Origin: Bacteroidaceae bacterium
Lineage (GTDB): Bacteria > Bacteroidota > Bacteroidia > Bacteroidales > Bacteroidaceae
Assembly (NCBI GenBank): GCA_017541025.1
Contig: JAFXZY010000036.1
Span: forward strand, 1-39,194
Length of the DNA: 39,194 nt
Direction: 5' to 3'
Positions within the stretch are counted from its first letter, which is position 1. Each line of letters starts with the position of its first letter. The translations under genes were made by a program, and so were the position numbers. The notes beneath the pieces are model-generated. The model worked only from the letters and a program-made list of their open reading frames with translations, made no database searches and was not told the origin of the DNA. Below, piece by piece: positions 1-39,194 of the stretch.

Positions 1-25
1 GCAACTCGTGAAGCAGGGCCAGCAT
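1..25 (-). CDS. 5' end of an unidentified minus-strand gene, cut by the window edge
   Basis: A minus-strand frame with an ATG at 25 reads MLALLHEL before running off the window. An in-frame GTG at 58 would lengthen it, but a good promoter lies at 63-94 and would start transcription near 57, so the ATG with a leader of about 30 nt is preferred. Far too little is visible to identify a product. Confidence 0.3.
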
Positions 26-62
26 CTGCGCTATATCATTGTTCTCTCCAATTATCACGCCA

Positions 63-94
63 CAAAGGTACAAATAAATGAGAGAACTAACAAA
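63..94 (-). promoter_or_regulatory. Bacteroidetes-type promoter, minus strand
   Basis: On the minus strand TACCTTTG (63-70) matches the -7 consensus TAnnTTTG, and TTTG (91-94) lies 20 nt upstream as the -33 element. It would drive the gene leaving the left edge. It is back to back with the plus-strand promoter at 98-130. Confidence 0.6.
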
Positions 95-97
95 AAT

Positions 98-130
98 CTT
101 GTATTCTTATCTTCATTTATTCTACCTTTG
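98..130 (+). promoter_or_regulatory. Bacteroidetes-type promoter, plus strand
   Basis: CTTG (98-101), a 21-nt spacer and TACCTTTG (123-130) form a good promoter facing into the window. Transcription would start near 137, leaving about 220 nt before the first plausible start codon at 357. The rest of 131-261 is AT-rich with no recognised feature. Confidence 0.5.
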
Positions 131-261
131 TGACAGCAATACCTTATTATATATAATGTCCCTAAAACGACGCACAATATAACCAAAAATTATAAAACGA
201 GCAACAAATTGACATAAAAACAACTAAAAATAATATTCGAGTAAACATTATAGAAAGATAA

Positions 262-294
262 TTTGTGAGAATGGCGAAATGTTTGTAATTTCGC
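262..294 (+). promoter_or_regulatory. Second promoter overlapping a perfect 7-bp palindrome
   Basis: TTTG (262-265), 20 nt, then TAATTTCG (286-293) resembles the Bacteroidetes promoter with one change in the -7 box. The inverted repeat GCGAAAT (274-280) / ATTTCGC (288-294), separated by 7 nt, covers the -7 box. It could be an operator or an RNA hairpin at the transcript start. Confidence 0.4.
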
Positions 295-356
295 ATCAAC
301 TTTTTGGATAAAAAGGGCTAAAAGGCTCTTCGGATTTCCCCATCTCCGCAACAGAT

Positions 357-566
357 ATGAAATCTACGAAAGCCGAAAGCTGTATGCTCACACCAGATGG
401 CGTGGGCATCTACAGCATTCGGAAAAGTAGATATGCGTTGCGGCTAGATGGGTTTTCCGATATGTATGTGGGTGTCCACGCTCTTTCTAAAGACAGGACG
501 CAAATGGTATATATAAAAGATTTAAGGAAAAAGAAAATGAAAAGTATTATACAACATAGTGGATGA
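357..566 (+). CDS. Small hypothetical protein, 69 aa
   Basis: Unrecognised. The frame opens with MKSTKAES, holds a tyrosine- and arginine-rich middle (residues about 18-45) and ends with a lysine-rich stretch (KDLRKKKMK). There is no signal peptide or membrane segment. It follows the promoter/palindrome at 262-294 and precedes the 177-aa hypothetical gene in the same direction, so it may be the first gene of the accessory block. Length and composition give only moderate support for coding. Confidence 0.4.
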   Translation: MKSTKAESCMLTPDGVGIYSIRKSRYALRLDGFSDMYVGVHALSKDRTQMVYIKDLRKKKMKSIIQHSG

Positions 567-579
567 CACCAAGGGCGAT

Positions 580-588
580 TATCCACAT
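580..588 (+). other. Isolated DnaA-box-like sequence
   Basis: TTATCCACA matches the classical DnaA box exactly. Only one copy was seen in the region, so this is not evidence for an origin. It lies between two small genes of the accessory block, which also encodes a primase-helicase-like protein. The rest of 567-774 shows no other feature. Confidence 0.3.
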
Positions 589-774
589 AAATACAAAAGG
601 CCTTACTGACAAAGGTTGGCCTTGCGTAAACAGAAGATTCAGAATTTTTGTATAGTAGAATATGGCAGCCGGAAAGGTTTTCGGCTCCTATTTTTCTGTG
701 CCCTTCTGGAAGAGGAATCTTCGAAAAAAAACAATAAACAATAACAAAAACCTAAAATAAATAAGAATAACAAC

Positions 775-1308
775 ATGAGTTCTGAAGACGCTAAATCATT
801 TGTGGCCCACATGTTGGGCCTATTAAAACGGATGAACATTAATCCAAACCAGTTCATTATTAACATAAACCTTGATAAGGCTACGGGTGTTTCATATAAT
901 GGTGAACAACCCAAAGCGGAAAAGCAGGAAACGACTCCATTCCCCGCCACAACGCCTACTTATACAGACGACGTGATAGCAAGAGCTATATCCTCTATAA
1001 ATGGTAAAGATAAGGCAATAAACAATTATCAGGTTTGGTTAGGGGCTTGTTGTTTGCTTATGTGTAAATACGGGTTCCCCCAAAACTTGGAGATGTGCTG
1101 TAGTAAGATAGCTACACTGCCCTATAAAGATGAGCCTCTACCCTTAGAATGTAAATATGAGAGCATACGCAAGTTTGCCTACTTGAAATTCGTACGCGAA
1201 GATGTAGATAAATGGGATTCGTACCAACCTAAAGATGATGAGAAGAAGTTATTTTATGGTTGTAAGAACGTCAAGCAAGAATTAGAAAAAGCATTAAATT
1301 TGGGATAG
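775..1308 (+). CDS. Hypothetical protein of the accessory block, 177 aa
   Basis: No family recognised. The protein is soluble. Residues about 1-30 look helical, about 50-70 form a Pro/Thr-rich linker, and about 75-175 form a more conserved-looking region with aromatic and cysteine residues (GACCLLMCKYGF) and a charged C-terminus. The ATG at 775 follows a long A-rich leader typical of Bacteroidetes. It comes before the DUF3127 gene and the primase-like gene and is separated from them by phased repeats and a terminator. Function is unknown. It may be a DNA-processing accessory protein, but that rests only on its neighbours. Confidence 0.6.
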   Translation: MSSEDAKSFVAHMLGLLKRMNINPNQFIININLDKATGVSYNGEQPKAEKQETTPFPATTPTYTDDVIARAISSINGKDKAINNYQVWLGACCLLMCKYGFPQNLEMCCSKIATLPYKDEPLPLECKYESIRKFAYLKFVREDVDKWDSYQPKDDEKKLFYGCKNVKQELEKALNLG

Positions 1309-1323
1309 AAATGAGGGAAGATT

Positions 1324-1380
1324 TTCCCAAACGTTCCCAAAATCTTCCCAAACGTTCCCAAATTTTACCCAAAAAGTTCC
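1324..1380 (+). repeat. Helically phased TTCCCAAA repeats
   Basis: TTCCCAAA-like units start at 1324, 1334, 1345, 1355, 1366 (TACCCAAA) and 1377 (TTCC only). The spacing is 10, 11, 10, 11, 11 nt, the helical repeat of B-DNA, so all units face the same side of the duplex. GGGAA (1316-1320) also forms an inverted repeat with TTCCC (1324-1328). This resembles iterons, a multi-site operator or a bend. It sits just upstream of a terminator hairpin. Confidence 0.65.
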
Positions 1381-1403
1381 AGAGACCCTGGGACTTTTTT
1401 TTT
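1376..1403 (+). terminator. Rho-independent terminator
   Basis: GTTCCAG (1376-1382) pairs with CTGGGAC (1388-1394) with one wobble, around a 5-nt loop, followed by nine T residues (1395-1403). It would end transcription of the 177-aa gene. A TACCTTTG -7-like box follows at 1409-1416 and may restart transcription, although no clear -33 element was seen. Confidence 0.7.
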
Positions 1404-1435
1404 GCCCTTACCTTTGCATCGTCAAACTTAAACGA

Positions 1436-1463
1436 GTTGACAGTTGATAGTTGACAGTTGACA
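1436..1463 (+). repeat. Heptamer array, four GTTGAYA units
   Basis: Four 7-nt units (GTTGACA, GTTGATA, GTTGACA, GTTGACA) lie between the terminator and the DUF3127 gene. The 28-nt block is the exact reverse complement of 3861-3888, inside the primase-like gene. No other feature was seen in 1464-1590. Confidence 0.7.
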
Positions 1464-1590
1464 GTTTGACGGTGCTCTTTTATTTATTGCTACAACCCAA
1501 AACACGCGGTAGGCCGTGTGATACAAATACATTATTAATTAATCATTAACGGTCGCACTAAAGGATGCGACGTAAAACAAAACAAACGTT

Positions 1591-1860
1591 ATGAGATTTA
1601 CAGGTAAAATTACAAAAGTGATGCCCTTGGTGACTGGAACGTCGGAGAAGGGCAGTGAGTGGAAACGTCAGACCATCGTGGTTACGGATGATGACCCTAA
1701 TGCAGCTTATCCTGACGAGATGGTGCTGGACATCTGGAACGATAAGATACCAGAGCAACCACTGGAAGTGGGAAAGCATGTGGAAGTTTTCTACAGCGTT
1801 CGCACAAGAGAGTATAACAACAAGTTGTTTAACGACATCAACGTATTTAGAGTGAAATGA
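1591..1860 (+). CDS. DUF3127 domain protein, 89 aa
   Basis: The sequence matches the DUF3127 pattern: a short all-beta, OB-fold-like protein opening with a beta strand (FTGKITKVMPL), a GTSEKGSEWKRQ turn, and the block LDIWNDKIPEQPLEVGKHVEV. Its length, about 90 aa, suits a single domain. Family members are often annotated as single-strand-DNA-binding-like. That suits its place just upstream of a primase-helicase-like gene, but binding is inferred, not seen. The ATG at 1591 follows an A-rich leader. An alternative ORF from 1655 in another frame is rejected. Confidence 0.75.
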   Translation: MRFTGKITKVMPLVTGTSEKGSEWKRQTIVVTDDDPNAAYPDEMVLDIWNDKIPEQPLEVGKHVEVFYSVRTREYNNKLFNDINVFRVK

Positions 1861-1868
1861 TTCATTTC

Positions 1869-1895
1869 AACGATAACGTTAACGATAACGATAAC
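1869..1895 (+). repeat. AACGAT/GTTAAC array, copy 1
   Basis: A 27-nt block built of AACGAT units around a GTTAAC palindrome, just after the DUF3127 stop codon. The same 27 nt recur at 3018-3044 inside the primase-like gene, and 26 of them recur at 5313-5338. Related but diverged copies lie at 5810-5838 and 9196-9214. Confidence 0.75.
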
Positions 1896-1905
1896 AAACT
1901 CAAAG

Positions 1906-2316
1906 ATGAATAAGGATAAGGTTATTCTGCACGTTAGGAACAGACATGGTATTAGGATGGGGCGCTGCTGTATGAGCTGCGCTTACAAGATGTGCACAAA
2001 GGAACAGAAACTGCGCCGATGCGCGTTGGATGGTATAGTCCATCGTCGTTGCCACGTGTGCCACGATTGGGAAATGAGTCGCGCTATGCAAGGGGCTGGC
2101 GCCTCTGGCGGCTTGATTAAAAAGCGCGAGTACCTGATGTACGTACTTGCAATCAGGGTGGAAGAACAAAAAAGCCTCACCCCTAACCCCTCTCCCGTGG
2201 GCGAGGGGAACTTATCCGTGGGCGAGGGGAACATTAAGCAAATAGAGCGTAAGAGTGTAGAAGAGATTAGGGAAGAATTTGAGAAGGAGCATGATTCCAT
2301 TTATCTCAGATTTTAA
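1906..2316 (+). CDS. Cysteine-rich hypothetical protein, 136 aa
   Basis: The N-terminal two thirds carry paired cysteines and histidines (GRCCMSCAYKMC, then HRRCHVCHDW) that could hold one or two metal ions. The block KKREYLMYVL follows. It resembles small Cys-rich proteins found beside VirE/DUF3987 genes in Bacteroidales, recalled from general knowledge. Residues about 89-110 (SLTPNPSPVGEG, then LSVGEGN) are encoded by a dispersed palindromic element at 2175-2233 and are not part of the original fold. The C-terminus is a charged helix. Function unknown. Confidence 0.6.
   Translation: MNKDKVILHVRNRHGIRMGRCCMSCAYKMCTKEQKLRRCALDGIVHRRCHVCHDWEMSRAMQGAGASGGLIKKREYLMYVLAIRVEEQKSLTPNPSPVGEGNLSVGEGNIKQIERKSVEEIREEFEKEHDSIYLRF
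2175..2233 (+). repeat. GC-rich palindromic element inside the Cys-rich gene
   Basis: The stretch contains CCCCTCTCCC and GGGCGAGGGG as hairpin arms. The right half (CCGTGGGCGAGGGGAAC) is repeated directly after itself. The frame stays open and encodes TPNPSPVGEGN followed by LSVGEGN. The same pattern, TPNPS-GG, occurs in cobQ at 31662-31693. Confidence 0.7.
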
Positions 2317-2365
2317 TTAACAATTAATGATTAACAATTAATAACTAACAATTAACAATTAATCT
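2317..2365 (+). repeat. Heptamer array, seven TTAAYAA-like units
   Basis: Seven consecutive 7-nt units (TTAACAA, TTAATGA, TTAACAA, TTAATAA, CTAACAA, TTAACAA, TTAATCT) begin one base after the stop of the Cys-rich gene. The sequence is AT-rich but keeps the strict 7-nt period of the other arrays in the window. Confidence 0.65.
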
Positions 2366-2448
2366 GAGCGGAGGAAAGTGAAGGAAGTCACTAGTGTGAA
2401 ATATGGCCAATTCTTTCAACGACCTTCACTCCCAAATTCGCAAAGATT

Positions 2449-2775
2449 ATGAAGAAATTTATTTTTATTTTGAATGCTCTGAATATTATGACAGAGCTTA
2501 TGAAGGGAAAAAAAATAGAAGGTGCTCTTTATGTGGACAAGAACACCAGGTTATTAACCTTTAAGCCTTACATCCGCAAGGCACCATCCAGCAGCACAGA
2601 CAAGGTGGTATGCTATCTGGAGAACGGATGGGTAAAGGAAAGCCCACGGCGCTATAAGGTATATGACAGCTTTAACAAGCGTCTGGGGATGGCAAGGATA
2701 ATAAGCATAATGGAACGTGACATGAGGGATGCCAAGCTTGCCCTGATTAACAAGGAAATGGAGGAGAGCTTATGA
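2449..2775 (+). CDS. Hypothetical protein upstream of the primase-like gene, 108 aa
   Basis: Residues about 18-60 (KGKKIEGALYVDKNTRLL, then TFKPYIRK) and about 65-75 (LENGWVKES) form a compact mixed alpha/beta unit. The C-terminal 25 residues are a charged helix (IMERDMRDAKLALINK). Similar small proteins accompany VirE/DUF3987 genes in Bacteroidales; no function is known. The stop codon overlaps the start of the next gene (ATGA at 2772), so the two are probably translationally coupled. The start could also be the Met at residue 14 (2488). Confidence 0.6.
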   Translation: MKKFIFILNALNIMTELMKGKKIEGALYVDKNTRLLTFKPYIRKAPSSSTDKVVCYLENGWVKESPRRYKVYDSFNKRLGMARIISIMERDMRDAKLALINKEMEESL

Positions 2776-5270
2776 TATACAGAATAACAAACACAGGGCA
2801 TAAGCATGCTCACCGCGTAAAGAACCGCGAGGAACTGATGGCTTTACGCAACTCCATCGAGAATCTGGATAACCTTGCGAAAGCCCGCAAAGGTGATGCG
2901 GAAGCTAAGGGCAAACTGCTGCAACTGGCTTATAATCTGGGTCACGTAGATGGTGAAATAGCGGGATGCAAGAGTATTGGGAGCTTCTTCTTTCATGACA
3001 TAGACGCCTACGGCGAAAACGATAACGTTAACGATAACGATAACGGGGGTGAGGCTATTAAAGACCTTATCCTTAGTAAAAAGGAAGAGATTGGTTTGGT
3101 GATGTTGGAGAAAAGCGCAAGCGGCGGTTGGCATCTGGTCTGCAAGCGTGTGCCTGGAACCACCATCTTGGAGAACCAAGTGCGTATAGCAACCATTCTT
3201 AAGATAGAAATGGATACCAGCACCAAAGACCTTCAGCGCATTGTGTACAGCACCAGCGGAAGCCCCGAGGATTTGGTTTATCTGGATGATGAACTCTTCA
3301 CCGAACCCATGACTCCCGAAGAGTGTGAACAGGAATACAAGAACCTGAAAGTACGTGTAATGCGTCGTAAAGAGAATGTTCCAGAAGGGGCAAAGAAGAA
3401 GGATAAGCACTATAGGCCGTGGCTTGAAAGCCCCCTCCCTGCTCCCCCTTTGGGGGAGTGCTGTGAAGCAGAGGGGGCAGACCAAGAAACCCTAGTACTC
3501 CCCCAAAGGGGGAGCGGAGAGGGGGCCTTCCCAACGCATTATCACGGCATTCCATTTACTGATATATTGAAGAAATATTGGGAAGTTAATAATAAAGGGT
3601 TTGAGCCTAAGGAGGGAGATAGAGACACATTGACGTTCCAGTTGGCTTGCGACCTAAGGCACATCTGCGGCAAGAACTTTGATTGGTTGGATCAGGTGAT
3701 TCCATGCTACGACAATTTCCCATTGGAAGAGAAGCGCAAAAAGATTCAGAGTGCCCTGAACTCTGACCTTGAGGCCTTCCCTTCGCGCTTACGCAACACG
3801 CTGAACGCATTGGAAGTGAAAAATGACAGAGGTAAGAAGGAAGATGGAAGAGGGAATGACTGTCAACTGTCAACTATCAACTGTCAACTGGAAGAATGGG
3901 GTGATAAGATTGAGGAGCTGAGTAAGGACTATCCTATCCTGAAGGATATTACGCGAGGACTCAAAAAGAACCAATACCCTGCGGCATTGTTTGTGGCGGG
4001 CGGATTCATGATGACGCTGATGACACGTTGCTCGTACCGTTTCTACCATCGTCCTGAGGAGCGGAGAAGGCTGAACAACTCAACCCTTATCATTGGCGAC
4101 CCTGCCAGCGGAAAGAGTTTTGCCAACCGTCTGTACCATCTGTTGGCAGCGCCTATCATAGAGGCTGACCAAGAGGGCAAGAATGCCGTCAATGCCTATC
4201 GTGAACTGATTCGAACCAAGGGTGCCAACAAGGACAAGCCGCAGAAGCCTAAGGTGATTATCCGCGTACATCCGGCACGAACGAGTAATGCTCAGTTCAT
4301 CAACGATATGGTGAATGCTGTGGAGGAAGTGGACGGCGAGAAGATACATCTGCACATGCTGACCTTCGATACAGAGCTGGACAATACGGTGATGGTACAG
4401 AAGGGTGGATCGTGGATTGACAAGATGAGTTTGGAGCTGAAAGCCTTCCACAACGAGGAGGACGGTCAGTCGTATTCTAATACGGATTCTATCCTTCAGG
4501 ACTTTAATGTGTACTGGAATTATATTTACACGGGAACGCCCATCGCCTTGAAGAAGAAGGTGAACGAGCAGAACTTCGGAAGCGGTCTGGCTACCCGTCT
4601 GACGTGCATCCCGTTGCCTGCCACAAGGTTCAAGATGCTGTCGCGTGAGAGCACGGTGGACTACGAGAGCGACCTGCGTCTGAAGGATTGGGCCTACAAA
4701 CTGGACCGTATGAAGGGCGTACTCTCCTTGCAGAAGATTGTGGATGAGCTATACGACTGGACGGCTCGACGCATGGCAGATGCTGAGGAGAACGAATCGG
4801 ATGCGGAGGAGATGCTGCTGAAACGCTGTGCTTATCACGGGCTGAACTTCTCGGCTCCCTTCATAGTAATGCGCCATTGGGATAAGATGCGTCAGGACGG
4901 CCAGTATTGGTGCGGCGAGTTTGAGACGGATGAGACCGACTGGGCGTTGGCAGAACTGATTGTGAACATCCAGTACGCTTGCCAGCGTCACTTCTTCGGC
5001 GCTATGGCTGAGGCTTACTTTGAGAACAAGAACCGAATTGCCAGTGTGAATGTGCAGCGCAAGAAAAAAACGTACGAAGGGTTCAGCCGTCTGCCTGAGG
5101 AGTTCACCGTAGAGGATGTGATGAGGTGCTTTAAGATTGACAATGAAGGTTATGCCCGAGTTAGAATAAAACGATTGACGGATGACCATTTAGTTGAAAA
5201 GTTAAATGATGGACGTCAGGTTGGTAACGAAACATCGATATATCGCAAAACGGGCGTTATTATGTTGTAA
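2772..5270 (+). CDS. VirE-N / DUF3987 primase-helicase-like protein, 832 aa
   Basis: The N-terminal third resembles the BT4734/VirE-N fold (VDGEIAGCKSIGSFFFHDID, then SASGGWHLVCKR and RIVYSTSGSPEDL), related to archaeo-eukaryotic primases. A primase-C-like helical segment follows (residues about 270-330, DRDTLTFQLACDLRHICG). The C-terminal half is DUF3987, with a Walker A motif IIGDPASGKS near residue 440. Such proteins are taken to act in replication or mobilisation of Bacteroidales mobile elements. Three dispersed repeats sit inside the ORF without breaking it: 3018-3044 (NDNVNDNDN), 3430-3526 (ending VLPQRGSGEGAF) and 3860-3887 (CQLSTINCQL). All fall before the ATPase domain, probably in loops or linkers. 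Confidence 0.75.
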   Translation: MIYRITNTGHKHAHRVKNREELMALRNSIENLDNLAKARKGDAEAKGKLLQLAYNLGHVDGEIAGCKSIGSFFFHDIDAYGENDNVNDNDNGGEAIKDLILSKKEEIGLVMLEKSASGGWHLVCKRVPGTTILENQVRIATILKIEMDTSTKDLQRIVYSTSGSPEDLVYLDDELFTEPMTPEECEQEYKNLKVRVMRRKENVPEGAKKKDKHYRPWLESPLPAPPLGECCEAEGADQETLVLPQRGSGEGAFPTHYHGIPFTDILKKYWEVNNKGFEPKEGDRDTLTFQLACDLRHICGKNFDWLDQVIPCYDNFPLEEKRKKIQSALNSDLEAFPSRLRNTLNALEVKNDRGKKEDGRGNDCQLSTINCQLEEWGDKIEELSKDYPILKDITRGLKKNQYPAALFVAGGFMMTLMTRCSYRFYHRPEERRRLNNSTLIIGDPASGKSFANRLYHLLAAPIIEADQEGKNAVNAYRELIRTKGANKDKPQKPKVIIRVHPARTSNAQFINDMVNAVEEVDGEKIHLHMLTFDTELDNTVMVQKGGSWIDKMSLELKAFHNEEDGQSYSNTDSILQDFNVYWNYIYTGTPIALKKKVNEQNFGSGLATRLTCIPLPATRFKMLSRESTVDYESDLRLKDWAYKLDRMKGVLSLQKIVDELYDWTARRMADAEENESDAEEMLLKRCAYHGLNFSAPFIVMRHWDKMRQDGQYWCGEFETDETDWALAELIVNIQYACQRHFFGAMAEAYFENKNRIASVNVQRKKKTYEGFSRLPEEFTVEDVMRCFKIDNEGYARVRIKRLTDDHLVEKLNDGRQVGNETSIYRKTGVIML
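3018..3044 (+). repeat. AACGAT/GTTAAC array, copy 2, in a coding region
   Basis: Identical over 27 nt to 1869-1895. It starts exactly on a codon boundary (codon 83 of the primase-like gene), spans nine codons and encodes NDNVNDNDN. Because the unit is 6 nt, copy-number change would keep the frame. Confidence 0.75.
3430..3526 (+). repeat. Two inverted GC-rich palindromic elements in a coding region
   Basis: The first unit runs 3430-3478. Its ends are GCCCCCTC and GAGGGGGC, and it has an inner perfect hairpin CTCCCCC-TTT-GGGGGAG (3442-3458). The second, 3495-3526, holds CTCCCCC-AAA-GGGGGAG (3498-3514) and ends GGAGAGGGGGC. It is close to the reverse complement of the left part of the first unit. 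Both are read through in frame. The second unit is identical over 32 nt to 5460-5491. Confidence 0.8.
3860..3887 (+). repeat. Heptamer array in a coding region, four CTRTCAA units
   Basis: Four units (CTGTCAA twice, CTATCAA, CTGTCAA) encode CQLSTINCQL inside the primase-like protein. Shifted by one base, the 28 nt at 3861-3888 are the exact reverse complement of 1436-1463. At 7 nt per unit, gain or loss of one unit would break the frame. Confidence 0.75.
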
Positions 5271-5277
5271 TATATCA

Positions 5278-5376
5278 TTGTATCATTGTATCATTTGAAC
5301 AATTAACTTCGTACGATAACGTTAACGATAACGATAACAAAAACCATTTAACATTTTAACATTTTAACATTTTAAC
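5278..5376 (+). repeat. Repeat-filled intergenic region
   Basis: Between the primase-like and P5-like genes lie three TATCATTK units with an 8-nt period (from 5278), the third AACGAT/GTTAAC copy (5313-5338, identical to copies 1 and 2 over 26 nt), and about four CATTTTAA-like units with an 8-nt period (from 5345). No coding sequence or terminator was seen. Confidence 0.65.
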
Positions 5377-5387
5377 TTTATTAAATT

Positions 5388-5813
5388 ATGGAAAGTCGTG
5401 GAATACGTAATAACAATCCATTAAACATTAGATTATCAAGTGATAAATGGCAAGGACAAGTACTCCCCCAAAGGGGGAGCGGAGAGGGGGCTTTCTGTCA
5501 GTTTTATACTATGGAATATGGTTGGAGAGCCGCCTTTGTAATACTGTGCCGAACGTACTACGGGAAGTATAAGCTACGGACTATCAGAGACATTGTGTCC
5601 CGATGGGCTCCAGCCAAGGAGAATAACACGGAGGCATATATCCGTCACGTTTCGGACTATACGGGTATCTCGCCCAACAAGGTGTTAGGCTCACCCCAAG
5701 AACATCCTACCCAATGGCTACTGATAGGCTACGCAATGGCTGTAGTGGAGAACGGGAAAGCGCTCCCTGCGGTGCCGATGCTAAAAGGATTTGCTCTGGC
5801 AAATCAACCTTAA
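5388..5813 (+). CDS. Structural protein P5-like protein, 141 aa
   Basis: The N-terminus RGIRNNNPLNIR and the block CQFYTMEYGWRAAFVIL are characteristic of the P5-like family found in phages and Bacteroidetes accessory clusters. Related proteins are sometimes annotated as lysozyme-like or structural. Later blocks IRDIVSRWAPAKENNTEAYI and DYTGISPNKVL also fit. Between WQGQ and CQF lies VLPQRGSGEGAF, encoded by a 32-nt palindromic element (5460-5491); relatives as I recall them have only a short loop there. The start is the first ATG after an A-rich leader. Phage lysis or virion function is possible but not shown. Confidence 0.7.
   Translation: MESRGIRNNNPLNIRLSSDKWQGQVLPQRGSGEGAFCQFYTMEYGWRAAFVILCRTYYGKYKLRTIRDIVSRWAPAKENNTEAYIRHVSDYTGISPNKVLGSPQEHPTQWLLIGYAMAVVENGKALPAVPMLKGFALANQP
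5460..5491 (+). repeat. GC-rich palindromic element in the P5-like gene
   Basis: Thirty-two nt identical to 3495-3526, with the hairpin CTCCCCC-AAA-GGGGGAG. It begins at a codon boundary (codon 25) and is read in the same frame as the other copy, so both proteins contain VLPQRGSGEGAF. Confidence 0.8.
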
Positions 5814-5838
5814 CGATAACGTTAACCTTAACCTTAAC
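5810..5838 (+). repeat. AACGAT/GTTAAC array, copy 4 (diverged)
   Basis: It starts TTAACGATAACGTTAAC and continues with two CTTAAC units. It overlaps the stop codon of the P5-like gene (5811-5813) and precedes a hairpin terminator. Confidence 0.6.
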
Positions 5839-5844
5839 AAAAAA

Positions 5845-5875
5845 GGACAGGCTTGAAATCAAGCTTGCCCTTTTT
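5845..5875 (+). terminator. Probable bidirectional terminator
   Basis: CAGGCTTGA (5848-5856) pairs with TCAAGCTTG (5859-5867) with one wobble. It is flanked by A residues on the left and a T run (5871-5875) on the right, so it can end both the P5-like gene (plus) and the DUF5362-like gene (minus), which converge here. Confidence 0.65.
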
Positions 5876-5889
5876 CTGTTTATATCTTC

Positions 5890-6345
5890 TTATGCTGCGG
5901 AAGCGGCGATGCCTACTGCGGCAAGTCCACCAATCAGCAGAAGAGCATATATTATCAGTACAATAATGCAAAGAATACCCATGAACTGAAGATAACCCTG
6001 CAAGCCGGCAAAGCCTCGGGCTAACTCTGCCTCGTTGTTGGTGAGGCAAGCGGCCTTTGTGCCGTTGGCAAACTGGAATCCCTTGATGAGGGGATAAATC
6101 ATAATAACAGCCATAATCAGGTAAGTAATACCCATTACGCCCTGAATTCCTGCCATACCGGGTATAACGGCGAACTTGCTGCTGAAAGCCAACATAGCCA
6201 CGGCAACACCTACCATGAAAACAATGCCAATGCAACCTACGATGCAGAGGAACTTTGCCCACTTTGCCGAGCTGAGCAAGTCGGCCTTCATACTCTCGTT
6301 AATTACCATTCCGGCACTCTCCTGAATCTTTACTTCTTCTTCCAT
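5890..6345 (-). CDS. DUF5362-like membrane protein, 151 aa
   Basis: A short soluble N-terminus (MEEEVKIQESAG) is followed by four hydrophobic segments at residues about 32-52, 60-85, 87-100 and 120-148, and by the loop ACLTNNEAELARGFAGLQGY. This layout matches the DUF5362 family of small Bacteroidetes inner-membrane proteins, whose function is unknown. The gene stands alone, converging with the accessory block and diverging from the peptidase genes. No consensus promoter was recognised in 6346-6400. Confidence 0.65.
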   Translation of the reverse strand: MEEEVKIQESAGMVINESMKADLLSSAKWAKFLCIVGCIGIVFMVGVAVAMLAFSSKFAVIPGMAGIQGVMGITYLIMAVIMIYPLIKGFQFANGTKAACLTNNEAELARGFAGLQGYLQFMGILCIIVLIIYALLLIGGLAAVGIAASAA

Positions 6346-6498
6346 AATGCTAATAGTTTTTATTAGGGTTTGTTGATAATTTTTTTGCGAATTTACGAAA
6401 AAACATGAATATAAGGAAGGCTTTTGGTCTATTATTTAAAGAATTTGTTGTATATTTGTGGTTAGAAATACACAAACAGGTATGAAGACAAAAGAAAA

Positions 6499-6762
6499 AT
6501 GAGGATTTTTCCCTGCGTCCTTCTTGCACTGCTGAGTAGTGCTTCGGCATTCGAGGATTTAGATGACCTGATGGCTCTATGCGAAGCAAATATCACGAGC
6601 AAGAATCAACAGAAGAAACAGCGTTTCATGGATAACTTTCAACTGGTACGTGAAAAATTGGTTGACCTTCAGGTGCAGATAACTACCGCACATGGAATCC
6701 CATTAAATGAGAGGAAATATTGGAAATTAACCCCTTACAGTCGATATATAATAAAAAAATGA
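6499..6762 (+). CDS. Small exported hypothetical protein, 87 aa
   Basis: The N-terminus MRIFPCVLLALLSSASAF reads as a signal peptide with cleavage near residue 17. The mature part is a charged helical segment (residues about 20-65, LDDLMALCEANI, KQRFMDNFQLVREKLVDL) with no recognised domain. A weak promoter lies upstream (TATATTTG at 6451-6458, with TTTG at 6423-6426, spacing a little long). The stop codon TGA at 6760 overlaps the ATG of the peptidase gene at 6759, implying translational coupling. Function unknown. Confidence 0.55.
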   Translation: MRIFPCVLLALLSSASAFEDLDDLMALCEANITSKNQQKKQRFMDNFQLVREKLVDLQVQITTAHGIPLNERKYWKLTPYSRYIIKK

Positions 6763-8837
6763 CAACTAAGATCATTACTTTATTGATGTTACTGATGATG
6801 GTTCAGACTACTTTGGCTGATAATATCACAGATAGCTACAGACGTGCTTTTGCCATAAGTGAAAAGTACTCGTGGAAAGTTAAGTACGGGGATGTGCGTG
6901 TTCACCAGAAAAGAGGTACTCACCAGTTTTGGTATTCTGCTTACGATGGTAAAGAGCAAGTGTTTAAATTGGTTGATGCTGACAATAATACTGTCGTGAC
7001 ATTAGACGACGATCCGGAAAAACAAAACCGTCACCGGGAAAGAAAAGGGCCTCAGCGCCATTGGATGGAAGTTCCCGATGAGAAGGATGGTATTCAAACT
7101 TCTCCCGACGGTAAAAAACAGGTGTTTCATCGCAATAATAATCTGTGGATAAAACAGGATGATCAGGAATATGCTCTTACCACCAATGGCGATTCCTCTT
7201 ATTACTACTCGGCTTGGGGTAGTTTCTCGCCCAACGGACGCTATTATGCGACGGTGCGTATCAAACCGGCTCCAAAGCATTATGTCTATTATGTGGAGTC
7301 TTCACCCAAGGACCAAGTTGAGCCTGTGTTGCATAAACAGGAGTATGCCAAGCCTGGTGATTCGCTCAATTATCGTGTGCCTGTAATTGTTGAACTTGCT
7401 ACAGGTAATGTAGTGGAACCTTCTACCGAACTATTTCATCAACAGTATTACGTATCAGCCCCCCGTTGGGAATCCGATAGTGAACATGTGACATTTGAGT
7501 TTAATGAGCGCGGTCACAAGACTTATCGTGTACTGGAACTCTCGGTACAGACAGGACAGGTGCGTACACTGATTGAGGAAAAGAACGAGAAGTATATCAA
7601 TTATAACCGTCAGCGACGTTTCGACCTCACAGACGGAAAACATATTGTTTGGACCAGTGAACGCGATGGCCGTAACCATATCTATCTTTACGATAGACAG
7701 AAAGGCAAGCCTGTACGTCAGGTAACAAAGGGAGAATTTTATGTTCGAGATATCCAATACATTGATGAAAAAGAAGGTGTCATCTATTTTTCGGCTTGTG
7801 GCATGAGTAAAAGCGAAGACCCCTATCTGATACATTACTATAAGATTGGGCTCAATGGAAAAAAAATGGTCTGCCTTACTCCTGAGGAGGGTAACCATAA
7901 TGCCACCTTTACAGATGATATGTCCTATCTGATTGATACATATTCTACAGTATCAACACCGCCGGTCACAGTGTTACGCTCCGGTAAGGATGGAAAGGTA
8001 CTGCGTATCCTGGAAACGGCTGATATAACTGCGCTCCAATCTGAAGGTTGGAAGGCACCGGAGGTTTTTGTTGCCAAGGGACGTGACGGTAAGACTGATA
8101 TGTGGGGAATCATCCAGCGCCCCTCTAATTTCGATCCAACGAAGAAATATCCTGTCATAGAGTATATTTATTCTGGTCCGGGCGATCAATATGTACCAAA
8201 AAGCTTCACGCCTATGATATGGCCGATGACAAATCTGGCAGAATTGGGATTCATCGTAGTACAGCTTGACGCAATGACTACCTCTTTTCGTACTCGCGAA
8301 TTCGAGGAGGTATGCTACAAGAATCTGAAAGATGGTGGGCTGCCCGACCGCATAGCATGGATTCGTGCAGCAGCCGAGAAGTATCCCTATATGGACATCG
8401 ACAGAGTGGGCATCTATGGTTGCAGCGCGGGTGGACAGAATGCGCTGGCAGCTGTGTTATGGCACGGCGACTTTTACAAAGCTGCTTATGCAGCCTGTGG
8501 CTGTCATGATAACCGAATGGACAAAATATGGTGGAACGAGCAGTGGATGGGATACCCCATAGACAGTAGTTATGTAGAGTGTTCAAATGTAGAGAATGCA
8601 TACCGACTGGAACGTCCTTTGATGTTGGTCGTTGGTGAATTGGACGATAATGTGGACCCAGCCTCCACTATGCAGGTTGTCAATGCCTTGGAAAAAGCTG
8701 GAAAAGATTTCGAACTGGTGGTGGTAGCCGGCGCCCATCATACTATGGGTGAGAACTATGGAGACCATAAACGTTATGATTTCTTTGTCCGTCATCTGTT
8801 GAATACCGAACCGCCAAAGTGGAGTGAAGTGAAATAA
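6759..8837 (+). CDS. Exported S9 family peptidase, dipeptidyl-peptidase-IV-like, 692 aa
   Basis: This is a serine exopeptidase of the prolyl oligopeptidase group, expected to release dipeptides in the periplasm or at the surface. A signal peptide (LLMLLMMVQTTLA) is followed by a beta-propeller (residues about 30-430, with SPDGKKQVF- and WTSERDGRNHIYLY-type blades) and an alpha/beta-hydrolase domain. Catalytic residues are the Ser in GIYGCSAGGQNA, the Asp in GELDDNVDP and the His in AGAHHTMGE. The ATG at 6759 is preferred over 6720 because the signal peptide starts there and overlaps the upstream stop. A small membrane gene follows after 2 nt. Confidence 0.85.
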   Translation: MTTKIITLLMLLMMVQTTLADNITDSYRRAFAISEKYSWKVKYGDVRVHQKRGTHQFWYSAYDGKEQVFKLVDADNNTVVTLDDDPEKQNRHRERKGPQRHWMEVPDEKDGIQTSPDGKKQVFHRNNNLWIKQDDQEYALTTNGDSSYYYSAWGSFSPNGRYYATVRIKPAPKHYVYYVESSPKDQVEPVLHKQEYAKPGDSLNYRVPVIVELATGNVVEPSTELFHQQYYVSAPRWESDSEHVTFEFNERGHKTYRVLELSVQTGQVRTLIEEKNEKYINYNRQRRFDLTDGKHIVWTSERDGRNHIYLYDRQKGKPVRQVTKGEFYVRDIQYIDEKEGVIYFSACGMSKSEDPYLIHYYKIGLNGKKMVCLTPEEGNHNATFTDDMSYLIDTYSTVSTPPVTVLRSGKDGKVLRILETADITALQSEGWKAPEVFVAKGRDGKTDMWGIIQRPSNFDPTKKYPVIEYIYSGPGDQYVPKSFTPMIWPMTNLAELGFIVVQLDAMTTSFRTREFEEVCYKNLKDGGLPDRIAWIRAAAEKYPYMDIDRVGIYGCSAGGQNALAAVLWHGDFYKAAYAACGCHDNRMDKIWWNEQWMGYPIDSSYVECSNVENAYRLERPLMLVVGELDDNVDPASTMQVVNALEKAGKDFELVVVAGAHHTMGENYGDHKRYDFFVRHLLNTEPPKWSEVK

Positions 8838-8839
8838 AT

Positions 8840-9163
8840 ATGAGCCGGAGTCAGAGGGTACATTTAATCAAACGGCATCCTGGGGGGAGGAACTACCTGG
8901 CTATATGCCTGTTTGGCTTTATCTTCTCTGTAAGACCGTTGAATGCTCAGGAAGTGAATCATGAACTGATTCATGCAGAGCAGCAGAAGGAACTGCTGTA
9001 TATACCTTTCTTTATATGGTATGTATTGGAGTGGTTAGTTCTGCTGATTAAGTACAGAGACCGTATGCAGGCTTATCGCCATATCCGTTTTGAGGAGGAG
9101 GCATACAACCATCAGGCTGACCTCAGCTATCTGAAGAACAGAAAACGTTATAGGTATAAATAA
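8840..9163 (+). CDS. Small HExxH membrane protein, putative metallopeptidase, 107 aa
   Basis: A hydrophobic segment (residues about 18-36) is followed by VNHELIHAEQQKELL, which holds the zinc-binding HExxH motif. A second membrane segment (residues about 55-70, IPFFIWYVLEWLVLLI) and the helix FEEEAYNHQADLSYL follow and could give the third ligand. Similar small proteins are widespread in Bacteroidetes but uncharacterised, as far as I recall. The gene starts 2 nt after the S9 peptidase stop, so they are likely co-transcribed. Peptidase activity is inferred from the motif only. Confidence 0.65.
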   Translation: MSRSQRVHLIKRHPGGRNYLAICLFGFIFSVRPLNAQEVNHELIHAEQQKELLYIPFFIWYVLEWLVLLIKYRDRMQAYRHIRFEEEAYNHQADLSYLKNRKRYRYK

Positions 9164-9195
9164 GAAAGCAGGTTCATGTGAGCCTGCTTTCTTAT
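9160..9195 (+). terminator. Long hairpin terminator
   Basis: A stem of about 15 bp (9160-9174 with 9181-9195, one wobble) has a 6-nt loop. Its left arm includes the stop codon of the HExxH gene. The A/T-rich outer arms allow termination from either side; the oad operon converges here from the right. Confidence 0.75.
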
Positions 9196-9214
9196 AACGC
9201 TAACGTTAACGATA
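9196..9214 (+). repeat. AACGAT/GTTAAC array, copy 5 (diverged)
   Basis: AACGCTAACGTTAACGATA lies next to the terminator hairpin. It shows that this repeat class is not confined to the accessory block. Confidence 0.55.
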
Positions 9215-9248
9215 CCCCCTTAAACTTCCTGAACTTCTTAAACCTTTC

Positions 9249-10505
9249 TTATCCTAAGAAACTGATGAGGACACCTGCGGCTACGGCAGAGCCGATAACG
9301 CCTGAGATGTTGGAACTCATGCAGTAGTTGAGGACGTGATTCTTGGGGTCGTACTTGGTGCTGATACCGTTGCAGACACGACTGGCCATAGGAACGGCAC
9401 TCAGACCCGTTGCACCAATCAGCGGATTAATCTTCTTCTTGGCAAAGAGATTCCATATCTTAACCATGCAGATACCGCTGGCAATACTGAGGGCGAAGGC
9501 ACAGAAACCTCCGGCTACGATACCCAGGGTGGTAACGTTGATGAAGGCATCTACCGTCATGGTAGCACCCACGCAAAGACCCAGGAAGATGGTGGCTGCG
9601 TTCATGATACCATTGCTGGCAGCATCGAAGAGTCGGTTGGTATCGTTACCAATCTCCTTTACCAAGTTACCAAACATAAGCATACCTACCAAGCTGACTG
9701 CTGTGGGTACAAAGATAGCTACGATGGTGGTAACGGCAATGGGGAAGATAATCTTCAGTACGCGCATATTCTTAATCTCAAGGGCATCGGGGTAGAGCTT
9801 GTCCATCTCCTTCATGTTGATGCGCAACTCTTTCTCTGAGCAGAGCAGCTTCACCACCAAGGGGATGATAACGGGTACCAGAGCCATGTAGCTATAGGCT
9901 GCAATGGCAATGGGGCCCAGCAAGTGGGGAGCCAACTTGATGGTGGTAAAGATGGCGGTAGGACCGTCGGCACCACCAATGATACCCAATGAGCCAGCCT
10001 CCTGAGGAGTGAAACCTACCAGCAGAGCAACCAACAGTACAGCGAAGATACCCATCTGGGCTGCAGCACCGAAGATGGCGAGCTTGAGGTTACGGAGCAT
10101 TGGGCCGAAGTCGGTAAGCGCACCTACACCCATGAAGATGATAGGGGGCAGCAAACCACTCTTGATGAGGGCGTAGTAGAGGTAGTTCATCAGACCCAGG
10201 TCGTGAGCTATCTCATGAAGGGGCATCTCATAGATATTACGCATGGTGGTTACGCCATTCACGGTAACGGGTACAAGACCTTCGCTGTTGGCTTGCAGCA
10301 CACCCATACCGCCACCAGGGAAGTTGGCGATGAGAACACCGAAGGCTATGGGAACCAGCAGCAGAGGCTCGTATTTCTTCACGATGCCAAGATAGAGCAG
10401 GGTGAAGGCAAGCAGGTACATAACGATGAACAGCGGATTCTCGGCAATGGCAGAGATGGCTGTCATCTGGTACAGCTTGTCAAGTATGTCATATATCATT
10501 TCCAT
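9249..10505 (-). CDS. oadB: Na+-pumping oxaloacetate decarboxylase, beta subunit, 418 aa
   Basis: The integral-membrane subunit that decarboxylates carboxybiotin and exports Na+. About ten hydrophobic segments are visible, with the family blocks PLLLVPIAFGVLIANFP, GVGALTDFGPML and GIIGGADGPTAIF (near residue 175, with the conserved Asp) and the C-terminal block GATGLSAVPMASRVC. Length fits the family. It lies 2 nt after oadA in the order oadG-oadA-oadB. The same beta subunit also serves methylmalonyl-CoA decarboxylases; the alpha subunit here decides for oxaloacetate. Confidence 0.9.
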   Translation of the reverse strand: MEMIYDILDKLYQMTAISAIAENPLFIVMYLLAFTLLYLGIVKKYEPLLLVPIAFGVLIANFPGGGMGVLQANSEGLVPVTVNGVTTMRNIYEMPLHEIAHDLGLMNYLYYALIKSGLLPPIIFMGVGALTDFGPMLRNLKLAIFGAAAQMGIFAVLLVALLVGFTPQEAGSLGIIGGADGPTAIFTTIKLAPHLLGPIAIAAYSYMALVPVIIPLVVKLLCSEKELRINMKEMDKLYPDALEIKNMRVLKIIFPIAVTTIVAIFVPTAVSLVGMLMFGNLVKEIGNDTNRLFDAASNGIMNAATIFLGLCVGATMTVDAFINVTTLGIVAGGFCAFALSIASGICMVKIWNLFAKKKINPLIGATGLSAVPMASRVCNGISTKYDPKNHVLNYCMSSNISGVIGSAVAAGVLISFLG

Positions 10506-10507
10506 AA

Positions 10508-12349
10508 TTATGCAATCTTAAAGATCGGATCATCTTCTTCAACTGAATCTCCGCTGTTAACAAGGATGGCTGTGATAACACCGGCCTTGTCAGCACGGAT
10601 GGCATTGAAGGTCTTCATCGCCTCGATATAACCCAGCACATCGCCTTCCTGAATGTTGTCGCCAACCTTCTTAGGAGTCTCTGAGTTATCCTTTACCAAG
10701 TAGAACTTACCCTCCAGTGGTGCCAGCAGGTCTTCGCCTTCACCGGCAGGAGCTGCAGTGCCAGCGGCAGGAGCAGCTGAAGCAGCAGGAGCCTCATTTC
10801 CGTATGCGATATTAACCTCATAGGTCTGACCGTTCAGGCTGACCTTGATCTGCGTGGGCAGTTTGGCACCTGCAGCGGGAGCGTTCTTCTTAGCCTTACG
10901 CTCAGCCAGATCCTTCTCGAAGTCGGCCTTTGCCTTGCCGCTCTTGTAGGCACGGTACTGTTCGGGGTGCATAGCCAACTCGAAAAGTTCCTCGTTGTCT
11001 TCGCCCAGCTCCCATCCGTTTTCCTGCATTTCTTTTTTGAAGTCTTCCAATTTGTCGGGATAATAACTCTGAGGATCGTTTGTCTCGAACTCGCGACCTT
11101 CTGCCTTAGCCATATCCACCAGTTCCTGAGCAACAGGGCCGGGTAACCTTCCACTCTTTCCAAGTATCATGTCCCAGATATTGTCTGCTATCATGCTCCA
11201 ACGCTCCTTTCCTTTTTCCATCTGGATAACGTTCATCAGGGCTAAGTTCTTAACGTACTGAGAGAAAGGTGTTACCAGACAGGGATAACCTACCTTGGGC
11301 CATACGTATGCTACCTCATCGAAAAGTTTCACCAAGAGCTGGTCTGTGGTCAGTTCTGGTTGGTTATTCTTCACTTTCCACTTGTTCAGGCTCTTCAGAT
11401 TATCTTCCAAGTCGGTCATAAGTGAACCCATCATGCCACCGGGCAAACCGGGTTTAACAAGCAGTGAGTTATTGATATGGTTAAGGGCGGGAATATAGTA
11501 GCCGAGGAAGTCATCGTACATTTCTTGAATAAGTGTACGGGCCTCCATGTAAGCCTCCATATTGATATCCTTAACCTTGAAGCCTGCATCCTTCAGCATC
11601 TCCTGAACAGCGATAATGTCGGCGTGTCCGGTTCCCCAAGCGAGGGGGGACATAGCGGTATCGATATAATCGCAACCTGCCTTGGCAACCTCTAAGATGC
11701 TGGCCATACAGAAGCCTGGTCCAGCGTGAGAGTGATACTGGATAATGATATCTTTCTTGAGTGCCTTGATGCCGGCAACAATCTTGCCTAAAGAAACGGG
11801 ACGGCCAATACCGGCCATATCCTTCAGACAGATTTCATCAGCTCCAGCCTCAATGAAGGTCTTTGCCAAGTTTACATAATACTCTACAGTATGGATGGGG
11901 CTGTGGGTGATGCAGAGTGATGCCTGAGCAACCATGCCAGCCTCCTTGGCATACTGAATAGAGGGGATTACGTTACGCGTATCGTTCAAACCGCAGAAGA
12001 TACGGGTGATATCTGTGCCCTGAGCCTTCTTAACCACGTAGAAGAGCTTGCGGACGTCCTTAGGAACGGGACTCATACGCAGGCCATTAAGGGCACGGTC
12101 CAGCATGTGGGTTTGAATGCCAGCCTCGTGGAAGGGCTTTGTCCACTCGCGGACACTCTTATTGGGATTCTCTCCGTAAAGAAGATTTACTTGTTCAAAA
12201 CCTCCACCATTGGTTTCTACACGGTCGAAACACCCCATTCTGATAATGGCGGGAGCAATCTTTACCAACTGATCTACACGAGGTTGATACTTACCAGCAC
12301 TCTGCCACATATCACGGAAGACCAGACTAAACTTTACTTCTTTTTCCAT
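10508..12349 (-). CDS. oadA: Oxaloacetate decarboxylase, alpha subunit (carboxyltransferase plus biotin carrier), 613 aa
   Basis: Transfers the carboxyl group of oxaloacetate to biotin. The TIM-barrel carboxyltransferase domain (residues about 5-300) shows FSLVFRDMWQSAG, GGGFEQ and the metal-site block IQYHSHAGPG. The conserved PYC_OADA region follows to about 480. After an Ala/Pro-rich linker (residues about 525-545) comes a biotinyl domain with the biotinylation motif EAMKT and the target Lys near residue 580. Such decarboxylases couple succinate- or propionate-type fermentation to a Na+ gradient. The start is the ATG at 12349, 53 nt downstream of oadG. Confidence 0.9.
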   Translation of the reverse strand: MEKEVKFSLVFRDMWQSAGKYQPRVDQLVKIAPAIIRMGCFDRVETNGGGFEQVNLLYGENPNKSVREWTKPFHEAGIQTHMLDRALNGLRMSPVPKDVRKLFYVVKKAQGTDITRIFCGLNDTRNVIPSIQYAKEAGMVAQASLCITHSPIHTVEYYVNLAKTFIEAGADEICLKDMAGIGRPVSLGKIVAGIKALKKDIIIQYHSHAGPGFCMASILEVAKAGCDYIDTAMSPLAWGTGHADIIAVQEMLKDAGFKVKDINMEAYMEARTLIQEMYDDFLGYYIPALNHINNSLLVKPGLPGGMMGSLMTDLEDNLKSLNKWKVKNNQPELTTDQLLVKLFDEVAYVWPKVGYPCLVTPFSQYVKNLALMNVIQMEKGKERWSMIADNIWDMILGKSGRLPGPVAQELVDMAKAEGREFETNDPQSYYPDKLEDFKKEMQENGWELGEDNEELFELAMHPEQYRAYKSGKAKADFEKDLAERKAKKNAPAAGAKLPTQIKVSLNGQTYEVNIAYGNEAPAASAAPAAGTAAPAGEGEDLLAPLEGKFYLVKDNSETPKKVGDNIQEGDVLGYIEAMKTFNAIRADKAGVITAILVNSGDSVEEDDPIFKIA

Positions 12350-12402
12350 ATTTGTTATCTTGTTTTACCTTATTTTACACAGTTATGAGAGTTTCTCCTC
12401 TT

Positions 12403-12660
12403 TTATATTCTTTTGGCTGAGGAGATGTGTCCCTTACCGCCAGTAATCTGGCTGACTACCTGCTGAAGAATAGCCATAGTGCTTCCGTCAACAGTTGCGG
12501 CTGGTGTAGCACCCTTCTTGGGAGCAACCACTTCTTCTGGCGCAATCCTATTGACAGCCTTAATGAGGAGTTTTCCGCCCCAGATAACAATTAGCAAGAT
12601 AAGGAAAACTGTGCTCATGCCAACAATCATGAGCTCAAAGCCAACACCTAAATTATCCAT
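12403..12660 (-). CDS. oadG: Oxaloacetate decarboxylase, gamma subunit, 85 aa
   Basis: A single N-terminal membrane helix (residues about 8-30, MIVGMSTVFLILLIVIWGG) carries the OadG pattern. A polar Ala/Pro/Lys-rich linker and a short C-terminal helix follow, which binds the alpha subunit in known complexes. Size and position (first gene, before oadA and oadB) fit. The usual C-terminal metal-binding His-rich tail is reduced to one His (GGKGHISSAKRI). Confidence 0.85.
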   Translation of the reverse strand: MDNLGVGFELMIVGMSTVFLILLIVIWGGKLLIKAVNRIAPEEVVAPKKGATPAATVDGSTMAILQQVVSQITGGKGHISSAKRI

Positions 12661-12688
12661 AATATATTCCTTAAAATAAAATTTGCCG

Positions 12689-12720
12689 CAAAATTACTCA
12701 AAAATCTTCAATTTGAGCAA
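12689..12720 (-). promoter_or_regulatory. Promoter of the oadGAB operon
   Basis: On the minus strand TAATTTTG (12689-12696) is the -7 box and TTG (12718-12720) the -33 element, with 21 nt between. The oadG start is about 29 nt downstream of the -7 box. Confidence 0.7.
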
Positions 12721-12755
12721 TTTTACGGCAAAAAGTTGACAAATGGGCGATAAAA

Positions 12756-13988
12756 TTATTCTTCGTCAAGAAGTTCTTCCTCCTGTGAGCCTGGCAAGTA
12801 CTTCCTGAGCACACGTGCCACACCCACTTTCCAGGAGTTAATATTGTCTTTCTCAAGCTGTAGCGAGGTAACCAGACGTATCACATGGTCTATGGGCATA
12901 CGATAGCGTAGCACGCCGCTGATAAGCTTGGCATAGTCCCAATATTCGGGGCTGAACTTCTCACTCAGACCTTCGATGGTGGTCTTGTAGCCTCGTTTGT
13001 TGATGAACTGGAAGTCGTACCGCTTCTGTCCGTCCCTATCTACGTGCTTGATGATGCGTCCGCTGGTAACACTTTTAGGAAGGGCAATTCCTTCTTCATC
13101 GTCCATCAGACCAGTGAAGATTTCATATGGGAGGTTGTCAAGCAGACCAACGAAGGCTACCCACTTTTCTTTTTTGTTCTGGAACCTGACAACATCACAC
13201 TCCAGTATTTCTGGCCTTGTCTCAACAACGGAGAACATGGGTGTGCTGTCTGGCTTAATGAAGTCCTGCCGGAGCAGGGTGTCAAGTAACCCTTGCGACA
13301 TCAGCTCGTTGTCTTTCTTGGTGTAACGTATGTCAGTAAACACCTGAGCCAGAGTCTCCTTGCCGTTAATCTCCACAAAGTGCTTGTTTTCCTCCAAGGC
13401 CTCTTTGTTGGCATAGAACTGATTAATAGACTGATCTGTGTAGGGCTGGTAGGTTTCTTCATGTACAAAAGACTTCATAGGAAGCCTGTCTGTAAGAGCA
13501 GGCTTTTCGTCAGGCCATCCTACCGTCAGGGTAGCTACCGGGAATACCAGTTTGGGAAGATCGAGAACCTCTATTATCTGCTGAGGCATATAAATGGTGG
13601 TGCCTAAAAAGCAAACGCCAAGGCCTTCCTCTTCTGCAAGATTGCAGAAAGTCTGCGTGTACAGAAGGGCATCCGTTGCAGCATTCATAAAGCTGAGCAG
13701 ATTGTTGTAGCCAGGAACAGCATTACGGAACTCGCACCAATCTGTGGTCCGACGGAAGTCGGCACATACGGTAATCACCACGGGAGCTTCAGTAACCATG
13801 GGTTGGTTGAAGTGTGCAGGAGCCAGTTTTCTCTTCATTTCTGCACTCTTGGTTACCACTACGCTGTAGAGTTGCAGGTTGCCCATGGTCTGCGTTCTGG
13901 CAGCCTCTTCTATTAACCGATTCAGCAGCTCATTTGGGATGGGCTGCTGAGTGTATTTGCGAATAGTTCTTCTTTCCTTGATGTTCAT
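12756..13988 (-). CDS. Nitroreductase fused to a class II ribonucleotide reductase C-terminal domain, 410 aa
   Basis: Residues 1-245 form an FMN-dependent nitroreductase: the N-terminal RRTIRKYTQQPIP, the core LGVCFLGTTIYMPQQI, and a tail ending ETLAQVFTDIRYTKKDNE, which as I recall is where stand-alone Bacteroidetes relatives end. Residues about 246-410 closely resemble the C-terminal region of adenosylcobalamin-dependent reductase NrdJ: RPEILECDVVRFQNKKEKW, PYEIFTGLMDDEEGIALPKS, GYKTTIEGLSEKF, YAKLISGVLRYRMPI. The terminal CxxC zinc-ribbon of NrdJ is absent. The start ATG overlaps the dnaA stop (ATGA), indicating coupling to dnaA. The combined function is unknown. Redox control of nucleotide supply is one idea, with no direct evidence. 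Confidence 0.8.
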   Translation of the reverse strand: MNIKERRTIRKYTQQPIPNELLNRLIEEAARTQTMGNLQLYSVVVTKSAEMKRKLAPAHFNQPMVTEAPVVITVCADFRRTTDWCEFRNAVPGYNNLLSFMNAATDALLYTQTFCNLAEEEGLGVCFLGTTIYMPQQIIEVLDLPKLVFPVATLTVGWPDEKPALTDRLPMKSFVHEETYQPYTDQSINQFYANKEALEENKHFVEINGKETLAQVFTDIRYTKKDNELMSQGLLDTLLRQDFIKPDSTPMFSVVETRPEILECDVVRFQNKKEKWVAFVGLLDNLPYEIFTGLMDDEEGIALPKSVTSGRIIKHVDRDGQKRYDFQFINKRGYKTTIEGLSEKFSPEYWDYAKLISGVLRYRMPIDHVIRLVTSLQLEKDNINSWKVGVARVLRKYLPGSQEEELLDEE

Positions 13989-15394
13989 CTGGTACCTTTC
14001 AATATGTTAGTCAGCTCATCAATCTGCTCTTTTAATGCATTGTCAGCTTTCAAACGGTTTTTAATGGTCTTTATGCTATGCAGGACAGTAGCGTGGTTCT
14101 TGTTTCCAATGAGCAAGCCTATCTTGCTTGTTGACAATTGGGTGTGCATCTGAGCCAGATAGATACTTAACTGGCGTGCCAGTACAATTTCGGCTTTTCT
14201 GCTCTTTCCGTAGATGTCCTCCTGCTTTACATTATATTTAATAGAGACTTCTTCTACAATCTTATCCAGACTGACTTCCTTGGCAACGGTCTTGGGAGCA
14301 TGCTGTATGATGCTCTGGGCAAAATCCAAATCGACGTCTTTGTTATAGACTACAGAATATGCCAACAGGCTATGAATGACGCCCTCCAACTCACGAACGC
14401 TGTTAGAAACATTCTGTGAAATGTAGTCAATTACATTCTCGGGTATCTGCAAGCCGTCATGCTTTATCTTGCTGCGCAGGATGTCCTTACGTAACTGCAC
14501 CTCTGGTTTTTCCAGTTCTGCCAACAGACCGCTCTTAAAACGGGTGAGCAGACGGTCTTCCATTCCCTGCATGGAAATGGGGGGACGGTCACTAGTTAGA
14601 ATAATCTGACGTCCGTTCTGGCGCAAGTGATTGAAGATGTGGAAGAAGGCGTACTGTGTTCTCTCCAGTCCCATCATCTCCTGAATATCATCAATAATCA
14701 GTACGTCAATGCTCTGATAGAAGTGCATGAAGTCATTGAAGGTGTTGTGGCGGATAGAGTCGGTAAATTGAACCTGAAAAAGGTGGGCACTAAGGTAGAG
14801 TACACGCTTCTCAGGGTGAAGTTCCTTCAGCCTTGTACCAATGGCATTTACCAGATGCGTTTTTCCCACACCGCTGGGGCCATATATAAATAATGGATTA
14901 AAGGTTTGCTGACTGGGCTTTTCTGCAATAGCCTGTCCGATGCTGCGTGGCAGTTTGTTGCTGATGCCCTCAATGAAGTTGCTAAACGTCTGATTGGGAT
15001 TCAGCTGTGAATCCAGATCTTGAGCTGGACCTACTGCCTGAGTAAGGGTAGGGGACTGATTTGCCTGACGTTTGCTGGTCTCAGTTTTTGCAACAGAGGG
15101 AACATCATCGCTTTCTATCTTCACAGAACTTTTTTTTACCACCTCAACCAAATATACCAAGCGAACATTCTCACCGAATACCCTATATATCGTAAGATGT
15201 ATAATCTTGCGGAAATGCTCCTCAAGGTACTCATAGAAAAACTGACTGGGAGTTGAAATAGTCAACTCTTTGGCCTCAATATCATACGACTTGAATTTAA
15301 TGGGCGTAAACCAAGTCTGATATTGTTGCTCATTCACATTGCTCCGGATGATTTCCAGACATTGTGTCCACAATATGCGTGGCGAAGTAGTCAT
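13985..15394 (-). CDS. dnaA: Chromosomal replication initiator DnaA, 469 aa
   Basis: All four domains are present. Domain I (residues 1-90) includes WFTPIKFKSY. Domain II is a short Ser/Thr-rich linker (about 90-130). The AAA+ domain has NPLFIYGPSGVGKTHL (Walker A) and DVLIIDDIQ (Walker B), and GMEDRLLTRFKSGL nearby. The C-terminal DNA-binding domain carries NKNHATVLHSIKTI. It initiates replication by binding DnaA boxes and melting oriC. No cluster of DnaA boxes was seen near the gene, so oriC is probably elsewhere. Confidence 0.95.
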   Translation of the reverse strand: MTTSPRILWTQCLEIIRSNVNEQQYQTWFTPIKFKSYDIEAKELTISTPSQFFYEYLEEHFRKIIHLTIYRVFGENVRLVYLVEVVKKSSVKIESDDVPSVAKTETSKRQANQSPTLTQAVGPAQDLDSQLNPNQTFSNFIEGISNKLPRSIGQAIAEKPSQQTFNPLFIYGPSGVGKTHLVNAIGTRLKELHPEKRVLYLSAHLFQVQFTDSIRHNTFNDFMHFYQSIDVLIIDDIQEMMGLERTQYAFFHIFNHLRQNGRQIILTSDRPPISMQGMEDRLLTRFKSGLLAELEKPEVQLRKDILRSKIKHDGLQIPENVIDYISQNVSNSVRELEGVIHSLLAYSVVYNKDVDLDFAQSIIQHAPKTVAKEVSLDKIVEEVSIKYNVKQEDIYGKSRKAEIVLARQLSIYLAQMHTQLSTSKIGLLIGNKNHATVLHSIKTIKNRLKADNALKEQIDELTNILKGTR

Positions 15395-15435
15395 TTTCCT
15401 TTTTTAGGTAAAATAATATTTGTTGTTTAGCGATG

Positions 15436-15466
15436 CAAAGGTACACCTTTTTCGGTTTATGGCAAA
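15436..15466 (-). promoter_or_regulatory. dnaA promoter
   Basis: On the minus strand TACCTTTG (15436-15443) and TTTG (15463-15466), 19 nt apart, match the Bacteroidetes consensus. The dnaA start is about 41 nt downstream. Confidence 0.75.
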
Positions 15467-15729
15467 ATTCTTGATTTTAGTTAAAAAGGACGGTCTGTAT
15501 GTTTAACTTTCTGTATTACAGTAACGAAAGTGTGTGATGAATCAGATTCTTTAATTACATGCCTTGCAAATTTGTAACTATTTGATTTTCAGACTATAAT
15601 AAAAAATAAGCCCCGATTTTACCTTTTTAATACAAAACCCTCATAACTATCAATAATAAAAGCGCTTATTCTGTTTTGTGTGAAATAGGATGCAAAGGAT
15701 GAGTTATTTGAATTAAATTAAAATACGCA
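15467..15729. other. AT-rich intergenic region upstream of dnaA
   Basis: Between the dnaA promoter and the 3' end of the MCE gene. It was examined for DnaA boxes, hairpin terminators and small ORFs. None is convincing; there are only AT-rich tracts. Confidence 0.5.
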
Positions 15730-16611
15730 TTAATTTTTCTTTCCGAACACAGAGAAGTGAACATACCTTTTTGGGTGTGCTTTCAGATCTGTGACAAGGC
15801 TGTCAGCACTCTGAACGGTATGGTTTAGGTTGTTGTAAAGACTGGGGTCTCTCATGAGCCGTCCCAGTGTTCCTTTTGGACTCTGTATCTGGTTCATCAG
15901 TTGGTGCACGCTGCTGATGGTTGTGTTAACACTGTCTAATGTTGCCTGCATGTTCAATTCGTTCAAGTGGTTGGTAAGAGTGATGGCATTTTCTCCCACC
16001 TTGTTGAAGGTGTTAGTGAGTTGAGGCACATTGTTTTCAAGAATATTGTTCAGTTCACGTGTACTCTTATTCAGATTTTCAGTTATCAGTTCAGCATTCT
16101 GGATAATTAGTGGTAAGTTAGGGTCTGATGTTAGTTTATTCAGCGTGGTAATGAGGGTGTCAACCTTTGCTACTATTTGTTCAACCTGTGGCATCATGCT
16201 GGCTGCTTTTGCCATCATGCCTTCTGTGTCTGAACCTTCGATGGTATCGCCAGGGTGGTATGCTTCAGCCAGGTTGTTAGCTAAAAGCATTTTCAGGGTG
16301 CAACCGCCCAGAACAGCCTCGTCCAGTTTGGCACTGCTGCCTTTGGGGATGCGTAATTCTTTGTTGGTGCTAATTTCCACCAGAACGGTTCCGGGGTGGT
16401 CAAAGTCGTAGATAATATCACTTACGACACCCACATTGAATCCGTCTGCATACACATTGCTACTTTTGCTTAGTCCTTTTGCGTTGGCAAACTTAATATA
16501 ATAAGTGCTAGTTGAGGAGAACAGGTTCTTCCCTTTCAGAAAGTTAATACCAAGGAACAATATTACGAGTGCTATTATACCAGTGATTCCAATTTTAACT
16601 TCTTTCTTCAT
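15730..16611 (-). CDS. MCE/MlaD-family lipid transport protein, 293 aa
   Basis: A substrate-binding component of a phospholipid or lipid ABC transporter in the envelope. An N-terminal membrane anchor (residues about 8-25, ITGIIALVILFLGINFL) is followed by the MCE domain (about 36-115, with ANAKGLSKSSNVYADGFNVG and LGGCTLKMLL). A long, probably helical, asparagine/threonine-rich tail (about 130-275) follows. It lies 6 nt after the amidase gene, a common Bacteroidetes pairing. The partner permease and ATPase are not in the window. Confidence 0.85.
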   Translation of the reverse strand: MKKEVKIGITGIIALVILFLGINFLKGKNLFSSTSTYYIKFANAKGLSKSSNVYADGFNVGVVSDIIYDFDHPGTVLVEISTNKELRIPKGSSAKLDEAVLGGCTLKMLLANNLAEAYHPGDTIEGSDTEGMMAKAASMMPQVEQIVAKVDTLITTLNKLTSDPNLPLIIQNAELITENLNKSTRELNNILENNVPQLTNTFNKVGENAITLTNHLNELNMQATLDSVNTTISSVHQLMNQIQSPKGTLGRLMRDPSLYNNLNHTVQSADSLVTDLKAHPKRYVHFSVFGKKN

Positions 16612-16617
16612 CTTTGT

Positions 16618-17364
16618 TTATTTTTTGTATGCGACAAATGCGTTGTAAAGGCTTTTTGCCAATGCTGCTTTGCCATCTTTTGAATTCATGTATTTCTCCT
16701 CTGCGCGATTGTTGATGTAACCTAATTCCACCAATACAGCAGGCATGCTGGTACGTGCAAGCACCAGAAGTCCTGCCTGATGTACGCCTCTGTCTGTTCT
16801 TTTTGCCGTTGTTCTGAACTGTTTCTGAATTTCTTTGGCGAATGCTACGCTTGAAGCCATATTCTGGTCTTGCATTAGCTCGAAGATAATGTAGCTCTCA
16901 CTGCTTTTGGGATCGAAACCTTCGTATTTTTGTTCAAAATCGCTCTCCAACGTGATAACGGTATTTTCTCGCTTGGCAACTTCCAGATTCTCTGCAGCTC
17001 GGTGCATACCTAAGGTATAGGTTTCTGTACCAATAGCATTTGTCCCCTTGGTTCCTGCCGCTGTACTATTGGCATGTATGCTGATGAATAGGTCGGCTTT
17101 TGCCCTGTTGGCAATGTTGGCACGTTCATCCAATTCTACGAAGACATCGTTTTTCCGCGTATAAACCACTTTTGTTCCTGGGCAATTCTGTTCTATCAGT
17201 CGGCCCAGTTCCAATGCAACGGAAAGGTTAATGCTTTTTTCTTTGCTAAAGAATCCCAAAGCTCCAGCGTCTTTTCCGCCATGTCCGGCGTCTATACAAA
17301 TAGTGTATGCTTGGGCGCTGATGCTCAGGCATACACTTATGAATAAAGTAATGATTTTCTTCAC
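16618..17364 (-). CDS. N-acetylmuramoyl-L-alanine amidase (Amidase_3), 248 aa
   Basis: A periplasmic zinc amidase that cleaves stem peptides from peptidoglycan, often at division. A signal peptide (MKKIITLFISVCLSISAQA) is followed directly by the catalytic domain. Zinc ligands and catalytic residues are visible: the His in DAGHGGKDAGA, the Glu in KEKSINL, the His in LFISIHAN, and the final Glu in PAVLVELGYINN. No AMIN or LysM domain is present. It is the first gene of the pair with the MCE protein. Confidence 0.9.
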   Translation of the reverse strand: MKKIITLFISVCLSISAQAYTICIDAGHGGKDAGALGFFSKEKSINLSVALELGRLIEQNCPGTKVVYTRKNDVFVELDERANIANRAKADLFISIHANSTAAGTKGTNAIGTETYTLGMHRAAENLEVAKRENTVITLESDFEQKYEGFDPKSSESYIIFELMQDQNMASSVAFAKEIQKQFRTTAKRTDRGVHQAGLLVLARTSMPAVLVELGYINNRAEEKYMNSKDGKAALAKSLYNAFVAYKK

Positions 17365-17382
17365 TTTGACTCAATTTTGGTG

Positions 17383-17413
17383 CAAAGATACGAAATTTCC
17401 ATAACATACCAAA
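17383..17413 (-). promoter_or_regulatory. Promoter of the amidase-MCE pair
   Basis: On the minus strand TATCTTTG (17383-17390) and TTTG (17410-17413), 19 nt apart. It lies between the 3' end of the TonB receptor gene and the amidase start. Confidence 0.7.
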
Positions 17414-17438
17414 ACGTTTGGCGAAAAACAAAGTTTTT

Positions 17439-19478
17439 CTACAGTTTCCACCTTGCGCCTGCCATTATCCAAATGCCAGGTTGGGGCACGCTCCCAAGGT
17501 CGTAATACCTGTTGTCGGTAATGTTGGTTCCTTGTACAAAAATGTTGTAGTGTAGAGCGTTCCATTGCAATTTCAAGTCCAGATTGGCGTATGTGTTGTA
17601 GCCAACCAGTTGGCCTGCGCTGATGTAGTTGCCCATTCTGTCCTGTATCCTAATGCTCCATGTGGCTGAAAGCCTGTTCCAGATTTTATGGTGCAGGCTG
17701 GCTACAAGCTTATTCCTCAGATACTCCATGGCATAGTTGCTCTTGTAGATTTCCGTGTCATCGTTTCTTTTCTGATGGATGTGCGTGTAGCCTAATGTAA
17801 GGTTCTTAATCCAAGCATCCTTGCCGGTAATCTGGTCAAAGTCAAAGCGCCCTTCCACCTGTATGCCCATGTTGTCCAACTGAAAGGCTGTGCTGTGGTA
17901 GGTGTCTTTTGCTGTGTACATCACCCAGTCTATCATGTTGTTGCCTCTGTGGTAAAAGGCGCGTATTGTTCCTGCATATCCGTTCTTGTGGAACCGGCCA
18001 CCTATCTGCACAGAATGGTTGTTTTCTGGCTTTAGTCCCTTGTTTCCTTCCAAGGTAACGCTCTTATAATATAAGTCGGTAAAGGTGGGCAGACGGAAAC
18101 CTTTGTTATACGAGAAGAATACCTTCCAGTAGGCATTGGGCCGATAAGCAACATCAACGCCTGGATAGAAGCGGAACTTATGATCTACCGAGGTAGTCAT
18201 GCTGGCCAGTATGCCAGCCGAAAAAGTCCAGTGGTTCAATAGGATATTATGTTCCAGATTGAAGGACACCGTAGTTCGGTCATCCTGTTTTGTATAAAAG
18301 ATGTTGTTTTCGCTTCTAACAGAAACATACTGCTCAGGTTTCAGCTCTTGCCCCAAATTTGTACTTAGGATACCTTCGTGTCTTAATTCTGCACCGAGAG
18401 CGGTCTTCCCGCCTACCCAACGGAAGAAACCTCCAGCCTTTAAACCGTACACATCAGTCTGGTGGAAGTTCTCTCCAAAACGTTCGTCCCGAATCAGTTC
18501 GAAGTTGTCATAGCTGCGGTTCCAGTACACTTGTGGCATAAAATGGAATTTTCCCTTTGTCTCGGCACTTACCGATAAAATGTAACGTTCGTTCCGTTCG
18601 TACTGATTGGGGTAGGCTGCACTATAGAAAGTGTTGGCACCGTATGCTTTTTTCGAGAAGCCGAACTGCCAGTCAAGGGTCAATAGGTCATTGGCATAGT
18701 CGCCCTGATAGAACAACTGACCTTTCTTCCAGTCGCTATTGTCTGTTCCACCGTTGCTTCTTCCGCCTCCTCCACTAATACGGTTGTTAATGTTTTTTAT
18801 GCTAAAGCCCAGTCGGGCATCTGCTTCAAAGGTCCCGAAACTGCCACCTTGAACACCAACTTCAGCTACCCGTCTTTCTTCGTGTCTGGTGACAATGTTT
18901 ATGGCACCGCCAAAGCTCTGTCCTCCATAGACTCTGCTGGCTGCGCCCTCCAGAATTTCAATTCGTTCGATGTCATTGACGCTTACGGGAAAATCTGCTG
19001 AAAGATGTCCAGTTTGAGGATTGCTGATGTTGACACCGTTGAGTAGTAAGGTAATTTGATCAAAGATGCCGCCGTCAATGCTGATGTCCGTTTGAATACC
19101 AAAGCCACCGCGTTGCCGGACATCCACACCGGTAGCTAACTTAAATAGATCGTTGATACTTTGTACTCCTGCCTGTTCAATGTCTTGGCGAGTGAGTACA
19201 CTCACAATTCGTGCTGACTGCAATAGTGTCAGCGGTGCCATGGTGCCGCTTATGGTCACCTCACTCATCTCTTGCTCGTCTTCTGCCTCCTCTGTTTCGG
19301 GGTTCAGCATACGGAATGTGCTTGCCATAGCCTCACTTTGGGCTGCTACACCCAAAGTGGCAATGCTAAGCACACCTATGCGTACTTCCTTTCTTAGACT
19401 GGCAAAAGCACAATAGCCTTTATTGGCAAATTGCTTCCAAGTGATAGCTTTTGGCTTTCTTGTCTGTTTGTTGTACAT
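17439..19478 (-). CDS. TonB-dependent outer-membrane receptor, 679 aa
   Basis: The plug domain (residues about 75-190) shows the TonB-receptor pattern SARIVSVLTRQDIEQAG, DLFKLATGVDVRQRGG, ERIEILEGAASRVYGGQSF and GGAINIVT. About 22 barrel strands follow, ending in an aromatic-rich C-terminus (GIWIMAGARWKL). The N-terminus is an unusually long targeting region of about 50 residues (AITWKQFANKGYCAFASLRK before the hydrophobic stretch IGVLSIATLGVAAQ). It resembles BtuB or siderophore receptors, but the ligand cannot be told. The gene stands alone below the asnA terminator, and no consensus promoter was seen in 19479-19502. Confidence 0.85.
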   Translation of the reverse strand: MYNKQTRKPKAITWKQFANKGYCAFASLRKEVRIGVLSIATLGVAAQSEAMASTFRMLNPETEEAEDEQEMSEVTISGTMAPLTLLQSARIVSVLTRQDIEQAGVQSINDLFKLATGVDVRQRGGFGIQTDISIDGGIFDQITLLLNGVNISNPQTGHLSADFPVSVNDIERIEILEGAASRVYGGQSFGGAINIVTRHEERRVAEVGVQGGSFGTFEADARLGFSIKNINNRISGGGGRSNGGTDNSDWKKGQLFYQGDYANDLLTLDWQFGFSKKAYGANTFYSAAYPNQYERNERYILSVSAETKGKFHFMPQVYWNRSYDNFELIRDERFGENFHQTDVYGLKAGGFFRWVGGKTALGAELRHEGILSTNLGQELKPEQYVSVRSENNIFYTKQDDRTTVSFNLEHNILLNHWTFSAGILASMTTSVDHKFRFYPGVDVAYRPNAYWKVFFSYNKGFRLPTFTDLYYKSVTLEGNKGLKPENNHSVQIGGRFHKNGYAGTIRAFYHRGNNMIDWVMYTAKDTYHSTAFQLDNMGIQVEGRFDFDQITGKDAWIKNLTLGYTHIHQKRNDDTEIYKSNYAMEYLRNKLVASLHHKIWNRLSATWSIRIQDRMGNYISAGQLVGYNTYANLDLKLQWNALHYNIFVQGTNITDNRYYDLGSVPQPGIWIMAGARWKL

Positions 19479-19502
19479 TTTTTAATTAATAAAATAGATT
19501 AT

Positions 19503-19538
19503 AAAAAGGACCTTAAGGGCTTGTCGTCCCTAAGGTCT
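19503..19538 (-). terminator. asnA terminator
   Basis: GACCTTAAGGG (19509-19519) pairs with CCCTAAGGTC (19528-19537) with one bulge. On the minus strand a T run follows (19503-19507), so it ends asnA transcription. Confidence 0.75.
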
Positions 19539-19555
19539 TTTCTCTAAACACTAAA

Positions 19556-20593
19556 CTAAATCAGAGTCATTCCTGCTTCGCGGCATTCTTGACGCATATT
19601 GTCGGGCCAGATGCTGGCCTGAGTTTCGCCAATGTGAGCCTTGTGTAATAGAATCATGCACAGACGGCTCTGTCCTATACCGCCGCCGATGCTTAGGGGC
19701 AGGGTTCCGTCCAACAGACGTCGGTGGAAGTACAATTGTTTGCGTTCCTCTTTGCCCTGGATCTTCAGCTGACGTTCCAAGGCCTCTTTATCCACGCGGA
19801 TACCCATGCTGCTCAGTTCAATACTGCGATTCAGTATAGGATACCAAATCAAAAGGTCACCGTTCAGTCCTAAAAAGCCATCCTCGTTAGGGGTGCTCCA
19901 GTCATCATAGTCCGGAGCACGGAGGTCATGTTCCTTGCCGTCGCTCAGTTTTCCGCCAATTCCCATGATAAAGACTGCTCTGTACTTTTGGCATATCAGG
20001 TCTTCGCGTTCCTTAGCCGTTTTGTCAGGGTACATCCTCGCCAGTTCCTCGCTGTGAACGAAGAAAATGTCCTCAGGCAGGAAGTGTTTCAGCTGCGGGT
20101 AAGTCTCGCATATATAGAATTCGGTGCGCAGAATAGCGCTGTATATCTTGTTTACAATCTTCTTCAAGAAGGCTATGTTCCGGTCTTCTGCCTTGATTAC
20201 ACGTTCCCAGTCCCATTGGTCAACATACAGGCTATGAATGTTGTCCATCTCTTCATCGGCACGGATGGCATTCATGTCTGTAACAATGCCGAAGCCTGGC
20301 TCTATTTCGTACTCTGCCAATGTTACTCTCTTCCATTTTGCCAGCGAGTGAACCACCTCGGCAATAGCCTCATTCATATCTTTAATGGGGAAGTTCACAG
20401 GACGTTCCACTCCGTTTAGGTCATCGTTCAGTCCCAATCCTCTAAGTACAAAGAGGGGTGCGGTTACACGGCGCAGTCTTAATTCTGTGCTCAGGCTGCT
20501 TAGAAAAAAGTCTTTTATCTTTTTTATCGCCAGTTCAGTCTGCTTCAAATCCAGCAGAGCTTTATAGTTTGTCGGCTTCTCTAGTTTGCTCAT
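19556..20593 (-). CDS. asnA: Aspartate-ammonia ligase AsnA, 345 aa
   Basis: Makes asparagine from aspartate, ammonia and ATP. It has a class-II aminoacyl-tRNA-synthetase-like fold. Characteristic blocks are FFLSSLSTELRLRRVTAPLF, GLNDDLNGVERPV, SLYVDQWDWERVI and the C-terminal GGGIGQSRLCMILL. Length matches the family (330-345 aa). It is a single-gene unit with its own promoter and terminator. Confidence 0.95.
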   Translation of the reverse strand: MSKLEKPTNYKALLDLKQTELAIKKIKDFFLSSLSTELRLRRVTAPLFVLRGLGLNDDLNGVERPVNFPIKDMNEAIAEVVHSLAKWKRVTLAEYEIEPGFGIVTDMNAIRADEEMDNIHSLYVDQWDWERVIKAEDRNIAFLKKIVNKIYSAILRTEFYICETYPQLKHFLPEDIFFVHSEELARMYPDKTAKEREDLICQKYRAVFIMGIGGKLSDGKEHDLRAPDYDDWSTPNEDGFLGLNGDLLIWYPILNRSIELSSMGIRVDKEALERQLKIQGKEERKQLYFHRRLLDGTLPLSIGGGIGQSRLCMILLHKAHIGETQASIWPDNMRQECREAGMTLI

Positions 20594-20633
20594 TTTTCTT
20601 GCTTATTTTATGTTTTTGTGTCAAAATTGTGCG

Positions 20634-20665
20634 CAAAGGTACGGATAAGCGAGCAATTTTCCAAA
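20634..20665 (-). promoter_or_regulatory. asnA promoter
   Basis: On the minus strand TACCTTTG (20634-20641) and TTTG (20662-20665) lie 20 nt apart, about 40 nt upstream of the asnA start. Confidence 0.7.
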
Positions 20666-21020
20666 TTTGCTCTCATTTTTCTTTCACTTCAAATACACTC
20701 TATAATTAACAAATGACAATTTACAATTACAAAAGCCACCCCCTCGAGGGGGGCCTTTTATATAAATTAATGCATTATAGATATAATAACCGACACAAGG
20801 GAAGATGTTAGGTTAAAAACAATTAAACTTACTGGTAATCAAATGTTTACATTAAACTATCCTATATTCGGGTTCCCGGATAGTCTCCCCTCTCTTTCGT
20901 AAATGTAAATTGTAAATTGAAAATTTACGATGTGTGGATTATTGTTTTGAAGTTAAAAATAATAAAGTTCGATAGGTAGAAGAGGAATCTTCTGTTAAAA
21001 TGTAAAAAGAAACTTGTTTA
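20666..21020. other. Repeat-bearing intergenic region between asnA and the B12 operon
   Basis: No gene was seen. It holds a 7-nt-period AT-rich array (about 20704-20731), a GC-rich palindrome (20735-20757, GCCACCCCCTCGAGGGGGG then CC) of the class also found inside genes, and another loose AT array near 20900-20930. The rest is AT-rich. Confidence 0.55.
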
Positions 21021-21052
21021 TTTGGCGCTTTCGGGAAAAAGCTGTATCTTTG
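21021..21052 (+). promoter_or_regulatory. Promoter of the cobalamin operon
   Basis: TTTG (21021-21024), 20 nt and TATCTTTG (21045-21052) match the Bacteroidetes consensus exactly. The riboswitch core starts about 11 nt after the -7 box. Confidence 0.8.
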
Positions 21053-21062
21053 CAGTGCTTTT

Positions 21063-21180
21063 TCAGCAGAGGAATCCGGTGTGAGTCCGGAGCTGTCCCG
21101 CAACTGTGAGCCCAGTAGGTAAGTCAGAGCATCTGTTGCAAGAGTTTAGAGATAAACAAAATATGTACGCGAGGACGTAA
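21063..21180 (+). ncRNA. Cobalamin riboswitch, short form
   Basis: The conserved core is visible: GAGGAATCCGGTGTGAGTCC with the hairpin CCGG/CCGG, then GCTGTCCCGCAACTGTGAGC, which carries the B12-box-like CCCGCaACTGT. CAGCAGA (21064-21070) can pair with TCTGTTG (21132-21138) to close the core. The usual 5' extension of large adenosylcobalamin riboswitches is missing, because the promoter sits immediately upstream. The stretch to 21208 holds the expression platform, but no clear intrinsic terminator, so control of translation is more likely. Confidence 0.85.
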
Positions 21181-21208
21181 TTTTAACTCTATAAATGTTT
21201 AAAAAGAA

Positions 21209-21970
21209 ATGAAGAAATTTGGTTTTTTTGCATGCTTGCTTTCAGCAGGCATGATGTACATTTCATGTGCAAGTGACGATTCTGACTTCGATCCCAAGAC
21301 CGTGAACGAGGAAACTCAGACAGTAACCTTCGAAGGCTCTTACTTTGATGCGCTGATTGATGCTCCCCAATATGGTGGTACGCTGCTATATGGTGAGAAT
21401 GCTAAGAACTACAGTTGGACCGATGCTGCCACTCAGCTCTGTGGCTTTATGTCAAACACCTGGGGCGGCACGTACGGTTTTGCCGAGGGTGGTAGTGCCA
21501 TCAGTAACTACATTGATGCTAACATCAACGAGCCACGCGATTTTAACGTTCAGTTGGCAGTTCCTTTTAGCAACGGCAGTAAGAACTTTGTGGTGGTATT
21601 TGACAATTCAAGCGTGATGTTTGCCGATAAGCAGGCTCGCGTAATCAAATCAATGGACGTTATTGGTACCACATACGCATTGGCTGTTTGCAAGAACGGC
21701 GATGGAAATGACTATGCCAAGGCTCTGACTCAGAAGGGCGACTTCTACGACGTAATTGTAACTGGCTTCAAGGCTGGTGAGAAAACGGGTGCCGTTACCA
21801 TTTCTATTGCCAAGGACGGCGGTTTCTTGACAGACTGGTTCAAGGCCGATATGACGCCTCTGGGTGCTATAGATAGCCTTGCTTTCTCAATGGATGGCAG
21901 CGATAAGAGCAACTGGGGTGTAAAGACTCCCAAGTACTTTGCATTCGATAATGTGGTGATAAAGAAGTAG
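21209..21970 (+). CDS. DUF4465-like surface lipoprotein of the B12 operon, 253 aa
   Basis: A lipoprotein signal with lipobox SCAS (Cys at residue 20) is followed by an acidic stretch (SDDSDFDP) that often marks surface export in Bacteroidetes. The body is beta-rich: TVTFEGSYFDALIDAPQYGG, YSWTDAATQLCGFMSNTWGG, and DSLAFSMDGSDKSNWGVKTP near the end, as in DUF4465. Being the first gene behind a cobalamin riboswitch and next to btuG suggests a role in corrinoid capture at the surface. It may be the counterpart of an auxiliary B12-binding lipoprotein such as BtuH, but that assignment is uncertain. Confidence 0.75.
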   Translation: MKKFGFFACLLSAGMMYISCASDDSDFDPKTVNEETQTVTFEGSYFDALIDAPQYGGTLLYGENAKNYSWTDAATQLCGFMSNTWGGTYGFAEGGSAISNYIDANINEPRDFNVQLAVPFSNGSKNFVVVFDNSSVMFADKQARVIKSMDVIGTTYALAVCKNGDGNDYAKALTQKGDFYDVIVTGFKAGEKTGAVTISIAKDGGFLTDWFKADMTPLGAIDSLAFSMDGSDKSNWGVKTPKYFAFDNVVIKK

Positions 21971-21985
21971 GAGGCTCCTCTTCCA

Positions 21986-22010
21986 AACCCTCCCCCAAAT
22001 GGAAGGGCTT
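21986..22010 (+). repeat. Small palindromic repeat between the lipoprotein and btuG
   Basis: AACCCTCCCCCAAATGGAAG followed by GGCTT lies in the 51-nt gap before btuG. It resembles half of the GC-rich palindromes found in genes elsewhere in the window. Confidence 0.45.
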
Positions 22011-22021
22011 TAATTGGTTAA

Positions 22022-23134
22022 ATGAAAAAGTTGAAAGAGACATACATGCTGCTGTTAGCCTTGGTGCTAATGGCAGCATGTTCAAATTCGGAACCCGACG
22101 AGCAGAAGGAGGATGTTATTGGTTCCGGCAAGGGAGTAATTATCCTGTGCGAAGGTAACTATCAGGCAGGAAACAGTACGCTATCGTATTATAATCCCGA
22201 TGCCAAGACCGTGCAGAACGGCGTTTTTTTTAAGGCCAACGATGCCAAGATGGGCGACACGGGCCAGTCTATCCAACTACACGATGGAGTGGCCTATGTA
22301 GCTATGGAGAACAGCGGCATTATCTGGGCGCTGGACACGGCAACCTTTAAGGTAAAGGCCCAACTGACGGCAGGTCAGACGGAGCACATGATAAATCCGC
22401 GTTACATACACTTTCTTTCATCAGAAAAGGCATATGTGACCGACCTGTACGCTCCGTACATCACCATCTTTAATCCTCGCACCATGCAGTACATCGGCAG
22501 CATCCCCACAGGACAGCCCGATGTCTTCGGCTACAACAGTACCGAGGAAATGGTGCAGTACGGCAACCGCGTGTTTACCAACTGCTGGAGTTACAGCAAT
22601 AAGGTGCTGGTTATTGATATCACCAAGGATGAGGTGTGCGACAGCATAGTGCTCAGTAGTTGGCAACCCAAAAGTATGACTTTAGATGCAAGGGGAAAAC
22701 TATGGGTAATCACCGATGGTGGATACGAGACGGATGAGGACAGTTTTAGCGACAATATTCCCCACCTGTATCGCATAGATGCCGCAACATTGACTATCGA
22801 ACAGGACCAAGCTCTGGATACAGATAATGCCAACGTTCAGCTGGCAACCAATCCTGCTGGTAACATATTGTATATTATAAACAACGACGTCTACCGAATG
22901 GAGATGACGGCCCCTCACGTTCCCGTTAGGCCTTTCATAGAGGCTGAGATAGGTACCAACGGCCGCAAACACTTCCTGTACGGCATCGGTGTAAATCCGC
23001 GTAACGGCGAGATTTATGTGGCTGATGCAGTAGACTACAATCAGAGCGGTGTGGTTTATCGCTACAACGAAAATGGCACGCTTTTGGATAAGTTCCGCGT
23101 AGGCATAACTCCTAATGGTTTTGCATTCAAATGA
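22022..23134 (+). CDS. btuG: Surface corrinoid-binding lipoprotein BtuG, beta-propeller, 370 aa
   Basis: BtuG proteins capture cobalamin with very high affinity on the cell surface and pass it to BtuB. Here a lipoprotein signal (LALVLMAACSN, Cys near residue 20) and an acidic tether (EPDEQKED) precede a YncE/NHL-like propeller. Repeated blades are visible (KVKAQLTAGQTEHMINPRYI, TDLYAPYITIFNPRTM, KVLVIDITKDEVCDSIVL, GEIYVADAVDYNQ). Length and context match the Bacteroidetes family. The stop overlaps the next start (ATGA at 23131). Confidence 0.85.
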   Translation: MKKLKETYMLLLALVLMAACSNSEPDEQKEDVIGSGKGVIILCEGNYQAGNSTLSYYNPDAKTVQNGVFFKANDAKMGDTGQSIQLHDGVAYVAMENSGIIWALDTATFKVKAQLTAGQTEHMINPRYIHFLSSEKAYVTDLYAPYITIFNPRTMQYIGSIPTGQPDVFGYNSTEEMVQYGNRVFTNCWSYSNKVLVIDITKDEVCDSIVLSSWQPKSMTLDARGKLWVITDGGYETDEDSFSDNIPHLYRIDAATLTIEQDQALDTDNANVQLATNPAGNILYIINNDVYRMEMTAPHVPVRPFIEAEIGTNGRKHFLYGIGVNPRNGEIYVADAVDYNQSGVVYRYNENGTLLDKFRVGITPNGFAFK

Positions 23135-24528
23135 AAAAATTCTTCTTCCTTACATTATTTCTTTTGCTGGCTTCGTGCAACAAAGAGAATTCTGAGCCTG
23201 AGAACGTGAACGGCCCGCTGCCCGTAATCACTTGGGTAATGTCATCGGGAAGGTTCACCATCCAGACTGGTGAAAGCATTCAGTTGGTGCCCGATATAGA
23301 GAACCTTGACGAGACCAGCGTTTACATCTGGACCTACGAAGGTAAAGTGATAGGGCATGAGAACTACTATACCTTCACCTCCGACGAGCCGGGCATCTAC
23401 TACATTCAGCTTATTGTGAACAACCGCTACGGGACTGTGTCTGATGAGGTGAAGATAACCGTTGAGGAAGCAGAAAACGAGGAACTGCCCGAGATTCCTG
23501 AACACACTGAATGGCAATTTCCATGGACAGAAATAAATGTGGCGCAGGGACGCACCATCAAGGTAAAGGCATATATGACTGACGACTCTGAGGTGAGCGA
23601 GGTATTTACTGCTACTGAGGTGGGGCGCCACATTGTTACGCTATTATATAATGGTCAGTCTCAGGACTTTGTTATCAATGTTTGTCCCGAAGCAGGGACT
23701 TATCGTCGTTCTTCCAAAGGTCAGGCTATGGTGAACTGTGTTTACGAATATATACCGGCTCCAGGTCATCAGGTGAACGGTTACATTATTACAGGCGAGG
23801 CTTATCCCAAAGACTGTACTCATGAGCAGGCTTGTGACTCGGTTCTGGCTCACTTCTCCCGTAAATGGTCGGTTAGCCTGGGTGCTCAGGGAGGCTACCT
23901 GATAGCAGGTTTTGACCATAGCGTGCCCAACGGAGGCGGCTATGATATATGTGTCAAAGGCAATCCCTTCAGCTATCAGTCGGAACCTGGTATTATCTGG
24001 GTCAGTCAGGATGATAACGGTGACGGAAAGCCCAACGACCAATGGTTTGAGTTGGAAGGCTCGGAATACTTCACGGAGAACGAGACACGTGAATATGCTA
24101 TCACGTACTTTAAACCTGAAAAGTTAAAGTCGGCTGTGGGGTGGCGTGACAACAACAACGATACGGGGTACGTTCCTTACCTAAGTTATTGGAATCCCTC
24201 ACCTTACTATTGGCAACCTTGGGTGGAGGGCAACAAGCGAACTTACTTTGGCTCCCGCCTTCGTGACCGTAGTACCTACGAGAAAGGTATCTCTGATATA
24301 CCACCATACGATTGGGGTTATGTAGATAACCTGAACGACGTTATAGACGGACCTGCGGGCAGAATGGGCTATTACAAGATTTCCAATGCCCGCACATGGG
24401 ACGGCAAGCCTGCTGATCTGGAATATATCGATTTTATAAAAATTCAGACAGCGCAAACGGGATCTACACCTAATTTGGGTGAAATCAGTACCGAAGTGTA
24501 TTATATTAGCGATTATCATTTAGAATAA
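23131..24528 (+). CDS. PKD-like surface lipoprotein of the B12 operon, 465 aa
   Basis: A lipoprotein signal (LTLFLLLASCNK) is followed by a PKD/Ig-like domain (residues about 30-110, VYIWTYEGKVIG and PGIYYIQLIVNNRYG) and a second beta domain to about 185. A larger C-terminal region (DQWFELEGSEYFTENETREY, WKDN-like acidic loops DNGDGKPND) has no name I can give with confidence. A protein of this layout sits beside btuG in B. thetaiotaomicron B12 loci, so it probably helps bind corrinoids or form the BtuB/BtuG surface complex. It is translationally coupled to btuG. Confidence 0.7.
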   Translation: MKKFFFLTLFLLLASCNKENSEPENVNGPLPVITWVMSSGRFTIQTGESIQLVPDIENLDETSVYIWTYEGKVIGHENYYTFTSDEPGIYYIQLIVNNRYGTVSDEVKITVEEAENEELPEIPEHTEWQFPWTEINVAQGRTIKVKAYMTDDSEVSEVFTATEVGRHIVTLLYNGQSQDFVINVCPEAGTYRRSSKGQAMVNCVYEYIPAPGHQVNGYIITGEAYPKDCTHEQACDSVLAHFSRKWSVSLGAQGGYLIAGFDHSVPNGGGYDICVKGNPFSYQSEPGIIWVSQDDNGDGKPNDQWFELEGSEYFTENETREYAITYFKPEKLKSAVGWRDNNNDTGYVPYLSYWNPSPYYWQPWVEGNKRTYFGSRLRDRSTYEKGISDIPPYDWGYVDNLNDVIDGPAGRMGYYKISNARTWDGKPADLEYIDFIKIQTAQTGSTPNLGEISTEVYYISDYHLE

Positions 24529-24574
24529 GGAAAGACCTCTCATCCCACCCTACAGGGCAGGAATAAATAGAAAG

Positions 24575-26590
24575 ATGAAAAAGTTTCCCTTGCTTATACT
24601 GGCGGTATTTATTCTCCCCTTTCACGGGCGAGTTAGAGGGGGACTTTTTGCCCAGGATCACCAGTTGCATGAGGTACAGGTGGAAGCCTCGCGTCGCATG
24701 AAAGATGCCGGTGTGCAGCAGACCATTTTGGATACCACACTACTGCATCAGAATATTGCCCTCAGTATGTCGGACATCCTGTCGCAGCACTCCACACTCT
24801 TCATTAAGAGTTATGGTCGTGCCACAGAATCAACAGCAGAGTTTCGTGGTACCTCACCCAGTCATACACAAGTGCTGTGGAACGGTATGAAGATTAATTC
24901 GCCTATGATTGGCACCGTAGATTTCAGTACCATTCCTTCTTATTTTGTGGATAACGCCAGACTGTTGCACGGAGCTTCTTCGTTGACCGTTACAGGAGGC
25001 GGATTGGGTGGAGCCGTGGATATGCAGACTTTACCTCTTTTCAATCAGGGCTACTCTATACAATATATACAGGGAATAGGTTCCTATAGTACTTACGATC
25101 AGTTCCTGCGTTTTACCTATGGAAACGACCGTTGGAGTACCAGTACCAGGGCGGTGTATTCCACCTCGAAGAACGATTTTAAGTACACCAACTACGATAA
25201 GATAGGTCATCCTGTTGAACGTAACAAGAGCGGCTATTTCGATGATGTACATGTTTTACAGGATGTCTATTACAATAGTCCCGCTGCAGGTCGCTTTGGT
25301 GCAATGCTTTGGTTCGCTCACAGTTTGCGCGGTCTGCCTTTCCTAAGTGTAGATTATAAAGACAATACAGATTTCAAGAACGAGCATAAGCAGGATGTCA
25401 TTCGCGGTGTACTGAGTTGGGATAAGTCCTTCGAAAAGTGGAATCTGGGAGCCCGTGCAGGCTATGTATGGCAGGATATTGCATACGACTATACTACAAC
25501 AAGGGAAACAGTAAACACCGATATTACCCACTCTCGCAGTATCAGTCATCAGGGATATCTGCAGGCTAGTGCCGACTGGATGCCCCGTTCGAATTGGCTG
25601 CTGACAGCTAATGCCTCAGTTTATTACAATCATGTGAAGAGCGAGGACAAAAGTCCTTTCCATATTGGTGATAACTACAATCTGGGCAGGGCAGAATATA
25701 ACCTGAATATTTCTGCTAAGTATCGGCCGGTTAAGAATCTTACGCTCTCTGCTGTACTCCGGGAAGAATGTTACAAAAACGATTTTATACCCGTTATTCC
25801 CGCATTTTTTGCCGAGTATGTTTTTACACCCCGTTTTATAAAGAAGAATGGAGCTTCGCATATTATCCTGAAAACTTCCGTAGCCAGAAACTACCGTTAT
25901 CCCACAATGGATGACCTGTATTTTAAGCCTGGAGGCAATCCCAATCTGCAACCTGAGCAGGGTTTTACCTATGATGGCGGTATTGAGGGATTCCTGCAGG
26001 TTCGATCCTTCTCGCTGAAAATGAACTTTTCAGCCTTTGATTCCTACATCACTGACTGGATTCTATGGACACCCAATGCCAAGGGCTATTGGCAGCCTTC
26101 GAACTTGAAAAAGGTTCATAACTATGGCACAGAGATGATGGTAACCGCAGAACTTAAGATGAGACATCAATGGAAAATATCTCTCACAGGCAACTATGCC
26201 TATACGCCCAGCATCAATAAGAGCGACAAGCTAGATGCTAACGATGCCTCTTATGGAAAGCAGTTGGTTTATGTGCCACGTCATTCTGCTAATCTGAATG
26301 GACGTCTTTCTTGGCGAACATGGAGCTTGTCTTATCAGTGGACTTACTACAGCGAGCGTTTTACAACTACCAGTAACGAGGTGTCGTATATAACTGGTAG
26401 GTTGAAACCTTATTATATGAATGACATTACGCTGGAGAAAACTTTTCAATGGCGCAAGGTACATGCGTCGCTGAAGGGTGTGATTAATAATCTGTTGGGT
26501 TCAGAGTACGTTACCGTTCTCTCCCGACCAATGCCGGGCCGTAACTTTGAGATATTTTTGGAGATAAAACCGCAATGGGGAAGAAAGTGA
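24575..26590 (+). CDS. btuB: TonB-dependent cobalamin receptor BtuB, 671 aa
   Basis: Outer-membrane transporter for corrinoids. The plug (residues about 30-150) has VQQTILDTTLLHQNIALSM, STAEFRGTSPSHTQVLWNGM and LLHGASSLTVTGGGLGGAVD. A 22-strand barrel follows, and the C-terminus is of the usual type (MPGRNFEIFLEIKPQW). Its place between btuG and btuF behind the riboswitch supports cobalamin. A palindromic element (24613-24648) lies in the signal-peptide region and adds HGRVRGG between the hydrophobic core and the likely cleavage site after LFAQ. This may weaken export. Confidence 0.85.
   Translation: MKKFPLLILAVFILPFHGRVRGGLFAQDHQLHEVQVEASRRMKDAGVQQTILDTTLLHQNIALSMSDILSQHSTLFIKSYGRATESTAEFRGTSPSHTQVLWNGMKINSPMIGTVDFSTIPSYFVDNARLLHGASSLTVTGGGLGGAVDMQTLPLFNQGYSIQYIQGIGSYSTYDQFLRFTYGNDRWSTSTRAVYSTSKNDFKYTNYDKIGHPVERNKSGYFDDVHVLQDVYYNSPAAGRFGAMLWFAHSLRGLPFLSVDYKDNTDFKNEHKQDVIRGVLSWDKSFEKWNLGARAGYVWQDIAYDYTTTRETVNTDITHSRSISHQGYLQASADWMPRSNWLLTANASVYYNHVKSEDKSPFHIGDNYNLGRAEYNLNISAKYRPVKNLTLSAVLREECYKNDFIPVIPAFFAEYVFTPRFIKKNGASHIILKTSVARNYRYPTMDDLYFKPGGNPNLQPEQGFTYDGGIEGFLQVRSFSLKMNFSAFDSYITDWILWTPNAKGYWQPSNLKKVHNYGTEMMVTAELKMRHQWKISLTGNYAYTPSINKSDKLDANDASYGKQLVYVPRHSANLNGRLSWRTWSLSYQWTYYSERFTTTSNEVSYITGRLKPYYMNDITLEKTFQWRKVHASLKGVINNLLGSEYVTVLSRPMPGRNFEIFLEIKPQWGRK
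24613..24648 (+). repeat. GC-rich palindromic element in the btuB signal peptide
   Basis: CTCCCC (24614-24619), CGGGCGAG and GAGGGGG form the arms of the same element class as 2175-2233 and 33821-33855. It is read in frame as LPFHGRVRGGLF. Confidence 0.65.
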
Positions 26591-27846
26591 AGACTGAAAG
26601 AATGAAGGCTGCGAGTAAGCGAGAGGCTACTGAGGCCTTTAGAGTAGCCACTGAATGTGGCTGCGGCCTCACAAAGGGGAGTGAATCCCCACTCACGACG
26701 GAGGCCAACCAGATAGGTCTGAGTTCTTCCGAGCGTGAGCAGGCTCGAACGAAGTTCAAAAGTGAAAAATTGATATTGGTGCTTTTGTTGGTTTGGGGAT
26801 TGGTTGCATGTGGTGGACATCGGGTTGGAAAAGAAACTGCTGACGGTGACACTTTAAACCTGCGCTATGCCCGCAATCTGACCATTGTGGAATATCCCGA
26901 ATATACAAAGGTCACTATCCGTAATCCGTGGGACACCACTCGCGTACTGAATTCATATACGTTGGTGAAAGAGTCAGGGGGAAAGAAAGGCGAAGTGGTT
27001 GTTCCGCTGAAGAATGCTGCTGTCTTTACCTCCGTTCACTGCTCCTTGCTCATGGAGTTAGGTTGTCAGGAGCGCATAGGCGGTATCTGTGAACTGGAAT
27101 ACATTCACATTCCTTATGTTCATAAGGGAGTAAAGGAGGGCCGTATCCTGGATTTGGGCAATGGTATGGAGCCAAACTTGGAACGCATCATGGATTTGCA
27201 GCCGGATGCCATCATGCTGAGTCCTTTCGAGAACAGTGGCGGCTATGGTCGTTTAGAGCGCATGGGTATTCCTCTTATAGAATGTGCCGAGTACATGGAA
27301 AACTCCCCTCTGGCCCGTGCCGAATGGATAAGGTTCTATGGACGGCTTTTTGGAAAGGCTGAGTTGGTGGACAGTCTGTTTTTGCAAGTGGAGCATTCTT
27401 ATCTGCAACTTCGTGAGGCTGCCTCTCATGCAAAACAGAAGCCTCGTTTAATCTGTGAGATGCCGCAGAGCGGGTACTGGTACGTGCCGGGTGGCAAGAG
27501 TACGATGGGCATTATGTACCATGATGCAGGTGCCGATTATCTTTTCAGTGATGTAGAAGGAAGCGGCAGTACGGCACTTAGCATAGAAAGAGTTCTGGAT
27601 AGGGCTTTGACGGCTCAGGTCTGGCTTATCAAGCATCACGGACCGCTCAACAAGGAGCAGATACTTCAGGATGTTCCAGCGTTGCGTAATGTAAAAGCCA
27701 AAATATGTCTTTGCGACACTTACAACAGCGGCTTTTATGAGCAGACACCCTTCCATCCCGATGTTTTATTGCGTAATCTTATTCATATTTTGCATCCTGA
27801 GCTTGGTATTAAAGAGGAAAAAGCGTATTTTTGTCCCTTGGAATGA
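26575..27846 (+). CDS. btuF: Corrinoid ABC transporter substrate-binding lipoprotein BtuF, 423 aa
   Basis: Periplasmic corrinoid-binding protein feeding BtuCD. The type III binding fold is visible from residue about 95: VFTSVHCSLLMELGC, LGNGMEPNLERIMDLQPDAI, GRLERMGIPLIEC and YVPGGKSTMGIMYHDAGADY. The lipobox LVACGG is near residue 80, preceded by the hydrophobic stretch LILVLLLVWGL. The start given overlaps btuB by 16 nt and leaves about 65 residues before the signal peptide. That extension is encoded by a complex palindromic element. A start at a TTG or GTG near 26770-26779 would give a normal signal peptide, so the true start is uncertain. Confidence 0.8.
   Translation: MGKKVKTERMKAASKREATEAFRVATECGCGLTKGSESPLTTEANQIGLSSSEREQARTKFKSEKLILVLLLVWGLVACGGHRVGKETADGDTLNLRYARNLTIVEYPEYTKVTIRNPWDTTRVLNSYTLVKESGGKKGEVVVPLKNAAVFTSVHCSLLMELGCQERIGGICELEYIHIPYVHKGVKEGRILDLGNGMEPNLERIMDLQPDAIMLSPFENSGGYGRLERMGIPLIECAEYMENSPLARAEWIRFYGRLFGKAELVDSLFLQVEHSYLQLREAASHAKQKPRLICEMPQSGYWYVPGGKSTMGIMYHDAGADYLFSDVEGSGSTALSIERVLDRALTAQVWLIKHHGPLNKEQILQDVPALRNVKAKICLCDTYNSGFYEQTPFHPDVLLRNLIHILHPELGIKEEKAYFCPLE
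26600..26765 (+). repeat. Complex palindromic element at the btuB-btuF junction
   Basis: Several hairpins follow each other: AGCCAC-GTGGCT (26645-26661), GAGGCC and GGCCTC flanking it, GGGG-CCCC with GAGTG-CACTC (26675-26695), and GAGC-GCTC further on. The frame stays open through the whole stretch. The edges have heptamer-like AAGTGAA runs. It looks like an insertion that displaced the btuF start. Confidence 0.55.
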
Positions 27847-28853
27847 GACAGAGTGCCATTATCATAGCTTTAATTGTGGTTATGCTGCTCTTAGGAGTGG
27901 CCAATCTGATATGGGGCTCGCTTCGTATTCCTGCTGCCGATGCAGTACATATTCTGCTGGGCGGACAGGTTGAGGCGCACCCACAGTGGACTTTTATCAT
28001 TCGCGAAAGTCGTTTCCCGCAAATGCTTACTGCATTGCTTTGCGGCATGTCGCTCAGTACCTGTGGACTTCTGTTGCAGACACTTTTCCGCAATCCTTTG
28101 GCTGGTCCCAGCATTCTGGGTATTGATGCTGGTGCCAACTTAGGTGTTGCTTTGGTAATGCTCTTTTTGGGTGGCACCGTAACATTAGGTAGCCTGAGTG
28201 TAAGCGGATACTTGCTAGTTATTGTGGCAGCCATGCTGGGTGCTTTGTGCATTATGCTGCTGCTGCTCTTGCTCTCTTCTGTGCTGCGTAATCAGGTGAT
28301 GCTTCTTATTACGGGTGTCATCATCAGTTACGTCACAGGTTCCATCATCTCTCTGCTTAACTACAGCGCTACGGAAGAGGGTGTTCACAACTACATTGTC
28401 TGGGGAATGGGTAACTTCAGTGGCGTAAGTCTGGATCGGTTGCCCCTTTATTGCATTCTATTAGCTATTGGGATGATTGGGGCAGTCCTGTTGGTGAAAC
28501 CTTTGGATGCTATTCTTTTGGGAGAACGCTATGCTACAAATTTAGGCGTAAATGTACATAAGACACGCAACTGGCTGTTACTATGCACGGGCTTGCTTAC
28601 TGCTACTACAACGGCTTTTTGCGGCCCCATCTCCTTCTTGGGCTTGGCGGTTCCGCATATTGCCCGCATGACATTGCGCACCAGTCAGCACCGCATTTTA
28701 TTGCCTGGTACCATGCTCATGGGTGCCTGCTTGACACTGTTGTGTAATTTGCTTTGCAACGTGCCCAGTAGTGGCAGCATTATTCCTGTGAATGTGCTTA
28801 CGCCCCTTATAGGAGCCCCCGTGATATTGTATGTGATCTTGAAAAAACATTAA
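27843..28853 (+). CDS. btuC: Corrinoid ABC transporter permease BtuC, 336 aa
   Basis: FecCD-type permease with about ten hydrophobic segments. Characteristic blocks are RFPQMLTALLCGMSLSTCGL, LQTLFRNPLAGPSILGIDAG and, near the C-terminus, GPISFLGLAVPHIAR. The ATG at 27843 overlaps the btuF stop (ATGA) and is preferred to a TTG at 27831. Its ATPase partner btuD comes only after an intervening hexosaminidase gene. Confidence 0.9.
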   Translation: MRQSAIIIALIVVMLLLGVANLIWGSLRIPAADAVHILLGGQVEAHPQWTFIIRESRFPQMLTALLCGMSLSTCGLLLQTLFRNPLAGPSILGIDAGANLGVALVMLFLGGTVTLGSLSVSGYLLVIVAAMLGALCIMLLLLLLSSVLRNQVMLLITGVIISYVTGSIISLLNYSATEEGVHNYIVWGMGNFSGVSLDRLPLYCILLAIGMIGAVLLVKPLDAILLGERYATNLGVNVHKTRNWLLLCTGLLTATTTAFCGPISFLGLAVPHIARMTLRTSQHRILLPGTMLMGACLTLLCNLLCNVPSSGSIIPVNVLTPLIGAPVILYVILKKH

Positions 28854-28870
28854 TTATAAATTTCATTCGT

Positions 28871-30469
28871 ATGAAAAGACTTACATCATTCTTTATGGCA
28901 GCAGCAATGGTTATTGCAGGCTATGCCAATGTGACTTACCAGGTTATCCCTCTGCCTCGTTCCGTCAATATGTTGCCCGGAGGTAACGTGGTTTTACTCG
29001 TTAAGGGACAGGGTGTTGCCTATCCTGCCGAGAATGCAAAGATGTTGCGTAACGCTCAGTTTGCACAGGAGTATCTGGGTGTTATTCCCGAGGTGGCTTC
29101 CAAAAAGTCGAAGGCCATCATGCAGATCTCTTTAGGTCTGCAAAACCCCAATCCTGATGCCTATACCATTACTATTGATAAAAAAGGTATTAACATTCAG
29201 GGTGCCAGCGAGAGTGGTGTCTTCTATGCCATCCAAACCCTTCGCAAGAGCATAGAGGGAGAAAAAGGCGATACTGTTCGGCTTCCCTATGTAATCATTC
29301 AGGATGAGCCTCGTTTCGGTTATCGAGGTACCATGTTAGACTGTGCCCGTCATTTCTTCCCCATCGAGTTCATCAAGCAGTACATAGACGTTCTGGCATT
29401 GCATGGTGTAAACCAGTTCCATTGGCATCTTACCGATGATCAGGGTTGGCGCTTCGAAGTGAAGGCACTGCCTGAGTTGGCAAAAAAAGCTGGTTATCGT
29501 CCGCATACCATTATCGGTAAGAACGTGGGTTTGCGCGATGCTGCCAATACCGTCTTCGACGATACACCCGAGGAAGGTTACTATACCCAGAATCAGATGA
29601 AGGCCATTGTAGAATATGCTGCAGAGCGCTATATCACGGTTATTCCCGAGATTGACCTTCCAGGTCACATGGTGGCAGCCCTGAGCGTTTATCCCGAACT
29701 GGGTTGTACAGGTGGTCCTTATTCTGTTTGGTGCCAGTGGGGTATTTCTGACGATGTGTTGTGTGCTGGTAATCCCAAAACGCTGGATTTCCTGAAGAAA
29801 GTCTATGGTGAACTTTGCGATGTTTTCCCCAGCAAATTTATCCATATTGGTGGTGACGAGAGTCCCCGTCGAAAATGGCAGACCTGCCCCAAGTGTCAGG
29901 CTAAGATGAAGGAACTGGGACTGACAAAGGAAGCTGAGTTACAGACTTATATCAATAAGGAAATGGAAAAATTCCTGGCTTCTAAGGGTCGTGAACTTAT
30001 CGGTTGGGACGAGACACTGGAAGGTGGTCTCAGCGAGAACGCCACCGTTATGTCATGGCGTGGTTACAATGGTGGTATTCAGGCTGCTCGTCAGCATCAC
30101 CGCGTTATCATGACTCCCACCAATAACTGTTATATTGACTATTACCAGTTGAAGGACCATAACGCACAGCCTATGGCCATTGGCGGATACCTTCCCGTAA
30201 GTATGGTGTATAGCATGGAACCGGTTCCTGCCGAGTTGACTCCCGAGGAGGGTAAGTACATCCTGGGAGCTCAGTGCAATTTGTGGACAGAGTATGTGGC
30301 AAGTCCAGACCATGCTATGTATATGCTGTTGCCCCGCTTGGCTGCTATGTCAGAGGTGCAGTGGATGCAACCCGAAGCTAAGAACTACGAGAATTTCTGC
30401 AAGCGTTTACCGCTCATTCAGCAGACCTATCGTCGTCTGGGCTATAAATACTGCACGGCTATCGAATAA
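28871..30469 (+). CDS. Exported beta-N-acetylhexosaminidase, GH20, 532 aa
   Basis: Releases terminal GlcNAc or GalNAc from glycans by substrate-assisted catalysis. A signal peptide (TSFFMAAAMVIAGYA) is followed by the GH20b-like N-terminal domain (residues about 25-145) and the catalytic barrel. RYRGTML-type FGYRGTMLDCARHFF, NQFHWHLTDDQGWR and the catalytic pair in FIHIGGDESPR are present, with Trp-rich substrate-site residues (WDETLEGG, LWTEYVA). It is inserted between btuC and btuD, 17 nt after btuC and 109 nt before btuD, which is unusual for a B12 operon. Confidence 0.9.
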   Translation: MKRLTSFFMAAAMVIAGYANVTYQVIPLPRSVNMLPGGNVVLLVKGQGVAYPAENAKMLRNAQFAQEYLGVIPEVASKKSKAIMQISLGLQNPNPDAYTITIDKKGINIQGASESGVFYAIQTLRKSIEGEKGDTVRLPYVIIQDEPRFGYRGTMLDCARHFFPIEFIKQYIDVLALHGVNQFHWHLTDDQGWRFEVKALPELAKKAGYRPHTIIGKNVGLRDAANTVFDDTPEEGYYTQNQMKAIVEYAAERYITVIPEIDLPGHMVAALSVYPELGCTGGPYSVWCQWGISDDVLCAGNPKTLDFLKKVYGELCDVFPSKFIHIGGDESPRRKWQTCPKCQAKMKELGLTKEAELQTYINKEMEKFLASKGRELIGWDETLEGGLSENATVMSWRGYNGGIQAARQHHRVIMTPTNNCYIDYYQLKDHNAQPMAIGGYLPVSMVYSMEPVPAELTPEEGKYILGAQCNLWTEYVASPDHAMYMLLPRLAAMSEVQWMQPEAKNYENFCKRLPLIQQTYRRLGYKYCTAIE

Positions 30470-30578
30470 AGTTTAATGTTTATTGCTTAAAGACAGTTTT
30501 TGAGTTTATGGCTTAAAGGTATTTCCTGTGTTTCAAGTTTAACGGGTTTATTCCTTCATACTGTTAATTGTCAACAAT

Positions 30579-31334
30579 ATGTTGCTTCAGCATTTAACAA
30601 CAGGTTATAACTCTCGTGTTGTAACTACTGATATCAACGCGTCATTGGTTCCGGGGGAGCTGACAAGCCTCCTGGGATCCAATGGAGTGGGTAAGAGCAC
30701 CTTGCTTCGTACCCTCTGTACTTTCCTTCCTCCTTTGGGAGGCGAGATTATCTTGCAGGGAAAGTCCGTCAGTTCTCTCTCAAGCGCTGAACTCAGTAAG
30801 CTTATTGGTGTGGTTCTGACAGAGCGTCCCGATGTACAGAATATGACGGTGCGTGATATGGTGAGCATGGGGCGCAGTCCTTATACCGGCTTCTGGGGCA
30901 GGCTTACGGAAGAAGATAACCGCTACGTCACAGAAGCGATGCAACTGGCAGGCATTACCTCCTTGGAGAAACGTATGTTCAGTACCCTCAGTGATGGCGA
31001 GCGTCAGAAGGTAATGATTGCTAAGGTGTTAGCGCAGCAGACTCCTGTTATCCTCTTAGATGAGCCTACAGCCTTCCTTGATTTTCCCAGTAAGGTGGAG
31101 ATGATGCGTCTTCTGCGCCGACTGGCTCATGAGATGCAGAAGATTATTTTCCTTAGCACGCACGATGTAGAGATGGCTCTCCAACTTAGCGACCGTCTTT
31201 GGATTATGCATCCCGGAGAGGTTGTGATAGGAAAGCCTGCAGAACTCTCCAAGAGTGGCGAACTTTCTCGTTTTATTCAAGCAGACGGCATCCGATTCGA
31301 TCCGGATTTAATGAGTTACAGAATAACTGTATAG
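30579..31334 (+). CDS. btuD: Corrinoid ABC transporter ATPase BtuD, 251 aa
   Basis: Energises BtuC. Walker A is GSNGVGKSTL (residues about 34-43), the signature is LSDGERQKVMIAKVLAQ, and Walker B is VILLDEPTAFLDF, followed by the switch His in FLSTHDVEMAL. The family length is about 250. It follows the GH20 gene after 109 nt, in which no terminator or consensus promoter was seen, so it is probably in the same transcript. The cobQ GTG start follows its stop by 1 nt. Confidence 0.9.
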   Translation: MLLQHLTTGYNSRVVTTDINASLVPGELTSLLGSNGVGKSTLLRTLCTFLPPLGGEIILQGKSVSSLSSAELSKLIGVVLTERPDVQNMTVRDMVSMGRSPYTGFWGRLTEEDNRYVTEAMQLAGITSLEKRMFSTLSDGERQKVMIAKVLAQQTPVILLDEPTAFLDFPSKVEMMRLLRRLAHEMQKIIFLSTHDVEMALQLSDRLWIMHPGEVVIGKPAELSKSGELSRFIQADGIRFDPDLMSYRITV

Positions 31335-31335
31335 A

Positions 31336-32802
31336 GTGAAGTCCCTTCATCCCATATTGTTCGTCGGTACAGGCAGTGATGTGGGCAAAAGCATTGTTGC
31401 CGCAGCCTTTTGCCGGATCTTCAGACAAGACGGTTACCGGCCGGCTCCTTTTAAGGCCCAGAATATGGCACTGAACAGTTACGTCACACCAGACGGTTTG
31501 GAGATTGGCCGGGCACAGGCTGTTCAAGCAGAAGCGGCTGGTATTCCTTGCCACACGGATATGAATCCCATTCTCCTGAAACCCAACTCCGACCAAACGT
31601 CCCAGGTTGTGCTTCACGGCAAGCCCATAGGCAATAAAAGTGCCTACGACTATTGGAAAAAGCCTACCCCTAACCCCTCCCAAGGGGGAGTGGAACTGGA
31701 TTTTAGGAAAGAAGTCTGTGATGCATTCGACCGTTTGTCCTCGCTTTATAATCCTATCGTTCTAGAGGGTGCAGGCAGCATTTCAGAAATAAATCTAAGA
31801 GACACTGACTTGGTGAATCTCCCTATGGCCCGTCATGCTAATGCAGATGTCATTCTGGTAGGTGATATTGACCGAGGCGGCGTCTTTGCCAGCGTCTATG
31901 GTAGCATTATGTTGCAGACACCCGAAGACAGAAAACTCATAAAGGGCATTATCATTAATAAGTTCAGGGGAGATATGCGGCTCTTTGAAGAGGGCAAGCG
32001 TATGTTGGAGGAACTTTGTGGCATACCCGTCCTTGGCGTTATACCTTATTATAAAGATATTCATATTGAGGAGGAAGACTCTGTTAGTCTTGCCAGAAAA
32101 AACTCTCAACTTTCAACTCTCAACTCTCAGCTTAATGTGGCTATAGTGCTGTTGCGTCATATCAGTAATTTTACGGACTTTGATGTGCTTGAACGTGACC
32201 CACGCGTCAATCTTTTCTATACAAATAATCCCAAAGACATTATACAGGCCGACATTATCATTCTACCTGGGACAAAATCTACGTTGGACGACCTGCTGGA
32301 ACTCCGCCGTAATGGTTGTGCTCAAGCCATCTTGCAAGCTCACCGGGATGGTAGGATGGTAATAGGTATTTGTGGTGGCTACCAGATGTTGGGACAGACG
32401 ATTGAGGATCCGGAAGGCATAGAAGGCAGTATTGCCACATTGCCTGGCCTTGGTCTCTTACCCATTCATACTACGATGGGTAAAGAAAAGACAACAAAGC
32501 AAGTAACCTTCATGTTCGAAGGCCAGGAGTGCAAGGGCTATGAGATTCATCAAGGCATTTCAGATACCGACGAAGCCATCATGCAGACCGGACATTGCAT
32601 CGGTACCTATATTCATGGTTTTCTGGATAATCAGCCCGTCATAGAACACCTTTTAAGTGAAAAGGGAAAAGTCAAAAGTGAAAAATTTGCTGCCGCAGAC
32701 CCAGCCTCTTTCAAGGAGGAACAGTATAATAAGTTGGCTGACCATGTGCGCCAGCATGTGGATATGGAACGAATCTATCAAATACTGACCAGCGATGATT
32801 GA
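31336..32802 (+). CDS. cobQ: Cobyric acid synthase CobQ, 488 aa
   Basis: Amidates four side chains of adenosylcobyrinic diamide using glutamine and ATP. The N-terminal dethiobiotin-synthase-like domain has FVGTGSDVGKS (P-loop) and FKAQNMALNSYVT. The C-terminal glutamine amidotransferase has the nucleophile Cys in IGICGGYQMLG and the His in YIHGFLDN. Starts at GTG. Three dispersed repeats are read in frame: a palindrome at 31662-31693 (TPNPSQGG), a heptamer array at 32101-32128 (NSQLSTLNSQL) and another at 32655-32682 (SEKGKVKSEK). All lie between recognised blocks, so activity may be kept. Confidence 0.9.
   Translation: MKSLHPILFVGTGSDVGKSIVAAAFCRIFRQDGYRPAPFKAQNMALNSYVTPDGLEIGRAQAVQAEAAGIPCHTDMNPILLKPNSDQTSQVVLHGKPIGNKSAYDYWKKPTPNPSQGGVELDFRKEVCDAFDRLSSLYNPIVLEGAGSISEINLRDTDLVNLPMARHANADVILVGDIDRGGVFASVYGSIMLQTPEDRKLIKGIIINKFRGDMRLFEEGKRMLEELCGIPVLGVIPYYKDIHIEEEDSVSLARKNSQLSTLNSQLNVAIVLLRHISNFTDFDVLERDPRVNLFYTNNPKDIIQADIIILPGTKSTLDDLLELRRNGCAQAILQAHRDGRMVIGICGGYQMLGQTIEDPEGIEGSIATLPGLGLLPIHTTMGKEKTTKQVTFMFEGQECKGYEIHQGISDTDEAIMQTGHCIGTYIHGFLDNQPVIEHLLSEKGKVKSEKFAAADPASFKEEQYNKLADHVRQHVDMERIYQILTSDD
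31662..31693 (+). repeat. GC-rich palindromic element in cobQ
   Basis: ACCCCTAACCCCTCCC joined to AAGGGGGAG forms the hairpin CTCCC-AAG-GGGAG. It is read as TPNPSQGG, close to TPNPSPVGEG in the Cys-rich protein at 2175-2233. Confidence 0.7.
32101..32128 (+). repeat. Heptamer array in cobQ, four AACTYTC units
   Basis: AACTCTC, AACTTTC, AACTCTC, AACTCTC, read as NSQLSTLNSQL. Gain or loss of one unit would shift the frame. Confidence 0.75.
32655..32682 (+). repeat. Second heptamer array in cobQ, four AAGKSAA units
   Basis: AAGTGAA, AAGGGAA, AAGTCAA, AAGTGAA near the 3' end of cobQ, read as SEKGKVKSEK. A similar AAGTGAA run flanks the element at the btuF start. Confidence 0.65.
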
Positions 32803-33805
32803 AGGACACGGCGACGACGCATACAAGTACCAGGGCATAAGGGTCAATTTCAGTTCCAATGTCTATAATCATTTCTGCCATGAAGGGCTATTCTGCTATT
32901 TGGCCGACAAGTTGGACAATGTGGTTTCTTATCCAGAGCCTGCGCCTGCCCGTCTGGAGAAATGTATTGCCCAACTGTTGAACTTGGAGCACGAAGAAGT
33001 CTGCGTCACCAATGGGGCTACCGAGGCAATTTACCTGATTGCCCAGACTTTCAGGGGCAAGAGTTCGTCTATCCTCATGCCCACATTCTCTGAGTATCGT
33101 GATGCCTGCCAGATTCACGGACATAAGATACATTCCATTCATAACTCCCAGCTCTCCACTCTCGATTCTCAACTTATCTGGCTTTGCAATCCCAATAATC
33201 CAACGGGGACTGTTCTCGATAAGGACCAGTTGATACAGGCTATACAGCAACATCCCCAGTCACTTTATGTTCTGGATGCCAGCTATGCGCCATTTACAGA
33301 GGAACCTTTGCTGAATGCTGCGGAAGCCTGTATGTTTCCCAACGTCCTGATGTTGCATTCTATGACCAAGGAATATGCTATCCCTGGTTTGCGCCTGGGT
33401 TATATTACCGCTCATAAGAATCTTTTGAGTGAGGTAAGGCGACAACGTATGCCTTGGTCTGTCAACCAGGTGGCTATAGATGCGGGTTATTACCTTTTAG
33501 GTCACCCCGAAGAGTTTCGTTTGCCCTTGCACGAGTTAATGCATGAGCGACAGCGTGTAGCTGATAAACTGTCTGCACTGGGTTGTATCGAGGTCTGGCC
33601 CTCGCAGACCCATATCCTACTCTGTAAGCTTAGAATGGGCAAGGCTGCTGCCCTGAAAGAGTATCTGGCAAAGGAACATGGTTTGCTGATACGCGATGCC
33701 AGCAATTTCGAAGGGCTTGACGATTCTTTCTTCCGCATTGCCGTTCAAGAGAAGACCGAAAACGATTTGTTATTACACGCAATAGAGAAATGGCTATGCC
33801 TGTAG
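32795..33805 (+). CDS. cobD: CobD-like PLP-dependent threonine-phosphate decarboxylase, 336 aa
   Basis: Fold-type I PLP enzyme of the HisC/CobD group, expected to make (R)-1-amino-2-propanol phosphate for the nucleotide loop. Visible blocks are NFSSNVYNHFCHEGL, CVTNGATEAIYLIA, LCNPNNPTG and the PLP Lys in HSMTKEYAIPGLRLGY, with the final Arg in FFRIAVQ. Its place between cobQ and cbiB supports CobD over histidinol-phosphate aminotransferase. The start overlaps the cobQ 3' end. A degenerate heptamer array (33143-33170) encodes NSQLSTLDSQL before the PLP-binding region. Confidence 0.85.
   Translation: MIEGHGDDAYKYQGIRVNFSSNVYNHFCHEGLFCYLADKLDNVVSYPEPAPARLEKCIAQLLNLEHEEVCVTNGATEAIYLIAQTFRGKSSSILMPTFSEYRDACQIHGHKIHSIHNSQLSTLDSQLIWLCNPNNPTGTVLDKDQLIQAIQQHPQSLYVLDASYAPFTEEPLLNAAEACMFPNVLMLHSMTKEYAIPGLRLGYITAHKNLLSEVRRQRMPWSVNQVAIDAGYYLLGHPEEFRLPLHELMHERQRVADKLSALGCIEVWPSQTHILLCKLRMGKAAALKEYLAKEHGLLIRDASNFEGLDDSFFRIAVQEKTENDLLLHAIEKWLCL
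33143..33170 (+). repeat. Heptamer array in the cobD-like gene
   Basis: Four degenerate units (AACTCCC, AGCTCTC, CACTCTC, GATTCTC). It is read in the same frame as the cobQ array, giving NSQLSTLDSQL, nearly identical to NSQLSTLNSQL in CobQ. Confidence 0.65.
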
Positions 33806-33820
33806 ATTATTTAATTATAG

Positions 33821-33855
33821 GCTCTCCTCTTTTGGGGAGCGGGGAGAGGGGCCTT
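33821..33855 (+). repeat. GC-rich palindromic element in the cbiB N-terminus
   Basis: GCTCTCCTCTTTTGGGGAGC followed by GGGGAGAGGGGCC is the same element type as 3495-3526. Read as GSPLLGSGERGLLF, ahead of the first membrane segment. Confidence 0.7.
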
Positions 33856-34085
33856 CTCTTCACTTTATTGTTGGGCTGGCTGCTTGACCTCCTTCTGGGA
33901 GACCCCGCCAGGCTCCCGCATCCTGTTGTGGGGTTCGGAAAGGCCATTGCTTTCTGCGAACACAGGCTCAATAGGGGAAGCCATCGGAAAGTGAAAGGTG
34001 CCTTCGTTGCCATTGGGTTAATTGCTGTGACTTATATCGCAACTTGCTTCCTATGCTATGTACTTAATTACATCGGCCGCACATT

Positions 34086-34106
34086 CTTCACTCTTCACTC
34101 TTCACT
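34086..34106 (+). repeat. Three perfect CTTCACT heptamers at the cbiB frame break
   Basis: Units at 34086-34092, 34093-34099 and 34100-34106. The frame before the array and the frame after it differ by an offset that one extra 7-nt unit corrects. A T7 tract at 34129-34135 lies beyond the premature stop and cannot by itself explain the break. Confidence 0.8.
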
Positions 34107-34784
34107 TGCTTCTTCGAAGCCTTAATCGTTTTTTTCTGCCTTGCCGGCACCACCCTTATCCGTGAGGTCCGTGCTGTCTTTCTTGCTCTTGATCGCTCGT
34201 TGGAGGAAGGCCGTAAGCAAGTTGCTCGCATCGTAGGGCGAGATACTTCAGAACTCTCGGCTCAGGAAGTGAGAACGGCGGCCTTGGAAACCTTGGCAGA
34301 GAATCTCAGCGATGGCGTGATAGCTCCGCTCTTCTGGTTTGCTTTTTTGGGCGTACCTGGCATGTTGGCGTATAAGATGGTTAACACCCTTGACTCGATG
34401 ATTGGTTATAAGACAGACCGTTATAAGGACTTCGGTTGTTGGGCGGCACACATCGACGATATTGCAAACTATATCCCCGCCCGTCTTACCGCCTTGCTGA
34501 TGGTTGTTGTGGCAGGCAAGCCACAACTGGCGAGCTTTGTGTGGAGGAACGGCCGCCGCCACGCTTCGCCCAACAGCGGTTATCCGGAAGCGGCTCTCGC
34601 TGGCATCTTGAACTGTCGTTTTGGTGGTTCTCATTATTACTTTGGCCAACTCTTTGATAAACCCTATATTGGCAACAATGACCGCCCCCTCACCACCACC
34701 GACATGCGGACCGCGATCCGCGTGAACCGCACGGCAGAGGTGCTGATGCTCCTCATTGTTATTGCCGTTCAGATAATCGTAACT

Positions 34785-35824
34785 TTAACGTGAGTTCGAT
34801 GAATTCGTATTAGAAGAGTGTGAGTTGATTATCAGTGTATTTGACGACTTGTATGGCAGGTTTCTTCGGGAAGCAGCAGTATGCCGCAATAGCAGACATG
34901 GCGTTGACGAAGAAGTTGTCAAAACACCTGTGTCTGGAGTGCTCCACCTGTGCAATGTTCTTCAACTCATCATTGATTGTCTCTATGATAGCCCGCTTCC
35001 TGAGCAGCACCCTGTCCGATACAGACATCAGCGCACCCTTCATGTTGCTCTTGAGTTTGGTGATGAGCTGTATTCCGTCCACAAAGAGTTTTTGGAAAAG
35101 CCCCTTGCTGATGTATCCCTTGTCGCCGACCAGCTTGCCGTAAAGGAAATCCGTAAATGCCTTGTACTCCAGCGGCTTCCTGTCGTCTACATCCCCAGGC
35201 GTAATCATGAAGTTGAGCAATTCGCCCATCTCGTTGCAGATGAGATGGAGCTTGAAGCCGAAAAACCATCCCATGGAGCATTTCCCGCGCTGGGCGATGC
35301 CTTTGAAAACCTTGTGAATGTGAATGCGCTGGTTTTTTGCACACACGCAGCGGCGTACTGTCCACGAAGCTGATGCCAGTGTATTTGCCCAAAAGCACCT
35401 TCTTGATGAAGATTGTCAGGGGAATGGCTACGGTGCGCTCCAGTTCCACGAAGCGGTTATAGGAAACAACACGTGGGAAGAGGTGGCGGAGGTGCTTGCA
35501 GACGTGCTCCAAATAGAAATGCTTGAGGCAGCGATAGCCTGAGTCATGGAAAAGAATCATGATAAGCATGACTTCCGCCTTCGAAAGCGTACCGTCGCGG
35601 TGATATTTCCGTTTGGAAGGGGCCTCTATGGTATATTTCTTCGTCATACGGTCAAAAAACTTGCAGAATTCATCCGCCATAAAGAAAATTTCCGTAACTT
35701 TGTCCTCGGTGAGCATAGCGATTATTGTTTGTACTACTTTAGTAGTTTGGGCACTATAAAGGTACAACAATTTTCGCTAATCACCAAATATTTAGACAAT
35801 TATATTTCGTCGAACTCACGTTAA
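34785..35824 (-). mobile_element. IS982-family insertion sequence
   Basis: The ends are imperfect inverted repeats: TTAACGTGAGTTCGATGAA (34785-34803) and its near reverse complement at 35806-35824 (18 of 19 match). One transposase gene lies inside. No clear target duplication was found; the exact outer edge is uncertain by a few bases because both ends read TTAA. It sits at the last codons of cbiB, and the cbiB stop TGA (34791-34793) is inside the left repeat. Confidence 0.8.
34810..35716 (-). pseudogene. IS982-family transposase, frameshifted
   Basis: A DDE transposase in two frames. The upstream part has MLTEDKVTEIFFMADEFCKF and the first catalytic Asp in ISFVDSTPLRVC. The downstream part has GKCSMGWFFGFKLHL, the second Asp in LVGDKGYISKG and the Glu in RAIIETINDELKN. 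The break is at a run of six A residues on the coding strand (35333-35338); five would give the usual RVCKNQRI. Because the needed shift is +1, a programmed -1 shift at the A run does not explain it. Probably inactive, unless the extra base is a sequencing error. Confidence 0.8.
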
Positions 35825-35871
35825 TTACGTTTTATTGTCAAAGATTAAAGGTAAATCTTATGTAATAGTTA

Positions 35872-35879
35872 TATCTTTG
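35872..35879 (+). promoter_or_regulatory. -7 box upstream of the GH106-like gene
   Basis: TATCTTTG matches TAnnTTTG, 40 nt before the start codon. No -33 element at the usual spacing was recognised. The gene lies just downstream of the IS right end. Confidence 0.5.
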
Positions 35880-35919
35880 CAACAGAAATATAAACTTTAT
35901 CTAGCATCTAATCGATAAT

Positions 35920-38814
35920 ATGAAAGGAAAAGCCCTTGCAGGAGTCTTGTTTGCGCTATTATTATTTTTCCCACAGGTGATAGACGCACAGGAGGTTTTT
36001 AGTACACGTGATTTTAGTCTGCCGGAAATGAAATGGCGTCCCATACCACTCTGGTTCTGGAATAATACCACCATTGCGGGTGGTGAATTGGAGAAGCAGT
36101 TGGAGCAAATGGTGAAAACCGACTATTATGGCGGCTGTGCCATCCTTCCTTTTGGTGAAGGGTTTCGCCCAGGCTACCTGTCGGATGACTATTTCACGCT
36201 CTACGGCCGTGCCATGGAAACAGCCCGCCGGTTAGGAGCACATATGTCGATATATGACGAATACGGATTTCCCAGTGGGAGTATGGGAGCTATAAACGGG
36301 TCCGGGGTGACAACCTTTAAGAACAATCATCCCGGACATACGGTAAAACGGCTCGACAAGACTGAGTATACGGCTACTGGAGGGACGACATTCTCCCGAA
36401 AAATATCGCAGACAGGAAAACTGATGAGTCTGGTGGCATGGAATAAAACATCGAACGAGATTGTCAGCCTTCGCCAATACCTCTCGTCGGACAACCAGTT
36501 AACCTGGGAAGTGCCGGAAGATGGTAACTGGAGGGTGATGGTGTTCCAATGTGTGACAGACGGTGATCCCAATGTGGACTATCTGTCTTCCGAGGCTGTA
36601 AGTCTCTTTATCAAAGATACTCACGAGGCCTATTATTCCCGTTTCCCGGAGTATTTCGGTCAGACGGTGCTATCCACCTTCTTTGATGAACCCACCATGT
36701 ACCGCGCTCAGGGGCGTATGTGGACCAACGACTTCAACGAGCAATTCGAGGCTTTGTATGGCTTCTCGCCCGAGACGCTTTACCCTGCACTTTGGTATAA
36801 TATCGGTACTACGACGGCCGGAGCCCGCAACCTGCTCTTCGGCATGCATACAGAACTCTATGCGCGCGGCTTCATGGGTACTATCAGCTCATGGGCAGAA
36901 GAACATGGAATATTGTGTACCGGACATCAGGATCAGGAGGAGATAGCAAACCCCACTAGCGTGGCTGGCGACCTGATGAAAGTGGGAAAGTATATGAATA
37001 TGCCTGGTATTGATAAGATAGGTGGCGGACGTCCGACAGAGAATTTCTATAAGGTTGTTTCCTCTTCGGCTAACAACTGGGACAAAGACTATGTGATGTC
37101 CGAAACATACGGCGCGATGGGAAATATTCCTTTCGAGACAATGTATCAGGTAGCCATAGACCAATACACCAAGGGCATCAACCATCTGATTCCGCATGCA
37201 GTATGGTACAACGACCAGAATGTTACATTTCTCCCGGAACTTTCTTGGCGCAATTCACTCTATAATGCGGGTCTGCCCAGGTTTAATAGGTTCCTGTCGC
37301 GTTTGAACTATATGCTGGCTCGTCCAGGACGTCATGTAGCCGACGTAGCAGTGCTCTATCCCATCGAAACTCTGTATGCGGGACATTATCTGGATGGTCC
37401 TAAAGGATACTATGAAGGAGGCGTCGAGGTTCCCGGGACAGATTATCCTGTGGTTTCGCATTTGCTGACGGATGAACTGGGTGTTGACTTCACCTATCTT
37501 CATCCCGAAGTGCTGAACGAACGCTGCTCGGTAGAAGACGGACGACTGGTCTTGAATAATAATGTGAACAGGGAAACGTTCTCAACAATGATTCTGCCTG
37601 GTGTAAAGACTATTTCTCTGCACAACATGAAGATGATAGAGGCCGCCTGGAGGGCCGGTATGACCATAATCTTCACCACTCAGAAACCAAGTGTCTGTGC
37701 TGACTTCAACGGCGACAATGAAGAAATAAGGAAGATAGTGGAAAGTATGTTGGCCGGTGAAGAGAACTGCGGAAAGGCCGTCTTTGTTGCTCAGCCCTCA
37801 GCCGTGAATCTAAGAAAGGCTCTACAACAAAGTTCTGTTCCTGCCGACCTTGCTTTCTCAAAAGTGGCACAACCCTTCAACTATATTCACAAAATCATTC
37901 AAGGATATGATGTCTATCTTTTTGGGAACATCGATGCAAGCACTATATCCAACACCATTTCTTTGCGTTCCCCTATACGACATGCTATGCTACTGAACCC
38001 ACATACAGGCGAATGTACAGAAGCACAGCTGACCGAAGGTGAAGAAGGGCGTCAGTTGCTGGAATTGGGTCTGCGGCCTAACCAATGCATGTTTTTGGTT
38101 GATGCAGGTCTCATAGAGCAGGACGGTACCCAGGAGGAGGTTATTGACAAGCCCCTCTCTTATTCCATAGAAGCAAAGGTTCGCATAGAGAAGTTATCTG
38201 GAAGCATCTGCTTTGCCGGGAGCGATGACAACAGTCACTGTATGTGGCAGTTCAACGTTTCAGATGCTACAAAGCCCCGTTTACGTCCCCATCGTTGGTT
38301 TGGGGGGAGTGTTACCGTGTTGGGCGAGGTGACATTGCCCAAGGAAGCACGTATTCAACGTAGTGCTATCTTCAATGTTAAGATAGTGGTGGAGAACGAG
38401 CAGTGTGTAAAGACCTACATCAACGATATTCTGGTAGATGAGCGTGAGGGAAGTTTCCCCTATGGCAGATTCGGTTTCCGGCAGGCACACGATGATTTGT
38501 ACGGATCTGAAGAAACGGCCCGATTCGATGATGTAAAGGTAACGGTAAACGGAGTGAAGGTGTTTGACGAGAATTTTTCGGGTGTTAACCCTTTCAGTGC
38601 CGGTAGTATTACGGGCGGGTGGCTACGTGTACAGGGAAGCATGTCACGCGATATCCTGGCATGGATAAAAGAATTACCTGACCTTCTTACGTCTGTTATA
38701 ATACCTGATCACCCGGCAAATAACTCACATTTGTGGAGCCTTTCAGGAAGACCTCTTACTACAGTCCCCAGAAATGATGTTTACATACAGAACGGACGGA
38801 AACAGTTAAGGTGA
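35920..38814 (+). CDS. Exported GH106-like glycoside hydrolase (alpha-L-rhamnosidase type), 964 aa
   Basis: A signal peptide (FALLLFFPQVIDAQ) is followed by the GH106 pattern: WRPIPLWFWNNTTIAGGELE, CAILPFGEGFRPGYL, YDEYGFPSGSMGAING, STFFDEPTMY and GHQDQEEIANPTSVAGD. Residues about 740-905 form a jelly-roll or LamG-like domain (YSIEAKVRIEKLSG, FGFRQAHDDLYGSEETARFD). The last 30 residues (LWSLSGRPLTTVPRND, YIQNGRKQL) resemble the short C-terminal tail seen on many Prevotella secreted proteins. Likely attacks rhamnose-containing plant polysaccharides such as pectins; specificity is inferred from family only. Confidence 0.8.
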   Translation: MKGKALAGVLFALLLFFPQVIDAQEVFSTRDFSLPEMKWRPIPLWFWNNTTIAGGELEKQLEQMVKTDYYGGCAILPFGEGFRPGYLSDDYFTLYGRAMETARRLGAHMSIYDEYGFPSGSMGAINGSGVTTFKNNHPGHTVKRLDKTEYTATGGTTFSRKISQTGKLMSLVAWNKTSNEIVSLRQYLSSDNQLTWEVPEDGNWRVMVFQCVTDGDPNVDYLSSEAVSLFIKDTHEAYYSRFPEYFGQTVLSTFFDEPTMYRAQGRMWTNDFNEQFEALYGFSPETLYPALWYNIGTTTAGARNLLFGMHTELYARGFMGTISSWAEEHGILCTGHQDQEEIANPTSVAGDLMKVGKYMNMPGIDKIGGGRPTENFYKVVSSSANNWDKDYVMSETYGAMGNIPFETMYQVAIDQYTKGINHLIPHAVWYNDQNVTFLPELSWRNSLYNAGLPRFNRFLSRLNYMLARPGRHVADVAVLYPIETLYAGHYLDGPKGYYEGGVEVPGTDYPVVSHLLTDELGVDFTYLHPEVLNERCSVEDGRLVLNNNVNRETFSTMILPGVKTISLHNMKMIEAAWRAGMTIIFTTQKPSVCADFNGDNEEIRKIVESMLAGEENCGKAVFVAQPSAVNLRKALQQSSVPADLAFSKVAQPFNYIHKIIQGYDVYLFGNIDASTISNTISLRSPIRHAMLLNPHTGECTEAQLTEGEEGRQLLELGLRPNQCMFLVDAGLIEQDGTQEEVIDKPLSYSIEAKVRIEKLSGSICFAGSDDNSHCMWQFNVSDATKPRLRPHRWFGGSVTVLGEVTLPKEARIQRSAIFNVKIVVENEQCVKTYINDILVDEREGSFPYGRFGFRQAHDDLYGSEETARFDDVKVTVNGVKVFDENFSGVNPFSAGSITGGWLRVQGSMSRDILAWIKELPDLLTSVIIPDHPANNSHLWSLSGRPLTTVPRNDVYIQNGRKQLR

Positions 38815-38842
38815 GGCTCATTCTTGACTGATACTGGAATAT

Positions 38843-39194
38843 TTATTCTTCTAAGGTCTTTAGGGCCTGGTAGATAAGGATGTCGTTGGGATAGGTGAGC
38901 TTGAAATTCATAATGTCGCCTTGTGCAATATGAAGGGGCAGGAAGCCCAATTCGTTGGCTAAGGTAAAAAGGCTCTGAGCTTTGGTAATCCCCTTCTCTT
39001 TAGCTTTCTCCATCATCTCCTTCAACGTTTTTAACGGGAAGGTGTGAGGTGTTTGGGCTCTGAGTAGATTCTCACGGGGAACATAGCTGTCACTGGAGCT
39101 CCCATTCTCGCTGACCAGAAAAGCTTCCTGACTACGGACTGCTGTGATGGCATTTCCGTGTGTCAGACAAACGGCAATGTTACGGCTGATAACA
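38843..39194 (-). CDS. 3' part of an IspD/TarI-like cytidylyltransferase, cut by the window edge
   Basis: The visible 116 codons are the C-terminal half: LTHGNAITAVRSQEAF, RENLLRAQTPHTFPLKTLKE and the end FKLTYPNDILIYQALKTL. These match IspD-family enzymes, where RxQTPQ/H and the final KLT-xxD segment contact substrate. The stop is at 38843. Whether it is IspD (isoprenoid precursor) or a ribitol-phosphate cytidylyltransferase cannot be told; the THGNAI and QTPHTF wording leans to the TarI-like side. Confidence 0.7.
   Translation of the reverse strand, partial: VISRNIAVCLTHGNAITAVRSQEAFLVSENGSSSDSYVPRENLLRAQTPHTFPLKTLKEMMEKAKEKGITKAQSLFTLANELGFLPLHIAQGDIMNFKLTYPNDILIYQALKTLEE

Follow-up and report, generated by a model that had tools for sequence, protein, structure and literature searches.

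The window, by which we mean the whole 39,194-nucleotide stretch analysed here (contig JAFXZY010000036.1 of assembly GCA_017541025.1, from a Bacteroidaceae bacterium whose genome is of a rumen Prevotella-like kind), contains a cbiB gene that changes reading frame at a short tandem array of the heptad CTTCACT. The locus raises the question of whether this array is a slippage switch of cobamide synthesis, the point at which a gene has begun to be lost, or an artefact of the assembly. The gene lies on the same strand as btuB-, btuF-, btuC- and btuD-like genes, cbiP and cobD, with one unrelated gene (28871-30469) among them (Table 1).

Table 1. Features of the window at and around the split cbiB gene.
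Feature	Coordinates	Strand	Evidence or remark
btuB-like TonB-dependent receptor	24575..26590	+	PF00593, PF07715
btuF-like periplasmic binding protein	26575..27846	+	PF01497
Presumed btuC-like permease	27831..28853	+	Open reading frame; label from position and sequence
btuD-like ABC transporter ATPase	30579..31334	+	PF00005
cbiP (cobyric acid synthase), open	31336..32802	+	PF07685, PF01656
AACTCTC heptad array within cbiP, in frame	32101..32129	+	No length change in G051, G128
AAGTGAA heptad array within cbiP, in frame	32655..32684	+	Complement of CTTCACT family
cobD-like aminotransferase gene, open in the window	32795..33805	+	PF00155
cbiB upstream part, own frame, stop just beyond array	33790..34125	+	PF03186 positions 1-70, E 7.7e-16
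Three perfect CTTCACT units, cbiB frame change	34086..34106	+	Repeat listing, shuffle test
cbiB downstream part, other frame	34104..34793	+	PF03186 positions 81-281, E 9.2e-87
Insertion sequence adjoining cbiB 3' end	34784..35824		PF13612; second copy on contig C16

The original prediction placed the break in cbiB exactly at three perfect CTTCACT units and held that the offset between the two frames is one that +7 nt or -14 nt would repair. Both statements are borne out. In a profile search the upstream and downstream frames each matched PF03186 above the curated cut-off, the two covered stretches of the profile lying in two frames and not in a single open reading frame, and the same offset was recovered from the open reading frames. 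The three-unit array and the change of frame occupy the same place in the gene. Period-7 runs in cbiB reach a length of 15, compared with a maximum of 10 over 1000 dinucleotide shuffles of the gene, while a search of the window for CTTCACTCTTCACT with at most one mismatch returned no further site (0.01 matches expected; two matches in 0 of 100 shuffles). The array is a tandem repeat within a reading frame. Because seven is not divisible by three and the unit, read from the sequence, is without a stop codon in all frames of the coding strand, each change in unit number would move the downstream frame but leave the array itself open. No second CbiB was found in the same genome, whose draft assembly comprises 3.28 Mb in 95 contigs and is 84% complete.

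Close relatives of the window illustrate what the gene looks like when intact. A scan of named genomes identified at least 565 encoding stretches, and the best 80, which were kept, are mostly labelled Prevotella, Prevotellaceae or Bacteroidales, many being from ruminants by title. In G128 (RUG13701; its locus L080 is an exact duplicate over the compared stretch and was counted once) the flanks are as in the window, the array consists of four CTTCACT units and cbiB occupies one open frame. The two sequences are 93.5% identical over 31747-34739. The additional unit of G128 is the sole indel there with a net effect on the frame; differences of 6 bases at 34509 and at 34532 both preserve it. This unit-exact length difference within nearly collinear DNA is one line of evidence for a switch. 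It agrees with the view that the break is a whole-unit copy-number difference (three units and split in the window, four and open in G128), and, as had been predicted, four units restore reading through the named membrane segment. These ON and OFF alleles, which differ by whole units, were found between close relatives, with one genome per species, and not within one strain. A second relative, G051 (RUG14681), is 95.7% identical to the window over 30566-34103, with no indel ahead of the array and a one-base gap in the alignment at 34099, bordering an insert. Its segment is 82 bases longer than that of the window and in frame. About 75 bases (L071, about 3910-3985) lie inside the CTTCACT array of G051, and this insert matches L138 at 88% over 69 bases and window positions 26729-26754 at 96% over 26 bases; these matches suggest that another dispersed element landed in the array with the frame kept.

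The same two relatives allow the condition of the split gene to be assessed. Apart from the change of frame at the array, no stop or frame change was found in either part of cbiB. Synonymous and nonsynonymous codon differences, respectively, number 18 and 4 against G128 and 12 and 2 against G051 in the downstream piece dn1, and 11 and 6 (G128) and 20 and 6 (G051) in piece dn2. The intact frames in combination with these counts make the larger part of cbiB look still constrained. In the short upstream piece, where the corresponding differences are 1 and 2 (G128) and 2 and 3 (G051), the codon counts alone give no sign of constraint. Further decay of the gene, which would have spoken against a switch, is thus not apparent: there is no frame break beyond the array, and dn1 carries few nonsynonymous codons relative to G128.

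To what extent the break is peculiar to this genome was addressed through a survey of 140 cbiB sequences (the window and 139 loci), 116 of them distinct. Over the tested stretch 113 of the 116 remain in a single frame, the window being among those that are split. Period-7 runs of at least 12 occur at this spot in 18 of the 116 distinct loci and are built from many different units; runs of the same length with periods 5, 6, 8 or 9 occur in none of the 116. In L073, which comes from an uncultured assembly, seven units follow one another without interruption. The gene is out of frame in 3 of the 18 array-bearing loci (the window, L109 from G110 and L169 from G106) against 0 of the 98 others (Fisher p 0.003), and p is 0.010, 0.006 and 0.0009 at run thresholds of 8, 10 and 14, respectively. 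As the test ignores relatedness among the loci and the thresholds were chosen after the data were seen, these p values serve only as a guide. With 15 of the 18 array-bearing copies in frame, the OFF state appears uncommon. A family-wide search gave a CbiB match in 173 of 399 genomes and, counted from the genome table, two matches each in four of them (G000, the genome of the window; G110; G224; G458); a frame split was found in G000 and G110 only. Two matches were otherwise explained by pieces on two contigs (G224) or by two full copies (G458), while the single match in G235 is truncated by a contig end and G099 has no more than a short C-terminal fragment that scores under the cut-off, and none of these four was accepted as a split gene. 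G106, which was absent from the family-wide draw, came from a genus search in which 56 of 139 genomes matched. No copies of the array site were found in viral contigs.

The two other split cbiB genes were each compared with a relative. Over 774 bases at cbiB, G110 and G086 share 97.8% identity, and at the cbiB array they differ by a single base, not by a whole unit. The cobD gene of the same pair contains a TGGTCAA array (about 6020-6060 of L197) that has one unit fewer in G110, where the gene is split, than in G086, where cobD is open over 321 codons; both cobD and cbiB are therefore split in G110. The cbiP genes of the pair are distinguished by three small-indel clusters with sums of -12, -9 and +39; all are divisible by three, which selection for ON frames would be expected to produce. 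The cbiB gene of G106 is 14 bases shorter at the array than that of G105 and is split, while G105 is in one frame there, although the similarity of these two genomes reaches only 79-83% and their array is an imperfect one. Of the frame flips, two are thus unit-exact (window cbiB and G110 cobD) and one is of twice the unit length (G106 cbiB). Together, window against G128 for cbiB and G110 against G086 for cobD indicate that heptad arrays within the coding sequence of B12 genes vary in length between relatives and that the frame is flipped as a result.

Arrays are also found at other positions in these genes. Among 80 loci, runs of at least 12 lie near residues 115, 256, 394 and 441 of CbiP, near residue 115 of CobD and, in the downstream piece of CbiB, at a second linker around residues 133-142. 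The respective array counts are 9, 2 and 8, and 0 at periods 5, 6, 8 and 9. The array units differ between species, which suggests tolerance of arrays at these sites and not descent of a single array. CbiP showed frame changes in 2 of 78 loci and CobD in 3 of 57, where two of the three rows belong to a single genome; none was recorded in the 8 loci for BtuD or the 17 for BtuC. Counting against a slippage switch, the cbiP breaks in L130 and L095 and the cobD break in L086 are away from arrays, an array in L095 lying some 20-30 residues upstream of the break. In the window, G051 and G128, length variation is present at the cbiB array and absent at both neighbouring cbiP arrays; the AAGTGAA array, unchanged in length in G051 and G128, shows small indels in the more distant G081.

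The CTTCACT family is not confined to the cobamide genes. Across the genome 46 partly overlapping matches were detected with at most two mismatches, compared with 0 for the reversed control pattern, and CTTCACT/CTTCATT arrays are dispersed through the genome both within and outside long open frames. Thirty of the 46 matches, taken as loci, correspond to 20 distinct arrays, one being that of the window. Eight of the 19 others are within an open frame of at least 190 codons; a coarse Pfam comparison of eight frames at seven loci, made without homologues, established no second clear broken gene at these arrays. Other repeats were observed in passing. A second dispersed repeat of about 35 bases lies at the start of cbiB (33819-33855), with 87-94% matches on contigs C95, C89, C41 and C78, and contig C88 (L202, 15132-15304) contains a tandem array with a period of about 43 and GTTATC-like pieces just beyond the de novo cobamide cluster. 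At the other end of the gene, the left end of the insertion sequence provides the cbiB stop codon. The transposase of this element is encoded in two overlapping frames. A copy on contig C16 is 89% identical to it over its full coordinates, and short fragments resembling its right end are present on other contigs.

The explanation that best accommodates these data is that the array is a low-rate heritable ON/OFF slippage switch in cbiB, to which we assign a probability of about 0.55. In this scheme cbiB bears a slippage-prone coding CTTCACT array in the linker ahead of the segment FFEALIVFFCLAGTT, and slipped-strand mispairing would generate the length changes. Gain or loss of a unit would shift the downstream frame with the array remaining open, and the array could regain a unit. 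Selection would keep cbiB ON in most lineages, while the gene would be OFF in the genome of the window. An array of only three or four units is short beside those of neuO and the hmw genes (see below), which argues against a fast switch and, in combination with the unvarying cbiP arrays, leads us to read the site as low-rate and potentially reversible, with one-way loss as the main rival. Slippage in heptads thus probably turns B12-making genes off and perhaps turns them on again.

According to that rival a single slippage event broke cbiB in a B12-importing lineage that is starting to lose the gene, and the repeat is simply a mutational weak spot. Such a history is possible, if the less probable of the two. 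It is consistent with the shortness of the array, the presence of B12 uptake genes in the genome, the insertion sequence at the very end of cbiB, the preponderance of in-frame genes (113 of 116 loci) and the finding that G110 is out of frame in two pathway genes. It does not, however, readily explain why neither part of cbiB has acquired a further frame break, why dn1 has few nonsynonymous changes, why the window array is perfect and the other scanned cobamide genes are open, or why arrays and breaks recur at the same site across lineages. An assembly or consensus error, in which the assembler dropped a unit or merged strains so that the break is unreal, is improbable. The fragmented and incomplete draft and the many similar arrays in the genome lend it some credence, but ordinary short reads easily span 21 to 28 bases, a unit-exact break in cobD of G110 and a 14-base break in cbiB of G106 were found as well, and none of the 98 array-less cbiB loci is out of frame over the tested stretch. 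That the split gene still works, through programmed frameshifting in the array or as two separately translated halves, is very unlikely. In its favour, each part matches the CbiB profile and no frame of the array is closed by a stop; against it, the first ATG, GTG or TTG of the downstream frame is at 34200, beyond FFEALIVFFCLAGTT, and one frame is kept across the stretch in 113 of 116 loci.

If the array acts as a switch, its effect depends on the remainder of the pathway. The same genome also encodes CobT, CobU, CobS and a CbiA-like protein, together with CbiK, CbiC, CbiG, CbiD and tetrapyrrole methylases. These genes are open frames that, with the exception of one weak methylase match, cover at least one profile nearly end to end, as was seen for the ten other cobamide genes scanned; judged by these matches, the genome holds a de novo cobamide (B12) cluster. 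CbiB is described as common to de novo synthesis and salvage, whereas most bacteria use CobU to phosphorylate cobinamide directly (PMC3541065). In the OFF state the conversion of adenosylcobyric acid to adenosylcobinamide phosphate would stop, and a cell with the split gene should lose de novo synthesis and the use of cobyric acid, while the salvage of cobinamide (through CobU, CobT and CobS) and the uptake of finished B12 should be kept. The original prediction was that switching would change which corrinoid precursors can be salvaged. That consequence has to be revised: given the de novo cluster, the effect would be mainly that of producer versus importer and not only a choice of salvaged precursor. 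A broader view, which we consider rather doubtful, is that cobamide synthesis is a contingency pathway in the rumen relatives of Prevotella. Heptad arrays with a variety of units would have arisen at a small set of permissive linkers in CbiP, CobD and CbiB, and slippage in any one of several genes would maintain mixtures of B12 makers and importers.

Most known slippage switches act on surface structures and restriction systems. The closest parallel is neuO of Escherichia coli K1 (CUS-3 prophage), which likewise has a coding heptanucleotide array and is translated to full length only if the number of units fits the frame; the unit is AAGACTC, there are 3 to 53 copies (21 in the strain studied), and the gene is OFF in 42 of 64 complete genomes (PMC13001214). 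The neuO array, however, lies in the 5' region of a gene whose product modifies the surface capsule, and mixed unit numbers were measured in colonies (PMC13001214), whereas the array in cbiB has three or four units, is mid-gene, affects a biosynthetic enzyme and is known here from assemblies. In the hmw1A and hmw2A genes of Haemophilus influenzae, too, strains differ in the copy number of a 7-base unit, with an effect on expression; in contrast to cbiB, these are promoter arrays of 13 to 38 units, in the strains named, that affect transcription of surface adhesins and not the frame (PMC2651432). Frame-shifting slippage in a metabolic gene is exemplified by glpK of Mycobacterium tuberculosis, mentioned in PMC12817950, although there the tract is a homopolymer and both the pathway and the organism differ; a promoter tandem repeat at cysG is reported in the same article.

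With respect to genome-wide dispersal, the CTTCACT family resembles the TAACTGA heptamers of Beggiatoaceae, Cyanobacteria and some Bacteroidetes, for which slippage has been proposed, heptads being the most abundant class in most genomes (PMC4679880). That article also describes the long simple sequence repeats of Mrazek et al. 2007, which are related dispersed repeats. The TAACTGA arrays differ from those in cbiB in being mostly intergenic in the main genome studied and in having one fixed unit. A connection with frame switching of genes for cobamide biosynthesis was not encountered in PMC4679880, whose main text mentions neither Prevotella nor Bacteroides by name. Among titles and opening lines of abstracts on heptad or simple repeats, phase variation, Prevotella and cobamides, none reported that coding heptad arrays switch genes of cobamide biosynthesis by slippage in Bacteroidetes. 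The class of mechanism is therefore already known from neuO, while the class of gene, the taxon and the recurrence look new.

Even if the heptad array were only a mutational weak spot, it would explain the recurrent frame breaks in B12 genes, and it cautions that one assembly is insufficient to call such genomes B12 auxotrophs. Rumen microbes supply the B12 of their host. If the main reading is true, a switch in a vitamin pathway would amount to a heritable coin-toss between producing and importing B12, and the cbiB switch would bear on the upkeep of B12 sharing in the rumen.
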